Shown: positions 1-64,000 of the stretch, in pieces
Layout of the letters: every line of letters begins with the position of its first letter
Numbering within the stretch: the first letter of the stretch is position 1
NCBI RefSeq assembly: GCF_026810365.1
Contig: NZ_CP113948.1
Span: 1,017,001 to 1,081,000, forward strand
DNA: 64,000 bases
Reading direction: 5' to 3'
Source: Flavobacterium praedii
Lineage (GTDB): Bacteria; Bacteroidota; Bacteroidia; Flavobacteriales; Flavobacteriaceae
Notes under the pieces: model-generated
Told to the model about the DNA's origin: nothing
The model's input: only the letters and a program-made list of their open reading frames with translations
The model's database searches: none
Translations under genes and position numbers: made by a program

Positions 1-498
1 TCCCCATAACATAAATACAATATTTTCTTTTTCTTCCGATATTTTTTGAATAACGGCATCTGTAAAAAGATTCCATTTAAGGTGTTTATGACTATTTGGA
101 TTGTCTTTTCTAACAGTTAATGAAGCGTTTAAAAGTAAAACACCTTGTTTGGCCCAAGATTCCAAATTTCCTGATGTGGGCATGAAAATCGAATCCAAAT
201 CGGTATTGATTTCTCTAAAAATATTGCGCAACGAAGGTGGAATTCGCACTGAATCATTTACCGAAAAAGATAAACCATTGGCTTCGCCATCGCCGTGATA
301 TGGATCTTGACCAATAATAACCACTTTTACATTCTCAAAAGAACAAGTATTTAAGGCTGAAAAAATCAACTCTTTGGGAGGAAAACAAACTGAATTTTGA
401 TATTCTTGATCAACAAGCTCGATCAATTCCAGGAAATAAGGTTTCTCTATTTCCTCAGATAAAATAGTTTGCCAGGAAGGATTCAAGTTGATTTGCAT
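1..498 (-). CDS. ung: Uracil-DNA glycosylase, family 1 (3' end outside window)
   Basis: Removes uracil from DNA as the first step of base excision repair in the cytoplasm. Translating the minus strand from the ATG at 496-498 gives 166 codons with no stop before the window edge, so the C-terminal part is missing. The catalytic water-activating loop GQDPYHGDGEANGLSFSV is present near residues 63-80, with the essential Asp at about residue 65. The downstream HPSPLS-type DNA-intercalating loop is expected beyond the edge and cannot be checked. It is divergent from mutS2, with a 181-base spacer. Family assignment is firm. Confidence 0.95.
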   Translation of the reverse strand, partial: MQINLNPSWQTILSEEIEKPYFLELIELVDQEYQNSVCFPPKELIFSALNTCSFENVKVVIIGQDPYHGDGEANGLSFSVNDSVRIPPSLRNIFREINTDLDSIFMPTSGNLESWAKQGVLLLNASLTVRKDNPNSHKHLKWNLFTDAVIQKISEEKENIVFMLWG

Positions 499-649
499 AT
501 TCAAAGTTTATTTCACAAAGATACACGAAGATTCAAAAGAGATTCGCAAAATTGGCAAAACAAAAACATTATGTTTCTTAGTAAATCGCTGTGGTTTCTA
601 TTTTGCTAATCTCTGTGAAATAACCCTATGTTTCTTTCTTAAATAACCT

Positions 650-657
650 TATTTTTG
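650..657 (+). promoter_or_regulatory. Probable -7 element of the mutS2 promoter
   Basis: TATTTTTG fits the Bacteroidetes -7 consensus TAnnTTTG and sits 22 bases before the mutS2 ATG. I find no clear TTG at the -33 position, so only half the promoter is supported. Confidence 0.35.
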
Positions 658-679
658 TAGCGTCAAATCAAATTTATAA

Positions 680-2845
680 ATGATCTCCATTACCGAAAAA
701 ACGTTACAAGATTTACAATTTCCTACGGTTCTCGAAACGATTTCCGATATTTGTAATACTGATATAGGAAAACAAAAAGCCTTAGAAATAACTCCTTTTA
801 GAGACAAAGATACTTTGATGAGCGCTTTATTGCAGACTTCTGAGTATGTTTCTTCTTTTCAAAACAACAATGCCATCCCCAATCACGGTTTTGATGCTAT
901 TACATACGAAATAAAATTTTTAGCCATCGAAGACAGTTTTCTAGAAGTCGGTGGTTTTAGAAAAATTGCCACAATATCCGAAACGACGAATGTACTATTG
1001 ACGTTTCTGAATAAATTCAATGATTATTACCCTAATCTTTGTGCCAAAAGTTCTGGAATTCAACTTACCAGAGCGATTATCACGCTTGTTGATGCTGTAG
1101 TTGATAAATATGGAGAAATAAAAGACAATGCCTCACCAGAATTACTAAACATTCGCCGCAATATGAATTCGGTTCGAGGGAAAATGAACCAAAGTTTTGG
1201 AATAGCACTTACGCAATACAACGGTTTGGGATATTTGGATGATATTAAAGAAAGTTTTGTGCAAAATCGTCGTGTTTTGGCTGTTTTAGCAATGTACCGA
1301 CGCAAAGTAAGAGGCTCTATTTTGGGTAGTTCCAAAACAGGGAGTATTGCTTATATTGAACCAGAAGCTACGCTGAATTACTCTCGTGAACTCAGTAATT
1401 TGGAATATGAGGAAAAAGAAGAAATTACTAGAATTCTAAAGCAATTATCGAATGCAATTCGACCATTTTTACCATTGTTGATTCAATATCAAGATTTCCT
1501 GAGTGATATTGATGTGATTGCTGCAAAAGCGAAATATGCCAATAGAATCAATGGAATTTTGCCAACAATTACAGAGGAACGCCGTCTTTATTTTAGAGAT
1601 GCCTATCATCCTATTTTGTATTTGAATAACAAGCAAAAAAAGGAAGTTACGCATCCACAAACCATCGAATTAAGTCAAGAAAATAGAATAATTGTTATTT
1701 CAGGACCCAACGCGGGAGGTAAAACCATCTCGATGAAAACGGTTGGTTTGTTGCAATTAATGTTGCAATCGGGAATGTTGATTCCTGTACACGAACGCAG
1801 TGAAACGTTTCTATTTGATAGAATACTCACGGATATTGGAGACAACCAATCAATTGAAAATCATTTAAGTACTTATAGTTATCGATTGAAAAACATGAAC
1901 TACTTTTTGAAAAAGTGCAATAAGAAAACCATGTTTTTGATTGATGAATTTGGTACCGGTTCTGATCCTGAATTGGGAGGTGCTTTGGCCGAAATTTTCT
2001 TGGAAGAGTTCTACCATCGGGAAGCTTTTGGATTAATCACGACGCATTATTCGAATCTAAAAATTTTAGCAAATGAGCTCCCTTGCGCTACTAATGCCAA
2101 CATGCTCTTTGACGAAAAATCATTAGAACCCATGTACAAATTGGCTTTGGGACAAGCGGGAAGTTCATTTACTTTTGAAGTAGCTTTAAAAAATGGAATC
2201 CCATTTAGTTTAATCAACCGCGCTAAGAAGAAAATTGAAGTAGGAAAAGTTCGTTTTGATAAAACAATTGCCAACTTGCAGAAAGAGCGTTCCAAAATGG
2301 AGAAAACGTCACAAACGCTAAAAGAAGAAGAAACCAAAGCGCGTCAGGAAGGCAAAAAAATGGAAGATATTAATGTCAAAATCAAGCAAAAACTGGAAAG
2401 CTACCAGGAGTTATATGACAGCAATCAAAAGACAATTTACATAGGTCAAAAAATTGAAGATATTGCTGAGAAATATTTTAATAATAAAAATAAAAAAGAC
2501 CTGATAGGTGAGTTTCTGAAAATCATCGAAATAGAAAATTCCAAACGCAAAAAAGCCACTCCTAAAGAAGCAAAAGCGATTATCCAGAAGAAAAAAGAAA
2601 TTATAGAGGAAGTTACTGTTGTCGTAGAAGAAATCCGCAAGGAAAAGAAAGAGAAGAAATTAAAACCTGTAATTGTAAAACCCAATGTTATTCTAAAAAT
2701 AGGAGATCGTGTGCGTATGCAGGATGGAAAATCAGTGGGAACCATTGATAAAATTGAAAAAAACAAAGCCGTAGTGAATTATGGTGTGTTTACTTCAAAA
2801 GTGAGTTTGGATGAATTGGAGTTTGTTGAACATGGGAAAAAATAG
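680..2845 (+). CDS. mutS2: MutS2-family ATPase lacking the Smr nuclease domain
   Basis: A 721-residue MutS-family DNA-binding ATPase. MutS2 proteins act on branched DNA or stalled ribosomes rather than on mismatches. The core and lever region spans roughly residues 1-320. The Walker A motif GPNAGGKT is near residue 341 and the Walker B LIDEFGTGSDPE near residue 419, followed by a long Lys/Glu-rich coiled coil (about 520-660). The C-terminus ends in a small basic beta-rich segment (VRMQDGKSVGTI). The Smr endonuclease domain that ends classical MutS2 proteins is not present, and the stop codon is clean. The start is supported by the -7 element just upstream. Confidence 0.9.
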   Translation: MISITEKTLQDLQFPTVLETISDICNTDIGKQKALEITPFRDKDTLMSALLQTSEYVSSFQNNNAIPNHGFDAITYEIKFLAIEDSFLEVGGFRKIATISETTNVLLTFLNKFNDYYPNLCAKSSGIQLTRAIITLVDAVVDKYGEIKDNASPELLNIRRNMNSVRGKMNQSFGIALTQYNGLGYLDDIKESFVQNRRVLAVLAMYRRKVRGSILGSSKTGSIAYIEPEATLNYSRELSNLEYEEKEEITRILKQLSNAIRPFLPLLIQYQDFLSDIDVIAAKAKYANRINGILPTITEERRLYFRDAYHPILYLNNKQKKEVTHPQTIELSQENRIIVISGPNAGGKTISMKTVGLLQLMLQSGMLIPVHERSETFLFDRILTDIGDNQSIENHLSTYSYRLKNMNYFLKKCNKKTMFLIDEFGTGSDPELGGALAEIFLEEFYHREAFGLITTHYSNLKILANELPCATNANMLFDEKSLEPMYKLALGQAGSSFTFEVALKNGIPFSLINRAKKKIEVGKVRFDKTIANLQKERSKMEKTSQTLKEEETKARQEGKKMEDINVKIKQKLESYQELYDSNQKTIYIGQKIEDIAEKYFNNKNKKDLIGEFLKIIEIENSKRKKATPKEAKAIIQKKKEIIEEVTVVVEEIRKEKKEKKLKPVIVKPNVILKIGDRVRMQDGKSVGTIDKIEKNKAVVNYGVFTSKVSLDELEFVEHGKK

Positions 2846-2907
2846 TATTCATTAACACAACTTTGTCAAATTTTTGAACTTTAGCAAATATTTTTAGAAA
2901 CCTTATC

Positions 2908-3324
2908 ATGCAAAACCTCCCTCTCCATAAAAAAATAATCCTCTTTGACGGTGTTTGTAACCTCTGTAATTCTGCGGTGCAATTTATTATCAAACATGAC
3001 AAAAAGGATGTCTTTAGATTCGTTCCTTTACAATCAGATTTGGGTTTAGATATTTTGAAATACATTGGAATTGATTTTGCCAAGATAGATAGTATTGTAC
3101 TTTATGAGCCTGGAGTCGCTTACTACTACAAATCGGATGCAGCATTGCAAATTGCAAAAAGTTTGAATGGTTTATATTCATTTGGAATTATTTTTAAAAT
3201 TATTCCAAATGGAATCAGAAATCAATTATATGACTATATAGCCAGAAATAGATACAATTGGTTTGGCAAAAAAGAGAGTTGCATGATACCTACTCCAGAA
3301 TTAAAAATAAAATTTTTAGAATAA
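2908..3324 (+). CDS. DCC-family thiol-disulfide oxidoreductase (DUF393)
   Basis: A 138-residue protein of the DCC family, named for the conserved Asp-Cys-Cys near the N-terminus. Here the motif is FDGVCNLCN, with Asp14, Cys17 and Cys20, a CxxC-like redox centre. There is no signal peptide, so it is probably cytoplasmic or loosely membrane associated. The family is predicted to be thiol-disulfide oxidoreductases, but substrates are unknown. It starts 62 bases after mutS2 on the same strand and may share its transcript. Confidence 0.85.
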   Translation: MQNLPLHKKIILFDGVCNLCNSAVQFIIKHDKKDVFRFVPLQSDLGLDILKYIGIDFAKIDSIVLYEPGVAYYYKSDAALQIAKSLNGLYSFGIIFKIIPNGIRNQLYDYIARNRYNWFGKKESCMIPTPELKIKFLE

Positions 3325-3369
3325 TTGTATTCTATGATAAATGTCATCTCTTTAGATGGATTGTTATCT

Positions 3370-3377
3370 TAAATTTG
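3370..3377 (+). promoter_or_regulatory. Candidate -7 element before the 41-residue ORF
   Basis: TAAATTTG matches TAnnTTTG and lies 23 bases before the ATG of the short ORF at 3401. No well-spaced TTG box is visible upstream. Confidence 0.35.
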
Positions 3378-3400
3378 ACCAATCTAAAAAATTAATTTTT

Positions 3401-3526
3401 ATGAGAAACTTATCGCTTTATTCTTGGGAAAACGGTGCATTTATAATGGTAATTGTTTTCGGATTGGTAATTATTGGTTTAATTGGAGCAGTTGTATTGA
3501 TGATAAATTCTGGTAAAAAAAAATGA
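3401..3526 (+). CDS. Short single-span membrane protein, 41 residues
   Basis: A short ORF starting MRNLSLYSWENGAF, followed by about 22 hydrophobic residues (MVIVFGLVIIGLIGAVVLMI) and a basic tail NSGKKK. This is the layout of a small inner-membrane protein with an N-terminal aromatic/polar end and a positive C-terminal end. It has a candidate -7 element just upstream and a strong hairpin 20 bases after the stop, which together support a separate transcription unit. I do not recognise a function. Confidence 0.6.
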   Translation: MRNLSLYSWENGAFIMVIVFGLVIIGLIGAVVLMINSGKKK

Positions 3527-3545
3527 TTAGTTTTTTTGTCTAAAA

Positions 3546-3579
3546 AAAAGAGGATGCCTTTCTGTGGACATCCTCTTTT
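3546..3579. terminator. Bidirectional terminator between the 41-residue ORF and ettA
   Basis: A perfect 11-bp stem (AAAAGAGGATG / CATCCTCTTTT) with a 12-base loop, with A-runs on the left and T-runs on the right. It can end both the plus-strand small gene and the minus-strand ettA. Confidence 0.85.
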
Positions 3580-3597
3580 ACTTTTTATAGAAATAAA

Positions 3598-5289
3598 TTA
3601 TCTAATCAATTTTCTGTATTTCAATCGTTTCGGAGTCAAATCACCACCCAAACGTTTTTTCTTATTTTCTTCATAATCAGAGAACCCACCTTCAAAATAA
3701 TACACTTCTGAATTTCCTTCAAACGCAAGGATATGAGTACAAATTCTGTCTAAGAACCATCTGTCGTGAGAAATCACTACCGCACAACCTGCAAAGTTTT
3801 CTAAACCTTCTTCCAATGCACGAAGCGTATTCACGTCCAAATCATTCGTAGGTTCATCCAGTAACAATACGTTACCTTCTTCCTTCAAAGTCATAGCTAG
3901 ATGCAAACGGTTTCTTTCTCCACCAGAAAGCATGGATACTTTCTTGTTTTGTTCGCCACCACCAAAGTTAAAACGGGATAAATAAGCTCTTGAATTCACT
4001 TGTTTCCCTCCCATCATGATCAGTTCTTGCCCATCGGCAAAGTTTTCCCAAATGGATTTGTCAGGATTAATATTCGAATGCGCTTGATCTACATAAGCGA
4101 TTTTCACAGTATCACCCACCAAAAATTCACCATTGTCTGTTTTTTGCTCTCCCATAATCATTTTGAAAATAGTCGATTTACCAGCACCGTTTGGTCCAAT
4201 AATTCCAACAATTCCAGCTTGTGGTAACGTAAAATTTAAATTATCATACAACAATTTATCTCCAAAGGCTTTAGCTACGTTTTTGGCTTCAATAACATTA
4301 GTACCTAATCTTGGACCATTCGGAATATAAATTTCCAAGTTTTCATCCAATTGTTTTTGGTCTTCGTTCAAGAGTTTATCGTAGTTCTGTAAACGTGCTT
4401 TTTGTTTGGTTTGTCGTCCTTTTGCTCCTTGACGAACCCAATCCAACTCGCGTTCCAACGTTTTTCTACGTTTAGAAGCTACTTTTTCTTCCAATGCCAT
4501 ACGGTTTGATTTTTGGTCTAGCCAAGAAGAATAATTCCCTTTCCAAGGAATACCTTCACCTCTATCCAATTCTAAAATCCAACCTGCAACATTATCCAAG
4601 AAATACCTGTCGTGTGTTACCGCAATTACAGTTCCAGCATATTGTGCCAAATGTTGTTCTAACCAAAGTACACTTTCAGCATCCAGGTGATTGGTAGGCT
4701 CATCCAGAAGTAAAACATCAGGCTGTTGCAATAGTAAACGGCACAAAGCTACACGGCGACGTTCTCCTCCAGATAAATTCTTAATGGGTGTGTCACCTTC
4801 TGGCGTGCGTAAGGCATCCATTGCAATTTCTAATTTGGTATCAATTTCCCAAGCGCCCAAAGCATCGATTTTATCCTGCAAAGCTGCTTGACGATCCATT
4901 AATTTATCCATTTTATCTGCATCTTCGTAGTTTTCTGGAAGACCAAATAAATCATTAATTTTATTGTATTCTTCCAAAACAGCCATTGTTTCAGCAACAC
5001 CTTCACGAACAATTTCAATAACAGTTTTAGAATCGTCAAGTATAGGTTCTTGTTCTAAATACCCGACGGTATAACCTGGTTGAAAAACTACATCACCTTG
5101 ATAGTTTTTATCAATTCCTGCAATAATCTTCAAAAGGGAAGATTTTCCAGAACCATTTAGACCTAAAATACCAATTTTAGCTCCATAAAAGAAACTCAAA
5201 TAGATGTTTTTCAAAACAGGTTTATCTGCACCTTGATAGGTTTTACTCAATTTTTGCATTGAGAAAATTACTTTCTTATCGTCTGACAT
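3598..5289 (-). CDS. ettA: Energy-dependent translational throttle protein EttA (ABC-F)
   Basis: A 563-residue ABC-F ATPase with two nucleotide-binding domains and no membrane segments. ABC-F proteins of this type bind the ribosomal E site and tune elongation to the ATP/ADP state. The first Walker A is GLNGSGKSS at residues 43-51 and the first signature is LSGGERRRVALCRLL; the second Walker A GPNGAGKS is near residue 361 and the second signature is LSGGERNRLHLA. Both Walker B motifs end LLLDEPTN. The length and the linker with IPWKGNYSSW match EttA closely, rather than the resistance-type ABC-F proteins. It follows the small membrane gene by 51 bases. Confidence 0.93.
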   Translation of the reverse strand: MSDDKKVIFSMQKLSKTYQGADKPVLKNIYLSFFYGAKIGILGLNGSGKSSLLKIIAGIDKNYQGDVVFQPGYTVGYLEQEPILDDSKTVIEIVREGVAETMAVLEEYNKINDLFGLPENYEDADKMDKLMDRQAALQDKIDALGAWEIDTKLEIAMDALRTPEGDTPIKNLSGGERRRVALCRLLLQQPDVLLLDEPTNHLDAESVLWLEQHLAQYAGTVIAVTHDRYFLDNVAGWILELDRGEGIPWKGNYSSWLDQKSNRMALEEKVASKRRKTLERELDWVRQGAKGRQTKQKARLQNYDKLLNEDQKQLDENLEIYIPNGPRLGTNVIEAKNVAKAFGDKLLYDNLNFTLPQAGIVGIIGPNGAGKSTIFKMIMGEQKTDNGEFLVGDTVKIAYVDQAHSNINPDKSIWENFADGQELIMMGGKQVNSRAYLSRFNFGGGEQNKKVSMLSGGERNRLHLAMTLKEEGNVLLLDEPTNDLDVNTLRALEEGLENFAGCAVVISHDRWFLDRICTHILAFEGNSEVYYFEGGFSDYEENKKKRLGGDLTPKRLKYRKLIR

Positions 5290-5340
5290 ATTTAAATGTT
5301 TTAATTTATTATATGATTAATTATTGGTTTTGAATGTCAA

Positions 5341-5523
5341 TTACAGCCTACCTTTTAGAGAACTAAATACCCATGCGATAGCAAAGAAACCAATACCAAC
5401 AGCGGCAAATCCCCAGCCTGATACATCTCTGTATTTAAAAACGCCTAAGCCTATTAGTAATAATCCCATGAGCACCATTATAAAGGCAGCCCATCCTAAA
5501 ATAGTATTTTTATTCATTCCCAT
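5341..5523 (-). CDS. CAL67264-family small membrane protein
   Basis: A 60-residue protein with two predicted membrane spans: an AAFIMVLMGLLLIGLGVF-type span, then WGFAAVGIGFFAIAWVF, joined by a short KYRDVSG loop. It resembles the CAL67264 family of flavobacterial membrane proteins of unknown function. The start could be Met1 or Met3 (MGMNKN). It lies between the pullulanase gene and ettA on the same strand and may be cotranscribed with ettA. Confidence 0.75.
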   Translation of the reverse strand: MGMNKNTILGWAAFIMVLMGLLLIGLGVFKYRDVSGWGFAAVGIGFFAIAWVFSSLKGRL

Positions 5524-5592
5524 AATTGTGGTATTTGTTTTTTGAAAGTTGCAAATATCGGTATTTTTTAGTAGATTTTTAGTTTAAAAGAT

Positions 5593-7611
5593 TTATTCCT
5601 GATATAAAATAATTGCACTTCTGCCAGGGATACTTATGCTTTGATTTTGAATTGCTTCTATTCCATTTAAATTGATAATCGCTCCATTACATACCATCTT
5701 CCAAGTGCCTTCAAGCTCTTGTTGGATCTCATTTTCGTTTCCATTAAAATAGACTCTTATTGTTTTCCATTTATCACCATTTGCATTATTTTTTAAAGTA
5801 TAACCAACCAAAAAGGGAGAATCTAAAGTTAAGAATTCCAAATGCTCTTGGATCATTTTTTCAGATGTCATTTTGAATGCTGGATGATTGTTTCTTAATG
5901 CAATTAGATTTTTGTAATATTGATTAAGCTCTTTGTTCTCGTGTTTCCAATTCCAATCTATTTTATTGATGCTATCAGAAGAATTATAAGAGTTCTCAAC
6001 GCCCAATTTGGTACGTTTCATTTCTACTCCCATATGCAAAAAAGGAATACTTTGTGAGGTTAAAATAATGGTGTTAGCTAGTTTGTCCATTTGTACTAAC
6101 TCCTCTTCACTTGCTTTTGGATTAGAGATTTTTAGCTTGTCATACAAGGTATTGTTATCATGACAAGATACATATCCTATTACTTTTGTTGGGTTATCCG
6201 AATATGGAAACTGAGCATAACTACGTTTTAAATCATATTTAACTTGCGGATGATTTGTTGAGGCTACGATTCCAAATTGAATTACGTCTTTGTATTCTTT
6301 ATTTCCACTTACAAAACCTTTTTCTTCTACATTAGACCAATGTCCTTTTACTGCATCTCTTATATCATCGGAGAAAACAGAAATGTCTTTAAGTTTTTTT
6401 ACATTGTTTTTTAGCGCTCTTTTTTCAATAGGTAAAGGAGAATCTCCTGCAGTCCATCCTTCTCCATAAAGAAAAATGGTTGGATCTATTTTCTTTAATG
6501 CTACCGAAATTTGATTCATTGTTTCAATGTCGTGAATAGCCATTAAATCAAATCGAAAACCATTTACATGATATTCTTTTACCCAATATTTTAAAGATTC
6601 TATCATAAATTGGCGAGCCATTACACGGTCTGAAGCAAATTCATTACCACAAGCCGAAGCATCCGAACGTTTTCCATCAGGCCAATTTCTATAATAATAA
6701 CCAGGAACTAATTGGTCAAAAATATCAGTAGAACTAGTGTGATTGTATACCACATCCATAACCAAACGAATATTGGCTTGATGCAAAGCCAAAACCATTT
6801 CTTTATATTCTTTGATACGAACTAAACCATCAAAAGGATTGGTGGAGTAAGAACCTTCTAATGAATTGTAATTCTGAGGGTCATACCCCCAATTGTATTG
6901 TTTTTTATCCAAGTTATATTCATCAATTGATTTATAATCAAATACTGGAAGTAAGTGTAAATGCGTAATTCCTAATTCTTTTAAATGGTCTAATCCTGTT
7001 GTTTCGTCATATTCATTTTTAGTATTTTTCTCGGTAAAGGCTAGAAACTTACCTTTGTTCTTAATACCTGATGATGGATCAATTGAAAAGTCTCTTACAT
7101 GTGCTTCATACAAAATTATATCCGAAACTGACTTCAAAACGGGTTGCTTGTCTGTATTCCAGTTGGACGGATTGGTTAGTTTAGGGTCGAATATTAAACC
7201 TCTATTTCCATTTACTCCAACTCCTTTTGCGTAAGGATCTGGCATTTCTTTTGACCAATTACCTTTGTTTTTAGCTTGTAAAGTATAATAGGTATTGTGA
7301 TAATTTCCGTTTAATATGATTTCCCAAACACCGGTTGTTTTATTATACAGTAAATTTTGAGTTGCAATAGGACTTCCGCCGTTTCCTAGTTTGTATAGAT
7401 TAATTTTTACTTCTTCGACATTGGGACTCCATAACTTAACTATAGTTTTGTTTGTGGTGTATGTTACTCCAAGATCATTCTTTAAATAAAGGGGATATGC
7501 ATCAAATGAAGCATATTTTAAATTATTTATTTTTGAATTTTGTGCCATAGCAAAATTAACGATAAGTAATATCCCAATTGTGACTAGGATATTTTTTGAT
7601 AAAGTAAACAT
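5593..7611 (-). CDS. pulA: Type I pullulanase-like alpha-glucan debranching enzyme (GH13)
   Basis: A 672-residue glycoside hydrolase family 13 enzyme that should cleave alpha-1,6 branches in pullulan, starch or glycogen. An N-terminal signal peptide ending FAMAQ suggests export. A CBM48-like beta domain follows (about 35-150), then the catalytic barrel. The pullulanase signature YNWGYDPQNY is near residue 237. The barrel motifs DVVYNHT, GFRFDLMAIHD (nucleophile Asp), YGEGWTAG (acid/base Glu) and SCHDNNT are all present. A C-terminal beta domain ends the protein. It begins 11 bases after the holA stop, so the two are probably cotranscribed. No SusC/D genes lie nearby. Confidence 0.88.
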   Translation of the reverse strand: MFTLSKNILVTIGILLIVNFAMAQNSKINNLKYASFDAYPLYLKNDLGVTYTTNKTIVKLWSPNVEEVKINLYKLGNGGSPIATQNLLYNKTTGVWEIILNGNYHNTYYTLQAKNKGNWSKEMPDPYAKGVGVNGNRGLIFDPKLTNPSNWNTDKQPVLKSVSDIILYEAHVRDFSIDPSSGIKNKGKFLAFTEKNTKNEYDETTGLDHLKELGITHLHLLPVFDYKSIDEYNLDKKQYNWGYDPQNYNSLEGSYSTNPFDGLVRIKEYKEMVLALHQANIRLVMDVVYNHTSSTDIFDQLVPGYYYRNWPDGKRSDASACGNEFASDRVMARQFMIESLKYWVKEYHVNGFRFDLMAIHDIETMNQISVALKKIDPTIFLYGEGWTAGDSPLPIEKRALKNNVKKLKDISVFSDDIRDAVKGHWSNVEEKGFVSGNKEYKDVIQFGIVASTNHPQVKYDLKRSYAQFPYSDNPTKVIGYVSCHDNNTLYDKLKISNPKASEEELVQMDKLANTIILTSQSIPFLHMGVEMKRTKLGVENSYNSSDSINKIDWNWKHENKELNQYYKNLIALRNNHPAFKMTSEKMIQEHLEFLTLDSPFLVGYTLKNNANGDKWKTIRVYFNGNENEIQQELEGTWKMVCNGAIINLNGIEAIQNQSISIPGRSAIILYQE

Positions 7612-7622
7612 AATTTTATTTT

Positions 7623-8627
7623 TTAATTAAAAATTTTATATAACATTTCTCGTAATAAATCCGCTTGTGTTAAGCTATTTGCTCCTACTCCTTTACTTTT
7701 TACGTCGGTATCTCTAAGGGACGCAATAATTTGGCTTACTTTTTTCATTGGGTAATTTTTTAAAGCCATATCGTAGTCTTTTAGAAAAAAAGGATTAACT
7801 CCTAATGCCGAAGCCACATTTTTAGGATTTTTGTCTTTCAATCCGTGGTATTTTAATAATTGAATAAAAAAACTAAAAACCAATGCAGTTGTCATAACCA
7901 ATGGATTGTCTTTTGGGTTTTGGGCAAAATTATCTGCTATTTTGTATGCTTTTAGTTGGTTTCGTTCACCAATCGCTTTTCGCAATTCGAAGACATTGTA
8001 ATCTTTACTGAAACCAATATTTTCTTCAATATCTTTGGCCGAAATTGTACTTCCAGCGGGCAATATGATTTGAAGTTTTTCGAGTTCATTATTAATTTTA
8101 CTCAAATCAGTTCCAAGGAATTCGACTAGCATTGCTGAAGCTTTGGGCTCTATGTTGTATTTTTTGCCTGCTAACACTCGCTTAATCCAATCTCCAACTT
8201 GATTTTCATAAAGTTTTTTGCTTTCGTAAACAACTCCGTTTTTGGCTAAGAGCTTGGTTACTTTTTTTCTTTTGTCTAATGTTTTGTATTTATAACAAAA
8301 AACCAAAACGGTTGTAGACATCGGATTTTCTACATAATGCTCAATTTTATCAATAGTTCTGGATAAATCCTGTGCTTCTTTGACTATAACCACTTGACGA
8401 TCTGCCATCATCGGATATCGTTTGGCTGTCGAAACTACATCTTCAATAGTAACATCTCTACCATATAAAACAGTTTGATTGAATCCTTTTTCTTCTTCGG
8501 ATAAAATATTTTTTTCGATATATTCAGCTAATTTGTCAATATAATAAGGCTCCTCTCCCATCAAAAAATAAATGGGTTTGATATTTCCGGCTTTTATATC
8601 ATTAACAATCTTTATAACTTCGTCCAT
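7623..8627 (-). CDS. holA: DNA polymerase III subunit delta
   Basis: A 334-residue clamp-loader subunit that opens the beta sliding clamp. The start MDEVIKIVNDIKAGNIKPIYFLMGEEPYYID is the typical delta opening, followed by an AAA+-like fold without a functional P-loop, and the conserved C-terminal collar region. It is divergent from the HsdR-N-domain gene, with an 85-base spacer, and is followed directly by the pullulanase gene. Confidence 0.92.
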   Translation of the reverse strand: MDEVIKIVNDIKAGNIKPIYFLMGEEPYYIDKLAEYIEKNILSEEEKGFNQTVLYGRDVTIEDVVSTAKRYPMMADRQVVIVKEAQDLSRTIDKIEHYVENPMSTTVLVFCYKYKTLDKRKKVTKLLAKNGVVYESKKLYENQVGDWIKRVLAGKKYNIEPKASAMLVEFLGTDLSKINNELEKLQIILPAGSTISAKDIEENIGFSKDYNVFELRKAIGERNQLKAYKIADNFAQNPKDNPLVMTTALVFSFFIQLLKYHGLKDKNPKNVASALGVNPFFLKDYDMALKNYPMKKVSQIIASLRDTDVKSKGVGANSLTQADLLREMLYKIFN

Positions 8628-8712
8628 ATTTTGGGTTTCGGGTTTCGGGTTTAAAGTTTCAAGTTAGATCCTTAATCTTTAAACTTTAAACTAAATTAAC
8701 TAATTTCGCAAC

Positions 8713-9168
8713 ATGCAAAAACTCAATTTTCCTTCTTATTCATTTCGTTTCAAAAATAGCGAAAATAAAGTATCTATTTTTGATAGTATAAGGAAAAAAT
8801 TCATCATCCTTACGCCAGAAGAATGGGTTAGACAACATGTAGTTCACTATTTATTAGAAGAGAAAAAGTTTCCAAAATCCCTTATAAACGTTGAGAAAGT
8901 ATTAATGGTTAACGGTTTGCGTAAACGGTATGATGTAGTTGTTTATAATTCTAATGGTTCTATTTTTTTATTAATCGAATGTAAAGCTCCTGAAGTAAAA
9001 ATTACTCAGGCTACTTTTGATCAAATAGCAAGATATAATATGACAATGGAAGCTGAATTTTTGATGCTTACCAATGGACTAAATCATTATTTTTGCCTAA
9101 TGGATTTTGAAAATGAAAAATATACTTTCCTCGAAAATCTGCCAAAATATAACCATAAAAGTATTTAG
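8713..9168 (+). CDS. Stand-alone HsdR N-terminal-like nuclease-domain protein
   Basis: A 151-residue protein matching the N-terminal domain of type I restriction enzyme R subunits. It carries a PD-(D/E)xK-like core: Asp in RYDVVVY, then the ECK motif in LLIECKAPEV, and a following QIARYN helix. No helicase, HsdM or HsdS gene is nearby, so it is not part of a classical restriction system. It sits opposite holA and 39 bases before a glycosyltransferase. A nuclease or DNA-repair role is inferred from the fold only. Confidence 0.75.
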   Translation: MQKLNFPSYSFRFKNSENKVSIFDSIRKKFIILTPEEWVRQHVVHYLLEEKKFPKSLINVEKVLMVNGLRKRYDVVVYNSNGSIFLLIECKAPEVKITQATFDQIARYNMTMEAEFLMLTNGLNHYFCLMDFENEKYTFLENLPKYNHKSI

Positions 9169-9207
9169 ATTCTAAATATCTAAATACTCAATATCTAAAA
9201 ATCTCGA

Positions 9208-10200
9208 ATGAAAATAGCCGTAGTTATTTTGAATTGGAATGGCGTAAAACTTTTAGAACAGTTTTTGCCATCAGTTATTCAATTTTCACCAGAAGCAACT
9301 ATATATGTTGCCGATAATGCATCAACTGACGAATCAGTTGCATTTGTAAAAAAGAATTTTCCTTCTGTAATGATTGTGCAAAATAAAACCAATCAAGGGT
9401 TTGCAGGTGGCTACAATGATGCCTTGCACTCTATTGATGCAGATATTTATGCATTGGTGAATTCAGATATAGAAGTGACTAATAATTGGTTAAAACCCAT
9501 TTTAGAAACATTTGAATTCGAAACGGAAACGGCTATTATTCAACCTAAAATATTGGATTTCAAAAAGAAAAACTATTTTGAGTATGCAGGTGCGGCTGGC
9601 GGATTTATAGATCAATTTGGTTATCCATTTTGCCGTGGGCGAATTTTTGATACTTTAGAAAAAGACAACGGTCAGTATAATGACAAAGTAGATATATTTT
9701 GGGCTTCGGGAGCGTGCTTTTTTATTCGCTCTACTGTTTATAAAGAATTAAAAGGTTTTGACGAAGATTTTTTTGCACATCAAGAAGAAATTGATTTATG
9801 TTGGAGAGCAATTAATAAAGGATATAAAATAAAATACATTTCTGATTCGATTGTTTATCATGTTGGAGGCGCCACTTTGCAGCAAGCCAATCCTCAAAAA
9901 ACCTATCTCAATTTTAGAAATTCATTATTAATGTTAACCAAGAATTTACCGCAAAATACATTATTTCAAGCACTTATAATCCGAATGTTGCTGGATGGAA
10001 TCGCAGGTATTAAGTTTGTTTTTGAAGGTCAATTTACTCATTTTTGGGCAGTTATACGTGCACATTTTTCTTTTTACAGCTTATTTTTAAAGAATTATAA
10101 AAAAAGAGAAAAAAATCAAGTTAAAATATACTTTAAAACTAGAAGTGTCGTTTTTGAATATTATGTTAAAAATGGCACAGTTTTTGTTGATGTAATTTAA
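9208..10200 (+). CDS. Family 2 glycosyltransferase
   Basis: A 330-residue GT-A-fold inverting glycosyltransferase that would transfer a sugar from a nucleotide donor to a surface glycan. The N-terminus has the family start VVILNWNG, the ADNASTD loop, the metal-binding LVNSDIEV (DxD-like), and the acceptor-side motif HQEEIDLCWR with the catalytic acid region. The C-terminal 100 residues are helical and basic. It resembles rhamnosyltransferase-type GT2 proteins. No polysaccharide cluster surrounds it, so the acceptor is unknown. Confidence 0.87.
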   Translation: MKIAVVILNWNGVKLLEQFLPSVIQFSPEATIYVADNASTDESVAFVKKNFPSVMIVQNKTNQGFAGGYNDALHSIDADIYALVNSDIEVTNNWLKPILETFEFETETAIIQPKILDFKKKNYFEYAGAAGGFIDQFGYPFCRGRIFDTLEKDNGQYNDKVDIFWASGACFFIRSTVYKELKGFDEDFFAHQEEIDLCWRAINKGYKIKYISDSIVYHVGGATLQQANPQKTYLNFRNSLLMLTKNLPQNTLFQALIIRMLLDGIAGIKFVFEGQFTHFWAVIRAHFSFYSLFLKNYKKREKNQVKIYFKTRSVVFEYYVKNGTVFVDVI

Positions 10201-10234
10201 CAATAAATTACATTTAAATTTAACATTTAAAAAC

Positions 10235-10242
10235 TAACTTTG
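10235..10242 (+). promoter_or_regulatory. -7 element upstream of the OmpA lipoprotein gene
   Basis: TAACTTTG is a good match to TAnnTTTG and lies 24-33 bases before the two possible ATG codons. The -33 region is A/T-rich without a TTG. Confidence 0.45.
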
Positions 10243-10265
10243 TAAATCACATGTTTAATTAAAAT

Positions 10266-11132
10266 ATGCATTCTATGAAAAAAATAATGATTACGCTATC
10301 CGCTTTAGCACTTCTAACTTCTTGTGTATCCAAAAAAGAATATGCAGCTTTGGAAGCTAAAAATAAGGAAACACAGGATTTGTTAAATACATGTACAGTA
10401 AAACTAAATTCTTGCTTAGAAGAAAGAGCTGGTCTTAAAGCTACAGTAGATGGTTTAAAAGAAACCAACCAACATTTGATAAGTACTTCTAAAGATATGA
10501 CCGTTTTATCAACTAAAGGTGCTGAAAATATTGAAAAAGCTTTAGAATCTATCAAAGAAAAAGATTTGAAAATTAGCAGAATGCAAGATGCATTAACTAA
10601 AAAAGACAGTGTTACTCTTGCTGTTGTAACTAGTTTGAAATCAGTGGTAGGATTAGATGATAAAGACATCGAAATTAACGTTGATAAAGGTGTTGTTTTT
10701 ATTTCAATATCTGATAAAATGTTATTCAAAAGCGGTAGTTATGAAGTTAGCGACAAGGCAAAAGGCGTATTAGCTAAAGTGGCTAAAGTAGTAAACGACA
10801 AACCCGATTTTGAATGTATGGTAGAGGGACACACCGATTCTGATGTTTTGAAAGGAAATGGTGTTTTACTTGATAACTGGGATTTGAGTGTAAAACGTTC
10901 TACTTCCATTATTCGTTTATTAACAAATGAATTAGGAGTAAAACCAGAGCAATTAATTGCAGCAGGTAGAAGTTCATTTGTACCTTTAGTTCCAAATGAC
11001 TCTCCTGAAAACAAATCAAAAAACAGAAGAACTCGCATCTATGTAATGCCAAAAATAGATCAGTTTTATGATATGGTTGAAAAAGAAATGAAAAAGCAAC
11101 CAGGAGCAACTGCAGAACCGGTTCAGAAATAA
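10266..11132 (+). CDS. OmpA-family outer-membrane lipoprotein
   Basis: A 288-residue protein, or 285 if it starts at the MKKIM at 10275, which gives the better signal peptide. The lipobox is LLTSC. Residues 25-110 form a coiled coil with Cys and Glu-rich heptads. The C-terminal OmpA-like peptidoglycan-binding domain includes VEGHTDSDVLKGNG and NRRTRIYVMPK. It should tether the outer membrane to the cell wall. It has a -7 element upstream and a strong terminator just downstream, so it is a single-gene unit. Confidence 0.88.
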   Translation: MHSMKKIMITLSALALLTSCVSKKEYAALEAKNKETQDLLNTCTVKLNSCLEERAGLKATVDGLKETNQHLISTSKDMTVLSTKGAENIEKALESIKEKDLKISRMQDALTKKDSVTLAVVTSLKSVVGLDDKDIEINVDKGVVFISISDKMLFKSGSYEVSDKAKGVLAKVAKVVNDKPDFECMVEGHTDSDVLKGNGVLLDNWDLSVKRSTSIIRLLTNELGVKPEQLIAAGRSSFVPLVPNDSPENKSKNRRTRIYVMPKIDQFYDMVEKEMKKQPGATAEPVQK

Positions 11133-11154
11133 TAAATTCATTTTATTTTATATT

Positions 11155-11181
11155 AAACGCCTCGATAGTCTCGAGGCGTTT
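11155..11181 (+). terminator. Terminator of the OmpA lipoprotein gene
   Basis: A perfect 11-bp stem AAACGCCTCGA / TCGAGGCGTTT with a 5-base loop, followed by a T-run, 22 bases after the stop. Confidence 0.92.
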
Positions 11182-11576
11182 TTTTGTTTAAACCCAGAAT
11201 CCGCATTAGAAATCTGGTTTAAATCATATTCATTATGACTTTTATTATTATGAATATATTTATTTAAAGATCGTTTGATTTTTTAATACTGTGGATTTTA
11301 ACCTTTTCATTGCGCCAAAACATAAAATACAAATTATCTATTTTATAAATACCAATGTACATCTACTCAACAAAGAGCATAAAAAAAGCAGAACCGAAGT
11401 CCTGCTTTTATGAATCCCTAATTTTTTCTTTAACAACCAATTAAATATAAATTAAGAATTTCATTCTATGAATTCTAAAAAAAAGTATTAATTATTTAAA
11501 TATTTTACTAATTAAATACATTATTCCGTACAAAACAATTTTTTTGTAAAAAAATTATATAAAATTTAATATATTT
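11182..11576. other. AT-rich intergenic region with small inverted repeats
   Basis: Nearly 400 bases with no convincing ORF on either strand. It holds an imperfect inverted repeat (TAAACCCAGA near 11187 against TCTGGTTTA near 11213), a short one (ATATTCAT 11226-11233 / ATGAATAT 11250-11257), and a terminator-like hairpin at 11384-11409. The last 150 bases before the YciO-like stop codon are low-complexity A/T. Confidence 0.5.
11384..11409 (-). terminator. Probable terminator for the helicase-YciO transcript
   Basis: Stem AAAAGCAG / CTGCTTTT with a 10-base loop; in the minus direction it is followed by a T7 run. It lies about 170 bases after the stop of the YciO-like gene, which is far, but no other gene lies between. 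Confidence 0.6.
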
Positions 11577-12197
11577 TTAAATAATATCAAGACTTCCCTT
11601 ACCTTCTCTTATCACAATTGGCTCATCTCCAGACAAATCTATAATAGTAGAACCTATATTATCCCCATAACCACCATCGATAACTATGTCGACTAAATTT
11701 TGCCATTTTTCAAAAATAAGTTCAGGATCAGTTGTGTATTCAATTACTTCGTCTTCATCTCGAATAGAAGTTGAAACGATAGGATTTCCCAATTGACGTA
11801 CAATTTCTAACGCAATCGAGTTATCAGGAATCCGAATACCAACAGTGGTTTTCTTTTTAAACTCTTTGGGTAGATTATTGTTTCCTGGAAGAATAAAAGT
11901 ATAAGGACCTGGTAATGCTCTTTTGAGTAATTTAAAAGTAGAAGTATCAATCTGCTTCACATAATCGGATAAATTACTTAAATCGTGGCAGATAAAAGAA
12001 AAATTGGCTTTTTCAAGCTTAACCCCTTTTATTTTGGCTATTTTTTCTAGTGCACGGGAATTGGTGATATCACAACCGAGTCCATATACGGTATCAGTTG
12101 GATAAATTATCAAACCACCATCTTTTAAAACTTTAACAACTTTGGCAATTGCCGCTTCGTTTGGTTTGTCGGGATATATTTTTATTATTTGAGCCAT
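11577..12197 (-). CDS. YrdC/Sua5-domain protein, closest to YciO type
   Basis: A 206-residue single YrdC domain. The family includes the enzymes that make threonylcarbamoyl-AMP for the t6A modification of tRNAs. The nucleotide-binding start is YPTDTVYGLGCD, with later KANFSFICHDLS, STSIRDED and GGYGDNIGSTIID. The length and the pattern SFICHDLSNLSDY...REGKG look more like E. coli YciO than TsaC, and the usual KxR motif of TsaC (KGRP) is replaced by IKGVKLEK. It follows the helicase gene by 87 bases. Confidence 0.8.
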   Translation of the reverse strand: MAQIIKIYPDKPNEAAIAKVVKVLKDGGLIIYPTDTVYGLGCDITNSRALEKIAKIKGVKLEKANFSFICHDLSNLSDYVKQIDTSTFKLLKRALPGPYTFILPGNNNLPKEFKKKTTVGIRIPDNSIALEIVRQLGNPIVSTSIRDEDEVIEYTTDPELIFEKWQNLVDIVIDGGYGDNIGSTIIDLSGDEPIVIREGKGSLDII

Positions 12198-12284
12198 TTC
12201 TTTATTTGTTTAAAGTTGAAAAAAAGTTTAAAGGCCTAAAATTCAACTGAATTAAACTTAAAACCTTAAACCTGAAACATTTTC

Positions 12285-14618
12285 TTATCCAATAATATCC
12301 AATTTTGCAAAACGTAACAGCAATTTTTTTAAACCACCTACCTCAAATTTGATTTCTGCTTTTTTGTCAGCTCCTACTCCTTCTAGTCCAATTACTTGTC
12401 CTTTTCCAAAACGTTCGTGCATAACAATATTTCCCGGAATCAATTTGTTGTCAAATAAATTAGCCGATCCTGCAGCAGTTGGATTACTGACTGATACTGG
12501 TTTTAGTTTTCTAATATTTAAATCCGGTTTTACTCCCCCTTCGGTCGTTGGAGGATTTCCCCCTATCGGTTTTGCCAATCGCAATTTTGATTTATCTACA
12601 TCTCCAAAAATATCACTGTCAATCGTTGGCTTATAGCGGTAATTACTCTCTGCAGGAGTAAGATATTCGAGGTACTGACCATCAATTTCTTCAATAAAAC
12701 GGGAAGGTTCACTATCTGTCAATTTTCCCCAACGGTAACGTGATTGAGCATACGTCAAATAGGCTTGATGCTCTGCACGTGTTAAAGCTACGTAAAATAA
12801 ACGACGTTCTTCTTCTAATTCGCTTCGCGTACTCATACTCATGGCACTTGGAAACAAATCTTCCTCCATTCCTACCACAAATACATGAGGAAATTCTAGT
12901 CCTTTCGCCAAGTGAATGGTCATTAAAGCCACACGGTCTTCATCACTTGTATCGTTATCAAGATCGGTTGCAAGAGCCACATCTTCCATAAATTCGGATA
13001 AAGCACCACGCGCGCCATCAATTTCTTTTTGCCCCTCAGTAAAATCTTTGATACCGTTTAATAATTCTTCAATATTTTGAATTTTTGCCATTCCTTCAGG
13101 AGTAGCATCTTTCTTTAATTCTTGAACTAATCCTGTTTTTTTGGCCACATGATCAGCTAGGTAAAAAGCATCTTGATTCTCATTAATTACTTGAAAACTT
13201 TGTATCATAGTCACAAAATCAAGCAATTTATGTTTTGTCCCTGCATTCAGTTTCAAATCAATGCGCTCTATGTTTTGCATTACCTCAAAAATGGATCTTT
13301 TGTAATGATTGGCCGCAATTGTTAGTTTTTCGATGGTTGTATTTCCAATTCCACGTGCTGGGTAATTGATAACACGAATCAAAGCTTCTTCGTCTTTTGG
13401 GTTAATCACTAATCGCAGGTAACACAATACATCTTTCACTTCTTTGCGTTGGTAAAAAGACAAACCACCATAAATACGGTATGGAATATCTCTTTTTCGC
13501 AATGCATCTTCCATGGCACGGGACTGCGCGTTGGTTCTGTATAAAATGGCAAAGGCACCATTATGTAACTGGTTTTTCATTTTTTGTTCCCAAATTGTGC
13601 TGGCAACAAAACGGCCTTCTTCATTATCGGTAATACTCCGATTTACTTTTATTTTTGGACCAAATTCATTGGCTGTCCAAACCACTTTATCCAGTTTTAC
13701 TTTGTTTTTGTCAATAATAGTATTGGCTGCTTCTACAATATTTTTGGTCGAACGGTAATTTTGTTCTAGCCTAAAAGTTTTTACCCCTTCATAGTCTTTT
13801 TGAAAATTCAAAATATTATTGATATTTGCTCCACGAAAGGCATAAATACTTTGCGCATCATCTCCTACCACACAAATATTCTGAAATTTATCCGATAAAG
13901 CGCGAACAATCAAATACTGTGAATGATTGGTATCTTGGTACTCATCCACCAATAAATAACGAAAACGGTTTTGGTATTTAGCTAGAACTTCCGGAAAACG
14001 AGTCAATAATTCATTGGTTTTCAATAATAAATCATCAAAATCCATTGCTCCAGATTTAAAGCAACGCTCGACATAATTTTGATATATTTCACCCATTCTA
14101 GGCTTTTTGCTCATGGCATCGGCCTCTTGTAAATCAAGGTCATTAAAATAGGCTTTAACTGTAATCAAACTATTCTTAAAGTTCGAAATTCTACTCAAAA
14201 CCTGTTTCGGTTTGTAGACATCCCGATCGAGTTGCATTTCCTTGATTATTCCCGAAATAGCTCTTAAAGAATCTTGTGAATCATAAATCGTAAAATTGGA
14301 AGGATATCCCAAATGCTCCGCTTCAGAACGCAAAATTCGAGCAAAAACAGAGTGAAAAGTTCCCATCCATAGATTTTTAGCTTCACTGGCTCCCACGATG
14401 TCCGAGATACGTTTCTTCATTTCTCGCGCTGCCTTATTGGTAAAGGTAAGGGACAAAATACTGAAAGGATCCACGCCTTGATGCATCAAATATGCAATCC
14501 TGATGGTAAGCACACGAGTTTTTCCTGAACCCGCACCAGCAATAATGATCATAGGACCATCCTTTTGCAATACAGGTTCACGTTGTGCCTCGTTAAGTTG
14601 TTCTATATATTTTTGCAT
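12285..14618 (-). CDS. uvrD: UvrD/PcrA-family 3'-5' DNA helicase
   Basis: A 777-residue superfamily 1A helicase for nucleotide excision repair, mismatch repair and removal of recombinase filaments. Motif Q/I is LNEAQREPV and AGAGSGKT near residue 28, motif II VDEYQDT, motif III GDDAQSIYAFRGA, motif IV EQNYRST, motif V TIHLAKGLEF and motif VI YVALTRAE. The C-terminal segment (VMHERFGKGQVIGLEG) is the Tudor-like RNA polymerase-binding tail seen in PcrA/UvrD. All motifs are intact and the length is typical. Confidence 0.94.
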   Translation of the reverse strand: MQKYIEQLNEAQREPVLQKDGPMIIIAGAGSGKTRVLTIRIAYLMHQGVDPFSILSLTFTNKAAREMKKRISDIVGASEAKNLWMGTFHSVFARILRSEAEHLGYPSNFTIYDSQDSLRAISGIIKEMQLDRDVYKPKQVLSRISNFKNSLITVKAYFNDLDLQEADAMSKKPRMGEIYQNYVERCFKSGAMDFDDLLLKTNELLTRFPEVLAKYQNRFRYLLVDEYQDTNHSQYLIVRALSDKFQNICVVGDDAQSIYAFRGANINNILNFQKDYEGVKTFRLEQNYRSTKNIVEAANTIIDKNKVKLDKVVWTANEFGPKIKVNRSITDNEEGRFVASTIWEQKMKNQLHNGAFAILYRTNAQSRAMEDALRKRDIPYRIYGGLSFYQRKEVKDVLCYLRLVINPKDEEALIRVINYPARGIGNTTIEKLTIAANHYKRSIFEVMQNIERIDLKLNAGTKHKLLDFVTMIQSFQVINENQDAFYLADHVAKKTGLVQELKKDATPEGMAKIQNIEELLNGIKDFTEGQKEIDGARGALSEFMEDVALATDLDNDTSDEDRVALMTIHLAKGLEFPHVFVVGMEEDLFPSAMSMSTRSELEEERRLFYVALTRAEHQAYLTYAQSRYRWGKLTDSEPSRFIEEIDGQYLEYLTPAESNYRYKPTIDSDIFGDVDKSKLRLAKPIGGNPPTTEGGVKPDLNIRKLKPVSVSNPTAAGSANLFDNKLIPGNIVMHERFGKGQVIGLEGVGADKKAEIKFEVGGLKKLLLRFAKLDIIG

Positions 14619-14638
14619 GAAATAACTACTGTTTGATG

Positions 14639-14646
14639 CAAAAATA
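14639..14646 (-). promoter_or_regulatory. Candidate -7 element of the uvrD promoter
   Basis: On the minus strand this reads TATTTTTG, matching TAnnTTTG, 20 bases before the start codon. The -33 box is weak. Confidence 0.35.
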
Positions 14647-14957
14647 AGAATTTAAGAATGAATAAACGAGCCTTAACAGAATTCAAATAACATAATTTGG
14701 ATAGCAGTTTTCTGTAGGTAGTTTTTAGATGGTAAACTCTTAATCCGAATACCGAAATTTACATTTGACCTTTGTATTATAAAATTATCCATTTATGATT
14801 ACATTGTTTTAAAATGCAAACAATTATAAAAATATTCGTATCTATATTCATAGCTTTTTATCGATATGATTTTCAATTAAATATAAAACAATAAACCCCA
14901 ATTTTTTGTAAATTAGCAATGACTATTGTCACAATTATTAACTTAAAAATTATTACC
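14647..14957. other. Intergenic region between uvrD and a lipoprotein gene
   Basis: AT-rich, with no convincing ORF. It holds one further TAnnTTTG match in the plus direction (TACATTTG, 14760-14767), about 190 bases before the lipoprotein start and with no TTG box. Otherwise I see nothing. Confidence 0.4.
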
Positions 14958-15440
14958 ATGAAAAAACTAGGTCTATTTTGTTTACTGTTGGTTTGCATTG
15001 GGCTCCAAAATTGTAAAAAGAAGGAGACACCAAAAGATATTGAAACTATCAAAGCTGGGGATGAAAAACCAATTAGTGTAACATGCTACAAAGCACTTTA
15101 TGAACAGGATACAATTGATCTGAAAATGAATACTTTAAAAAATGGAAAAATAAATGGTGATATGGTAATGAAAATTATCGATATGCCTGAAAAATCAGGA
15201 AAAATCACTGGTGAATTTCATGGAGATACTTTATTTGTTGACTATACGTTTATTCAAGGAACCAACGATAAAAAAGTATTCAAAAATCCGATGGCATTGT
15301 TAAAAAAAGACAATCAGCTCATTTTGGGTAGTGGAAAAATTGAAACTTATTTAGGAAGGTCTTATTTTGTTAAAGATACTCCAATAGATTTTGAAAAAGT
15401 AAAATATAAATTTTCTACTGTGGAGTGCGCCATTAAATAA
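14958..15440 (+). CDS. Hypothetical lipoprotein
   Basis: A 160-residue secreted lipoprotein of unknown function. I chose the ATG at 14958 because it gives a proper signal peptide MKKLGLFCLLLVCIGLQNC with the lipidated Cys at residue 19; an earlier ATG at 14919 would bury the signal. The mature part is a small beta-rich domain with repeated Gly-Lys turns (KNGKINGDMVMKI, KSGKITGEFHGDTL). A terminator lies just after it and there is no operon partner. Confidence 0.7.
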   Translation: MKKLGLFCLLLVCIGLQNCKKKETPKDIETIKAGDEKPISVTCYKALYEQDTIDLKMNTLKNGKINGDMVMKIIDMPEKSGKITGEFHGDTLFVDYTFIQGTNDKKVFKNPMALLKKDNQLILGSGKIETYLGRSYFVKDTPIDFEKVKYKFSTVECAIK

Positions 15441-15463
15441 TTAAAATTCAATTAGGTTTTATT

Positions 15464-15505
15464 AGTCCTAGCAATTTTTGATAGTTATCTGATTTTGCTA
15501 GGACT
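15464..15505 (+). terminator. Terminator of the hypothetical lipoprotein gene
   Basis: A perfect 11-bp stem AGTCCTAGCAA / TTGCTAGGACT, followed by a long T-run, 23 bases after the stop. Confidence 0.9.
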
Positions 15506-15571
15506 TTTTTTTTCGATTAAAAATTAATTTTTTGCATTGTAAAACATCCTACCGATGGAGAAATTCTGATA

Positions 15572-16495
15572 TTAAGATAAGTTCATCGTAGTACCTGCCA
15601 TAACTTTGAAAATGGTATTGTTTATTTTGATATAAACATTAATGGCGCTTGTATTGGTCACTATATTTTTATCTATCGAGAATTTCAGGTTTCTAAACGC
15701 ATTGATATAATCAACCAAATCAATTTGTTTGGAGTAATATATTGCTTCATTATTGGCTAATATTTTAAAGAATTTTTCGGTTTCATTCCATTTGTTTTGG
15801 TCCGTTCCCATTTCCCAACTGTGTCCCCAAATATCTAATACAGCCAATTCTTTGGTTTGCAAAAAATCTTTAATAACGGTATAAAAATGTGCCATTTCTT
15901 GAGCATCTTTCTCTGGTTGGTTGGGCTCCCAATACGCTTTCGCAAATTGATGCATCGTTGGAAACCATCTTAAAAAATCTTTTGGGATTTCAAAATTGTA
16001 TGTATCTCCAACGGTTCTGGCGTATTCAATTCCCAGTCCATTCATGGCATCAATTACAAAATCGTTGGTATTACCAAAAGGATAAGCCATTCCTCTCACG
16101 GGATATCCCATCAAGCGTTCGAGCTCTTTTCGATCTTCTACAATTTCATAAATGACGTCTATCTTAGAAATATCAGGTAAATTGGGATGATTAGCCGTAT
16201 GTACTGAAACTTCGTGACCTTTATAAAGATCCTTCATTTCAGTTCTATCAAGATAACTGGTTGTGCCCAGTTTGTTAGAATTTAAATGAAAAGTTCCCAC
16301 AAGATGATATTTATTCATCAATTTTACCAATTGTCGGTCTTCGGTTCTGCCATCATCATAACTCAAAATTAGTGCTTTTGTTTTCCCTTCTGGAAAAAGC
16401 ATTTCAATTCTGGTAGCACTTTTAGCAATTTCAGGATTGGTTTGAGCAACCGTAGAAAAAGCAATCAATAACAGTAATAGGGATATTTTTTTCAT
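15572..16495 (-). CDS. Secreted polysaccharide deacetylase (CE4/NodB-like)
   Basis: A 307-residue exported protein; the ATG at 16495 gives the signal peptide MKKISLLLLLIAFSTVAQ. A longer start at 16543 would overlap the regulator gene and place the signal internally. The NodB motifs are LSYDDGRTEDR (catalytic base Asp and metal Asp) and HEVSVHTANHPN (metal His pair), then GMAYPFGN and DIWGHSWE. It would remove N-acetyl or other acyl groups from a surface glycan or peptidoglycan. It starts 19 bases after the LytTR regulator and is probably in the same transcript. Confidence 0.85.
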   Translation of the reverse strand: MKKISLLLLLIAFSTVAQTNPEIAKSATRIEMLFPEGKTKALILSYDDGRTEDRQLVKLMNKYHLVGTFHLNSNKLGTTSYLDRTEMKDLYKGHEVSVHTANHPNLPDISKIDVIYEIVEDRKELERLMGYPVRGMAYPFGNTNDFVIDAMNGLGIEYARTVGDTYNFEIPKDFLRWFPTMHQFAKAYWEPNQPEKDAQEMAHFYTVIKDFLQTKELAVLDIWGHSWEMGTDQNKWNETEKFFKILANNEAIYYSKQIDLVDYINAFRNLKFSIDKNIVTNTSAINVYIKINNTIFKVMAGTTMNLS

Positions 16496-16514
16496 AAGTA
16501 TATAATGTTTGTGT

Positions 16515-17270
16515 TTAATTATCCAACCATTTTTTGAAATCATTAACGCGATCCCGGCTTACAATTCTAGCATCAGTATCCAGAAATTTTGTAGCAATAG
16601 ATAAGCGGCTGTTAAAATACGTACTGACTTTCTCTATCGAATGAATATTTAGGATTATTTTCCTGTTGATTCGGAAGAAATTTTTGGGTTGCAACATTGT
16701 TTCTAGTTGGTCTAAGGTATAATCAATAAGATGGTGATTTCCTTTTTTCGTAACTAAAAAAGACAAACTTTCTTTGGTTTCAAAATGATGAATTTCATCA
16801 ATTGGAATAGTATCAATGGTTTGACCAGATTTGACTAAAAAACGTGTTTTAAATTCTTTATTCAGTTGTTGATACGCTGTTGCAATACTCGAAATAAGAT
16901 CTTTGTTTCCTGATTTTTGTTGCTTTTTAAATTTCGCTATAGCAAATTCTAATTCTTGTAATCCTATGGGTTTTAGCAAATAATCAACGCTGTTTTGCTT
17001 AAAAGCTTGAATGGCATAATTATCGAAAGCGGTGGTAAAAATAACAGGAATATCTAGATTTATTTGATTGAAAATCTCAAAACTATTCCCATCCGCCAGA
17101 TGAATATCCATGAAAATTAAGTCGGCATTTAAGCCTTCTCGGAAAGCTGCTACCGAAGTTTTAATCGTATCGAAATACTCCATTACAATTATAGCTGTGT
17201 CTATTTTCTGCAAGAGAACCGTCAAATGTTCTGCTGATAATTTTTCGTCTTCAATAATGACAACTTTCAT
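16515..17270 (-). CDS. LytTR-family response regulator
   Basis: A 251-residue two-component regulator. The receiver domain (1-120) has the acidic pair IIEDE, the phospho-acceptor Asp in LIFMDIHL near residue 57, and the Lys in LLKPIG. The C-terminal LytTR DNA-binding domain covers about 145-250 (TIPIDEIHHFETKESLSFL, then FFRINRKIILN). It lies 83 bases after the LytS-type kinase gene, its evident partner. LytTR regulators bind pairs of short direct repeats; I could not define a site. Confidence 0.9.
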   Translation of the reverse strand: MKVVIIEDEKLSAEHLTVLLQKIDTAIIVMEYFDTIKTSVAAFREGLNADLIFMDIHLADGNSFEIFNQINLDIPVIFTTAFDNYAIQAFKQNSVDYLLKPIGLQELEFAIAKFKKQQKSGNKDLISSIATAYQQLNKEFKTRFLVKSGQTIDTIPIDEIHHFETKESLSFLVTKKGNHHLIDYTLDQLETMLQPKNFFRINRKIILNIHSIEKVSTYFNSRLSIATKFLDTDARIVSRDRVNDFKKWLDN

Positions 17271-17353
17271 CTGGTTCTATTTATTGTTTTTTATTGGTCG
17301 GATGGAATGTCCAGTTCCTCTTATTTTTTTGACTAATTAATGCAATTGGCATT

Positions 17354-18364
17354 TCATCTTCTTTGGATTAAAGGTAAAATTACTTTAAAAATTTTGCCGT
17401 TGTTAGAAATGATAACTTTGTCATCAGTAAAAAATGAGTAGCGTTTTTCTATATTTTTCAAACCTGTTTTTGTACTGTCGGCAACGTTGCTTCTTGGCAA
17501 AATGGGGTTTTCGATTATTAATGAATTGTTCTCCGTGTAAATTAAAACTTTCAACGGATTGGCTTGCGAAGTTTCGTTATGCTGAATGGTATTTTCGACC
17601 AGCATTTGCAAACACATTGGTAATAGAAAATCATTTTTCTTGCTTTCTTCTATTTTTATTTCAAAAAGTATACTTTCTTCAAATCGAATTTTTTGCAGAT
17701 AGATATAATGATTTATAAAATCCAATTCTTCTTTTAAGGGTACTAATTCTGAATTTTTATTATCCAAAACATAACGATAGACTTTGGATAATTCATTGAT
17801 AAAATGAGCGGCTTTGTCTTGATTTTTATAAACCAACGAAGTCAAAACACTGAGATTATTGAACAGAAAATGCGGATTCAATTGATTTTTTAAATTTTCC
17901 AATTGTGCATTGGCACTTTCTGTTTTGTATTTTTCGACTTCAAGCAAGCTATTTTTTAAGGCATTAAAAAACTCAGTTCCAATTTTTATAGATAAAAGTA
18001 CAAGAGTAAAGAGTATGGCTGGAGGAAATATTTCCATCATTTTACGATCGATAATCCTACCATCACCAAATCTTAATTGATGAAGCGTATACATCAATGT
18101 AAATAAGGTAATTGATGTAAAAAAAAGCGAAAGTAAACTCTGAATAATCAATCTTTTTTTTGCGTTTTCAATCCAAGGATGTCTCGTATTTAGAAAACCG
18201 TCGATAGCTTCATTTCCTTGCCAAATAATCAGTACAATTGCTGTAATAAATACTAAATCCCACTCAAAAAAATCCTCAATCCGAAAAAAGACAATTTTAA
18301 AAAAGAGTGTTATTGCAACCGCAATCCCTAATTTTTGTGTTATTTTAAATTTTGAATTCTTCAT
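17354..18364 (-). CDS. LytS/YehU-type sensor histidine kinase
   Basis: A 336-residue membrane kinase. The first 140 residues hold about four membrane spans with short loops and no large periplasmic domain. The His-kinase domain has NPHFLFNNLSVLTSLVYK, with His in NPHF as the phosphorylated residue, and the ATP-binding region MLVENTIQHNE and TGLKNIEKRYSFF. It pairs with the LytTR regulator 83 bases downstream. The region directly before its start codon holds a relic of a TonB-receptor tail. Confidence 0.9.
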   Translation of the reverse strand: MKNSKFKITQKLGIAVAITLFFKIVFFRIEDFFEWDLVFITAIVLIIWQGNEAIDGFLNTRHPWIENAKKRLIIQSLLSLFFTSITLFTLMYTLHQLRFGDGRIIDRKMMEIFPPAILFTLVLLSIKIGTEFFNALKNSLLEVEKYKTESANAQLENLKNQLNPHFLFNNLSVLTSLVYKNQDKAAHFINELSKVYRYVLDNKNSELVPLKEELDFINHYIYLQKIRFEESILFEIKIEESKKNDFLLPMCLQMLVENTIQHNETSQANPLKVLIYTENNSLIIENPILPRSNVADSTKTGLKNIEKRYSFFTDDKVIISNNGKIFKVILPLIQRR

Positions 18365-18371
18365 TTTTTTC

Positions 18372-18411
18372 TTGAAACTGCAATTTATAAATAAAATTTG
18401 TAAAGAAATCC
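18372..18411 (-). pseudogene. Relic of a TonB-receptor C-terminus
   Basis: Forty bases just before the kinase gene match the 3' end of the TonB-receptor gene at 18931-18970 at 32 of 40 positions, with no gaps. Read on the minus strand they encode PDFFTNFIYKLQF, against GFFPNFIYKLQF at the end of the intact receptor. The stop codon after LQF has become CAA and an in-frame stop lies a few codons upstream, so it is not expressed as a receptor. Confidence 0.6.
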
Positions 18412-18470
18412 GGTTTACAGATTAGTTATTTATTGAAAACCTATTTCGTAGTCGTTTGCTAAGCTGTTTT

Positions 18471-18863
18471 TTACTTGGGAGGATTTCCTTCGTGTGGTGG
18501 ACGAGTCGATTTTTCGAGTTCGAGATACTTTACAAATACATTTTCAGGGATGACTTTTTTTACTTTGGAATCTCTAATTTTTGCAAGTGCCTCTACTTTC
18601 GGTTTTTCCGGCATACGGGGTGGATTAGATTTAAAATCAATTAACTTATCCATTTCTGTAAAAAACTCCTTGTAGACAACACTTATTTTTGCCGTTTGGT
18701 TTTTGTCGAGTTGGAGTGGTTGACAAATTTTTTCGTTTACCATTTTTAATCGTTCTTCAATGGTGGGGGGTTTACGTCCTTTTCCATCAGCTTGGGGCTG
18801 GGCAAAGCAAAAACCTGCAAATAACACAGTAAATAAGGAAGTTATTACAATAATTGATCTCAT
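18471..18863 (-). CDS. Small exported Pro-rich protein, possibly Spy/CpxP-like
   Basis: A 130-residue protein with a signal peptide ending GFCFAQ. The mature part is helical and highly charged with Pro-rich stretches (GKGRKPPTIEERLKMV, NPPRMPEKPK, RPPHEGNPPK). The layout recalls Spy/CpxP periplasmic chaperones, which are helical with LTxxQ motifs; here one QLDKNQ sits where such a motif would be, which is weak. It sits between the TonB receptor and the kinase, 67 and 106 bases from them. Confidence 0.55.
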   Translation of the reverse strand: MRSIIVITSLFTVLFAGFCFAQPQADGKGRKPPTIEERLKMVNEKICQPLQLDKNQTAKISVVYKEFFTEMDKLIDFKSNPPRMPEKPKVEALAKIRDSKVKKVIPENVFVKYLELEKSTRPPHEGNPPK

Positions 18864-18930
18864 AATTATTTGATATTTAATTGGTATTGATTTTGGTTCT
18901 AAAAGTAAATTTTACGATTCTTTTTGTCTC

Positions 18931-21912
18931 TTAAAATTGTAATTTATAAATAAAATTAGGAAAAAAGCCCAATTGATAGGTTGTATTCAAACTCATATTT
19001 TTAGTATCATACGTTTGTGAAAATATATTTTTATGATTGGTCACATTTTGTAAATCCAATGAAAAGGATTGGGATAGTTTTTTGGTTTTGCTATTAATGG
19101 TATAACTTCCTTTTAAATCCAATCGAAAATAATTTGAATAATTGGCCGAATAGGCAGCTGTTGAAAATACTTCTTGACCCGTTGTTTGCGAAGCTGTTAG
19201 GTCTATTGGTGTATAAGCCCTACCGCCAGCATTGGTGAACTTAAGGTCTGTCGAAATTTTATTTTGACCACCTACTTTCCATTCTTTTCCTCCTAAAATA
19301 TTAAAAACATATTTTCCGTTGAAAGCCGTATTTCGCTCCACGCCATCGCTTCCTTTGTATTTTGAACTGTACAAAGACGATGTAAACAAACCGTAATACC
19401 CCTTACTGAAGAATTTTTCAATGGTAACTTCTGCACCATAATTGGTTCCAGTTCCTGCATTGACCAGATTGTCTTCCAAATCGGTTTTGAAGCTTGAACC
19501 CGTGTTCAACATCGAATAACTGCTGGAAAAAGTATTCACTGGAACATTAGAAATAGATTGATAATAGACTTCGGTTTTCACCCTCCAATCTTGAAACGGT
19601 TGCAAATCGTATCCTAAAACAAAATGCTGACTTTTGGTAAAATCTAAATTTTTGTTGTTAAAAGCATACGAACCATCCGTTTTTTGAGTTTGCAAAAAAT
19701 ATACATTTATCGGCTGCATTTGCGAATGCAATCCATACCCCAAACTAAAACTACTGTTGCTATTTACAGCATATTTCAACCCTAATCGTGGTTCAATTGA
19801 AACCGAATTATTCAAGAAAAACTTTTGCGAATGCATGCCTGCATTTAAAGTTAGTTTTTCGTTAAGGTTGAATTTGCCATGAAAAAACACTTGCGCCAAA
19901 TTTGTAAAACTGCTTGTATCCCAAACCTGTTTCCATGCATCAGTATTATTTTGTTTTGTTTTATAAAATAAATCCAAGCCCATCAATTCATCTTGAATAC
20001 CTGCTTTTATAAAAAATTTGGAGTTTACTTTTAAACTATAAGTAGAGCCAAAATTATAGCCCGTTTTGGCCACATTGCTAACTTCTTTGGAAAAAGAAGC
20101 GTTTGCCATTCTGTCAAAATCATACGAAGTTTGGTCTGTTTTAGAATAATTCAATCCAATAGTCGAACTGATAAATGATTTGGTATTGATTTGTTTGAAA
20201 TGATTCAACCCTACTATTCCAATTTTACTAGCAAAATCAACTTGATTGCCGTTTCCGTATAAAGAATTTGAATTTCCACCATCAATATTTATGGTGCTGG
20301 AAGCCAAAATTCCGAACATGGAGAATTTACCCAATTTAGAGGTACCGCTGTTCAATTTAAACGATAAATCTTGATAGGACGGAGTTGCTGTTGTCCCGAT
20401 ATCAACACCAACCAGTTTAGCAACTCCTGCTAATCCGTAGCGATATCCTACCAAATAGGAAGAACCTTTTTCTTTGTTTATGGGGCCTTCAGTCGTGGCT
20501 TCAAGACCAGTAATAATTCCCAATTGAATGGTAGTTTCTCGCTTTTTTGAATTTCCATTTCTAAAACCAATATCAAAAACACCCGAAGTGGCATTCCCAT
20601 ATTCAGCTGGAAAAGCGGATGTAAAGAAATCGGAATTCTTCAACAAATTGGTATTCAATGCACTTACGGCTCCTCCAGTCGTCCCAACCGATGCAAAGTG
20701 ATTGGGATTGGTCACATTCATTCCGTCAATTCGCCACAAAACACCAACCGGAGAATTTCCTCTAATAACAATATCATTTCTGCTATCATCGGGCGTGCTT
20801 ACACCCGCAAAATTGGCGGCCAATCGGGCAACATCGCTTCTGCCGCCTGCAAAGCGATTGACTTCTTCCATAGAAAATGTTCTCGCACTTATGGAGGCCA
20901 ACTTATTAATCGTGCCCGCTTTGTTGGATGTTTTTATAACCACTTCGTCCAGTTTTTTATATTCATCTTCCATCGTTATATCCAAAATCACTTCTTTACC
21001 CGAAGTTACAATCACATTTGGAATTACAACTTCTTTATAGCCTACAAACGTGACTTTAATTTCGTAACGATCAGGAGTAATATCTGTTAGAGTATAATTC
21101 CCTTTTTCATCGGTTACCGTTTGTTTTTCGGAATTGTTTATTTGCACGGTTGCCCCAATTAGGGCTGTTTGCGATAGTTTATCGATCACAATTCCGCGAA
21201 TATTCTGCTTGTTATTTTGAGCAAATGTAGCCGTAGAAAGGAACAGAAGAAAAAGTAATTTTTTCGCCCCAAGTGTAGGCTTTATTCGTTTGAAAAATAG
21301 CACAATACTCAACAGTAGCACTATTAATAAACCCCAAAAAAATAAAGGCGACATTGCTTTGTCTGAATTTGCAGCTGTTGATTTCCATTTCCCATTTTCT
21401 AAAACCAAATTAATTTCTTGCTTATTTTCGTTATTCAAAACGAAAAGTTGGTTGGGCAAGCCTTTTTTTAAAATAATCAAGGAGCTCTGATTGTGTGGAA
21501 TATCCATAAAAAGTGTATTTTTAAAATACATCGATGTGATTTTTTTTGGAAAACCAAATACCTCTGTTACCAATTTAGTTTCATGTCCTAACAAAACTTG
21601 TGGTTTACCAAATTTAAGCGTGTCTTTTGCATTACAAATAAACAAAACACTTTTGTTGAAATGGGCTATTACTAATGCTCGGAATTCTTCGGGTGTTTTG
21701 TATGCATTTTTTGAATATTTATAATCAACCTCACCTTCAAAAGCGGTTAATGAACTGTAGATCTGCAAAAAGCATTTCCCTGTTTCATCTTGATAAATCA
21801 TTACGGTTGACAAATCCGGCTGATGTGCAAATATTGAAAAACTATAAAAAAGGAACAGAATTCCAATTATATATTTTTTCTTTGTTTTGGGATTAAAATA
21901 ATTAGTTAACAT
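18931..21912 (-). CDS. TonB-dependent receptor fused to an N-terminal membrane-anchored domain
   Basis: A 993-residue protein with two parts. Residues 1-30 are a signal peptide (FAHQ cleavage region); 30-185 a soluble extracytoplasmic domain of unknown family; 189-209 a membrane span, ending in the basic FFKRIKPTLGAKK. A second signal-peptide-like segment (LLFLLFLSTATFAQ, about 216-230) then begins a standard TonB receptor: a CarboxypepD-regulatory-like domain (about 233-320), a plug with NDIVIRGNSPVGVLWRIDG, and a beta barrel ending in NFIYKLQF. The start overlaps the preceding YHYH gene by 11 bases, giving translational coupling. No in-frame start codon lies directly before the second signal. 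The ligand is unknown. Confidence 0.85.
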   Translation of the reverse strand: MLTNYFNPKTKKKYIIGILFLFYSFSIFAHQPDLSTVMIYQDETGKCFLQIYSSLTAFEGEVDYKYSKNAYKTPEEFRALVIAHFNKSVLFICNAKDTLKFGKPQVLLGHETKLVTEVFGFPKKITSMYFKNTLFMDIPHNQSSLIILKKGLPNQLFVLNNENKQEINLVLENGKWKSTAANSDKAMSPLFFWGLLIVLLLSIVLFFKRIKPTLGAKKLLFLLFLSTATFAQNNKQNIRGIVIDKLSQTALIGATVQINNSEKQTVTDEKGNYTLTDITPDRYEIKVTFVGYKEVVIPNVIVTSGKEVILDITMEDEYKKLDEVVIKTSNKAGTINKLASISARTFSMEEVNRFAGGRSDVARLAANFAGVSTPDDSRNDIVIRGNSPVGVLWRIDGMNVTNPNHFASVGTTGGAVSALNTNLLKNSDFFTSAFPAEYGNATSGVFDIGFRNGNSKKRETTIQLGIITGLEATTEGPINKEKGSSYLVGYRYGLAGVAKLVGVDIGTTATPSYQDLSFKLNSGTSKLGKFSMFGILASSTINIDGGNSNSLYGNGNQVDFASKIGIVGLNHFKQINTKSFISSTIGLNYSKTDQTSYDFDRMANASFSKEVSNVAKTGYNFGSTYSLKVNSKFFIKAGIQDELMGLDLFYKTKQNNTDAWKQVWDTSSFTNLAQVFFHGKFNLNEKLTLNAGMHSQKFFLNNSVSIEPRLGLKYAVNSNSSFSLGYGLHSQMQPINVYFLQTQKTDGSYAFNNKNLDFTKSQHFVLGYDLQPFQDWRVKTEVYYQSISNVPVNTFSSSYSMLNTGSSFKTDLEDNLVNAGTGTNYGAEVTIEKFFSKGYYGLFTSSLYSSKYKGSDGVERNTAFNGKYVFNILGGKEWKVGGQNKISTDLKFTNAGGRAYTPIDLTASQTTGQEVFSTAAYSANYSNYFRLDLKGSYTINSKTKKLSQSFSLDLQNVTNHKNIFSQTYDTKNMSLNTTYQLGFFPNFIYKLQF

Positions 21913-22882
21913 AAGCTCCTTTCAAACAATTAATAAAATTATTTGCTCCAGCTTTGTCTACATGATAATGATATCCTCTTATTGCATCACTATGTCCTCT
22001 GCATTCATCGAGATCGGTTGATTCAGCTCCTTTTGTATCCAGTCTTGCATACAATCCATGACCATCAATTGCATAACCAATCATAGGTGCATGTCCATCC
22101 GTTTGGGCAATTTCTTTCGATTTTCCATTGGCTGCATGATAATGGTAACCCGCTCCCAAATTGATATGTCCACCGGCATCGTCAAATGGTGCTAGTGTAT
22201 ATGCTGCCAAAATAATGCTAACCGGTGCCGGAGCATCAAATCGAACTCCGTTAAAAGCAATTCCTCTTAGACTAGGTCCAGAAGATTGTGGCCCCATTCC
22301 GAATTGTATGGAATTAGTTAGTTTAACAGGACTTACTGGGAGATAATAGGTTTGAGTTAAATTAGCAACGTACGAAGGTAAACATTCCACACAAAAATTT
22401 TTGTATTCTGGTCCTACACTTGGGTTTGCAGCTGCCTGGCATTCGGCTTGTGTTTTGGTTTTAATCACTTCGCCTGTACTACTTTTGTACATCATCCAAG
22501 TAGGATCAGAAAAAAAAGTGGCTAAATTTTTTATAAATGCACCATCCACATCATATACATTTCCGTCTTTTAACCAAATTCCACCAGCATCTGCTCCATC
22601 CGAAATATTTGTGGGACACCATGGACCCATCGCATGATCAGTGGGAGTACCTTTGCTAACAATTTTATAACAATCCACAGTTGTTCCATTTGAGAGTGTC
22701 TTGGAAACAATACTTATTGGTTCCGCTAATCCTGCAAGAATAAAATTATCCGAATTTACTTTTACAACGGTGCTAACAGTTGTGTCAACTGCATTTTCAT
22801 TGTCTTTGCTACATCCGAAAGTAATTAATACTATTACAATTAGCACTGCTATTTTCTCGATTTTGATTTTTTTGTTTTTCAT
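21902..22882 (-). CDS. YHYH-domain lipoprotein (second copy)
   Basis: A 326-residue lipoprotein with signal peptide and Cys in LITFGCSKD. It has the repeated histidine motif that names the family: GAGYHYHAANG and GYHYHVDKAG, with HAPMIGYAIDGHGLYA between them. Several Cys pairs (AECQ, FCVEC) are also present. The YHYH family has no assigned function; clustered His and Cys suggest metal or cofactor binding, which is inference. It starts 11 bases after the SCO gene and overlaps the receptor start by 11 bases. Confidence 0.85.
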   Translation of the reverse strand: MKNKKIKIEKIAVLIVIVLITFGCSKDNENAVDTTVSTVVKVNSDNFILAGLAEPISIVSKTLSNGTTVDCYKIVSKGTPTDHAMGPWCPTNISDGADAGGIWLKDGNVYDVDGAFIKNLATFFSDPTWMMYKSSTGEVIKTKTQAECQAAANPSVGPEYKNFCVECLPSYVANLTQTYYLPVSPVKLTNSIQFGMGPQSSGPSLRGIAFNGVRFDAPAPVSIILAAYTLAPFDDAGGHINLGAGYHYHAANGKSKEIAQTDGHAPMIGYAIDGHGLYARLDTKGAESTDLDECRGHSDAIRGYHYHVDKAGANNFINCLKGAYVN

Positions 22883-22893
22883 ATTAAGTTTTT

Positions 22894-23544
22894 TTAGTAG
22901 GTTTCTTTTTCTAATGTTTTGATATCATCCAGCATTTGTTGCATTTCCAATTCCAAAGTTCCGTTGTAAATGCCTCTTATTCTTTTGGTTTTATCCACCA
23001 AAATAAAATGTTCTGTATGCAGGAATTCCGTGCTGTCTTTACTAAAACCAATGTCTTCTTCGGCAAAATAGGATTTGCGGGCCAAACTGTAAATGTCATT
23101 TTTAGAACCCGTCAGAAAATGCCAATTTGGATTCGAAATTTCATTTTTAGCTTTATAATTTTTTAATACAGTCGGTGTGTCAATCCAAGGCGTAACCGAA
23201 TAGGAGAGCAATACAATATTGGAATGGAATTTTAGGCTTTCGTTTACAATTTTTAGGTTGGTTGTCATTTTTGGGCAAATGCTGCCACAGGTCGTGAAGA
23301 TAAAATTGGCAATGTGAATTTTCCCTTCAATCGATTTTTGAGAAATCAGAATACTATCTTGATCCCAAAAAGAAAAATTAGCAATCGTGTGTTTGATTTT
23401 AGATTCCATTTCGGATTTATCGGTAAGGAATATTGGCGTGAATTCGGGCTCGTTATAATAGGGTAAAGCAATGGCTTCCTCTTTTTTATTCGAACAACTT
23501 ATCAATATTAAACTACTGAACAACAAAAACACTATCCGATACAT
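22894..23544 (-). CDS. SCO1/SenC-family copper-binding thioredoxin-fold lipoprotein
   Basis: A 216-residue protein starting at MYRIVFLLFSSLILISC, chosen because it gives a signal peptide with a lipobox; a longer frame start at 23574 is less likely. SCO proteins deliver Cu to the CuA site of cytochrome oxidase or act as thiol-disulfide enzymes. The Cu ligands are present: CxxxC in FTTCGSICPK and the distal His in LHTEHFILVDK. No cytochrome oxidase genes are nearby, so it may serve the YHYH/TonB system. It overlaps the MORN gene end by 32 bases. Confidence 0.88.
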   Translation of the reverse strand: MYRIVFLLFSSLILISCSNKKEEAIALPYYNEPEFTPIFLTDKSEMESKIKHTIANFSFWDQDSILISQKSIEGKIHIANFIFTTCGSICPKMTTNLKIVNESLKFHSNIVLLSYSVTPWIDTPTVLKNYKAKNEISNPNWHFLTGSKNDIYSLARKSYFAEEDIGFSKDSTEFLHTEHFILVDKTKRIRGIYNGTLELEMQQMLDDIKTLEKETY

Positions 23545-24082
23545 TTTTACAATTTTTAGTTCCCAATAAACCATATCTTTTTCCTTTTATAATTACATAG
23601 TTGGCTCTAATTTTGCCATTGTCATACCATAATTTTTGACTTCCTTCTTCCTGACCGTCTTTAAAATGTGCCAAATGAATTAATTTTCCATCGAACGTCC
23701 ATTCGCTCAATTCGCCTTCATATCCATCATTTTTGGCAATGAATTCAAACCGTTTGTTTCCGTTTTCCCAATAAGCCAATTGTTTTCCGTTCTTTTTCCC
23801 ATTGAAATAAAAACGTGATTCCATCAGTTGTTTGTTGGGATACCATTTTTGGCAAACGCCACTCAATTGACCGTTGATAAAACCTTCTGAAGAAATAGTA
23901 TCTTGATTGGGATATAATTCAAATAAAAAACCGGAATATTTTTCTTTATTTAAATAGACAACATCATTCAAAACCGTAATTTCTTTGGATGATTTTAGGC
24001 TATAGATTTTAGGTACTTTTGACTCATTCTTGGAACAGGAACAAACCAAAAGAAACAGAAAATAAATTTTGAAAAATTTCAT
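23513..24082 (-). CDS. MORN-repeat (YwqK-type) lipoprotein
   Basis: A 189-residue protein with a lipoprotein signal (LLVCSCSKN) and several MORN_2 repeats: SEGFINGQLSGVCQKWYPN, ESRFYFNGKKNGKQLAYW, LAHFKDGQEEGSQKLWYD. Databases often name such proteins YwqK-family antitoxins, but no toxin partner is visible and this copy is exported, so an antitoxin role is unlikely. It begins at the base after the stop of the first YHYH gene and overlaps the SCO start, so it belongs to the operon. Confidence 0.8.
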   Translation of the reverse strand: MKFFKIYFLFLLVCSCSKNESKVPKIYSLKSSKEITVLNDVVYLNKEKYSGFLFELYPNQDTISSEGFINGQLSGVCQKWYPNKQLMESRFYFNGKKNGKQLAYWENGNKRFEFIAKNDGYEGELSEWTFDGKLIHLAHFKDGQEEGSQKLWYDNGKIRANYVIIKGKRYGLLGTKNCKNVSDSVFVVQ

Positions 24083-24862
24083 TTATTGTGAAATAGTTCC
24101 AGGTGTTCCGTAAAATCCGTTTCCGTTTAAATAGGGTGCTTCATCGGTAAAATGGTAATGATAAATACCATTTGGATAATCAACAGTTGCGTGAGTATGA
24201 CCGTGATAAACATCTAAAACGGCATTGGTAACCACCGTTCCGTTCTCTTCTTGTGGGCCATAAACAGGAAAACCATCCAATAAAAATCCTATCAAACCCG
24301 ATTTTGTCGATTTTACAGTAGTTAAATACAAAGGCTCCACGTGATAATGATACACTCCTTGTTGTTGTGGATGTCCATAATATTTGTCGAAAGTGGCAAT
24401 TTCGCCTGTCAAAGCTTGGTTGTTAGGTCCTGCATATTGGTTGAAAAGCGCCACTCCATTTATAGCTACACCAATTGCACCTAAAGGCGTAGCAGCATGT
24501 GTCGAAGCCACTACAGGATTTAATGGTATTTTGATTGTAGCGGTTTGTTCAATTATCGAATTTGGATTTTTGACAAAAGTATTACCACCAAAAGTGGTTC
24601 CAGAATAGGATTCGTATAAGGCATTAGTTGTTGGATAATAAGCACTTTTATGATCTGGCAGATCTTTTGTTTTAATGTAAATATAGGTTCCATCACTGGT
24701 AATGCTGGTCGCTCCATATATTTTTTTGTAAACAGCTGGGATTTCAGTTGTTGCTGTGGTTGTATTTGTTATGGTATCTTCGCTGTCATTATTACTGCAA
24801 CTTATAATGCTGCCAAAAGCAATTCCAATTACTAACAAAGCACTCATTTTTATATTTCTCAT
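24083..24862 (-). CDS. YHYH-domain lipoprotein (first copy)
   Basis: A 259-residue lipoprotein with Cys in SIISCSNND. The two family motifs are QGVYHYHVEP and GIYHYHFTDE, with GHPQQ and DVYHGHTHATVDYPNG adding His. It is a divergent paralog of the other YHYH protein in the same operon. It is the first gene after the operon promoter, and its stop abuts the MORN gene start. Confidence 0.85.
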   Translation of the reverse strand: MRNIKMSALLVIGIAFGSIISCSNNDSEDTITNTTTATTEIPAVYKKIYGATSITSDGTYIYIKTKDLPDHKSAYYPTTNALYESYSGTTFGGNTFVKNPNSIIEQTATIKIPLNPVVASTHAATPLGAIGVAINGVALFNQYAGPNNQALTGEIATFDKYYGHPQQQGVYHYHVEPLYLTTVKSTKSGLIGFLLDGFPVYGPQEENGTVVTNAVLDVYHGHTHATVDYPNGIYHYHFTDEAPYLNGNGFYGTPGTISQ

Positions 24863-25188
24863 ACTTGAATATTTTAAAGTTTATTCAAAAGTATTTCTTG
24901 TATTCGCTTCTAAAAAGTTAGTTTTGGTTGAGTTGTAGAAAAATCGTGTTGAGTCGTTATAGAGACACAGTTTTCAAAATTTGCAAAGGTAGTTTCGAGA
25001 ATTTTTTTTTTCAATACTAATAAAGCAAACTGACAAAGTTAATTAAGCACTTTCTTCATTGAATTGGCGTTAATTCGTGTCAAATTTTTGTCAAGTCTAA
25101 ATTGTGACGACTTTCAAAACAATAATAAAAAATTAATCTTAAATACTTCATCGTCTAGTTGTTATAAAATAAACTATTTAATAACTTT
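24863..25188. other. Intergenic region between the YHYH operon and the LOG gene
   Basis: Apart from the minus-strand promoter listed separately, this divergent intergenic region is AT-rich and shows no ORF or strong hairpin. Confidence 0.4.
24984..25014 (-). promoter_or_regulatory. Consensus promoter of the YHYH-SCO-TonB operon
   Basis: On the minus strand: TTG (25012-25014), 20 bases, TACCTTTG (24984-24991). Both boxes match the flavobacterial consensus TTG-N(17-23)-TAnnTTTG. Transcription should begin near 24976, leaving a leader of about 115 bases before the first YHYH start. Confidence 0.65.
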
Positions 25189-25941
25189 ATGGTTGCCATG
25201 AAAAAGCTGTCACCATATCGACTATCCAAAGACGAATCGGCTTTCGTCCAAGGACCTTTGTCTCGTTTTAAGGAGTTGGTTTTTACTTTCAAGGTACAAT
25301 ATAACTTTATCAAGGCTTTTCGTAAAATGCACTTTATTGGGCCCTGTGTCACGGTTTTTGGGTCGGCACGTTTTGGTCCGGAGATGGATCATTATCAGGA
25401 TGCGGAACGAATTGGAGCTGCAATGGCAAAGCTGGGTTTTACCGTAATGACTGGTGGCGGCCCCGGTATTATGGAAGCTGCCAATAAAGGCGCTTATGAA
25501 GCAGGTGGCTATTCCGTGGGTTGTAATATTGTACTTCCCGTGGAGCAAAAACCAAATCCGTATCTCCACAAATGGATTTATATTCCGTATTTTTTTGTTC
25601 GAAAAGTGATTCTTGTGAAATATTCCTTCGCCTTCATAGTGATGCCTGGCGGAATTGGCACTTTGGACGAATTGTTTGAAGCCCTGACTTTAATTCAAAC
25701 CAAAATTATTGCCGGATTTCCCGTCGTGATTTTTGATACTGAATATCATAAAAATTTGTGTGAACATATTGATATGATGGTGCAACACGAAAGCATCAGT
25801 CCTGCAGATATGCAATTATTGTTTGTAACGGATTCCGTTCCCGATTTGGTAGCGCATATCGAAAATCACGCCATTAAAAAGTTTGGACTGAGGAAGATTC
25901 AATATAAACCAAAATGGTGGTTTGGAGAGCGTAGCAGGTAA
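25189..25941 (+). CDS. LOG-family protein (cytokinin riboside 5'-monophosphate phosphoribohydrolase-like)
   Basis: A 250-residue Rossmann-fold protein. LOG enzymes split nucleoside 5'-monophosphates into base and ribose phosphate. The two conserved motifs are GGGPGIMEAANKGA (phosphate binding) and PGGIGTLDELFEALT (catalytic Arg/Glu region, PGGxGTxxE). The protein is longer than plant LOGs, with an extra N-terminal 55 residues and a C-terminal extension, like the TIGR00730 bacterial group. The start may be 25189 or the ATG at 25198. It stands alone and is divergent from the YHYH operon. Confidence 0.87.
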   Translation: MVAMKKLSPYRLSKDESAFVQGPLSRFKELVFTFKVQYNFIKAFRKMHFIGPCVTVFGSARFGPEMDHYQDAERIGAAMAKLGFTVMTGGGPGIMEAANKGAYEAGGYSVGCNIVLPVEQKPNPYLHKWIYIPYFFVRKVILVKYSFAFIVMPGGIGTLDELFEALTLIQTKIIAGFPVVIFDTEYHKNLCEHIDMMVQHESISPADMQLLFVTDSVPDLVAHIENHAIKKFGLRKIQYKPKWWFGERSR

Positions 25942-26125
25942 TGTATTTGTTTTTTCTTTTTGGAGTAGTAAGGCAATTGGGTGATTTAGCAGAGCTTTCC
26001 TAGAATTAAATAGAATTTGTTTTTTTTAGAAATACTTCGGGGAGTGGGTTTTCAATAAGAATGTAGTTATAGTAGTTTTCTAATGATAAATCTAGGTTTA
26101 AGTCTACTTTCAAAATAAGTTTTAA

Positions 26126-26896
26126 TTATTTTTTTAAAAACACATCGTAAGCAAATCGAATTAATGTACCTAATACAACGACTAAAAAGAAGATTCGGAT
26201 GAATTTATTACCTCGATTGATGGCTATTTTGGCCCCTATCCAACCACCAGTTGCATTACTGGCAGCCATCGGTAAGGCGATAGCCCAGATGATTTTACCT
26301 TTGAGCATGAATAAACAGATAGAACCAAAATTTGTTGCCAGATTTACCATCTTGGCATTGGCAGAAGCGTGCAAGAAGTCAAATCCCATTAAGGCGATAA
26401 AGGCAACAACAAGAAAGCTTCCCGTGCCAGGACCAATAAATCCATCGTAAAATCCTACCACAAAACTGATTCCAACGCCATTCAAAATTTGGGTTCTTGG
26501 AGAAATATCTCTAACTTGATGTTGTCCAAAATTTTTCTTTGCATAAGTATAAATTGCCAATAAAGAAAGAACCACCAGTAATAATGGTTTCATGAAATCA
26601 TTGCTCACATAGGTTAATACTGTCGATCCCAAAAAGGCAGCTGGAAAGGCCAAGAGCATCATGATAATGAGGATTCGCCAATTGATTGTGACTTTTTTCA
26701 TGTATTGATAAGCGGCGAATGAAGTACCACTAAAGGCTGGAATTTTCAAGGATCCTATCACTGTAGATACGGGAAGATTAGGTAATAAGATAAGTCCCAC
26801 CGGAGTTTGTATGAGACCGCCACCACCTACAATTGCATCAATAAAACCTGCGAAAAAAGCAGCTAAACAAAGTAAAACGATGATGTAGGTCTCCAT
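26126..26896 (-). CDS. TSUP-family membrane transporter (TauE/SafE-like)
   Basis: A 256-residue inner-membrane protein with about eight spans in two related halves. The family motif is FFAGFIDAIVGGGGLIQTP near the N-terminus and its echo VVGFYDGFIGPGTGSFLVV in the second half. TSUP proteins export or import sulfite, sulfoacetate and other small organosulfur anions; substrate cannot be told from sequence. The gene is alone, with no sulfur-metabolism neighbours. Confidence 0.88.
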   Translation of the reverse strand: METYIIVLLCLAAFFAGFIDAIVGGGGLIQTPVGLILLPNLPVSTVIGSLKIPAFSGTSFAAYQYMKKVTINWRILIIMMLLAFPAAFLGSTVLTYVSNDFMKPLLLVVLSLLAIYTYAKKNFGQHQVRDISPRTQILNGVGISFVVGFYDGFIGPGTGSFLVVAFIALMGFDFLHASANAKMVNLATNFGSICLFMLKGKIIWAIALPMAASNATGGWIGAKIAINRGNKFIRIFFLVVVLGTLIRFAYDVFLKK

Positions 26897-27089
26897 ATAA
26901 TTTGAATTCGATTTGGTATTTCTCTCTTGCAGATTAACTTAGAAAATAAGATTTTTTTTTAAAACTTTACGGTTGTTCGATTTTAAGACAGATAACAAAA
27001 ATACTATTCCACATTCTATTATTGCAAAAAATTAGCTATTGATTTCGTTTCAAAAACATTATTTTTGCTTTTTTAAAAAATAGAACAAA

Positions 27090-27611
27090 ATGGATATTTC
27101 AAAAATACTAGAATTATTGAGTTATACTTTACCCGCAATTATCACAGGGATGGTTGCTTATTACTTTTTTAATTTACATACCAAAAATGAAGAAGGAAGG
27201 CGTCGCTATTTATTGATGAAAGACGGGCAAAAAAACTCCATGCCTTTGCGTTTACAAGCTTACGAGCGTATGACCCTGTTTTTGGAACGCATTAGTCTTT
27301 CTAATTTACTGACTCGTATTTCTCCTATTTCGACCGACAAAAATGATTACGCCAATTTTGTTATTGCTCAAATCGATCAGGAATTTGAACATAATTTGGC
27401 ACAACAAATTTATATGACCGATGAATGTTGGACAATTATTACGACTGCCAAAAATGCTACAATCCAAATGATTCGAAAAGCGGCTATGAGTCCAATTGTA
27501 AATAATGCGGATCAATTGAGAGAAACTTTGTTGAATGATTTACTAGAAAGGCAAACGCCAAGCAATGCAGCTTTGGGTTATATCAAAAAAGAAGTGAGCC
27601 AGATGTGGTAA
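27090..27611 (+). CDS. Conserved Bacteroidetes membrane-anchored protein, function unknown
   Basis: A 173-residue protein. One N-terminal membrane span (residues 9-28, LSYTLPAIITGMVAYYFF) is followed by a cytoplasmic helical domain with conserved-looking PLRLQAYERMTLFLERI and QIDQEFEHNLAQQIYMTD. I recognise the pattern as a common flavobacterial hypothetical protein but know no function. It is a single gene with its own terminator. Confidence 0.7.
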   Translation: MDISKILELLSYTLPAIITGMVAYYFFNLHTKNEEGRRRYLLMKDGQKNSMPLRLQAYERMTLFLERISLSNLLTRISPISTDKNDYANFVIAQIDQEFEHNLAQQIYMTDECWTIITTAKNATIQMIRKAAMSPIVNNADQLRETLLNDLLERQTPSNAALGYIKKEVSQMW

Positions 27612-27635
27612 TTTTAGTTGCTTAGATTCTAAGAG

Positions 27636-27670
27636 GCTAAGTTTCTAAGTTTTTGTTTTAGAAACTTAGC
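27636..27670. terminator. Terminator between the unknown membrane protein and the M1 peptidase
   Basis: A perfect 13-bp stem (GCTAAGTTTCTAA / TTAGAAACTTAGC) with a 9-base loop, followed by a T-run on plus. It uses the recurrent word family TTAGAAACTTAG seen in several gaps. It can serve the converging genes. Confidence 0.85.
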
Positions 27671-27726
27671 TTTTTTTTGTTCTTTTATAAAATTCTTATA
27701 GTCATAGTAACTTAGAATCTTAACCT

Positions 27727-29790
27727 CTATTCTTTAAGTAATCGATCCAATTGAAATTGTTCTTTTTCATTCAAACTGGGCAATAACGTTTGAAAAGAAG
27801 TTCTAATTTCAGGATTTTTTAATAATACTCGAATATTTTCTCTTCCAAATTTCGAAAATTGCCACATATGGTGCGTGGTGGCATTGACTAAATTTTTTAA
27901 AATTGCTTCATTGATTATATTGAAATTAATTAAGTATTCTAAAGCATTTTGTCTGGTTGTAGCTTCATAATTGGGAGAAGAATAATTGACCAATTCCTGA
28001 ATGACTTTTTCTTTATTAACACTATATTCGGGTGTTGAAATGGCTAATGATAACCATAAAATCCTCAAATTTAAATCATTAAACCCAATCCAGTTTTTTG
28101 ATTTGTCTAAATACTCATTTCTTTTATTTCCAAAATTATTCCATAAATTATACAATGCGAATTCTTGAGTTTGATACGACTTATCATCGAGTAACGTTTC
28201 ATATTCGATTCTGAATTCTTCAGGTATTTTTTGAAGAGTACTTGCCACGGCCTGACGAACTTGAATGTTTTGAGTTTTCAACGCCAGTCCCAATAATTGC
28301 TTTTTGTCTTCAAAGTTCTCTTTCATAAGTTGGCCTACAATTGCTTCTTTTACGGTGAAAAACACATTAGATTGCAATGTTTTTTCGAAAAAGTTATATT
28401 TCTCTGCCAATGGTTTGTTTCTGAGTTTATCAACTTCAAGTTGTACTTGCATTGCTTTGTTTTTGGCTAATAATGTATTGGCTACTTCGCTATTAAAACC
28501 AGAAGATTCTAGCCATACTTTACTGAAATTTGCCAAATCATAATCAGAAACTTTCTTAATCTCGTCAAAGAAATTTTGTGTAGTTACATTTTGGTAAGCA
28601 TACTTATTCAGATAACTTTTTACCGCTTTTTTGAAGGCTTTCTCCCCGATTCCATCTCTTAAAACGTGTAATGCCCAAGCTCCTTTTTGGTAAAATGACA
28701 GAGAGCTGGCTTTAGCATTCAGCACCGGAATGGTATCCGTTTTGGAGGCCTGTTTGAGTTGCATGGATGATTCGTTTAATTTGGAATAAAAATAATCCTC
28801 CCCGTAGATTTCTTTTTCGGCTAGCAAAGCATAATAGGTGGCAAAACCTTCCTGAAGCCAATGATCTTTTCCGCTTTGAGCAGTTATTAAATCCCCAAAC
28901 CATTGATGTGCTAGTTCGTGTGCATTAACATTGGTATAACTTCTATCTTCAAAACCAACTTCATCGACTACATAACGGGTTGTAAATAAAGTTGCACTAG
29001 TATTTTCCATACCAGCATAGAGAAATTCTGAGACAGGAATTTGTCTGTAAATTTTCCAAGGGTACTTCACTCCTATTTCTTTTTCCAAATAATCAAAAAT
29101 TTCCTTAGAATAGCGATAAGTAGGTTCTTGTTTGCTAATGTCTTTTGGATTAATGTACATATCTAATGGAATTCCAGATTTAGATTTTTGGTGACTTTTG
29201 TTAAAATTTCCTATTGCAATCATCAACAAATACGAACTCATTGGTTTTTTCATTTGGTAACTCCAATGTGTCATGTCTTTTTCGTTATATTTTTTTTTCA
29301 AAACTCCATTGGACAAAATTTGGTATTTAGAATCAAATATTATTTCCATATTAAAAATTACTTTTTCATTGACATCATCAAAACTAGGAAACCAATGACT
29401 GGTATATTTTCCTTGTCCTTGTGTCCAAATTTGTAAGTTTTGGGTTGTTTCTGAACCTACAAAATACATGGTTTGTTTGGGTTTGGCTTGGTATGAAAAC
29501 TGTAAGTGATTTTTGCCTTTGTGGAAAGGATAAATCAGCAATAATTCATTTCCGTTGGTTACAAAAGGAATCTTTTTGTTGTTTAGTTCCACTTCAGAAA
29601 ATGTCATATTTTGCGCATCAATTTTGATGGTGTCAATTGGTTTTAAGACATTAAAAACATAGGAAACTGCGCCTGTAACACTTTTTGTATTCGGATTGAC
29701 ACTTATTTTACCGTTAACAGTTTTGAAATCAACCGATTTGGTTTGTTGTGCAAATGTATATAGAGATAGAAGCAGGAAAAGGTATTTCAT
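27727..29790 (-). CDS. M1-family zinc aminopeptidase, exported
   Basis: A 687-residue metallopeptidase that removes N-terminal residues from peptides. A signal peptide ends YTFAQQ. The exopeptidase motif is YAGMENTSATLF near residue 258; the zinc site is HELAHQW near residue 288 with the third ligand Glu in LQEGFATYYALL about 18 residues later. The C-terminal 250 residues form a helical HEAT-like region. It probably works in the periplasm or outside. A -7-like CAAAGTTA (29819-29826 on plus) lies upstream of its start. Confidence 0.9.
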   Translation of the reverse strand: MKYLFLLLSLYTFAQQTKSVDFKTVNGKISVNPNTKSVTGAVSYVFNVLKPIDTIKIDAQNMTFSEVELNNKKIPFVTNGNELLLIYPFHKGKNHLQFSYQAKPKQTMYFVGSETTQNLQIWTQGQGKYTSHWFPSFDDVNEKVIFNMEIIFDSKYQILSNGVLKKKYNEKDMTHWSYQMKKPMSSYLLMIAIGNFNKSHQKSKSGIPLDMYINPKDISKQEPTYRYSKEIFDYLEKEIGVKYPWKIYRQIPVSEFLYAGMENTSATLFTTRYVVDEVGFEDRSYTNVNAHELAHQWFGDLITAQSGKDHWLQEGFATYYALLAEKEIYGEDYFYSKLNESSMQLKQASKTDTIPVLNAKASSLSFYQKGAWALHVLRDGIGEKAFKKAVKSYLNKYAYQNVTTQNFFDEIKKVSDYDLANFSKVWLESSGFNSEVANTLLAKNKAMQVQLEVDKLRNKPLAEKYNFFEKTLQSNVFFTVKEAIVGQLMKENFEDKKQLLGLALKTQNIQVRQAVASTLQKIPEEFRIEYETLLDDKSYQTQEFALYNLWNNFGNKRNEYLDKSKNWIGFNDLNLRILWLSLAISTPEYSVNKEKVIQELVNYSSPNYEATTRQNALEYLINFNIINEAILKNLVNATTHHMWQFSKFGRENIRVLLKNPEIRTSFQTLLPSLNEKEQFQLDRLLKE

Positions 29791-29818
29791 TACAATTAAA
29801 TTTGGTACTAAAGATATT

Positions 29819-29844
29819 CAAAGTTACAAAGGTTTGATTAACAA
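29819..29844 (-). promoter_or_regulatory. Candidate promoter of the M1 peptidase gene
   Basis: Minus strand: TAACTTTG (29819-29826) preceded by TTG (29842-29844) at a spacing of 15, slightly shorter than the usual 17-23. Confidence 0.4.
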
Positions 29845-29894
29845 ATCGAACATAATTTGTAAGTTTACTGCCAAAATAAACTAATATAATACCA

Positions 29895-30635
29895 TTGAAA
29901 AAGAAAGCCTTATTTAATTGGAGCAGCGGTAAAGATTCTGCTCTAGCATTATACAAAATCTTGCAAGGAGAAGAATTTGAAATTCACTGCTTATTAACCA
30001 GTGTAAACCAACAATATCAGCGTATTTCTATGCATGGTGTTCGAGTAGAATTATTGGAACAACAAGCAAATAGTATCGGATTGCCACTTGAAATAATGCA
30101 AATTCCCGAAATGCCAACTATGGAAGTGTACGAAGCAGTTATGCAAACCACACTTGCCAAATTAAAGGAACAAGGTGTAACGCATTCCATTTTTGGCGAT
30201 ATTTTTCTAGAAGATTTAAGAAAATACAGAGAAGATAAATTGGCTGAAATAGGTTTTGAAGGCGTATTCCCGTTATGGAAAGTTCCTACCCAAAATTTGA
30301 TTCAGGAATTTATTGCATTGGGATTTAAAACTATTGTAGTTTGTGTCAACGAGCGTTTTTTGGACAAGAGTTTTGTTGGTCGCATCATCGATCAGGATTT
30401 TATTAATGATTTACCCGAAAATGTTGATGTATGTGGTGAAAACGGTGAATTTCATACGTTTACTTTCGATGGACCGATATTCTCCAAGCCCATAGATTTT
30501 GAAATTGGTGAAACCGTATATCGTAAATATGAAAAACCAGAAAACAAAGAGGAAACTAATACGGCATGTGATACATCAGCTTCTGATGCCTTTGACTTCG
30601 GGTTTTGGTATTGTGATTTGTTGAATAAGCAGTAA
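29895..30635 (+). CDS. Dph6-like PP-loop ATP-pyrophosphatase (adenine nucleotide alpha hydrolase family)
   Basis: A 246-residue PP-loop protein related to the amidation step of diphthamide synthesis in eukaryotes and archaea; the bacterial role is unknown, as bacteria lack diphthamide. The PP-loop is NWSSGKDSALAL at residues 8-19, and later motifs are SIFGDIFLEDLRKYRE and VCGENGEFHTFTFDGP. The reading frame begins at TTG: no in-frame ATG lies between the upstream stop at 29877 and the TTG, and the next Met would remove the PP-loop. A TTG start is therefore required. Confidence 0.85.
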   Translation: MKKKALFNWSSGKDSALALYKILQGEEFEIHCLLTSVNQQYQRISMHGVRVELLEQQANSIGLPLEIMQIPEMPTMEVYEAVMQTTLAKLKEQGVTHSIFGDIFLEDLRKYREDKLAEIGFEGVFPLWKVPTQNLIQEFIALGFKTIVVCVNERFLDKSFVGRIIDQDFINDLPENVDVCGENGEFHTFTFDGPIFSKPIDFEIGETVYRKYEKPENKEETNTACDTSASDAFDFGFWYCDLLNKQ

Positions 30636-30709
30636 TTAAACCCTTTTTGTATTTGAATATTTGGCTCTTTAAAACGATAAAAGAGTTGTATTATATAGAA
30701 TTTTAAAAA

Positions 30710-30747
30710 ATAGAAACCATAACTGATAATGAAGAAATGGTTTCTAT
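30710..30747 (-). terminator. Terminator of the aminopeptidase P gene
   Basis: An 11-bp stem ATAGAAACCAT / ATGGTTTCTAT with a 16-base loop; in the minus direction a T-run follows. It is 25 bases after the stop. Confidence 0.75.
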
Positions 30748-30771
30748 AGTGTTATAATTAAGATTTAAAAC

Positions 30772-32232
30772 TTAATCTATTTCAGGTAAAATAAAATCAT
30801 TCAAAACACTTTTTTCAGACATGAGAGCCTCTATTTTATTTGATTTTCTAGGTGCAATTTCAGATAAGTTTATTGGACTTCCATTAGTTACTAAAATGTT
30901 GTCTTCTATTCGAACAGCAATTCCCCACCATTTTGGATCGCAATTACTGCCAATCGGAATATATATTCCGGGTTCAACGGTAACCACCATATTTTTTTCA
31001 AATGTTAAAAATAAACCAGGATCATGTACATCTAGTCCAATATGATGTGTTGTTCCATGTGGGAAGTATTTTCTAGAATCTTCTGCTTTTTTAATAATGC
31101 CTAATTGTAATAATCCATTTGTAATCACTTTTCGCGCTGCCTGATCGGATGCTGTAAAAACATTTCCAACTCGTACTGATTCAATTCCTTTTTCTTGTGC
31201 TTCGTAAACCAAATCATAAATTATCTTTTGCTCTTCAGAAAATTTACCATTGGCAGGAATAGTTCGGGTTAAATCGGCAGTGTAACCATGATATTCAGCA
31301 CCAAGATCCATTAATACGAGTTCGTTTTCAACTTTGATTTTACTGTTTTCACTATAATGTAATACGCAACCATTATTTCCTGCACCAACTATTGATGGGT
31401 AACCCTCATATTCGCTTCCATATTTTTTGTAAATAAATTCATGAACACCTTGAATTTCTGCTTCAGACATTCCTGTATGCATGGCTTTCATTATTTCGCG
31501 TTGTCCCATTGCAGAAATTCGAATGGTTTTTGTTAATAATTGAATTTCTTCATCGGATTTTATTTCACGCAAACTGGCCATGTACGTATTTAAAGTTTTT
31601 GTATCTATCTTTGCTTTTTTAGGTACAATTCCATTACTATTTGTATTATTCGTTTCCAAATTTGTAGAGTACCCAATTTGTTTTTTAAATGAATTTACTA
31701 ATTTAAAAATATCAGCTTCTTCATTTTTTAAATCTCGGTAATCTTCTTTAAATTCTGTAAAAAACACATTGTCAAAGCTATAAAAATTTACACTTTCCTT
31801 TAGAAATTCTTTTCCATTAAGAGCATTGTCAAATCCTAATTTTTTTACGGCACCTTCAATTCCTAACCGTATACCGGTCCATTGTTCAGCTTTTGGATTT
31901 TTTTCTTGAATATATAATTGTTCGTTATAAATTTTACCAAATTTATCAGTTTGTTTATCTGAAAAAATCAATAAAACACAGTTTGATTCTCTATAACCAG
32001 TTAAGTAATAGAGGTTTGGATCCTGATGATACACAAAATCGACATCATTGGCTCTGTTATGTATTGGATTTCCAAAAAATACTGCTACACTATTTTTCGG
32101 CATTTTTTTACGCAATGCTTCTCTTCTTGCTTTATGAAATTGAGGTGTTAAATAATCATTAGGATTGCCATTTTGTGATATTGCTGTATATACAATTGTG
32201 ATAATTAGGATGATAGAAAATTTGATTTTCAT
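30772..32232 (-). CDS. Exported aminopeptidase P (Xaa-Pro aminopeptidase, M24)
   Basis: A 486-residue dinuclear metallopeptidase that cleaves before Pro at N-termini. A signal peptide (MKIKFSIILIITIVYTAIS) predicts export. The AMP_N domain covers about 30-170. The M24 pita-bread fold has the five ligands: Asp in LMDLGAEYHG and DLTRTIP, His in THHIGLDVHDPG, Glu in VTVEPGIYI and Glu in VRIEDNILVT. All are intact. Confidence 0.92.
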   Translation of the reverse strand: MKIKFSIILIITIVYTAISQNGNPNDYLTPQFHKARREALRKKMPKNSVAVFFGNPIHNRANDVDFVYHQDPNLYYLTGYRESNCVLLIFSDKQTDKFGKIYNEQLYIQEKNPKAEQWTGIRLGIEGAVKKLGFDNALNGKEFLKESVNFYSFDNVFFTEFKEDYRDLKNEEADIFKLVNSFKKQIGYSTNLETNNTNSNGIVPKKAKIDTKTLNTYMASLREIKSDEEIQLLTKTIRISAMGQREIMKAMHTGMSEAEIQGVHEFIYKKYGSEYEGYPSIVGAGNNGCVLHYSENSKIKVENELVLMDLGAEYHGYTADLTRTIPANGKFSEEQKIIYDLVYEAQEKGIESVRVGNVFTASDQAARKVITNGLLQLGIIKKAEDSRKYFPHGTTHHIGLDVHDPGLFLTFEKNMVVTVEPGIYIPIGSNCDPKWWGIAVRIEDNILVTNGSPINLSEIAPRKSNKIEALMSEKSVLNDFILPEID

Positions 32233-32410
32233 TTTAATTGGTTAACTATTAGTAGAGAGGTTTTTTTGTTAGAAAAAATGTAAATATATATATTTTTAGT
32301 TATGATTTTTTTCTAAAGAAATGATTTTTGAAATATCACTCAAAAAAAAAAGAGAACAATAAAGTAGCTATACTTTAAAGTTCTCTTATAAGAATGTGCA
32401 ATAATTGAAA
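32233..32410. other. AT-rich gap holding a hairpin
   Basis: Up to the short ORF at 32411 this region holds only the 32351-32386 hairpin and A/T-rich sequence. No other ORF is supported. Confidence 0.45.
32351..32386 (-). terminator. Terminator downstream of the DUF1697 gene and 49-residue ORF
   Basis: A two-part stem: AGAGAAC pairs with GTTCTCT and TAAAGTA with TACTTTA, split by one A:A-mismatch pair, around a 4-base loop. A long A-run on the plus left side becomes the T-run on minus. It lies 24 bases past the stop of the 49-residue ORF. Confidence 0.8.
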
Positions 32411-32560
32411 TTAACCAAACATCAATTTATTAGCCAAACTCTCTAAACGTATCTTGTTTGAATACTTTTGTGTATTCCAATAAAAAATACAGGTATTTTG
32501 AATAGAATAATTAAAACTCAGTTTCAAAATATTTAGTTTAGTTAATAGTATAGATGGCAT
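32411..32560 (-). CDS. Short ORF of 49 residues, unknown
   Basis: Minus-strand ORF from ATG (32558-32560) to TAA (32411-32413). It reads MPSILLTKLNILKLSFNYSI, then QNTCIFYWNTQKYSNK, then IRLESLANKLMFG. It sits 34 bases after the DUF1697 stop, and the terminator begins 24 bases after its own stop, so it occupies the place of a second operon gene. The C-terminal half is basic and helical. I do not recognise it and coding is unproven. Confidence 0.4.
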   Translation of the reverse strand: MPSILLTKLNILKLSFNYSIQNTCIFYWNTQKYSNKIRLESLANKLMFG

Positions 32561-32594
32561 AATTTGTAAAAGGTTGCGTCAATTTTTATAATTA

Positions 32595-33140
32595 TTATTT
32601 TTCTTCATAAATTTTAAACAACTGCGACACAGTATTCCAATTGCGAATAGTTGCCGTTACATTCAGTTTTTTCTCGATGTATTTTTGATCAAATCTTGTT
32701 TTTCCCGCTCCTACAGCATACTTAATAAAAATTCGATTTTCATCAATATGTGCTTCATCGGGTTTTACCTGACTCATTTTTAAATCATTGATAGAATCAC
32801 TTCGCAACGCAATGGAAGTAAAAGCTACATATAATTTTTTAGTGTCAACATCTTTCTCTTTCAGAAATGGATTGTTTTTGAGACTTTTTTCTAAATCCGA
32901 TTTTCCAATTACAACAATAGGAACTTCGTGACCAAATGCTTTAAAAATTTCTTGTTTAATTTGAAAACCCACTTTTGCAGCATTTTCTTCTTCGGTATCC
33001 ACAAAAACATTTCCGGATTGTATATACGTTTGCACATTCTTGAAACCAATAGCTTCTAAAGTTGCTTTCAAAGCGTCCATTTTCATCATATTGTGCCCTG
33101 AAACATTGATGCCACGAAGAAGTGCGAGATGAGTTGTCAT
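32595..33140 (-). CDS. DUF1697-domain protein
   Basis: A 181-residue single-domain protein. The opening HLALLRGINVSGHNMMKM and then TYIQSGNVFVDT are the DUF1697 signature. Function is unknown; the family is cytosolic and widespread in bacteria. There is no signal peptide. It is the first gene of a probable two-gene unit with the 49-residue ORF. Confidence 0.88.
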   Translation of the reverse strand: MTTHLALLRGINVSGHNMMKMDALKATLEAIGFKNVQTYIQSGNVFVDTEEENAAKVGFQIKQEIFKAFGHEVPIVVIGKSDLEKSLKNNPFLKEKDVDTKKLYVAFTSIALRSDSINDLKMSQVKPDEAHIDENRIFIKYAVGAGKTRFDQKYIEKKLNVTATIRNWNTVSQLFKIYEEK

Positions 33141-33197
33141 TTTTTTATTTTTAGAATTGCAAAAGTATTGTGCTTATTAGTAATAATTAGATATTTC

Positions 33198-33644
33198 TTA
33201 AATTTTTACTTTTACAACCACTTTTTTTACTTTCGAAATTTGCCCTGCTTTTACACCAGGTCTATGAAGATCCTCTGGAAAAAAAAGCGTAAACATTCCT
33301 TCCTCTACTCGAAGCATTGACGTTTCGCCTTTGTAGAAAGTGTAATCTTTTTCTAAGTTTTCTTCAACAACCTCTTGATTTGTTAAAGGAGTAAATCCCA
33401 TAAGTTCAACTCCTTGAATTACGTATTGAATGTCTATGTATTTATGATGACCTTCTAGAACAGAATCTTGCTCTTCCTTGGTATCATATTCCTGAACAAT
33501 GGCAAAAATAGCATCATTGTCAATTTCGTATTTCCCTGGCTCTATTGTCACTAAATCAGTGTTGGTAATGAATTCAAATCCTTTGGCCAATCTTTTGGTA
33601 AGGGTACTGTATAATCTGTAGTTTTCTATTTTGTCAATAACCAT
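33198..33644 (-). CDS. YhcH/YjgK/YiaL-family protein (DUF386)
   Basis: A 148-residue cupin-like beta barrel. I chose the start MVIDKIENYRLY at 33644 because the longer frame begins in unrelated sequence. The motif HHKYIDIQYVIQGVELMGF and the late FFPEDLHRPG with His/Glu ligands are conserved in the family, which is linked to sugar or sialic-acid metabolism through a predicted anomerase role. No sugar catabolic genes lie nearby. Confidence 0.85.
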   Translation of the reverse strand: MVIDKIENYRLYSTLTKRLAKGFEFITNTDLVTIEPGKYEIDNDAIFAIVQEYDTKEEQDSVLEGHHKYIDIQYVIQGVELMGFTPLTNQEVVEENLEKDYTFYKGETSMLRVEEGMFTLFFPEDLHRPGVKAGQISKVKKVVVKVKI

Positions 33645-33811
33645 TTTATGCTTTTTATATTTGTTCCAAAGATATTGTGAATTATAAGAATTTCCTAAAC
33701 AATCCCATTTCCAAATTTCCAAACAAAAAACTATCTTCGCTTCAAAAATAAAAATCCGTTTTCATCAGCGCTTTTGCATTTGCAAATTTGTTTAATCCGT
33801 GTACAAAAAAA

Positions 33812-35920
33812 ATGTCCAATAATCTCCTAGATACTCCCATAGAATTTCTCAAAGGCGTTGGTCCCAATCGGGGCGTGTTGTTGCGTAAGGAATTGGGGAT
33901 TTTTAAATATGGTGATTTAGTCAATTTTTTTCCAAATCGGTATATTGACCGCACTCGGTACTATAAAATTAATGAGTTGCAAAATAATATTGCCGAAGTA
34001 CAGATTATTGGTAAAATTATCAATATCAAAACGGTTGAATTTGGTCGTAACCAAAAACGTTTGGTCGCTACATTTGTTGATGATACAGGACAAATGGATC
34101 TCAACTGGTTTCAAGGACACAAATGGATTAAAGAGAGTTTGAAGCTCAATGAAGTCTGTGTTATTTTCGGAAAATGTGCCCAATACGGAAATCAATACAG
34201 CATGGCTCATCCCGAAATCGAGTTGTTGAGCGAGCACGAAAAAAGCCTGCGTTCGGCCATGCAACCCGTATATCCATCCACTGAAACTTTGGCCAATCGC
34301 GGCATTACAAATCGAGTGATTAACAAAATAATGCAGCAATTGTTTCTGGAAACTCAGGCCTTATTCAGTGAAACTTTGCCTTCTTATTTAACAAATGAAC
34401 TTAAGCTGATTCCCAAGAATGTAGCTTTGTTCAATATTCATTTTCCCAAAAGTGCCGAAATTTTGGTGAAAGCCCAATTCCGATTAAAATTTGAAGAATT
34501 GTTCTTTATTCAATTGCAATTGATAACGAAGAATCTAATTCGGAAACATAAAATAAAGGGACATCCTTTTTCAATAGTAGGACAATTTTTCAACGACTTT
34601 TATAAAAACCACTTGCCTTTTGAATTGACAAATGCCCAAAAAAGAGTAATTAAGGAAATTCGAACTGATATGGGAAGCAATGCCCAAATGAATCGATTAC
34701 TCCAAGGTGATGTGGGTTCTGGGAAAACCATTGTTGCTTTTATGAGCATGCTTCTGGCATTAGACAATGGTTTTCAAGCCTGTTTAATGGCACCAACGGA
34801 GATTTTGGCGAATCAGCATTTTATAGGATTGTCTGAATTGGCAGCTTCTTTAAATATCAATATAAAAATACTGACGGGTTCAACCAAAATCGCTGCACGT
34901 AGAATTATACACGAAGAACTGGAAAATGGTACTTTGCAAATCCTTATCGGTACCCATGCTTTGCTGGAAGACAAAGTAAAATTCCAAAATTTAGGACTGG
35001 CGGTTATTGATGAACAACATCGTTTTGGCGTAGAACAACGCTCCAAATTATGGAAAAAAAATGTTATTCCTCCCCATATTTTGGTCATGACGGCCACACC
35101 TATTCCGCGAACTTTGGCAATGAGTTTGTATGGAGATTTAGACATTTCGGTGATTGACGAATTGCCTCCCGGAAGAAAACCTATTCAAACCGTGCATCGT
35201 TTCGATTCCAATCGATTAAAAGTATGGAAATTCATTCGGGATGAAATCGCTTTAGGACGCCAAATTTATATTGTCTATCCTTTAATTCAAGAATCAGAAA
35301 AAATGGATTATAAAGATTTAATGGACGGTTACGAAAGTATTTCTCGTGATTTTCCATTGCCTACCTACTCCATTTCAATCCTTCATGGCAAAATGAAACC
35401 CGTCGAAAAAGATGCAGAAATGAAACGTTTCTCCGAAGGAAAAACTAATATTATGGTTGCAACAACCGTAATTGAAGTCGGTGTTAATGTACCCAACGCC
35501 TCTGTAATGATTATCGAAAGTGCCGAGCGTTTTGGATTATCGCAACTACACCAATTGCGCGGTCGTGTTGGGCGTGGTGCCGATCAAAGTTATTGTATCT
35601 TGATGACTTCATTTAAATTGTCCAGTGACAGTAAAACCCGTATGGAAACGATGGTGAATACCAACGACGGTTTCGAAATTGCCGAAGTCGATTTGAAATT
35701 ACGTGGACCCGGTGATTTAATGGGAACCCAGCAAAGTGGTGTGCTCAATCTTCAAATTGCTGATATTGTCAGGGATAGAGAAATCCTATTATTGGCTAGA
35801 AATTATGCCATTCAAATTCTCAAAGACGATGCCCCTTTACAAAAACCTGAAAACGCAATCCTTAAAGCCGTTTTTATAGAATTAACCAAAAAGAAAAATA
35901 TTTGGAATTATATTAGTTAG
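33812..35920 (+). CDS. recG: ATP-dependent DNA helicase RecG
   Basis: A 702-residue helicase that reverses stalled forks and processes Holliday junctions. The start MSNNLLDTPIEF fits RecG N-termini; an earlier Met adds eight poorly placed residues. The wedge OB domain (about 60-170) precedes the helicase core. Walker A is GDVGSGKT near residue 299, DEQH in IDEQHRFG near residue 399, motif III VMTATPIPRTLAMSLYGDLD, then the C-terminal helicase motifs VGVNVPNASVMIIE, QLRGRVGRG and the RecG tail DLKLRGPGDLMGTQQSG. All are intact. Confidence 0.95.
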   Translation: MSNNLLDTPIEFLKGVGPNRGVLLRKELGIFKYGDLVNFFPNRYIDRTRYYKINELQNNIAEVQIIGKIINIKTVEFGRNQKRLVATFVDDTGQMDLNWFQGHKWIKESLKLNEVCVIFGKCAQYGNQYSMAHPEIELLSEHEKSLRSAMQPVYPSTETLANRGITNRVINKIMQQLFLETQALFSETLPSYLTNELKLIPKNVALFNIHFPKSAEILVKAQFRLKFEELFFIQLQLITKNLIRKHKIKGHPFSIVGQFFNDFYKNHLPFELTNAQKRVIKEIRTDMGSNAQMNRLLQGDVGSGKTIVAFMSMLLALDNGFQACLMAPTEILANQHFIGLSELAASLNINIKILTGSTKIAARRIIHEELENGTLQILIGTHALLEDKVKFQNLGLAVIDEQHRFGVEQRSKLWKKNVIPPHILVMTATPIPRTLAMSLYGDLDISVIDELPPGRKPIQTVHRFDSNRLKVWKFIRDEIALGRQIYIVYPLIQESEKMDYKDLMDGYESISRDFPLPTYSISILHGKMKPVEKDAEMKRFSEGKTNIMVATTVIEVGVNVPNASVMIIESAERFGLSQLHQLRGRVGRGADQSYCILMTSFKLSSDSKTRMETMVNTNDGFEIAEVDLKLRGPGDLMGTQQSGVLNLQIADIVRDREILLLARNYAIQILKDDAPLQKPENAILKAVFIELTKKKNIWNYIS

Positions 35921-36110
35921 TTTTTAAAGTTGCTAAGAGGTTAAGAATCTGAGTTTCTATTATTATAAGTAAATTTTTTTTCAACTCACAACATATTTTT
36001 CTAATCTTAGTTTCTCAGTATCTTAGAAACTTAGTATCTCAATTTCCAATATTTGTATGTACAAACGTTAAATAATAATCAACAATTCTAATATTCCCAA
36101 TTCTATAACC

Positions 36111-36118
36111 TAAATTTG
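36111..36118 (+). promoter_or_regulatory. -7 element upstream of the RND efflux genes
   Basis: TAAATTTG matches TAnnTTTG and lies about 73 bases before the adaptor start. No TTG box is visible at the usual distance. Confidence 0.4.
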
Positions 36119-36190
36119 CATTTAACTAAAATTTCTGAAACCTAACCCTATTTTTATATCTAATTTATATAAAGATAAATAGCTCTCCCC

Positions 36191-37258
36191 ATGAAAATAA
36201 AAAACATCATTTACACCCTATTAATAATTGGATTTGTTGGATTCATTGGTTATAGAATTGCTTCGAATAAAGCAAAAAACAGCGAGCCAAAAGACAAAGA
36301 AGGAAAAGATAAACCAATTACAGTAACAGGAATAGTTGTTCTTCCTAAAACTTTTGACAATAATTTATCGCTTTCCGGTTCTATTGAGGCAAATGAACAA
36401 ATTGAGATTCGATCAGAAGTATCAGGAATTGTTGAGGGTATTTATTTTCAAGAAGGAAGTAATGTATCCAAAGGGCAATTGTTGTTCAAAGTAAATGATA
36501 CAGAGTTAAAAGCACAATTAACGCAAACCAGTACCAAAGAAGGTTTAGCCGCAGAAAATGAGAGAAGAGCAAAATTATTGTTGCAAAAAGAAGCGATAAG
36601 TCAAGAAGAATATGATTTTGCAAGAGCTGATTATAAATCTGCACAAGCCCAAACCCAATTAATTAAAGCTCAAATTGCCAAAACTGCTGTTCGTGCTCCT
36701 TTTTCAGGAAAAATTGGACTTCGTTCTATTTCACCAGGAACTTATATAACTCCAACAGTTTTAGTCGCAAAATTGGTTAACAGCAGTAAATTGAAAATCA
36801 CTTTTTCAATTCCAGAGAAATATGCTTCCCAAGTAAAGACAAACACAACTTTGAGTTTTACAGTCGAAGGTTCGGATGAAAAATTCACTGCCAAAGTATA
36901 TGCTATTGAACCTGAAGTTGCTATTACTACTAGAACTCTTCAAGTTAGGGCAATTACCGAAAACAGTCAAGGGAAATTATTGCCAGGAACATTTGCTAAT
37001 GTACTTTTGCCGCTGAGTGTTATAAAAGATGCAATTGTAGTTCCAACCGAAGCTATTGTTCCTGTTCAAAATGGCAAAAAAGTATATATTTCTAAAAATG
37101 GAATGGCCAAAGAGATTATGGTTGAAACTGCCAATAGAACAGATGCTTCTATCTTGGTGCTTTCGGGCTTAAAAGCGGGAGATACTTTGTTGACAAGTGG
37201 AGTAATGTCTTTAAAAGATGAAGCCCCTATTAAGGTGATTTTAAATTCAAAAAATTAG
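36191..37258 (+). CDS. RND efflux periplasmic adaptor (membrane fusion protein)
   Basis: A 355-residue membrane fusion protein linking an inner-membrane pump to the outer-membrane channel. It has one N-terminal anchor (IIYTLLIIGFVGFIGYRIA), a lipoyl/barrel-sandwich domain (IRSEVSGIVEGIYFQEGS; RAPFSGKIGLRSISPG), an unusually short alpha hairpin, a beta-barrel domain and a membrane-proximal domain. It is followed by the pump gene after 253 bases. Confidence 0.9.
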   Translation: MKIKNIIYTLLIIGFVGFIGYRIASNKAKNSEPKDKEGKDKPITVTGIVVLPKTFDNNLSLSGSIEANEQIEIRSEVSGIVEGIYFQEGSNVSKGQLLFKVNDTELKAQLTQTSTKEGLAAENERRAKLLLQKEAISQEEYDFARADYKSAQAQTQLIKAQIAKTAVRAPFSGKIGLRSISPGTYITPTVLVAKLVNSSKLKITFSIPEKYASQVKTNTTLSFTVEGSDEKFTAKVYAIEPEVAITTRTLQVRAITENSQGKLLPGTFANVLLPLSVIKDAIVVPTEAIVPVQNGKKVYISKNGMAKEIMVETANRTDASILVLSGLKAGDTLLTSGVMSLKDEAPIKVILNSKN

Positions 37259-37511
37259 ATTTTTGATTTAAAAAAACAATCCTTTATTTCAAATTTATAT
37301 AAAGTTGTATATATAGAATTGTTTTTTTAAATCTAAAATCTTTATTTATAAGTCAAAGCATACGACGCACCCAATTGATAACTAACTATATTGTCTTTAA
37401 GTAATTCAAAACTTAATTCAGCAAATTTTAATAGTTTAAAAAAAGAATATTCATTGCTAGCAGAAACATCATAAATCTAAAATCTGCGTTTTAAAATCTA
37501 AAATCTTTTAA

Positions 37512-40500
37512 ATGAGTTTATCTACATTAAGTATAAAAAGACCTGTAATGACAATCGTTATGAATTTAACGATTATTTTATTTGGTATTATCGGTTACAC
37601 TTATCTAGGTGTGCGGGAATTTCCATCTATAGATCCTGCTCAAATTTCGATACGAACCAATTATACAGGAGCCAATTCGGATATTATAGAATCACAAATT
37701 ACTGAGCCTTTAGAAAAAGCAATCAATTCGATAGATGGTATTCGAAATGTAACATCTTCTAGTATTCAAGGAAGTAGTAATATAACAGTTGAATTTAATT
37801 TGAATAAAAATCTAGAGGAAGCTGCTAATGATGTTCGCGACAAAGTATCTCAAGCTATTCGAGATTTGCCGCAGGATATAGATGCTCCTCCAGTTGTTTC
37901 TAAGGCTGATGCCAATGGAGATGCAATTATTTCGATGACCGTTCAGAGTGATTCCAGAAATGCCTTGGAACTAAGTGATTATGCAGAAAATGTTATAGGC
38001 CAACGATTAGAAACAATACCAGGTGTAAGCGGAATTCAGATTTGGGGACAAAAAAGATACGCTATGCGTTTATGGATTGATCCAGTTAAATTAGCTTCGT
38101 ATGGATGTACAGTATCGGAAGTTAGAGAAGCATTAAACCAGCAAAATATTGAATTACCTTCTGGAAAATTAACGGGAAGCAACACGGAACTTACTGTAAA
38201 AACGGTCGGAAATCTTTCTAAACCAGAGGAATTTAATAATATTATTATTCGCTCAGATGGAGAGAAAATTGTTCGTTTTAGCGATGTTGGTTCTGCAATT
38301 TTGGGACCCGAAAATGTAGAAACCAAAATGAGCCAATCTGGTTTACCATTGGTAGGTGTTGCCATCGTACCACTTCCGGGAGCTAATTATTTGGACATTT
38401 CTAAAGCTTTTTATAAACAATTTCAAAAGCTTAAAAAAGATTTACCCAAAGATATTAAACTAAATATTGTAATTGACAATACTATTTTTGTTAAACAATC
38501 GGTAATTGAAGTAGCTGAAACATTAGGAATTTCGATTATTTTGGTGATTTTGATTATTTTCTTGTTCTTTAGGGATTGGGCAATTGCTTTTAGACCATTA
38601 ATTGATATACCAGTTTCACTTATTGCTACATTTTTCATTATGTGGCTTTTTGGCTTTTCTATTAATGTGCTTACTTTATTGGCTATTGTTCTTGCAACTG
38701 GTTTAGTTGTAGATGACGGTATTGTGGTAACCGAAAATATTTACAAAAAAGTCGAAGAAGGAATGTCACCAATTGAAGCGGCAATTAAAGGCTCGAATGA
38801 AATATTTTTTGCGGTAATTTCTATTTCAATCACCTTAGCTGCGGTATTTTTACCGGTTATTTTCCTCGAAGGTTTTGTCGGGCGATTGTTTCGGGAATTT
38901 GGTGTAGTGATTGGTGCAGCCGTTTTAATTTCAGCTTTTGTTTCTTTAACTCTAACACCCATGCTCAACGCTTATTTAATGAAAAGCGGAGAACAAAAAA
39001 AATCTAAGTTTTATATACAAACAGAACCGTATTTCGAAAAATTAAATAGTTCATATGCTGATGCTTTGAATCGTTTTATGAAGAAAAAATGGTTGAGTTT
39101 TCCCATTCTAATAGCTTGTTTTGGACTGATTTATTTGTTTTTTAATATAATTCAAAAAGAAACGGCTCCTTATGATGACCGTTCGGCTATAGTTATGTCT
39201 GTAACAGCTCCAGAGGGTTCTTCCTATGAATATACGGATCGATTTATGCAAGAAATTTCAAGATTGGTAGATGATTCTATTCCAGAAAAAAAAGTCGCTT
39301 TGGTGATAACTTCCCCAGGTTTTGGCGCTTCAACCGTAAACAGCGGTAGAGTACGTATTGCTCTAGTGGATCCTTCTGAAAGAAAGTTGAAACAAAAAGA
39401 AATTGCCGAAAAATTAACAAAAATCACTAAACAATATTCAGTTGCAAAAACGTCAGTTATTGAACAGCCAACTATTGCGGTAAATAGACGTGGTGGTTTA
39501 CCCGTACAATACATTATTCAAGCACCAAATTTTGAAAAATTAAGAGAAAAAATTCCATTATTTATGGATGAAGCTGCCAAAAATGAAACTTTTTCTATAA
39601 CAGATGTGAATTTAAAATTTAATAAACCCGAAATAAATGTTTCAATAAATAGAGAAAAAGCAGAGAGTTTAGGCGTTTCCGTAAAAGATATTGCTCAGAC
39701 TTTGCAACTTTCACTCAGCGGACAACGTTTTGGTTATTTTATGAGAAATGGAAAGCAGTATCAAGTTATTGGCCAGTTCGAAAGACAAGATCGTTCCAAA
39801 CCTTTGGATTTAACTTCAATGTATGTAAAAAATAGCAAAGGACAACTCATTCAAATGGACAATGTGGTTACTATTGAAGAGCAAAGTAATCCGCCACAAT
39901 TGTATCATAATAATAGATATATGTCGGCGACAGTTTCTGCAGGTCTCGCTCCAGGCAAAAGTATAAGCGATGGAATTGATGCAATGAATGAAATTAAAGC
40001 CAAAGTACTCGATGATTCTTTTACAACCGATTTAGGGGGAGAATCTAGAGATTTTGTTGAAAGTAGTTCGAATACTTCTTTTGCTTTCGGATTGGCATTG
40101 TTACTCATATTTTTAATATTAGCAGCACAATTTGAAAGCTTTATAGATCCTTTTATTATTATTTTGACAGTGCCAATGGCTGTTGCTGGTGCTTTATTTT
40201 CACTTTGGTTGTTCAATCAAACTTGGAATATTTTTAGTCAAATTGGAACCATTATGTTGATTGGATTGGTAACCAAGAACGGAATATTAATTGTGGAATT
40301 TGCCAATCAATTGCGTGAACAGGGAAAATCAAAATTAGAAGCAATTCTAGAAGCTTCGGAAGCGCGGTTACGTCCTATTTTAATGACAAGTTTGGCTATA
40401 TCCTTGGGTGCATTGCCTATCGCATTATCTTTAGGAGCAGCATCAACCAGCAGAATTGGAATGGGAGTTGTCATTGTAGGAGGTACTATTTTTTCATTGG

Positions 40501-40610
40501 TACTTACTTTATTTGTAATTCCGGCTTTGTATTTAATGTGGTCTAAAGCAAGAAAGCATTATCCTGAATTTGACCATATTGACGAATATGAAAACGAAGT
40601 AAAAAAATAA
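37512..40610 (+). CDS. RND efflux pump, HAE1/AcrB type
   Basis: A 1032-residue inner-membrane proton/drug antiporter with 12 membrane spans and two large periplasmic loops. It has the N-terminal IKRPVMTIVMNLTIILFGI and the TM4 proton-relay Asp pair in LATGLVVDDGIVVTENIY, the HAE1 signature. It lacks the His/Met-rich features of heavy-metal CusA pumps, and VIFLEGFVGRLFREFG, typical of AcrB-type pumps, is present. Substrates are probably hydrophobic drugs or lipophilic compounds. Confidence 0.93.
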   Translation: MSLSTLSIKRPVMTIVMNLTIILFGIIGYTYLGVREFPSIDPAQISIRTNYTGANSDIIESQITEPLEKAINSIDGIRNVTSSSIQGSSNITVEFNLNKNLEEAANDVRDKVSQAIRDLPQDIDAPPVVSKADANGDAIISMTVQSDSRNALELSDYAENVIGQRLETIPGVSGIQIWGQKRYAMRLWIDPVKLASYGCTVSEVREALNQQNIELPSGKLTGSNTELTVKTVGNLSKPEEFNNIIIRSDGEKIVRFSDVGSAILGPENVETKMSQSGLPLVGVAIVPLPGANYLDISKAFYKQFQKLKKDLPKDIKLNIVIDNTIFVKQSVIEVAETLGISIILVILIIFLFFRDWAIAFRPLIDIPVSLIATFFIMWLFGFSINVLTLLAIVLATGLVVDDGIVVTENIYKKVEEGMSPIEAAIKGSNEIFFAVISISITLAAVFLPVIFLEGFVGRLFREFGVVIGAAVLISAFVSLTLTPMLNAYLMKSGEQKKSKFYIQTEPYFEKLNSSYADALNRFMKKKWLSFPILIACFGLIYLFFNIIQKETAPYDDRSAIVMSVTAPEGSSYEYTDRFMQEISRLVDDSIPEKKVALVITSPGFGASTVNSGRVRIALVDPSERKLKQKEIAEKLTKITKQYSVAKTSVIEQPTIAVNRRGGLPVQYIIQAPNFEKLREKIPLFMDEAAKNETFSITDVNLKFNKPEINVSINREKAESLGVSVKDIAQTLQLSLSGQRFGYFMRNGKQYQVIGQFERQDRSKPLDLTSMYVKNSKGQLIQMDNVVTIEEQSNPPQLYHNNRYMSATVSAGLAPGKSISDGIDAMNEIKAKVLDDSFTTDLGGESRDFVESSSNTSFAFGLALLLIFLILAAQFESFIDPFIIILTVPMAVAGALFSLWLFNQTWNIFSQIGTIMLIGLVTKNGILIVEFANQLREQGKSKLEAILEASEARLRPILMTSLAISLGALPIALSLGAASTSRIGMGVVIVGGTIFSLVLTLFVIPALYLMWSKARKHYPEFDHIDEYENEVKK

Positions 40611-40687
40611 ATTTTCAATTGATTAAAGAAATGGTTTTAATTCAAAAAAAATCAATTCTTTGATAATATAAATGAAAGTAAATAATT

Positions 40688-42001
40688 ATGATAAATACCA
40701 AACTATTTTTTAGAAGTCTACTGTTGCTTTTCTTTTGCTTTGCAATAGGAAATGCACAAGGAATTTTAACATTAGAAAATGCCATTAAAATTGCATTGGA
40801 AAACAATTATGAAATAAAAATTGCCGACAATAATTTAAAAATGGATAAAACCAATGTTGCCATTGGTAATGCCGGAATGCTACCATCAATTAGCGCCAAT
40901 GCATCTGATAATAAAAGTGTTCAAAATACTTCGCAAACTCGTTTAGATGGTACTACAGTTGAATTAAAAAATGCTCAGAATAATAATTTAAATTATGGTG
41001 TAGGTTTAGACTGGACCATTTTTGATGGTTTAAAAATGTTTGCCCGATTCGATCAATTGAAAGAATTACAAAATTTGAGCGATGCACAGTTAAAAAAGAC
41101 TATTGTAAATACCGTAAGTAGTGTAAATTCTGTTTATTATGATTTGATTCAAGAACAACAAAAACTAGAAGATTTGGATTCTACAATAGTAATTTCCAAG
41201 AAAAGATTAGAATTCACAAAAAATCGTTATACCATAGGAAAAGGTTCAAAACTGGATGTTTTAAATGCTCAAGTTGATTTGAATACCGATCTTGGAAATT
41301 TATTAAAAGAAAAACAGATTTATGCCAACGCAAAAACACTTTTAAATAAAATATTGGCTAGAGATTTAAAAAGCGATTTTATTGTTTCTAAGAATATAAC
41401 CGTTGATAGAAAATTACAGCTATCAGAATTATTAGCATTGGCAGAAAAACAAAACCCTGAATTGATTATTCAAATCATTAATAAAAAGGTATCAGAATTG
41501 GATTTAAAGCAAATTAAAGCGGATCGCTATCCAATTGTACAAGTAAATACGGGATACAATTTTAATGAATCAACTTCTAGCCTTGGTTTTAATACCCAAT
41601 CTTCTGCGCGCGGATTGAATTATGGTTTTACAGCTTCATTAAATTTATTTGATGGAAATGCTCAAAACAGAAATGAAAAAATTGCTAAAATGCAAGTAGA
41701 AAATTCAAAGTTAGTAATTGAACAGCAAACAATTAACTTGCAGAGTAACTTGACAGTGGCTTTTCAAATTTATTTAACCAATTTAGATTTGATTGATTTA
41801 GAAGAAAACAATACAGCCATTTCAAAACAAAATCTAGATATTACAGCCGAAAAATTCAAAATAGGAACAATAACTTCTGTTGAATTTAGAGCCGCTCAAT
41901 TGAATTATATCAATTCAAAAATTCGTTTGAGTACAGCACAATTTCAAGCAAAATTATCCGAAATTACTTTAAGGGAACTCGCAGGAAATCTTCAGTTTTA
42001 A
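40688..42001 (+). CDS. TolC-family outer-membrane channel
   Basis: A 437-residue outer-membrane efflux protein with signal peptide ending IGNAQG. Two OEP repeats make the trimeric channel: the first starts LENAIKIALENNYEIKIADNNLK, the second with LLALAEKQNPELIIQIINKKVS. It completes the tripartite pump with the two preceding genes, 77 bases after the pump. Confidence 0.92.
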   Translation: MINTKLFFRSLLLLFFCFAIGNAQGILTLENAIKIALENNYEIKIADNNLKMDKTNVAIGNAGMLPSISANASDNKSVQNTSQTRLDGTTVELKNAQNNNLNYGVGLDWTIFDGLKMFARFDQLKELQNLSDAQLKKTIVNTVSSVNSVYYDLIQEQQKLEDLDSTIVISKKRLEFTKNRYTIGKGSKLDVLNAQVDLNTDLGNLLKEKQIYANAKTLLNKILARDLKSDFIVSKNITVDRKLQLSELLALAEKQNPELIIQIINKKVSELDLKQIKADRYPIVQVNTGYNFNESTSSLGFNTQSSARGLNYGFTASLNLFDGNAQNRNEKIAKMQVENSKLVIEQQTINLQSNLTVAFQIYLTNLDLIDLEENNTAISKQNLDITAEKFKIGTITSVEFRAAQLNYINSKIRLSTAQFQAKLSEITLRELAGNLQF

Positions 42002-42317
42002 GAGATTTTCTTAATTAAAATACCCGATTCTTATAACCTTTCTATAGAATTTGATGCTTTTTTTGGTTTTTATTAATCGCGTTCAACAACATTAAAAATT
42101 AAAAATATAAAAAAACATGTTGAGGAAAAAATTTAAATACAGCGTTGAACTTTGTTGTAATAGTTTTAAACTTTGATACAAACTAGCTTTGACCCTCAAG
42201 AAACATTGATTATATTTGCAGTCTTAAAAATTTTACAATTTAATTACAATTATTCCAAAACAACCTGGAATCAATAGTAGTGGTACTTATTAAATAAAAA
42301 ACAAATATTAGCTTCGC
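42002..42317. other. Gap before pheT containing its promoter
   Basis: Apart from the consensus promoter at 42189-42218, this gap is AT-rich. A region of about 100 bases remains as the pheT leader; I see no T-box-like or attenuator structure. Confidence 0.4.
42189..42218 (+). promoter_or_regulatory. Consensus promoter of pheT
   Basis: TTG (42189-42191), 19 bases, TATATTTG (42211-42218). Both boxes and the spacing match the Bacteroidetes sigma-A consensus. The start of transcription should be near 42225, giving about a 93-base leader. Confidence 0.75.
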
Positions 42318-44738
42318 ATGAAAATATCATATAACTGGTTAAAACAGTTCATTAAAATAGATTGGAAATCAGATGAAACAGCTGCATTGCTTACTGATTT
42401 AGGACTTGAAGTTGAAATCGTAGAAAAATACCAATCCGTAAAAGGTGGATTGGAAGGAATTGTAGTGGGACATGTTCTTACTTGTATTCCACACCCGGAT
42501 GCCGATCGATTGAAAATAACCACTGTTGATCTTGGAGATGGAGTTCCTTTGCAAATTGTTTGTGGTGCCAGTAATGTTGACGCGGGACAAAAAGTGCCTG
42601 TAGCTACTATTGGTACTGTATTATATGATAAAGATGGAAGTTCTTTTACCATTAAAAAAGGAAAAATAAGAGGACAAGAAAGCCATGGAATGATTTGTGC
42701 CGAAGATGAATTGGGTCTTGGCGAAGGTCATGAAGGAATTATGGTGCTTGATAATGCAATTCCAGCTGGTACATTGGCTTCTACAGTTTTTAAAATTGAA
42801 AATGACGAAGTTTTCGAAATTGGTTTAACACCAAACCGTGCAGATGCAATGAGTCACTTTGGAACAGCACGTGATTTAAGGGCTGGATTAATCCAAACAG
42901 GTATTAATGTAGAATTAATTACTCCATCGGTAAGTAATTTTAGAGTCGATAAAAGAACTCTAAAAATTGATGTTGATGTAAAAGACATTCAATTGGCTCC
43001 AAGATATTGTGGAGTAACTATTTCAGGAATTACTGTTAAAGAATCTCCAGATTGGTTAAAAAATAGATTAAAAGCAATTGGAATCAATCCAAAGAATAAT
43101 ATTGTTGACGTCACTAATTATGTATTACATGATTTAGGTCAACCTCTTCACGCCTTTGATGCTGGAAAAATTACTGGAAAAATCATAGTGCAAACCCTTC
43201 CGGGCGGAACAAAGTTCACAACATTAGATGACATAGAAAGAACTTTGCATGAAGAAGACTTAATGATTTGTGACGAAAAAGGCCCTATGTGTATCGCTGG
43301 TGTTTTTGGTGGTAAAAAATCTGGAGTTTCTGAAACTACTAATTCTATCTTCCTTGAAAGTGCCTATTTTAATCCAGTAAGCATTCGAAAATCAGCCAAA
43401 AGACATCAATTAAATACAGATGCTTCTTTTCGATTTGAAAGAGGTATTGATCCAACAATAACAGAATATGCTTTAAAAAGAGCAGCCTTATTAATACAAG
43501 AAGTAGCGGGGGGGGAAATTACATCTGACATTGTTAATATATACCAAAAGAAGATCGAAGATTTTGCCGTGTTTTTAAATTTTAAAAATGTAGCAAGAAT
43601 TATTGGACAAGAATTGCCTAAAGATACAATTAAACAAATTTTAGCTTCGTTAGAAATTAAAGTAAATAGTATTTCAGATGCTGGTTTGGGTTTGACTATT
43701 CCTGCTTATAGAGTTGATGTACAAAGAGAAATCGATGTTATCGAGGAAATTTTGAGAGTCTACGGATATAATAATATTCTGTTCTCCAAAAAATTGAATG
43801 CTACCGTTTCAAATTCTCCACGAAATGAGGATTATAAAGTGCAAAACATTGTTGCTTCTCAATTAAACTCACAAGGATTTAATGAGATGATGGCCAATTC
43901 ATTGACAACAGCTTCTTATGTACAACTTTCTGAAATGCTAAAAGAAGAGTATAATGTGACAATGCTAAATCCATTGAGTAGTGATTTGGCAACAATGCGC
44001 CAATCTTTATTGTTTTCTGGATTGGAAGCTATATCGTATAACATTAACCGAAAAAATTCCGATTTAAAATTATTTGAATTTGGGAAATCGTATCATAAAT
44101 TCCTATCCGGTTATGAGGAAATTAAACATTTAACATTATTTCAAACAGGAAATAGAAACCAAGAGAATTGGGCAAGTCCCCAAAAACCTTCCGATTTCTT
44201 TTTGTTCAAAGGATATATTGAAGGAATTTTATCAAGATTAGGGATTTCAAATGCAAAAAATGTTGCAGTAAATACAGATGTGTTTTCAGAAGGAATTGCT
44301 TTAGGAATAGGTAGTGATATTTTGGTTGAATTTGGTGTTGTTAAGAAATCAGTTCTAAAACATTTCGGAATCAAACAAGAAGTTTTCTATGCCGATTTTA
44401 ATTGGGCTATAGTTTTAAAATTAATGTCTAGTAAAATTAAATACACTGAAATTCCAAAATATCCTGAAGTTCGCAGAGATTTGGCTTTATTAGTAGATCA
44501 AAGTGTATCATATGATTCAATTTATAATATTGCAAGACAAACCGAAAAGGCATTGTTAAAAGATATTAATTTATTTGATGTCTACGAAGGACAAAATTTA
44601 CCAGAAGGTAAAAAATCCTATGCTTTGAGTTTTATCATACAAGATACAACCAAAACGCTAGAAGATGCTCAAATTGACAAAATTATGAATAAACTGAAAA
44701 AGAATTTTGAAACAGAACTTGGTGCAAGTTTGAGATAA
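42318..44738 (+). CDS. pheT: Phenylalanine--tRNA ligase beta subunit
   Basis: An 806-residue subunit of the alpha2-beta2 enzyme. The order is: N-terminal start MKISYNWLKQFI, EMAP-type tRNA-binding domain (about 40-150, with VVGHVLTCIPHPDADRLKI), B3/B4 editing domain (about 220-380), B5 domain, a core catalytic-like fold and the C-terminal FDX-ACB anticodon-binding domain (about 710-806, YPEVRRDLALLVD). pheS is not in this window, as is usual in Flavobacterium. It has its own promoter and a terminator. Confidence 0.95.
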   Translation: MKISYNWLKQFIKIDWKSDETAALLTDLGLEVEIVEKYQSVKGGLEGIVVGHVLTCIPHPDADRLKITTVDLGDGVPLQIVCGASNVDAGQKVPVATIGTVLYDKDGSSFTIKKGKIRGQESHGMICAEDELGLGEGHEGIMVLDNAIPAGTLASTVFKIENDEVFEIGLTPNRADAMSHFGTARDLRAGLIQTGINVELITPSVSNFRVDKRTLKIDVDVKDIQLAPRYCGVTISGITVKESPDWLKNRLKAIGINPKNNIVDVTNYVLHDLGQPLHAFDAGKITGKIIVQTLPGGTKFTTLDDIERTLHEEDLMICDEKGPMCIAGVFGGKKSGVSETTNSIFLESAYFNPVSIRKSAKRHQLNTDASFRFERGIDPTITEYALKRAALLIQEVAGGEITSDIVNIYQKKIEDFAVFLNFKNVARIIGQELPKDTIKQILASLEIKVNSISDAGLGLTIPAYRVDVQREIDVIEEILRVYGYNNILFSKKLNATVSNSPRNEDYKVQNIVASQLNSQGFNEMMANSLTTASYVQLSEMLKEEYNVTMLNPLSSDLATMRQSLLFSGLEAISYNINRKNSDLKLFEFGKSYHKFLSGYEEIKHLTLFQTGNRNQENWASPQKPSDFFLFKGYIEGILSRLGISNAKNVAVNTDVFSEGIALGIGSDILVEFGVVKKSVLKHFGIKQEVFYADFNWAIVLKLMSSKIKYTEIPKYPEVRRDLALLVDQSVSYDSIYNIARQTEKALLKDINLFDVYEGQNLPEGKKSYALSFIIQDTTKTLEDAQIDKIMNKLKKNFETELGASLR

Positions 44739-44758
44739 AATCTTTTTACTATTTATGA

Positions 44759-44790
44759 AAAACCTAATTTCAATTAAGAAATTAGGTTTT
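44759..44790 (+). terminator. Terminator of pheT
   Basis: A perfect 12-bp stem AAAACCTAATTT / AAATTAGGTTTT with an 8-base loop, followed by a T-run, 20 bases after the stop. Confidence 0.9.
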
Positions 44791-44847
44791 TTTTATATCT
44801 TAAAATCTGTGCCAATCTGTGAAATGGGTGTCGTTTTTTTTGATAAA

Positions 44848-47103
44848 TTACAAATTCTTAATCACAAATTCACTTCTTCTGTTTAATTCGTGTTGCTCTT
44901 CATCACAGGAATCTTCTGGAATGCATTTTACAATTGGAACCGATTCACCATAACCTTTGGCAGAAATTCTATTTTTTGGTATTCCTTGTTCCAAAATATA
45001 GGTTCTTGTAGCATCTGCTCTTTTTTGAGAAAGGTCTTTGTTGAATTTATCATTCCCGCGATTGTCAGTATGCGAACCAATTTCAACCACCATTTCTGGA
45101 TATTTATTCATCAGTTCCACCACACGATTTAATATTTTTTTGGATTCTTTTCGAATATACCACATATTATAATCAAAATAAATTGGATCGGTCTTGATGA
45201 TTAAACGGTCTCTATCTTTTACAACATCTTTCTCGGCGGCAACAATGGCAGCTGTTTTTTCTTTTTTCTTGGCTTCTGCTATTTCTTTAGCCTTTTGATC
45301 TGCAATCAATTTGTCTTTTCTCAATTGTTGCACTGCTGCTATATCTGCCAATTTCCTCGCTTCAAGTGCAATAGCATCTTCTTTTTTCTTTAGTTTTAGA
45401 GCATTGACATCAGCTATTTTCTTTTCCTGTAGAGCAATTGCATCTACTTTCTTTTTCTTTTCCAAAGCAACCAATTCGGCAGCTTTCAATTGTTGCGCTA
45501 TAAGTAAATCGGCAGCAACTTTTTTATCCAAAGCCACTTGCTCTTCCTTTTTGATAATTTCTAAGGAACGAATTTCCATAGAACCATCATTTACTTTGTT
45601 TCTTTCTCCTGAAATATTGAAGCTTTTTGAATTTTCAGTATAATTTTCTTTGGTAGCAAATACCGAATAATTGGATTCACATTCTATTGTAAAACTAAAT
45701 TTCCCATCGGCTGAAGTTATTGCTTTTTCCAGCTCTTGATTCGAAGTGTTTTTCAAAATTACAATTGCATTTTCAAGTGCTAAATGGGAATCCACATCAG
45801 TAATAACACCAGCAATATATTGTTTGCAATCTTCAATCAGTAAATCTTTGGTTTCTTTCAAAGAATAAATATCATCTTTCCCTTTACCTCCTAGCCTGTC
45901 GGATGAAAAATAACCTTCCTTGGAGTCCGAATCAATATAATAAGCAAAATCGTCATAACCCGAATTTACAGGTAATCCTACATTTGAAGCTTTGGAATAC
46001 GAATTACTTTGAATATCGGAAACAAAAATATCCAAACCACCATAACCTTCAAGCCCATTGGAAGAAAAGTACAATTTGTTGTCTTTGGAAATAAATGGAA
46101 ATTGTTCTCTCTTGGATGTATTTATCTTATCTCCTAAATTTATTGGAGTACCAAAACTAAAACCATCTACTGTTACGCTAAAAATATCCAATGAGCCCAA
46201 TGTTCCAGGCATATCCGATGCAAAATACAATGTTTTTTCATCTGGACTTAAGGCAGGATGTTCGACTGAATAATCTGGGCTATTGAAAGGCAAAGTTTTA
46301 ATATTGATCCATTTGCCGTTGACTAACTCAGCTCTAAAAATCTGAATATTCGAAATTTTGTCTGCATTCTTTCCTCTTCTTCCATTATTAGAATTGTTTC
46401 GAGTAAAATACATTGTTTTGCCATCTTTGGTGAAAATAGCATTAGATTCGTGCATAGGCGATTTTAAATCTTTAGAAAAATAGCTTACTATAGAATCATT
46501 TGCATTTATATTTTTTAATGAAATACTAACTAAATTAAGATATGATTCATTATTCCATTTGTACTTTTTGTCCAATAGAGTTGGTTTCTTTTTAACCGCT
46601 GCAAATACTAAATTATCCCCCAAAACAACCCCTCCAAATTCTGATTTTTTTGTGTTTAATGCCAAATTTTGAATCGAAAATCGTTCGCCAATAGCAGTCA
46701 CATTTTTAAGTTCTTTTATATCCCTTTCTAATTTTTCAATCGCTGCTTTATTATTTGAACCCAAATAAAATTTTCGCATTAAATCATTTGCTTCTGCGTA
46801 TTTTCCCCTGGCTTTCAGCGTTTTAGAATATCTAAAATAATATCCTTCGTCCAAATTTTTGTTTTGAGCTAATAAGGAATATTGTTCTTGAGCTTTATTA
46901 TAATCATTAGTAAAATAATAACAATCACCTAGTTTTTGAATTACATCAACGCTCTGATTTTTAACCATTACCTTTTCATACAAAGGAATAGCAGCGCTAT
47001 AATAGGTTTTACCAAATAAAACATTTGCCCTTTGCAAATCCTGCTTTTGGGCTTTTGCAAATTGGATTGAAAATACGAAAAGGAGTATGTATATATATTT
47101 CAT
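44848..47103 (-). CDS. OmpA-family protein with TPR, PD40 beta-propeller and coiled coil (PorE-like)
   Basis: A 751-residue exported protein; the start MKYIYILLFVFSIQFAKA is chosen for its signal peptide, and a longer frame overlaps the SprF gene. After TPR-like helices (about 25-150) come PD40 repeats of a beta-propeller (LSPDEKTLYFASD, ISKDNKLYFSSNG), a CarboxypepD-regulatory-like domain, an unusual Lys/Ala/Ile-rich coiled coil (about 525-640) and a C-terminal OmpA domain with EIGSHTDNRGNDKFNKDLS. The OmpA domain should anchor the T9SS or adhesin to peptidoglycan. It begins 10 bases after the PorP/SprF stop, so it is the third gene of the operon. Confidence 0.87.
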   Translation of the reverse strand: MKYIYILLFVFSIQFAKAQKQDLQRANVLFGKTYYSAAIPLYEKVMVKNQSVDVIQKLGDCYYFTNDYNKAQEQYSLLAQNKNLDEGYYFRYSKTLKARGKYAEANDLMRKFYLGSNNKAAIEKLERDIKELKNVTAIGERFSIQNLALNTKKSEFGGVVLGDNLVFAAVKKKPTLLDKKYKWNNESYLNLVSISLKNINANDSIVSYFSKDLKSPMHESNAIFTKDGKTMYFTRNNSNNGRRGKNADKISNIQIFRAELVNGKWINIKTLPFNSPDYSVEHPALSPDEKTLYFASDMPGTLGSLDIFSVTVDGFSFGTPINLGDKINTSKREQFPFISKDNKLYFSSNGLEGYGGLDIFVSDIQSNSYSKASNVGLPVNSGYDDFAYYIDSDSKEGYFSSDRLGGKGKDDIYSLKETKDLLIEDCKQYIAGVITDVDSHLALENAIVILKNTSNQELEKAITSADGKFSFTIECESNYSVFATKENYTENSKSFNISGERNKVNDGSMEIRSLEIIKKEEQVALDKKVAADLLIAQQLKAAELVALEKKKKVDAIALQEKKIADVNALKLKKKEDAIALEARKLADIAAVQQLRKDKLIADQKAKEIAEAKKKEKTAAIVAAEKDVVKDRDRLIIKTDPIYFDYNMWYIRKESKKILNRVVELMNKYPEMVVEIGSHTDNRGNDKFNKDLSQKRADATRTYILEQGIPKNRISAKGYGESVPIVKCIPEDSCDEEQHELNRRSEFVIKNL

Positions 47104-47113
47104 GTTTACTTTT

Positions 47114-48049
47114 TTAGAAGAACCTAGGTGATTTATCATACCCTTTACCCAATAAATCCAAATTGTATAAGAGTACAATTTCGTGAGAACCCGAATTAAA
47201 CTGACTTAGATTTGAGGTGGTGTAATCATAAGAATACCCTATTCTTAAACTAGGTGTTACATTGACATTCATTAGTATACTAACCGAATCACCAAATCGA
47301 TAAGCTGCTCCAAGTTCAAATTTTTCATTGTATAACACATTGGCTGTCAGGTCAACAGAAACCGGAGCGCCTTTTACAAAAATGGACATAAAAGCAGGTT
47401 TGAATTTGAAGTTTTCATCAATATCAAAAACATAACCTCCAGTAAAATAAGTATGTATTTCTTGTGGTCCAAACGAATTAATAGGAGCTCTTGATTTGAT
47501 ATGTTCTGCCGAAAGCAAGTTGGGTATTGAAATACCAACATAATAATTATCGGTAAAATAATACCCTCCTACTCCGATATTGGGTACTGTTTCATTTGTG
47601 TTTTGAGAAAATGCATCATCGGTAGAAATATTACCACTATTCAATTGAAAGCCATTAAAATTGGTGCTTATGGAAGAAAAACCAGCTTTTAGTCCAAATG
47701 AAATTTTTTGTTTTTCATTCAATTGAAGGATATAGGCAAAATCAGCAAAGAAATTGGTTTCCTTTTTGGCGCCATCACCAATATCATCAGAAATTAAAGA
47801 GAACCCTGTTTCTATCTTTTCATTTATTGGTGTATGAGCAAAGAGTGTTAGCGTTTTTGGGGCTCCTTTAATTCCAGACCATTGGTAACGATACAAACTT
47901 CCTAAATTAAGTATGGAAGGTGTATTGGTAACATAGGCTGGATTTACTGCACTCATATTTGTCATATACTGCGTAAAATGAGGGTCTTGCTGTGCGGATG
48001 CCTTTAGTATAGAAAGGAAAAAAAACACTAGAAGTATTATTTTCTTCAT
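47114..48049 (-). CDS. PorP/SprF-family T9SS outer-membrane protein
   Basis: A 311-residue beta-barrel outer-membrane protein with signal peptide ending ASAQ. The family opening QQDPHFTQYMTNMSAVNPAY and the strong beta-strand pattern ending in SGSHEIVLLYNLD are characteristic. SprF-type proteins help export and attach type B-sorted (CHU_C) surface proteins such as SprB; the gene directly before it encodes such a protein. Confidence 0.92.
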   Translation of the reverse strand: MKKIILLVFFFLSILKASAQQDPHFTQYMTNMSAVNPAYVTNTPSILNLGSLYRYQWSGIKGAPKTLTLFAHTPINEKIETGFSLISDDIGDGAKKETNFFADFAYILQLNEKQKISFGLKAGFSSISTNFNGFQLNSGNISTDDAFSQNTNETVPNIGVGGYYFTDNYYVGISIPNLLSAEHIKSRAPINSFGPQEIHTYFTGGYVFDIDENFKFKPAFMSIFVKGAPVSVDLTANVLYNEKFELGAAYRFGDSVSILMNVNVTPSLRIGYSYDYTTSNLSQFNSGSHEIVLLYNLDLLGKGYDKSPRFF

Positions 48050-48079
48050 TAGAATAAATTTTATAAGTAAAAAATTGAA

Positions 48080-51000
48080 TTATCGGTTTAAATAAAGTTG
48101 GCCTTGTTTTGGAGACAAATTGTCTTTATTATAATTGATAACATAAAAATAAACTCCTGTTGGTGCGTCACCATTAATAAAGCTGGAATTGGAATTTTTT
48201 CCGTCCCAAGCAGGTTTGTAGATATTGCCTTTAAACATCAAATTGCCATAGCGATTGTAAATTTCTAAAGTATAATTAGGGAATAAAAATTCGATATCAA
48301 CTATTTCAAAGGTTTCATTTACTCCATCTCCATTTGGTGAAAATCCATCAGGAATCAAGAAGTTATCTTCTGTTGCGGTACAATCGGTTAGAGTAACCGT
48401 TGCTACCAATGGATTGGAATAACAGTTTGTATTTGTATCTAAATTAAAACCATAATAAGTTGTTCCTTCCAAAAGCAACTCGCTATTAGTCAGTACCGTG
48501 CCATTTGTAGCTGAATCATACCAGGTTAAATTACTATTCGAATTTGTATTGTTTGATAAATTAAGAATAGTAGGTTTATCTATTCCGCAAAATTTTTGCC
48601 CGTTTTGATTTAAAGTTGGAGAAGGCACAACATTTATAAACACATTAATTGAAGCCGCAGCTGATTCACATCCAGTTGTACCATTAGCTTCTTTTACATA
48701 ATAAGTACCTGAAACCAAAAGTTTATTACTAGCCAATGGTGTTGAATTAGAAAGTGAATCATACCATTTGTATTGATTCCCATTTGGATTTAAACTGGCT
48801 ACCGTTTTTAAATCTGTCTCACAAAATTTTTGATCAGTTGCAATTGGAATATTAGGTATTGTATTTATATCAAAACTTTTGGATATTGGACTTGGAAATA
48901 GTGCTGAACAACTATTTGATACATTGGTTAAATTATTTATATTCAAAGTATTATTGCCATTTGCTGAAAGCGAAGATGCTGGAATTAAAAAATTTGTTTT
49001 ACCCCCACTTACTGCCAAAGAAACTGTTTGAGAACCTATTGTATTAGCTCCATTTACAGCATAGCTCAATGTGATATTCGTTAAAGTTCCCAATCCAGTA
49101 ATATCAACATTTACGTTTTGACCCAAACATCCATCTTTGACATTCACAACCATATTTGTGACATCTGGTACCGCATTGACAACAAAAACTTTCGTTAGAG
49201 TAGAACTGTTGGTACAAAGTGTCAATGAATTTGTAATATTGGTAATTGATAGCGTAGTATTTCCTGCATTTGCAATTAAGTTGGACGCAATTTGAAATGA
49301 TCCCAAACTGCCAGCAATAGTTAAAATTGCAGATTTGGCTGAAACAATATTAGCGCCTGTTAAATTGTAAAGAATATCATAATTCCCGTCCGCCAAATTG
49401 GAAGCTCCAGAAAAATTGACCATAGCATTGAATCCTTGGCAAATAGGCAAAATTGTAAGTGTTGCATTATTGATTTGTGGTGTACTATTGATTTGTACTG
49501 CAATCATTTGTAAAGGAGATTCACATTTTGTCAACGCATTTACGTCTTTTACAATGTAATTTTCAGATAGTAATGGAGTTGTACTTATTAATGGAACTGT
49601 ACTTAATGCAGAATCGAACCATTGATATTGTGCACCTTGTGGTTGTAAATTGGCAACTGTTGGAGTATCAGCAGTACAAAAATTTTGGTCAATTGCAACA
49701 GGAATTGCTGGAATTGGATTTACAGTAAAATCTTTAGGAATTAATGTTGTAATCGAACAACCAGTTAATACATTGGTCACTTTGGTAATAGTAAATGTCT
49801 TCAATCCAACATTTGGAATATCTGCCGCTGGAATAACAAAACTCTTTGTGCCTCCAACAACAGTCAACGCTAAAGTTTGAGTTAATACAGAATTGACTCC
49901 AGAAATTAAATAATCTATAGAAATATCCGTCAAAGAACCTAAGCCAGTCAGGTCAATTGTTGCAGGCAGTCCTTGACAAATATCTTTTATGACAATGGTC
50001 AAATTTGAAACATCAGGTAAAGGATTTACAGTAAATTCTTTATTCAATGTCGACAAATTGGTACAACCAGTTGTAGTATTAGTGATTTTGGTAATGGTAA
50101 CAGTCGTTTTACCTGATTTAGGTATTAAACCACTTGAAATTGGAAAAGAAGAAACTCCTCCAATAACATTCATAACACCCGAAACTCCACTTATTATATT
50201 TAATCCTGTCAAATTGTATAAAATATCATAAGTCCCATCGGTAAGATTTGAAGTTCCCGAAAAAGCTACTGTTACATCTTCATTTTGGCATACAGGATTA
50301 ATCGTTAGTGTCGCATTGTTAATTTTAGGAATTGGGTTAATTTGAATCACTCCTGAAATTAACGGAATTATATTGTTACAAATATTAAGTGTTGACCCAC
50401 TAACAATATTTGTAACGGTTATGGTATAATCTCCAGAAGCAGAAAAATTACTTCTATCAATTGGAAAAGTCAAAACATTATTAAAAAAGCTACTAGTTTT
50501 AGTTATTGGTGATCCATTACCCGATATTGTATAGGTCACGGAATAGGTTCCGTCTGGAATATCTGTAACATTTTGTATAGTTCCAGAAAATGCAGTTGTT
50601 GCAATTTCATTTTCACAAATTGGAGTATTTAAGTTTAAAGTGGCTCCTGTATAATCAAGTAGTTTTTCTATTGTGATATCGACATTCGAGGTTTCATCAT
50701 CACAAACATTATTATCTGTGAATACCGTATACGTAAAACGATAACTTCCTGGACCTTTGGTATTATAAATATTTTGGATATCAACAGTAGAATCTGTATC
50801 GTCGTTATTGTCAATTTCATCAGTTAAGACTTCGGTCCAAACTCCACCTTGGTCTTCACCTGTTAATAGATCATTTAAATTAAAATTGGTATAAGAACTT
50901 AACCCATTAGAGCACAATCTTAAATCAGTAGGAATTCCAGGTTCCGGAGAACGATAAATTGTAACAAAAACTTTAGCATCAGGAGGTGCCGCACAAGAAC

Positions 51001-51577
51001 CTATAGCGGGTATTGAATACGTATATTCGTAAGTAGTATCATAATTTAAATTTGTAGCATTTAGAATATTTTTGGTTAAACCCACAGCACTTGTATTTCC
51101 AACCCAAGTGCCTCCAGACTGAGGTGCTAGAAAGCTACCATTAAAAGCCTCAAATAAATTATAGGCCATATTGGCATTACAAATCGAAGAATTGAGCGCA
51201 GGTACCCCTGTGTATCCTCCAATGGTAACGGTTACAATGGCAGTGTTATCAAGACAACCAGAAACTCCAGTAACGGTATAAGTATAATGATACACACCAC
51301 TTTTTCTGATTAATTGTGCATTTAGAATACCCGTTGTTTTATCAAATCCTCCTGATTTATCATCATCTTTCCATGTTCCTCCAAGAGTATGACCTAAGTC
51401 TAATATTAGATTAAGATCAATATTTTGACTAGCAGGATTTGTAATATCACAAACATCAATGGATTTGTCATTTCCTGCACATTGCGCATTTACTTTTGTA
51501 GAGCATAAAAAAAATATATAGAAACTTAAACAAACGTAGCATATAAAATGTTTTGACGAAAATAGTTTTGGAATCAT
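48080..51577 (-). CDS. Giant T9SS type B-sorted surface protein with internal repeats
   Basis: A 1165-residue exported protein with signal peptide ending KVNAQC. It is built of Ig/PKD-like beta domains with paired Cys. About residues 417-980 contain a three-domain block repeated twice: a domain starting INNATLTI, one with DVSNLTIVIKD, and one with DQNFC...WFDSALS; a further single copy of the third type precedes the C-terminal CHU_C domain (about 1066-1165, NFLIPDGFSPNGDGVNETF to the end). It is probably an adhesin presented through the type IX system together with SprF and the OmpA protein downstream. Confidence 0.9.
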   Translation of the reverse strand: MIPKLFSSKHFICYVCLSFYIFFLCSTKVNAQCAGNDKSIDVCDITNPASQNIDLNLILDLGHTLGGTWKDDDKSGGFDKTTGILNAQLIRKSGVYHYTYTVTGVSGCLDNTAIVTVTIGGYTGVPALNSSICNANMAYNLFEAFNGSFLAPQSGGTWVGNTSAVGLTKNILNATNLNYDTTYEYTYSIPAIGSCAAPPDAKVFVTIYRSPEPGIPTDLRLCSNGLSSYTNFNLNDLLTGEDQGGVWTEVLTDEIDNNDDTDSTVDIQNIYNTKGPGSYRFTYTVFTDNNVCDDETSNVDITIEKLLDYTGATLNLNTPICENEIATTAFSGTIQNVTDIPDGTYSVTYTISGNGSPITKTSSFFNNVLTFPIDRSNFSASGDYTITVTNIVSGSTLNICNNIIPLISGVIQINPIPKINNATLTINPVCQNEDVTVAFSGTSNLTDGTYDILYNLTGLNIISGVSGVMNVIGGVSSFPISSGLIPKSGKTTVTITKITNTTTGCTNLSTLNKEFTVNPLPDVSNLTIVIKDICQGLPATIDLTGLGSLTDISIDYLISGVNSVLTQTLALTVVGGTKSFVIPAADIPNVGLKTFTITKVTNVLTGCSITTLIPKDFTVNPIPAIPVAIDQNFCTADTPTVANLQPQGAQYQWFDSALSTVPLISTTPLLSENYIVKDVNALTKCESPLQMIAVQINSTPQINNATLTILPICQGFNAMVNFSGASNLADGNYDILYNLTGANIVSAKSAILTIAGSLGSFQIASNLIANAGNTTLSITNITNSLTLCTNSSTLTKVFVVNAVPDVTNMVVNVKDGCLGQNVNVDITGLGTLTNITLSYAVNGANTIGSQTVSLAVSGGKTNFLIPASSLSANGNNTLNINNLTNVSNSCSALFPSPISKSFDINTIPNIPIATDQKFCETDLKTVASLNPNGNQYKWYDSLSNSTPLASNKLLVSGTYYVKEANGTTGCESAAASINVFINVVPSPTLNQNGQKFCGIDKPTILNLSNNTNSNSNLTWYDSATNGTVLTNSELLLEGTTYYGFNLDTNTNCYSNPLVATVTLTDCTATEDNFLIPDGFSPNGDGVNETFEIVDIEFLFPNYTLEIYNRYGNLMFKGNIYKPAWDGKNSNSSFINGDAPTGVYFYVINYNKDNLSPKQGQLYLNR

Positions 51578-51596
51578 ATAAAATGTAGGATTTTCC

Positions 51597-51604
51597 CAAA
51601 AATA
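51597..51604 (-). promoter_or_regulatory. Candidate -7 element of the surface-protein operon
   Basis: Minus strand TATTTTTG, 19 bases before the start, matches TAnnTTTG. The -33 box is weak. Confidence 0.35.
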
Positions 51605-51780
51605 AACATTTTCTCATAACTTAACATACATTTAACTTAATATTTAAGATATTTTTTTTTAATAATACATTCTTTAGTGAAATAATTCAAAATAGTAGTT
51701 GATATAAATAATTATACTTTCGTCATTTAATAGTAATATAAGAACTGAAATTTATTGTGATTAAATATAGCACAAAAAAC

Positions 51781-51846
51781 AGCCCCACATTGCTGTGGGA
51801 CCTTCTATATTCAAAAAATCAAGAAATTATTTTTTTTCTGATTTTT
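51781..51846 (-). repeat. Copy A of the rpsA 3' end and terminator
   Basis: Sixty-six bases matching 54255-54320 with about five substitutions and no gaps. On the minus strand it carries a decayed copy of the last codons of rpsA (KKSEKK then TAA) and of the rpsA terminator, whose stem now has a mismatch at the outer end. It directly follows the stop codon of the leucine-rich-repeat gene and is not translated as part of S1. Confidence 0.75.
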
Positions 51847-51853
51847 TTAAAAT

Positions 51854-54166
51854 TTAGTTTTTTATAAACTTCATACTTGAACTTCCTTTGTCTGATTTTA
51901 TTTTTATAAAATAATTTCCAGAACTTAAATTAGATACATCAATTTTTGAAGTATTTTTTAAATTAGGAAGCGCAATTACCATTTGTCCCAAAATGTCATA
52001 AACAGCAATGGATTGAATTTCGACATTCTGAATTTCAGAAATGTTTAAAACTTCATCTGCTGGAATTGGATACACTTTAAAATAATTAGAAAATTCAAAG
52101 TCTTGTGTTCCTAAAGTTGTCGCAAATTTAGTTGTCGCTTTATTAGTTAACACAGGGAAATTATAATCAAAATAGATGTTAGCTTCATTATCAAATGAAT
52201 CTCCTACTTTCAAAGTCGATTTGGTTTTGATCTTAAAAGCAATATAACCGTCATTGTTGGCATCATCAAAAGGAAGATTAATATTCTCAAAAATAAACTC
52301 CACTTTATTGCCGTCAGAAATTTTAGTGATGTACGAATGGCTGGCATCATTTGGAACCAAAGTCGAAATATCGAATTTTGATAAGTCAATCATATCTTTT
52401 ACAACAATATTCTGTGCAGCATAATTTCCAGTATTTTCAAAACGGATTAAATAATGTACATATTCACCAATTAAACTCGGAGTAATAACATCACCTTCTA
52501 AACACGTTTTGTCATTTGGATCTAAAGAACCTACAACTGTATGATTCAAAACAAACATATTGTCATTTGGATTTTCATCAACATCAGCTGAGTTTACTGT
52601 TGCTGTATAATGCAAAACAGTGCCGCTATTTACTGCTGGAGTTTCCATCGGACTATTTACATTTAAAGTAAAGGTAATTTCACGAGTTTCAAATGGCTTT
52701 AAATCGGAGAAATTCCAAGATAAACTATTTGTGTTTTGACTAGAAACTATAGGATTCGAAACCACTACATCCAAAACAGCATCGTCAAAAGATAAATTAA
52801 CAGTTCCTGATTGAGCTACATTTCCTTTGTTTTTGTAAACTAGTTTATACTTTGAATCAAAACCAGGTCTAGCCACTTCTAATGGAATTAAGGTGATTTC
52901 TAAATCAGGATGTACACCATTTGCAGTAATACAAAAATCTTGAATAAATGGACTCGTTTGTGATGGGAAATCAACATTTACTGTTGAAGGTGATACACTA
53001 AAAAATGATGAATTTTCTACAATAATAGGGGTAATAATATGTTTTCCTTCTTGAGGATGAAGGTTGTAGTTTCCTGATTTATCACTTATGAAATCTTGAG
53101 TTATTATTCCGTTTGTAATATTAAATTTCAGGAATGGATATATAGGATCTTCATTATCACATCCATTATTATTAGAATCCCATTTCTGACTACCATTTAT
53201 ACTATAAGATATTCCGCCTGGTATAAAAGTACAATAGGAGCTTATCACACATTTACCTCTTAATTCAGGATAGTTATAATCCATTCCAGCCTTCATATTT
53301 TCTAATTGAAATTCATCTACACAAATGTATTTTAATAAATTTTCACCTATGTTATTTCCTACATATATACTTTCGTAACTTCCGTTTTTTACAAATACAG
53401 AATTTAATAGATAATTATTGGAAAGATAAATGATTTTAGCACTATGCATTTCAGAAGCATCAAGTGTTGTAAGTTGATTGTCTCTACAATCTAAATATTC
53501 CAATTTATCAATTCCTGACATTTTTAAATCAGAAATATTTGAACCTCTACAATCAATATCTATTAGACTTGGTAGATTTTGCAATAATAAAGTGGTTGAG
53601 ATTATATAGCTATTTGATTCATTAAATCCTACACAATGAACTGTCTCCAAGGAAGGTAAATTTGCAATTGTTAAATCGTTAAGAGCATTATGTGCACAAT
53701 TTAAACTTTTAAGAGCGGTAAGTCCTGTTAAATCTAATTTAGCAATTCCATTATTATAGCAGTTCAAATAAGTTAACTTTGAAAGCCCAGCAAGATCTAA
53801 CATATTTAAACGAGTAGAATTGCAATCTAAATACTGTAAATTTTTTAAATTTGAAATATTAATTTTTTTAAGGTTAACATTCCCTTGTATTTTAAGAGAC
53901 CTGAGATTAGTGAAATATTCTATTCCTGTTATATCAGTTATATAGGGATGATTTTCTTCAACAATGCCATACGCATCTAACGCTTCAATAACATCAATTT
54001 CTTTGTCCCCATTTTTATCAAGTTTAATATCTTCTCCATTAATACCCTTAACAGCATAATAATTTACAACATTATTTTTAAATGATGCATCGGGAAAATT
54101 AATAATCTGTGCACTCAATCCATTAAAAAAACAAAAAGCCAGAACTAAAAAGTAGATTTTTTTCAT
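51854..54166 (-). CDS. Leucine-rich-repeat surface protein with T9SS type A sorting tail
   Basis: A 770-residue exported protein with signal peptide ending NGLSAQ. Residues about 80-300 are leucine-rich repeats of a bacterial type (LKNLQYLDCNSTRLNML, LTYLNCYNNGIAKLDL). Then come beta-sandwich domains, a SLDPNDKTCLEG segment typical of secreted Bacteroidetes proteins, and a C-terminal type A sorting domain (VYPIPADEVLNIS ... GNYFIKIKSDKGSSSMKFIKN). It lies between two copies of the rpsA 3' end. A -7-like element (54186-54193) precedes it. Confidence 0.88.
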   Translation of the reverse strand: MKKIYFLVLAFCFFNGLSAQIINFPDASFKNNVVNYYAVKGINGEDIKLDKNGDKEIDVIEALDAYGIVEENHPYITDITGIEYFTNLRSLKIQGNVNLKKINISNLKNLQYLDCNSTRLNMLDLAGLSKLTYLNCYNNGIAKLDLTGLTALKSLNCAHNALNDLTIANLPSLETVHCVGFNESNSYIISTTLLLQNLPSLIDIDCRGSNISDLKMSGIDKLEYLDCRDNQLTTLDASEMHSAKIIYLSNNYLLNSVFVKNGSYESIYVGNNIGENLLKYICVDEFQLENMKAGMDYNYPELRGKCVISSYCTFIPGGISYSINGSQKWDSNNNGCDNEDPIYPFLKFNITNGIITQDFISDKSGNYNLHPQEGKHIITPIIVENSSFFSVSPSTVNVDFPSQTSPFIQDFCITANGVHPDLEITLIPLEVARPGFDSKYKLVYKNKGNVAQSGTVNLSFDDAVLDVVVSNPIVSSQNTNSLSWNFSDLKPFETREITFTLNVNSPMETPAVNSGTVLHYTATVNSADVDENPNDNMFVLNHTVVGSLDPNDKTCLEGDVITPSLIGEYVHYLIRFENTGNYAAQNIVVKDMIDLSKFDISTLVPNDASHSYITKISDGNKVEFIFENINLPFDDANNDGYIAFKIKTKSTLKVGDSFDNEANIYFDYNFPVLTNKATTKFATTLGTQDFEFSNYFKVYPIPADEVLNISEIQNVEIQSIAVYDILGQMVIALPNLKNTSKIDVSNLSSGNYFIKIKSDKGSSSMKFIKN

Positions 54167-54185
54167 AAGTAAATATTTAGAAAAG

Positions 54186-54193
54186 CAAATATA
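54186..54193 (-). promoter_or_regulatory. Candidate -7 element of the leucine-rich-repeat gene
   Basis: Minus strand TATATTTG matches TAnnTTTG, 19 bases before the start. It would give the gene a promoter separate from rpsA, which is terminated just upstream. Confidence 0.4.
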
Positions 54194-54252
54194 TACTTTT
54201 GAAATTATTTAACACTTTTTCTTATTAAAAAAAATATAATAATTACAAAAAA

Positions 54253-54278
54253 AAAGCCCCACATTGCTGTGGGGCTTT
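54253..54278 (-). terminator. Terminator of rpsA
   Basis: An 11-bp stem AAAGCCCCACA / TGTGGGGCTTT with a TTGC loop and a T-run in the minus direction. It lies 22 bases after the rpsA stop. A near-copy lies 2.47 kb away at 51781. Confidence 0.9.
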
Positions 54279-54320
54279 CTATATTCAAAAAATCAAGAAA
54301 TTATTTTTTCTCTGATTTTT
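54255..54320 (-). repeat. Copy B (genuine) of the rpsA 3' end and terminator
   Basis: The true end of rpsA with its terminator. It is the partner of the copy at 51781-51846; the two flank the leucine-rich-repeat gene as direct repeats 2474 bases apart. Confidence 0.75.
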
Positions 54321-56079
54321 CCATTTTAGCTTTCAATGCAGCCAATACATCATTGTTATCTCCTAAAGTTGCAGCTGGTGCGTTTGTAGATGATGCAGAT
54401 GAAGTATTTTCAGTTACAGCTTTCACGTTTTTCTCTTCTTCTTCACGGAAGATAGCAGTGTGAGATGCAACTACTCTTTTGAATTCTTTGTTGAATTCAA
54501 TTACTTTGAAATCAGCAGTATCACCTTTTTTCAATTTCTTACCGTCTTCTTTTTCAAGGTGACGAGTAGGAATGAAAGCAACGATATCATCTCCGAATTC
54601 TACAGTAGCTCCTTTGTCAACGATTTCAGAAATTTCACCATTGTGGATAGTTCCTACAGCGAAAGAATCTTCGTATTGATCCCAAGGATTAGCAGTAGTT
54701 TGTTTGTGACCTAAAGATAATTTACGTCCATCAACATCTAATTCTAATACTACAACATCAAGTTTTTCACCAACATTTACAAATTCAGATGGGTGTTTGA
54801 TTTTCTTAGTCCAAGATAAGTCAGAGATGTAAATTAATCCATCAATTCCTTCTTCTAATTCTACGAAAATTCCAAAGTTTGTAAAGTTTCTAACGATACC
54901 TGTATGTTTAGAACCTACTGGGTATTTAGCAGTGATATCAGTCCAAGGATCTTGAGTCAATTGTTTGATACCTAATGACATTTTACGGTCATCTCTATCT
55001 AATGTTAAGATAACAGCTTCAACAACATCTCCAACTTTTACGAAATCTTGAGCAGAACGTAAATGAGTTGACCATGACATTTCAGAAACGTGGATTAAAC
55101 CTTCAACACCTTCAGCAACTTCGATAAATGCACCGTAATCAGCGATTACAACTACTTTACCGTTTACTTTATCACCAATTTTTAAATCAGCATTCAAAGC
55201 ATCCCATGGGTGAGCGTTCAATTGTTTCAATCCTAATTGAATTCTTGTTTTCTCATCATCGAAATCAAGGATTACAACGTTTAATTTTTGGTCTAATTCA
55301 AGAACTTCACTTGGGTGGTTGATTCTACTCCAAGAAAGGTCAGTAATGTGAATTAATCCATCAACACCACCTAAGTCAATAAACACACCATAAGAAGTAA
55401 TGTTTTTAACAACACCTTCTAATACTTGTCCTTTTTGTAATTGACCGATGATTTCTTTTTTCTGTACTTCAATATCCGCTTCAATAAGCGCTTTATGAGA
55501 AACAACAACATTTTTGAATTCGTGGTTGATTTTTACCACTTTGAATTCCATCATTTTGTTTACATATACATCGTAGTCTCTAATTGGTTTAACATCAATT
55601 TGAGATCCTGGTAAGAAAGCTTCAATTCCGAAAACGTCAACGATCATACCACCTTTAGTTCTGCATTTTACAAAACCATTAACGATTTCTCCTGTTTCGT
55701 TAGCCGAAATAACTCTATCCCATGATTTGATAGTACGTGCTTTTCTGTGAGATAATACTAATTGACCAGTTTTGTCCTCACGGATGTCAATTAATACTTC
55801 TACTTTATCACCTACTTTTAAAGCTGGGTTGTAACGGAATTCGTTTAATGAAATAACACCTTCCGATTTTGCGTTGATATCAACGATAACGTCTCTATCT
55901 GTGATTCTTACAACTACTCCTTCAACTACTTCTTCTTGGTCAGTTGCAATGAAAGTTTTTGATACTAGTTCTTCGAATTCTAATAAGTTTTTCTCATCTA
56001 CTGCATCGATACCTTCTTCGAAGTTATGCCAGTTAAAATTTGCTAAAAACTCTTCTTGTGATTTTAATTGTTCAGACAT
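54301..56079 (-). CDS. rpsA: 30S ribosomal protein S1
   Basis: A 592-residue RNA-binding protein that helps recruit mRNA to the 30S subunit. The start MSEQLKSQEEFLANF is chosen over a longer frame. It has six S1 (OB-fold) domains: one near residue 60 (SEGVISLNEF), a second near 140 (IEAFLPGSQID), a third near 235 (GVDGLIHITDLSW), a fourth near 320 (VEGLIHVSEMSW), a fifth near 405 (IDGLIYISDLSW) and a sixth near 490. A consensus promoter and terminator frame it. Confidence 0.95.
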   Translation of the reverse strand: MSEQLKSQEEFLANFNWHNFEEGIDAVDEKNLLEFEELVSKTFIATDQEEVVEGVVVRITDRDVIVDINAKSEGVISLNEFRYNPALKVGDKVEVLIDIREDKTGQLVLSHRKARTIKSWDRVISANETGEIVNGFVKCRTKGGMIVDVFGIEAFLPGSQIDVKPIRDYDVYVNKMMEFKVVKINHEFKNVVVSHKALIEADIEVQKKEIIGQLQKGQVLEGVVKNITSYGVFIDLGGVDGLIHITDLSWSRINHPSEVLELDQKLNVVILDFDDEKTRIQLGLKQLNAHPWDALNADLKIGDKVNGKVVVIADYGAFIEVAEGVEGLIHVSEMSWSTHLRSAQDFVKVGDVVEAVILTLDRDDRKMSLGIKQLTQDPWTDITAKYPVGSKHTGIVRNFTNFGIFVELEEGIDGLIYISDLSWTKKIKHPSEFVNVGEKLDVVVLELDVDGRKLSLGHKQTTANPWDQYEDSFAVGTIHNGEISEIVDKGATVEFGDDIVAFIPTRHLEKEDGKKLKKGDTADFKVIEFNKEFKRVVASHTAIFREEEEKNVKAVTENTSSASSTNAPAATLGDNNDVLAALKAKMEKSEKK

Positions 56080-56197
56080 GCTGATAAAAAATTTGTATTC
56101 TGTTTTTCTTGAGTTTCTCAAAGCGATAGAAAAAACAGAAGTTGTTTTACTTAAATTGTTGATACCTAAAGGAAACTCCTATCCACCAAAAGGTGTG

Positions 56198-56227
56198 CAA
56201 AAGTAATTCATTTATTTAATATGGCAA
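56198..56227 (-). promoter_or_regulatory. Consensus promoter of rpsA
   Basis: Minus strand: TTG (56225-56227), 19 bases, TACTTTTG (56198-56205). Both boxes and the spacing match the flavobacterial consensus. The leader is about 110 bases. Confidence 0.75.
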
Positions 56228-56304
56228 AATATTTAAAGCGAGATATTTATTAGGAACACAAAAAGAAGCAATAAAAGGTTTTGGAGCGAAAAATTAGGCG
56301 TTTT

Positions 56305-56415
56305 TGGAGGTATAGTTCCCGCTGTCCTTCCAATCTTTTATAAGCTTAGTCAAAGTTTTGAGCTTTGACAAAGCTTATAAAAGGATTTTCCCTCCCATCT
56401 GGGCTAGTTAGGCAA
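56305..56415. repeat. REP-like element with a 21-position hairpin
   Basis: The core is a long inverted repeat, 56335-56355 against 56363-56383, with 20 of 21 positions paired (one A:A mismatch) and a 7-base loop. On both sides lie short GC-richer arms (GTTCCCGCTGTCCTTCCAAT on the left, GGATTTTCCCTCCCATCTGG on the right) which are out of character with the surrounding AT-rich sequence. The layout resembles interspersed flavobacterial repeats I have seen elsewhere, but a genome-wide count is needed. Confidence 0.55.
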
Positions 56416-56538
56416 TATTGTGATGTATCGGCAATAAAAAAAACAATTTCAAAAACGAGAGCATGTTAATTCAGTAATCTTTGTCAAAGTTCAAAATTTT
56501 GACAAAATTATCCTTTAGTTTTGAAAAGTCTTAACTAA

Positions 56539-56572
56539 AAACCCGTCTCGTTTTTTAGAACGAGACGGGTTT
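56539..56572 (-). terminator. Terminator of the nucleoside-symporter-family gene
   Basis: A perfect 14-bp stem AAACCCGTCTCGTT / AACGAGACGGGTTT with a 6-base loop, 21 bases after the MFS stop. Confidence 0.9.
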
Positions 56573-56593
56573 ATTTAAAATTTTTACTGTTAT

Positions 56594-57970
56594 TTAATGA
56601 TTTAAATTCTCCATTTCATTTGGATCATGTTTATGTTTAAACAAAATAGCAAATGCTATAGCAATAATCAATGAATAAATTGCAAATGCCAACCAAATGG
56701 TATGCCAATCCTTCATTAACAAAGCCGAATCCAATAATCCATCTGTAGAAACCACTTTACCTTGACTTTTTACAAATTCTAACATATTCGGATTTGTAAC
56801 ATCTGTTTGTAAAAAAGAAGCTAAGTCAGTAGTCGTGGTAAAAGACTTCGTAAAAAAGCGATCAATAGCCCATCCCGAAGTAAAACTTCCCAATATGGCT
56901 CCTACTCCATTGGTCATCATCATAAACATCCCTTGAGCTGAAGAACGATTTTTGGCATCCGTATGCGTTTCTACAAACAACGAACCTGATATATTGAAGA
57001 AATCAAAAGCCATTCCGTATACAATGCAAGACAAAATAATCATCCACAATCCATCTACTGGATTCCCAAACGAAAATAATCCAAATCGCAATACCCAAGC
57101 CAGCATACTGATCAGCATCACTTGTTTGATTCCAAAACGTTTTAAGAAAAAAGGAATTGCCAATATAAATAAAGTCTCCGAAATCTGAGAAATCGACATG
57201 ATAATAGTAGAATATTTTACCACGAATGAATCAGCATATTTTGGAAAATGTTTGAATTCATCCAAGAAAACATCTCCATATGCATTGGTAAGTTGTAATG
57301 CACCTCCCAAAAACATAGAAAATATAAAAAATAAAGCCATTTTATAATCAGCAAATAGTTTAAAGGACTCCAAGCCTAAAGTTTCCATCAACGATGCATT
57401 CTCTTTGGTCAATCGTTGTGGCTTACATTTGGGCAAACTAAACGCATAAAGACCTAATAAAACTGCTGCTATTCCTGCGATATAAAATTGGTAAGCATTT
57501 GCTTTATTTCCTGTTAAGTTGGTAATCCACATAGCGACTATAAAACCAATTGTTCCAAAAACCCGAATTGGTGGAAAGCTTTTAACAACGTCTAAGCCAT
57601 TTGTTTTTAAGGCATTATATGAAATTGAGTTGCTTAAAGCAATAGTTGGCATATAAAAACACATGGCAACCAGCATTATATAGATAAAAGTTGTTGGCGT
57701 AGTAACTTCGGGTAAATAAAATAAAACAGCACCATACAAAATATGTAAAACACCATATAATTTCTCAGCATTAATCCACCTATCAGCAATAATTCCTGTA
57801 AGAGTTGGCATAAACAAAGAAGCAATTCCCATGGTGCTAAATACCAACCCAAATTGTGTTCCTTCCCAATTTTTGGTGCCAAACCAATAATTTGCAATGG
57901 TAATTAACCAAGCTCCCCAAACAAAAAATTGAAGAAAACTCATTAATGTTAACCTATTTTTAATTCCCAT
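56594..57970 (-). CDS. MFS transporter, nucleoside:H+ symporter family
   Basis: A 458-residue inner-membrane protein with 12 spans. The N-terminus LTLMSFLQFFVWGAWLITIA resembles NupG-type nucleoside symporters, and the length matches. Substrate is probably nucleosides or a related sugar; the family in Bacteroidetes is often found alone, as here. It starts 69 bases after the cmk stop. Confidence 0.85.
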   Translation of the reverse strand: MGIKNRLTLMSFLQFFVWGAWLITIANYWFGTKNWEGTQFGLVFSTMGIASLFMPTLTGIIADRWINAEKLYGVLHILYGAVLFYLPEVTTPTTFIYIMLVAMCFYMPTIALSNSISYNALKTNGLDVVKSFPPIRVFGTIGFIVAMWITNLTGNKANAYQFYIAGIAAVLLGLYAFSLPKCKPQRLTKENASLMETLGLESFKLFADYKMALFFIFSMFLGGALQLTNAYGDVFLDEFKHFPKYADSFVVKYSTIIMSISQISETLFILAIPFFLKRFGIKQVMLISMLAWVLRFGLFSFGNPVDGLWMIILSCIVYGMAFDFFNISGSLFVETHTDAKNRSSAQGMFMMMTNGVGAILGSFTSGWAIDRFFTKSFTTTTDLASFLQTDVTNPNMLEFVKSQGKVVSTDGLLDSALLMKDWHTIWLAFAIYSLIIAIAFAILFKHKHDPNEMENLNH

Positions 57971-58039
57971 AAAATATATTTTTATTATAAAAAAGTATCA
58001 GCTTGTAAAACTACTATTTAAAATCAAACTTGCAAGTAT

Positions 58040-58732
58040 TTATTCATTTTGTAATACATCATTTATCAACTCCAAAACAACATCAAATTGTTCTTTGCGA
58101 TCCAAATAGGAATTGTCAACTTCTATAGCGTCTTCTGCCATTATCAAAGGGGAGTCATCTCTGTGAGTATCAATATAATCGCGTTCTACTACATTCTTTA
58201 AAACATCTTCATAAGAAACTAAATCTCCTTTTGCCTGTAATTCGTCAAAGCGTCTTTGTGCACGGGTATCTGCTCCTGCCGTCATGAATATTTTCAATTC
58301 TGCATTAGGAAAAACTACGGTTCCTATATCTCTACCGTCCATCACAATTCCTTTTTCTTTCCCCATTTGCTGTTGTTGTTCTACTAATTTAGAGCGTACT
58401 TCTGAAATAGCGGCTATTGTGCTAACAAAGTTTGAAACTTCCAAAGTTCTAATTTCAGTTTCTACATTAACTTCGTTCAAATACATTTCGGCAAATCCCA
58501 ATTCAGGATTAAATTTAAATTGTAATCTTATTGTAGGCAATAAATCTATTAATCTGTCTTTATCGAGGAACTCTATTCCGATACAATTATTTTGCATCGC
58601 AAATAACGTTACAGCACGATACATGGCACCAGTATCTACATAAACATACCCCAAATGTTTGGCCAATTGCTTGGCCAATGTGCTTTTTCCTGTGGATGAA
58701 AATCCGTCTATTGCAATGGTAATTTTTTTCAT
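58040..58732 (-). CDS. cmk: (d)CMP kinase
   Basis: A 230-residue P-loop kinase that converts CMP and dCMP to diphosphates. Motifs: IAIDGFSSTGKSTLAK at residues 5-20, YVDTGAMYRAVTLFAM, and GRDIGTVVFPNAELKIFMTA. The lid region RRFDEL and DYIDTHRDDSPL are typical. It follows porQ by 75 bases, a gene order common in Bacteroidetes. Confidence 0.95.
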   Translation of the reverse strand: MKKITIAIDGFSSTGKSTLAKQLAKHLGYVYVDTGAMYRAVTLFAMQNNCIGIEFLDKDRLIDLLPTIRLQFKFNPELGFAEMYLNEVNVETEIRTLEVSNFVSTIAAISEVRSKLVEQQQQMGKEKGIVMDGRDIGTVVFPNAELKIFMTAGADTRAQRRFDELQAKGDLVSYEDVLKNVVERDYIDTHRDDSPLIMAEDAIEVDNSYLDRKEQFDVVLELINDVLQNE

Positions 58733-58807
58733 GTTTTTATTTATATATATGCGAACAAATTGCGTTCAATTTTCTCTTATCTATTTTCTTTACTCTTTTT
58801 ATAAATA

Positions 58808-59830
58808 TCATTCTCCCAAATTAATCATTAATCCAAATAAACTTGTATTTCCTGCCAATGTATATTTAGAATAGGAATAATTGAATTTTAGTTTGTTTAA
58901 TTTGAGTCCAAATCCTAAAGAAAGGCCTGAAAAATTACGCTGGTCTTGAATTTGTAATTCGGCTCCTCTTCTAAAATTATATCCTAATCTAAGATTGAAT
59001 GCTTTTTTAGGGAAAAGTTCTACTCCAAAAATCATATGACGAAGTGTATTGTTCAAAAAAGAAATTTTCTCTTTGGTAACCGTTCCATCTATTGAAGTTT
59101 CTGAATTAACTGGATTGGAAAATGCCAAATTCCATTGTTGTAAATTTTCAACTGTCAGATGCCAACGAATAGGAACATGATCCAATTCCTGAGAAACTCC
59201 TGCAATGATTTCAAAAGGTAATTTTTCTCGGGTACCGTCGTAAGTTGTAAATTGGGTACCAATGTTCATTAATGTTAATGCCCAATTCACATCATTTTTC
59301 TCATCAATATATACCATTCCAAGATCTACTGCTGCTCCAAAAGAGTTGTAACTTTCTAATGTAGATTCGATGAATTTAGCATTTGCACCTAAATGAATAT
59401 CGGTATAGGGTATGTTGTAGGCATAGCCCAAAGAAAGGGCAATTTCACTTCCTGTAAATGAAGAAGTAGGTAAACCATTTTCATCATAACCATCAAATTT
59501 ACCGTAATTGATATAATTTATTCCTGCTTGAAATGTTTGTAAATGCTGATCGTAAGTGTAAGCGTATGAAGCTGTTCCATAAGTTACTTCTTGGTAGTAA
59601 TTTCCGTAATTAATAGAGAGGTGATTGTCCATTTCTTGATTAATAGAGGCTGGATTAAAAAGTGCTTGATTGACATCTTCATCATAAATTGTAATAACTT
59701 TTCCTCCTAATGCTGCTTGTCTTGGTGAAGCAATTAAATCTAAAAATTGATAAGTGTACTTCCCTCCTATTTGTCCGTAAGTCACAGAACAAATTAAAAC
59801 TAAAAAGAAAAATAAAAGTTTTTGGGACAT
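58808..59830 (-). CDS. porQ: Type IX secretion system protein PorQ
   Basis: A 340-residue outer-membrane protein; the start MSQKLLFFFLVLICSVTYG is chosen as signal peptide start over a longer frame. The characteristic FLDLIASPRQAALGGKVITI and FNPASINQEMDNHLSINYG open a FadL-like beta barrel. PorQ works with PorZ, PorU and PorV in the cell-surface attachment complex that processes T9SS cargo. Cargo proteins with such signals lie in this window. Confidence 0.92.
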   Translation of the reverse strand: MSQKLLFFFLVLICSVTYGQIGGKYTYQFLDLIASPRQAALGGKVITIYDEDVNQALFNPASINQEMDNHLSINYGNYYQEVTYGTASYAYTYDQHLQTFQAGINYINYGKFDGYDENGLPTSSFTGSEIALSLGYAYNIPYTDIHLGANAKFIESTLESYNSFGAAVDLGMVYIDEKNDVNWALTLMNIGTQFTTYDGTREKLPFEIIAGVSQELDHVPIRWHLTVENLQQWNLAFSNPVNSETSIDGTVTKEKISFLNNTLRHMIFGVELFPKKAFNLRLGYNFRRGAELQIQDQRNFSGLSLGFGLKLNKLKFNYSYSKYTLAGNTSLFGLMINLGE

Positions 59831-59913
59831 GCCTACAATTGCTATTTTGAATGTATAAAACGCAATTGCGAAGATAAAATTATTAATAGAAATAAAGATA
59901 CATTCTAAAAACA

Positions 59914-59952
59914 AATTCCAAGTTCCAATAAAATCAATTGGAACTTGGAATT
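59914..59952 (-). terminator. Terminator of lon
   Basis: A perfect 16-bp stem AATTCCAAGTTCCAAT / ATTGGAACTTGGAATT with a 7-base loop; a T-rich stretch follows in the minus direction. It is 27 bases after the lon stop. Confidence 0.92.
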
Positions 59953-59978
59953 AGAAAAATAATAAATTTTAATACGTA

Positions 59979-62432
59979 CTATTTCAATACTTTAGCATTT
60001 TTTACTTTCTCTTTTGTAATTGCAATTTCTAAAACTTCGCTCATTTCTTTTACATAATGAAAGGTAAGACCTTCTAAATATTCTGGTTTGATCTCATCAA
60101 TATCACTTTTATTTTCGTGACATAAAATAATTTCTTTGATATTCGCTCTTTTGGCAGCCAATATTTTTTCTTTGATTCCACCAACAGGTAAAACTTTACC
60201 TCTCAAAGTAATTTCTCCTGTCATGGCCAAGTTTTTCTTTACTCTTTTTTGTGTGAGCAATGAAACTAACGAAGTTAACATCGCAATTCCAGCGCTAGGT
60301 CCATCTTTTGGTGTAGCACCTTCTGGGACGTGTAAATGGATGTTATATTTAGAAAGTAATTCTGAATTTAACCCCACTAATTCAGCATTGGATTTTATGT
60401 ATTCTAATGCAATCGTTGCTGATTCTTTCATAACGTTACCTAAATTACCAGTAATCGTCATTGATCCTTTTCCTGGTGATAATAAGGATTCTATAAAAAG
60501 AATATCTCCACCCACGCTCGTCCACGCTAATCCAGTAACTACTCCTGCTACATCATTATTCTCGTATTTGTCACGTTCTAATCTTGGAACACCCAATACT
60601 TTTATAATGTCTTCGTCGGTTACTTTTTTATTGTATTCTTCTTCCATTGCTACCGATTTCGCAGCATTTCGAACGATTTGTGCAATTTTATTTTCCAATC
60701 CACGTACACCAGATTCACGAGTATACCCTTCTACAATTTTTTCTAATTGCTTTTTACCAATACTCAAATCTTTGGCTTTCAATCCGTGTGCAGCCAATTG
60801 TTTTGAAAATAAATGCTTGCGGGCAATTTCTACTTTCTCCTCAATGGTATATCCTGACATTTTTATGATTTCCATTCTGTCTACTAAAGCAGGTTGAATG
60901 GCTGCCATATTATTGGAAGTTGCTATAAACATCACTTTAGATAAATCGTAACCCATTTCAAGGAAATTATCATAAAATGAATTGTTTTGTTCTGGATCTA
61001 AAACCTCTAATAATGCTGAGGATGGATCACCATTATGGCTAGAGGATAATTTATCAATTTCATCCAAAACAAACACAGGATTTGAGGTTCCTGCTTTTTT
61101 CAAACTTTGAATGATTCTTCCCGGCATTGCTCCAATATAGGTTTTTCTATGACCTCGAATTTCGGCTTCGTCTCTTAAACCTCCAAGAGAGATACGAACA
61201 TATTCTCGACCCAATGCTTCGGCTACAGATCTTCCAATAGAAGTTTTTCCAACTCCTGGAGGTCCTGTTAAACAGATTATTGGCGACTTCATGTCATTTC
61301 TTAATTTAAGAACAGCCAAATGCTCAATCATTCTTTTTTTGACATCTTCCAATCCAAAATGATCTTTATCTAATACTTTTTGAGCATGTTTTAAATCAAA
61401 ATTATCTTTAGAATATTCGCCCCATGGCAATTCTAAAAATAATTCCAAATAATTTCTTTGTATTCCAAAATCAGGAGCTTGTGGATTCATTCTACGCATT
61501 TTAGACAATTCTTTCTCGAAATGTTTTTGCGTTTTTTCGTCCCATTTTTTGGTTTTGGCTTTCTGACTCATTTCGTCCATTTCTTCCTCCTGCGAAACAC
61601 CTCCCAATTCTTCTTGGATGGTTTTCATTTGCTGGTGCAAGAAATATTCTCTTTGTTGCTGATCTAAATCAAAACGTACTTTAGACTGAATATCATTTTT
61701 TAATTCTAGTTTTTGCAACTCTACATTCATATAACGCAAAGTTTCCAGAGCACGATCTTTTAATCCATTGATGGACAATAAATCTTGTTTCTCTTTTACA
61801 GATAGATTCATGTTTGAAGAAACAAAACTGATTAAAAATGAGGGACTTCCAATGTTTTTAATGGCAAAAGTTGCTTCAGAAGGAATATTGGGACTTTCAT
61901 TTATAATCTGGACAGCCAATTCTTTTACAGAATCAATAATTGCATTAAACTCAGAATCTTTTTTAGCAGGTCTTTTTTCAGGAACTTCTTTAATTTTGGC
62001 TTTTAAATAAGGCTCTTCAGAAACTACTTCGGTAATTTCAAAACGCTTTTTTCCTTGCAGAATTACGGTTACATTTCCGTCGGGCATTTTTAAAACCCTT
62101 AAAATACGTGCAACAGTTCCTATTTTATGGATATCATCTTTTGACGGATCTTCATCTTCTTCATTAATTTGAGCAACAACTCCAATAACTTTTCCTGCAG
62201 CATTGGCATCGTTGATCAATTTAATTGATTTATCTCTTCCTGCAGAAATTGGAATGACAACTCCAGGGAATAATACGGTATTTCGTAAAGGTAAAATTGG
62301 CAAAGAATCGGGTAATTCTTCATTGTTCATCTCCTCTTCGTCTTCTGGAGTCAATAATGGAATTAATTCTGCTTCAGAATCAAATTCTTGAAGTGACAGA
62401 TTGTCAATGGTAAGTATTTTATGATTTGACAT
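59979..62432 (-). CDS. lon: Endopeptidase La (ATP-dependent protease Lon)
   Basis: An 817-residue AAA+ protease that degrades misfolded and regulatory proteins in the cytoplasm. The N-terminal LON domain (about 45-250) is followed by the AAA+ domain (Walker A GPPGVGKTS near 387; Walker B VFVLDEIDKLS) and the Lon protease domain with catalytic Ser in PKDGPSAGIAM near 707 and the Lys in VGGIKEKILAAKR. All are intact. A -7-like element (62478-62485) precedes it. Confidence 0.95.
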   Translation of the reverse strand: MSNHKILTIDNLSLQEFDSEAELIPLLTPEDEEEMNNEELPDSLPILPLRNTVLFPGVVIPISAGRDKSIKLINDANAAGKVIGVVAQINEEDEDPSKDDIHKIGTVARILRVLKMPDGNVTVILQGKKRFEITEVVSEEPYLKAKIKEVPEKRPAKKDSEFNAIIDSVKELAVQIINESPNIPSEATFAIKNIGSPSFLISFVSSNMNLSVKEKQDLLSINGLKDRALETLRYMNVELQKLELKNDIQSKVRFDLDQQQREYFLHQQMKTIQEELGGVSQEEEMDEMSQKAKTKKWDEKTQKHFEKELSKMRRMNPQAPDFGIQRNYLELFLELPWGEYSKDNFDLKHAQKVLDKDHFGLEDVKKRMIEHLAVLKLRNDMKSPIICLTGPPGVGKTSIGRSVAEALGREYVRISLGGLRDEAEIRGHRKTYIGAMPGRIIQSLKKAGTSNPVFVLDEIDKLSSSHNGDPSSALLEVLDPEQNNSFYDNFLEMGYDLSKVMFIATSNNMAAIQPALVDRMEIIKMSGYTIEEKVEIARKHLFSKQLAAHGLKAKDLSIGKKQLEKIVEGYTRESGVRGLENKIAQIVRNAAKSVAMEEEYNKKVTDEDIIKVLGVPRLERDKYENNDVAGVVTGLAWTSVGGDILFIESLLSPGKGSMTITGNLGNVMKESATIALEYIKSNAELVGLNSELLSKYNIHLHVPEGATPKDGPSAGIAMLTSLVSLLTQKRVKKNLAMTGEITLRGKVLPVGGIKEKILAAKRANIKEIILCHENKSDIDEIKPEYLEGLTFHYVKEMSEVLEIAITKEKVKNAKVLK

Positions 62433-62477
62433 AGTATTATTTAAGTCTTTTTGTCATTAATTTTCTAAATCGGAACA

Positions 62478-62485
62478 CAAATATA
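62478..62485 (-). promoter_or_regulatory. Candidate -7 element of lon
   Basis: Minus strand TATATTTG, 45 bases before the start, matches TAnnTTTG. The nearest TTG is only 11 bases away, which is too short, so only this box is supported. Confidence 0.35.
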
Positions 62486-62621
62486 AGGTAACATATCAAT
62501 ATTCGATACTAATATTGATGCATAAACACATTATAATATTGCAGTGATTAATAAGGCAATCATTATGCCAAATCAATTTTGTTGCTATTTAAATTAAAGT
62601 ACTTTTCAATTTTAAAGGTAA

Positions 62622-62645
62622 AAAATCCGCACTAAGGCGGATTTT
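62622..62645 (-). terminator. Terminator of the two-half lipoprotein gene
   Basis: A 9-bp stem AAAATCCGC / GCGGATTTT with a 6-base loop, 19 bases after the stop. Confidence 0.8.
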
Positions 62646-62664
62646 AAATAAAAAAAAGATCAAA

Positions 62665-63597
62665 TTAATAGGAAACACTAAAAGCTCCATCTGTAACAGT
62701 ATAGGTTGCTGTAGCAAAAAGAGAAGTATATTTTGTAGTGAAAGTACCCTTAATTATTCTCTTTGCTGTATCATGACTCGTAATTACAACAGAGCCTGCG
62801 CCTGTGAAATTTCCAGTAGCAGTCATGTCTTTACTATATTGAAAAATATAATCCATTCCATACGCGTCAACTGCGTAAGTCCCTTGTTTTATTGTACTTG
62901 GTAAAGATATTCCAAGAGTCTCAACACTTCCTTTTCTTGCAGATATAGATATTCTACCGCTTTGTAAAATGGCAAATATGTTAGTAGGCACAAAGGCTAC
63001 TCCATCTAGTTTTGCTGAAAAAGTATTTGAAGTTGGTGTAGGTGTTGGTGTTACTACATCAGCTGCAAACGAAATATTTGTAAAAGAACCCTTTGTGAAT
63101 TTTTTTGTTTCTCCTTTGCCATTATTGCCCATGAAATCAATTCCTGTAAATTCAAATGTACCAGATATTTTCTTTGTAACATTATCAATAGATAAAATTG
63201 TCAAAACTCCAGTATCTGTATAATTTAAAATTCCATCAGCGACCTCTTTAGGCACACATATATATGCATTTGCACCTCCAGCTGGAGTATAAACCAAAAC
63301 TAAAGGTTCGTCTATATTGCTAAAATTTTTCCATGTATAAGTTCCCACTTTATTCGTTGGCAAAGTAATTTGGATAAAATCTCCATTTGGTGCTCTAAGT
63401 CCTGTTATTGAAATATATGTTTCATTTACGATTGCTTGAACTGCTGTTGAAACAAAAGTTTTTCCATCAAAATCAACTTTTAGAGTACCATTTTCTACCA
63501 CAGATACACTATCATCAACACTCTCGTCTTTACTACAAGAATTTAAACTTAAAACCAAAACTAAAAGGGATACAAATAAAATACTAAATTTTTTCAT
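62665..63597 (-). CDS. Lipoprotein with two related beta domains (DUF6252-like)
   Basis: A 310-residue lipoprotein with Cys in LNSCSKDES. Two homologous halves of about 110 residues are joined by a TPTPTPTSN linker: one starts TLKVDFDGKTFVSTAVQAIV, the other TFSAKLDGVAFVPTNIFAIL; both continue with a Gly-rich beta pattern (ISITG / ISISA, then LPT / LPS and GTY). The pattern resembles DUF6252 domains, which have no known function. Probably a surface or periplasmic beta protein. Confidence 0.7.
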   Translation of the reverse strand: MKKFSILFVSLLVLVLSLNSCSKDESVDDSVSVVENGTLKVDFDGKTFVSTAVQAIVNETYISITGLRAPNGDFIQITLPTNKVGTYTWKNFSNIDEPLVLVYTPAGGANAYICVPKEVADGILNYTDTGVLTILSIDNVTKKISGTFEFTGIDFMGNNGKGETKKFTKGSFTNISFAADVVTPTPTPTSNTFSAKLDGVAFVPTNIFAILQSGRISISARKGSVETLGISLPSTIKQGTYAVDAYGMDYIFQYSKDMTATGNFTGAGSVVITSHDTAKRIIKGTFTTKYTSLFATATYTVTDGAFSVSY

Positions 63598-63745
63598 TGA
63601 ATTAAATTTTTTAAATTAAAATGTAAATTTACTACATTTTTAATTTAAAAATGTTTTTTATTTGTAAATTTCTTATTAAAATTATATATAAAAAAAATTA
63701 AACAAGAAAAATTATTAGTTAAAGACAAATATCTTATAAGATTTT

Positions 63746-64000
63746 CTATTTCAAAGTATTTGTTTTGGGAACCTTATTTAATAGAAATACGCCAATTATA
63801 AAAAAGACAGCCAATAACACGATAGCAAGTCTTGGACTTCCGGTAATTTGATCGATAGCACCATAAACACACATTCCGATTACAATACCAATTTTCTCAG
63901 TAACATCATAGAAGCTGAAAAAGGAAGCAGTATCCTCGGTTTCTGGTAAAAATTTAGAGTAAGTAGAACGAGATAAGGCTTGTATACCACCCATTACAAA
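63746..64000 (-). CDS. UMF1-family MFS transporter, C-terminal part (start outside window)
   Basis: An open frame running off the window end. The visible part is MGGIQALSRSTYSKFLPETE, a motif of the UMF1 (Atg22-like) branch of MFS transporters, followed by two membrane spans (IGIVIGMCVYGAIDQI, LAIVLLAVFFIIGVFLLN) and a polar end. The coding frame continues upstream of the Met at 63994, so the start lies beyond 64000. Substrate unknown. Confidence 0.85.
   Translation of the reverse strand, partial: FVMGGIQALSRSTYSKFLPETEDTASFFSFYDVTEKIGIVIGMCVYGAIDQITGSPRLAIVLLAVFFIIGVFLLNKVPKTNTLK

Follow-up and report, generated by a model that had tools for sequence, protein, structure and literature searches.

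A YHYH-MORN-SCO operon of Bacteroidota with a possible role in handling metal in the envelope

The "YHYH" proteins (PF14240) form a widespread family, with 3,946 homologues for one query at E 1e-5, and no experimentally tested function for it was found in the portions of the literature available to us, including PMC7824862, PMC7029224, and PMC11992049. What such proteins do in a bacterial envelope is the question raised by a locus in a 64,000-nucleotide stretch of the Flavobacterium praedii genome (contig NZ_CP113948.1; hereafter the window). An earlier note on this DNA had read five of its genes as one undescribed envelope system, possibly handling a metal such as copper. The explanation that we favor, with about even confidence, is a Bacteroidota envelope metal-handling operon, most likely for copper, and its basis is gene linkage, conserved residues, a match between predicted folds, a gene fusion, and a repeat. 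No description of this operon was found in the accessible literature on YHYH, PF14240, DUF6702, and anglerase, preprints and most subscription papers lying outside the scope of that search.

The list of open reading frames confirms five in the window, all on the minus strand. The first core gene encodes YHYH lipoprotein A (24083..24862; 259 amino acids; PF14240, 89.6 bits), which carries an invariant His/Asp set; the second a MORN-repeat lipoprotein (23513..24082; 189 amino acids; PF07661 (MORN_2), 36.4 bits); and the third an SCO1/SenC lipoprotein (22894..23574; 226 amino acids; PF02630, 73.5 bits) with its CxxxC motif and histidine. YHYH lipoprotein B (21902..22882; 326 amino acids; PF14240, 41.9 bits) belongs to a second module, and a 993-residue "TonB" frame follows (18931..21912). 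These scores lie over the curated Pfam cut-offs (25 bits for YHYH, 29.6 for MORN_2, 22.8 for SCO1-SenC), so that the families named earlier for the four lipoproteins are upheld. The packing is as tight as described, with gaps of 0 bases between YHYH and MORN and 11 between SCO and YHYH, and an 11-base overlap between YHYH and TonB; the 32-base overlap reported between MORN and SCO holds if SCO starts at the ATG at 23544, probably the one assumed in that reading, and becomes 62 bases with the first ATG, at 23574.

Conserved co-occurrence in other genomes, the test that the earlier note had set in advance, is seen for YHYH, MORN, and SCO and not for the receptor. The triad is present in 19 of 22 cases in a draw across the phylum, in 75 of 80 named loci, and in all of the 17 other genomes of the genus in which this YHYH occurs, the MORN gene sitting between the other two in most cassettes; exceptions have YHYH and MORN without an SCO call (L049, L073) or SCO without a MORN call (L094, L142). 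A receptor of the window's kind lies within six genes in only 4 of 130 cassettes, some loci being cut by contig ends, and in some near relatives it is deleted or shortened, and a conserved unit of all five genes is not supported. The second module is likewise found near 14 of the 130, and a 16.8-kb locus of F. restrictum (L074) has the core with a kinase and a regulator, without a second YHYH or a receptor. As the triad recurs amid varied neighbors in Flavobacteriales, Cytophagales, Chitinophagales, and Sphingobacteriales, and is patchy within the genus (18 of 249 genomes), its genes appear to stay joined as they move. The position of the window SCO in a tree built from 39 cassette SCOs (roughly one in three, plus the window) and three other SCOs of the genome suits such transfer, since it groups with L075, L082, L078, L091, and L112, away from most loci of the family. 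A dedicated SCO clade was considered and dropped: the tree does not set the cassette SCOs off from another SCO of that genome, L154 falling among the cassette rows, and it has three long branches.

Residues expected of metal sites are retained in SCO and YHYH. In an alignment of 137 SCO sequences, C96 and C100 are present in every one and H186 and D132 in 136, with one gap each. Eight His/Asp positions are invariant in all 143 aligned YHYH sequences, a pattern set beside, and not matched residue by residue to, the site in PMC7824862, where both a Zn site of three histidines and an aspartate and a hydrolase role are predicted. YHYH B has the same pattern as A and is 54-62% identical to proteins of L038, L054, and L055. 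The YHYH model, of modest confidence (pLDDT 74.7), found no fold match in the PDB and is similar to the structures predicted for phage YHYH proteins (E 1.5e-11). Lipoproteins can be directed to the surface by an export signal consisting of a polar residue followed by acidic residues at +2 to +6 (PMC5080379). At least two net acidic residues follow the anchor cysteine in 49 of 90 YHYH proteins, 5 of 59 MORN, and 4 of 78 SCO; this is a count of charge, not of the exact motif, in proteins with a lipobox by a loose pattern (90 of 121, 59 of 119, and 78 of 116, respectively). Such termini, acid-rich on average in YHYH and not in MORN or SCO, are at most suggestive of surface export.

Further support for a metal role, independent of the core, comes from a domain hidden in the 993-residue frame. 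The large TonB receptor reported earlier is real in its CarbopepD_reg_2 (PF13715, 62.9 bits; cut-off 32.2) and Plug (PF07715, 25.6 bits; cut-off 23.9) domains, and the frame as a whole is composite. Residues ~1-214 (21271..21912) hold a signal peptide, a DUF6702/anglerase-like domain, and a transmembrane helix (~189-214); a second signal-peptide-like stretch, AKKLLFLLFLSTATFA (residues 216-231; 21220..21267, read from the sequence), precedes the receptor part (18931..21219). The same fusion, with a similar stretch, occurs in two relatives (L075 and L076, both MAG contigs), making a sequencing error unlikely, and signal peptidase probably cuts the fusion at this internal stretch. No match to the barrel domain PF00593 is listed by Pfam at E 0.05, and the receptor sequence ends in Phe, as TonB-receptor barrels often do. 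Large neighbors in other cassettes were also considered as receptors: 67 were found and 44 scanned, of which 4 have a Plug domain (first 25 of 131 families listed), and those of L101 and L078, taken as receptors by size, proved to be DUF7133/cytochrome c proteins.

The domain that precedes the receptor appears suited to catching metal. Its apparent first mature residue (residue 30) is histidine, as in 144 of the 145 family sequences with the position, the cleavage site being read by eye. A first control for this feature was cruder than the family alignment column, the two rates not being measured alike; with one pattern used for both sets, histidine-first proteins number 31 of 322 near YHYH versus 10 of 452 further away. 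With the DUF6702 profile the window domain scores 15.4 bits, below the cut-off of 24, and relatives in L038 (27.0) and L163 (24.9) lie above it; Pfam gives no DUF6702 match for L078 and L172, and 13 of 52 family members match at E 0.001. Comparison by hhalign with eight Pfam-confirmed DUF6702 proteins gives a probability of 97.5 (E 8e-12). Foldseek TM-scores by query length are modest, 0.43 to ZrgA and 0.31 to 9gce; the fold matches include the zinc proteins ZrgA and PA4063, and the anglerase (Ang-1) hallmark, a 9gce fold with His1, is present at that score of 0.31. Metal binding in vitro is documented for members of this family (Ni, Co, or Cu), and PaDUF6702 prefers nickel, with His1, His28, and His32 as modeled ligands (PMC12537917). 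H110 of the window domain is a candidate for completing a metal site. The domain stands directly behind YHYH in all 21 loci of this kind, a position that 9 ordinary DUF6702 loci do not show. It is fused to a HupE/UreJ permease in L255 and in L075 (13655-14764), a fusion replaced in the window by that with the TonB receptor, and to YHYH itself in L079.

The single consensus promoter described earlier is poorly supported, as sigma-70-like sites are no commoner in the region than in shuffled sequence (26 found versus a mean of 36.2), and a TACCTTTG box at 24991-24984 is not conserved. The Bacteroidota -7 promoter box has the consensus TAnnTTTG, and we take TACTTTTG (24886..24893, minus strand), identical in the window and four close relatives (L074, L075, L076, L077), as a candidate box of this type. 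Upstream of it, 95 nucleotides before the first gene, a direct repeat ACAACTCAAC-N11-ACAACTCAAC with one mismatch (24927..24957, minus strand) is the only match in the 64 kb at three mismatches or fewer, where 0.01 would be expected. It is kept at the same place in L074/L256, L075, L076, L077/L253, and L255, and weakly and further up in L112 (~0.003 expected in each 400 bases searched), and is a candidate LytTR-type operator. Downstream of the receptor, also on the minus strand, lie a 130-residue exported protein (18471..18863), with homologues in the operons of L075 (210.6 bits) and L255 (188.4 bits), no Pfam family over cut-off, and a Spy/LTXXQ-like appearance only by eye; a LytS-type histidine kinase (17354..18364; PF06580, 93.5 bits); and a LytTR response regulator (16515..17270; PF04397, 66 bits; PF00072, 48.5 bits). 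Pfam recognizes the His_kinase, Response_reg, and LytTR domains of the pair. Of 130 cassettes, 12, window included, have such a pair no more than eight genes away, the kinase lying directly behind SCO in L074, L078, L081, and L112. The earlier suggestion that this pair controls the operon thus gains support, with the regulator presumably binding the repeat. At 35 of 130 cassettes the neighbors include an ECF sigma factor and a Metal_resist-like protein, a count without a matched background, the loci of the other YHYH type (n=30; ~3 kb; pair in 1 of 30) being too short to provide one. A neighbor cluster comprises 34 proteins, of which 33 were aligned (L051 left out); of the 33 scanned, 20 match Metal_resist, a family with no match in the window's own genome. 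Bacteria appear to differ in which of two regulators the operon is wired to.

Taken together, these features suggest a path for the metal. The SCO lipoprotein would hold copper at its CxxxC/His site and, as chaperone, load it onto the YHYH lipoprotein at its invariant His/Asp site, the MORN lipoprotein of the core serving as adaptor. In the second module, formed by YHYH B and the anglerase-like domain, the histidine-first periplasmic domain would capture metal and hand it on, being linked to a HupE/UreJ permease in a relative and here to a TonB receptor from which signal peptidase probably separates it. The LytS/LytTR pair would act on the operon through the direct repeat.

Other explanations draw on some of the same observations. 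YHYH may be a zinc-dependent envelope hydrolase, acting on peptidoglycan or a surface polymer, for example, with SCO as its thiol-disulfide partner or redox sensor and the catching domain supplying zinc or nickel. SCO proteins can be thiol oxidoreductases without copper transport. Sulfatase, CotH, and EF-hand genes lie near some cassettes; the Zn site and hydrolase role predicted in PMC7824862 and the fold matches to ZrgA and PA4063 point the same way. We nonetheless consider this unlikely, if a serious contender, as SCO keeps its His and Asp beside both cysteines, seemingly more than a thiol enzyme needs, and the Metal_resist matches lean toward metal sensing at some loci. Only slightly less plausible is protection from metal excess, in which YHYH, SCO, and the histidine-first domain would soak up copper or another envelope metal; the ECF sigma and Metal_resist-like neighbors, the small protein of the window operon that looks Spy-like by eye, AcrB-type transporters (2 of 44 large neighbors of some cassettes), and the lack of substantial enzyme activity reported for DUF6702 and Ang proteins (PMC12537917) agree with it. 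The fusions to a TonB receptor and a HupE/UreJ permease point rather to uptake, and, as a weak argument, no P-type ATPase or multicopper oxidase was seen among ten recurrent neighbors or the first 25 of 131 families.

Uptake of a surface polymer or metal chelate as a nutrient, with the TonB receptor as main player and YHYH as substrate binder, is improbable. It would account for the receptor part of the operon, for the occurrence of phage YHYH domains next to lectin and tail proteins, and for the acidic residues after the YHYH anchor (signal as in PMC5080379); however, 126 of 130 cassettes have no window-type receptor within six genes, some near relatives have lost or cut it, and no SusD family was found by Pfam among ten window proteins scanned. 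That the genes are neighbors by chance or shared ancestry, without joint function, is very improbable: part of the Flavobacteriaceae loci do share synteny with housekeeping genes, but the triad spans four orders in differing surroundings and is patchy in the genus.

The copper-handling reading may be carried further, with distinctly more tentative standing, to propose that YHYH proteins are copper-loaded metalloproteins of a new class, located in the envelope and possibly at the surface, metallated by SCO, supplied by histidine-first anglerase domains, and with a fold lacking a PDB match. As 7 of 30 loci of a second YHYH type also have a DUF6702-like neighbor, this could extend to much of the family, phage and algal members included. 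The phylum-wide link to a copper chaperone hints at the job of a widespread family, and together with the link to a Ni/Co/Cu-binding family it turns an open question into assays in culturable strains.

Among known systems, the window SCO resembles the SCO1/SenC copper chaperones (PF02630) in its CxxxC, His, and Asp residues and its family score, and differs in having a lipid-anchor cysteine and in being closely linked to YHYH and MORN. CnrYXH-type trios are metal-sensing, and many relatives share with them an upstream ECF sigma factor, a Metal_resist-like protein, and often a small protein of ~100 residues; the window has the LytS/LytTR pair in place of such a trio. Phage and algal YHYH proteins (PMC7824862, PMC11992049) share the conserved His/Asp site, and the predicted phage structures are similar to the model, whereas the window YHYH, encoded with SCO in one operon, is a lipoprotein of the envelope rather than a tail protein. 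Unlike anglerases, which join an Ang-1 domain to a HupE/UreJ-2 permease (PMC12537917, PDB 9gce), the window domain has one transmembrane helix, forms a fusion with a TonB receptor, and travels with YHYH, a term with 0 occurrences in the main text of that paper. The DUF6702 (PF20420) metal sequesterases share its profile match (E 8e-12) and N-terminal His, but the window domain lies below the family cut-off, has an invariant GHET histidine and a C-terminal transmembrane helix, and stands behind YHYH. Among the architectures of the anglerase-like domain, its position behind YHYH, its fusion with a TonB receptor, and, in L079, its fusion with YHYH itself are new to us.

The conserved core of this locus is a run of three genes, YHYH-MORN-SCO. 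Five closely spaced minus-strand ORFs had been described in the earlier note, and an ORF listing of the window bears out both their coordinates and their spacing: YHYH A (24083-24862), MORN (23513-24082), SCO (22894-23574), YHYH B (21902-22882), and a 993-aa TonB receptor ORF (18931-21912). The families assigned there hold as well, with both YHYH proteins, MORN_2, SCO1-SenC, and Plug above the Pfam cut-offs; the Pfam scan also places a CarbopepD_reg score above cut-off in the TonB ORF. Downstream on the same strand lie genes for a 130-aa exported protein (18471-18863), a LytS-type kinase (17354-18364), and a LytTR regulator (16515-17270). A polysaccharide deacetylase gene (15572-16543), which from its listed start overlaps the regulator gene by 29 bases, may be the operon's last gene. 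A whole-genome PF14240 search returned only the window's two YHYH genes, and three further SCO genes lie elsewhere in the genome. With four SCO genes in ~4.2 Mb, chance YHYH-SCO adjacency is estimated at well under 1 in 100.

Among the window and 40 hand-picked regions around small-type YHYH matches from a family search, the three genes are consecutive in 39 of 41 loci, the exceptions (L049 and L073) being without an SCO call. Because this set was hand-picked, two less biased tests were added, and the co-occurrence of YHYH and SCO, part of what the earlier note wished to see counted, is upheld in them and within the genus. When genome contigs were scanned by YHYH alignment alone, the triad was found in 75 of 80 loci, these being the 80 top-ranked among at least 526 confirmed stretches and therefore nearest relatives; three exceptions (L079, L120, and L127) lie on contigs without a gene beyond MORN, and in two (L094 and L142) YHYH and SCO are adjacent and no MORN is called. 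Of 392 genomes drawn from the phylum, 42 had any YHYH match and 22 a full-length hit, including the window's own. The triad is present in 19 of these 22 loci; no MORN was called in L201 or L202, where YHYH and SCO are both present, and L196 has YHYH-MORN with an uncalled 212-aa ORF. Eight loci with weaker YHYH hits, of another type, from the same draw have neither MORN nor SCO within ~1.5 kb on either side. In the genus, some YHYH match occurs in 72 of 249 genomes and the window's type (E 8.4e-78 or better) in 18, and all 17 other genomes carrying that type have the triad.

Going by their record titles, cassette loci range over Flavobacteriales, Cytophagales, Chitinophagales, and Sphingobacteriales. 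In a tree, the window SCO clusters with Cytophagales and Chitinophagales sequences and not with most family loci, a grouping that suggests acquisition by horizontal transfer. Four loci (L053, L054, L038, and L055) have dense cassette surroundings of EF-hand proteins, CotH, DUF3500, and DUF6090-like genes, with YHYH fused, as judged by eye, to EF-hand-like tails; these clusters hint at a calcium-linked envelope locus. In Dyadobacter (L101, L106, and L111) the cassette adjoins very large proteins, the one scanned, in L101, containing DUF6807, DUF7133, and cytochrome c domains. Elsewhere (L125, L126, L135, L138, L141, L144, L150, and L152) it is flanked by AhpC/TSA-like and fatty acid hydroxylase genes, as read from neighbor clusters and, for L150, a Pfam scan.

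The TonB ORF is a fusion, and its residues 1-237 weakly resemble DUF6702 (15.4 bits versus a cut-off of 24) over nearly the whole model, and in L038, L054, and L055 the DUF6702-like domain is a standalone gene of 205-220 aa directly behind a YHYH B gene. Searched alone in 397 family genomes, the domain matched 46 genomes at E 0.001, and a YHYH gene directly precedes all 23 of its copies in the best 21 loci (L158-L178, including the window's). None of nine weaker loci (L179-L187) has a YHYH gene directly before the domain gene, and all eight of those scanned are DUF6702. The long fused frame occurs only in the window's genome among the matches listed from that search; two MAG relatives (L075, 995 aa; L076, 993 aa) carry the same fusion. 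At the junction, a TM helix is followed by a positively charged stretch, a second signal-peptide-like stretch, and the receptor, which signal peptidase probably frees. The receptor seems dispensable and fast-changing; its middle is deleted in frame with both ends kept in two near relatives on metagenome contigs (P0012 and P0022), and it is truncated in Flavobacterium sp. IMCC34518 (P0001). Phage or toxin selection has perhaps driven this loss, and assembly errors are a possible source of the two in-frame deletions.

Of 30 loci with a different YHYH type, 7 (L009, L010, L011, L012, L014, L017, and L032) have a close DUF6702-like neighbor in which a histidine follows the signal peptide; five of these 7 built the search profile, and L017 alone was Pfam-scanned. 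A 544-aa YHYH protein (L211, 949-2583) likewise has histidine first after its apparent signal peptide. Single ORFs in L079 (7190-8518) and L088 (1-1221) join the histidine-first domain to YHYH, a natural fusion linking the two; the contig start truncates that of L088, which was identified solely by profile hits.

LytTR proteins bind direct repeats, and a direct repeat lies 95 nt upstream of the first gene, the sole match in the window at ≤3 mismatches (0.01 expected). Copies stand 94-96 nt upstream in L074/L256, L075, L076, L077/L253, and L255 (each pair of numbers apparently denoting one contig), and a copy with 3 mismatches lies 155 nt upstream in L112. Of 8 loci (7 genomes) whose kinase strongly matches the window's, 6 contain the repeat; L078 and L081 are the two that lack it, and L076, L077, and L253 have the repeat on contigs that stop short of the expected kinase position. 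A TACTTTTG box follows the repeat in the window and four relatives, a conservation partly due to shared ancestry because the four are close. Across 130 distinct cassette loci, selected for an SCO gene no more than three genes from YHYH (127 of them with MORN then SCO), a LytS/LytTR pair lies within eight genes in 12, and an ECF sigma gene near a Metal_resist-like gene lies within six in 35, an arrangement likened to the CnrYXH-type trios, which sense metal. No locus of the 130 has both, versus ~3 expected (12 x 35 / 130). A scan of 33 proteins from the Metal_resist-like cluster gave PF13801 matches in 20 and LTXXQ matches in 10.

YHYH residues H164, H172, H174, D196, D217, H222, H235, and H237 are invariant in 143 sequences (some genomes counted twice), with H71 kept in 140 and D159 in 142; SCO C96 and C100 are invariant in all 137 sequences, and H186 and D132 are each kept in 136, with one gap apiece. 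For phage YHYH domains, an excerpt of PMC7824862 describes a zinc site predicted to consist of three histidines and one aspartate, and a hydrolase role is suggested there. Because YHYH has its invariant His/Asp set and SCO a copper site, the triad fits a chaperone and client: SCO would be the chaperone, YHYH its client, and MORN may hold them together. The second module would contribute an anglerase-type metal catcher together with a permease or, in the window, the TonB receptor. Copper is the favored metal because of SCO; nickel or zinc is possible. At least 2 net acidic residues follow the lipid-anchor cysteine in 49 of 90 YHYH, 5 of 59 MORN, and 4 of 78 SCO proteins. The acidic stretch of YHYH would suit surface exposure by way of the lipoprotein export signal outlined in an excerpt of PMC5080379. 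YHYH would then lie on the outer side of the outer membrane and SCO on its inner side, making direct transfer difficult unless YHYH were loaded before export.

We give this full proposal for envelope metal handling an even chance, and consider likelier the weaker proposal of an operon handling some transition metal. The literature searched held no description of the combination, its spread, or the fusions; taken singly, the parts belong or are related to known families.
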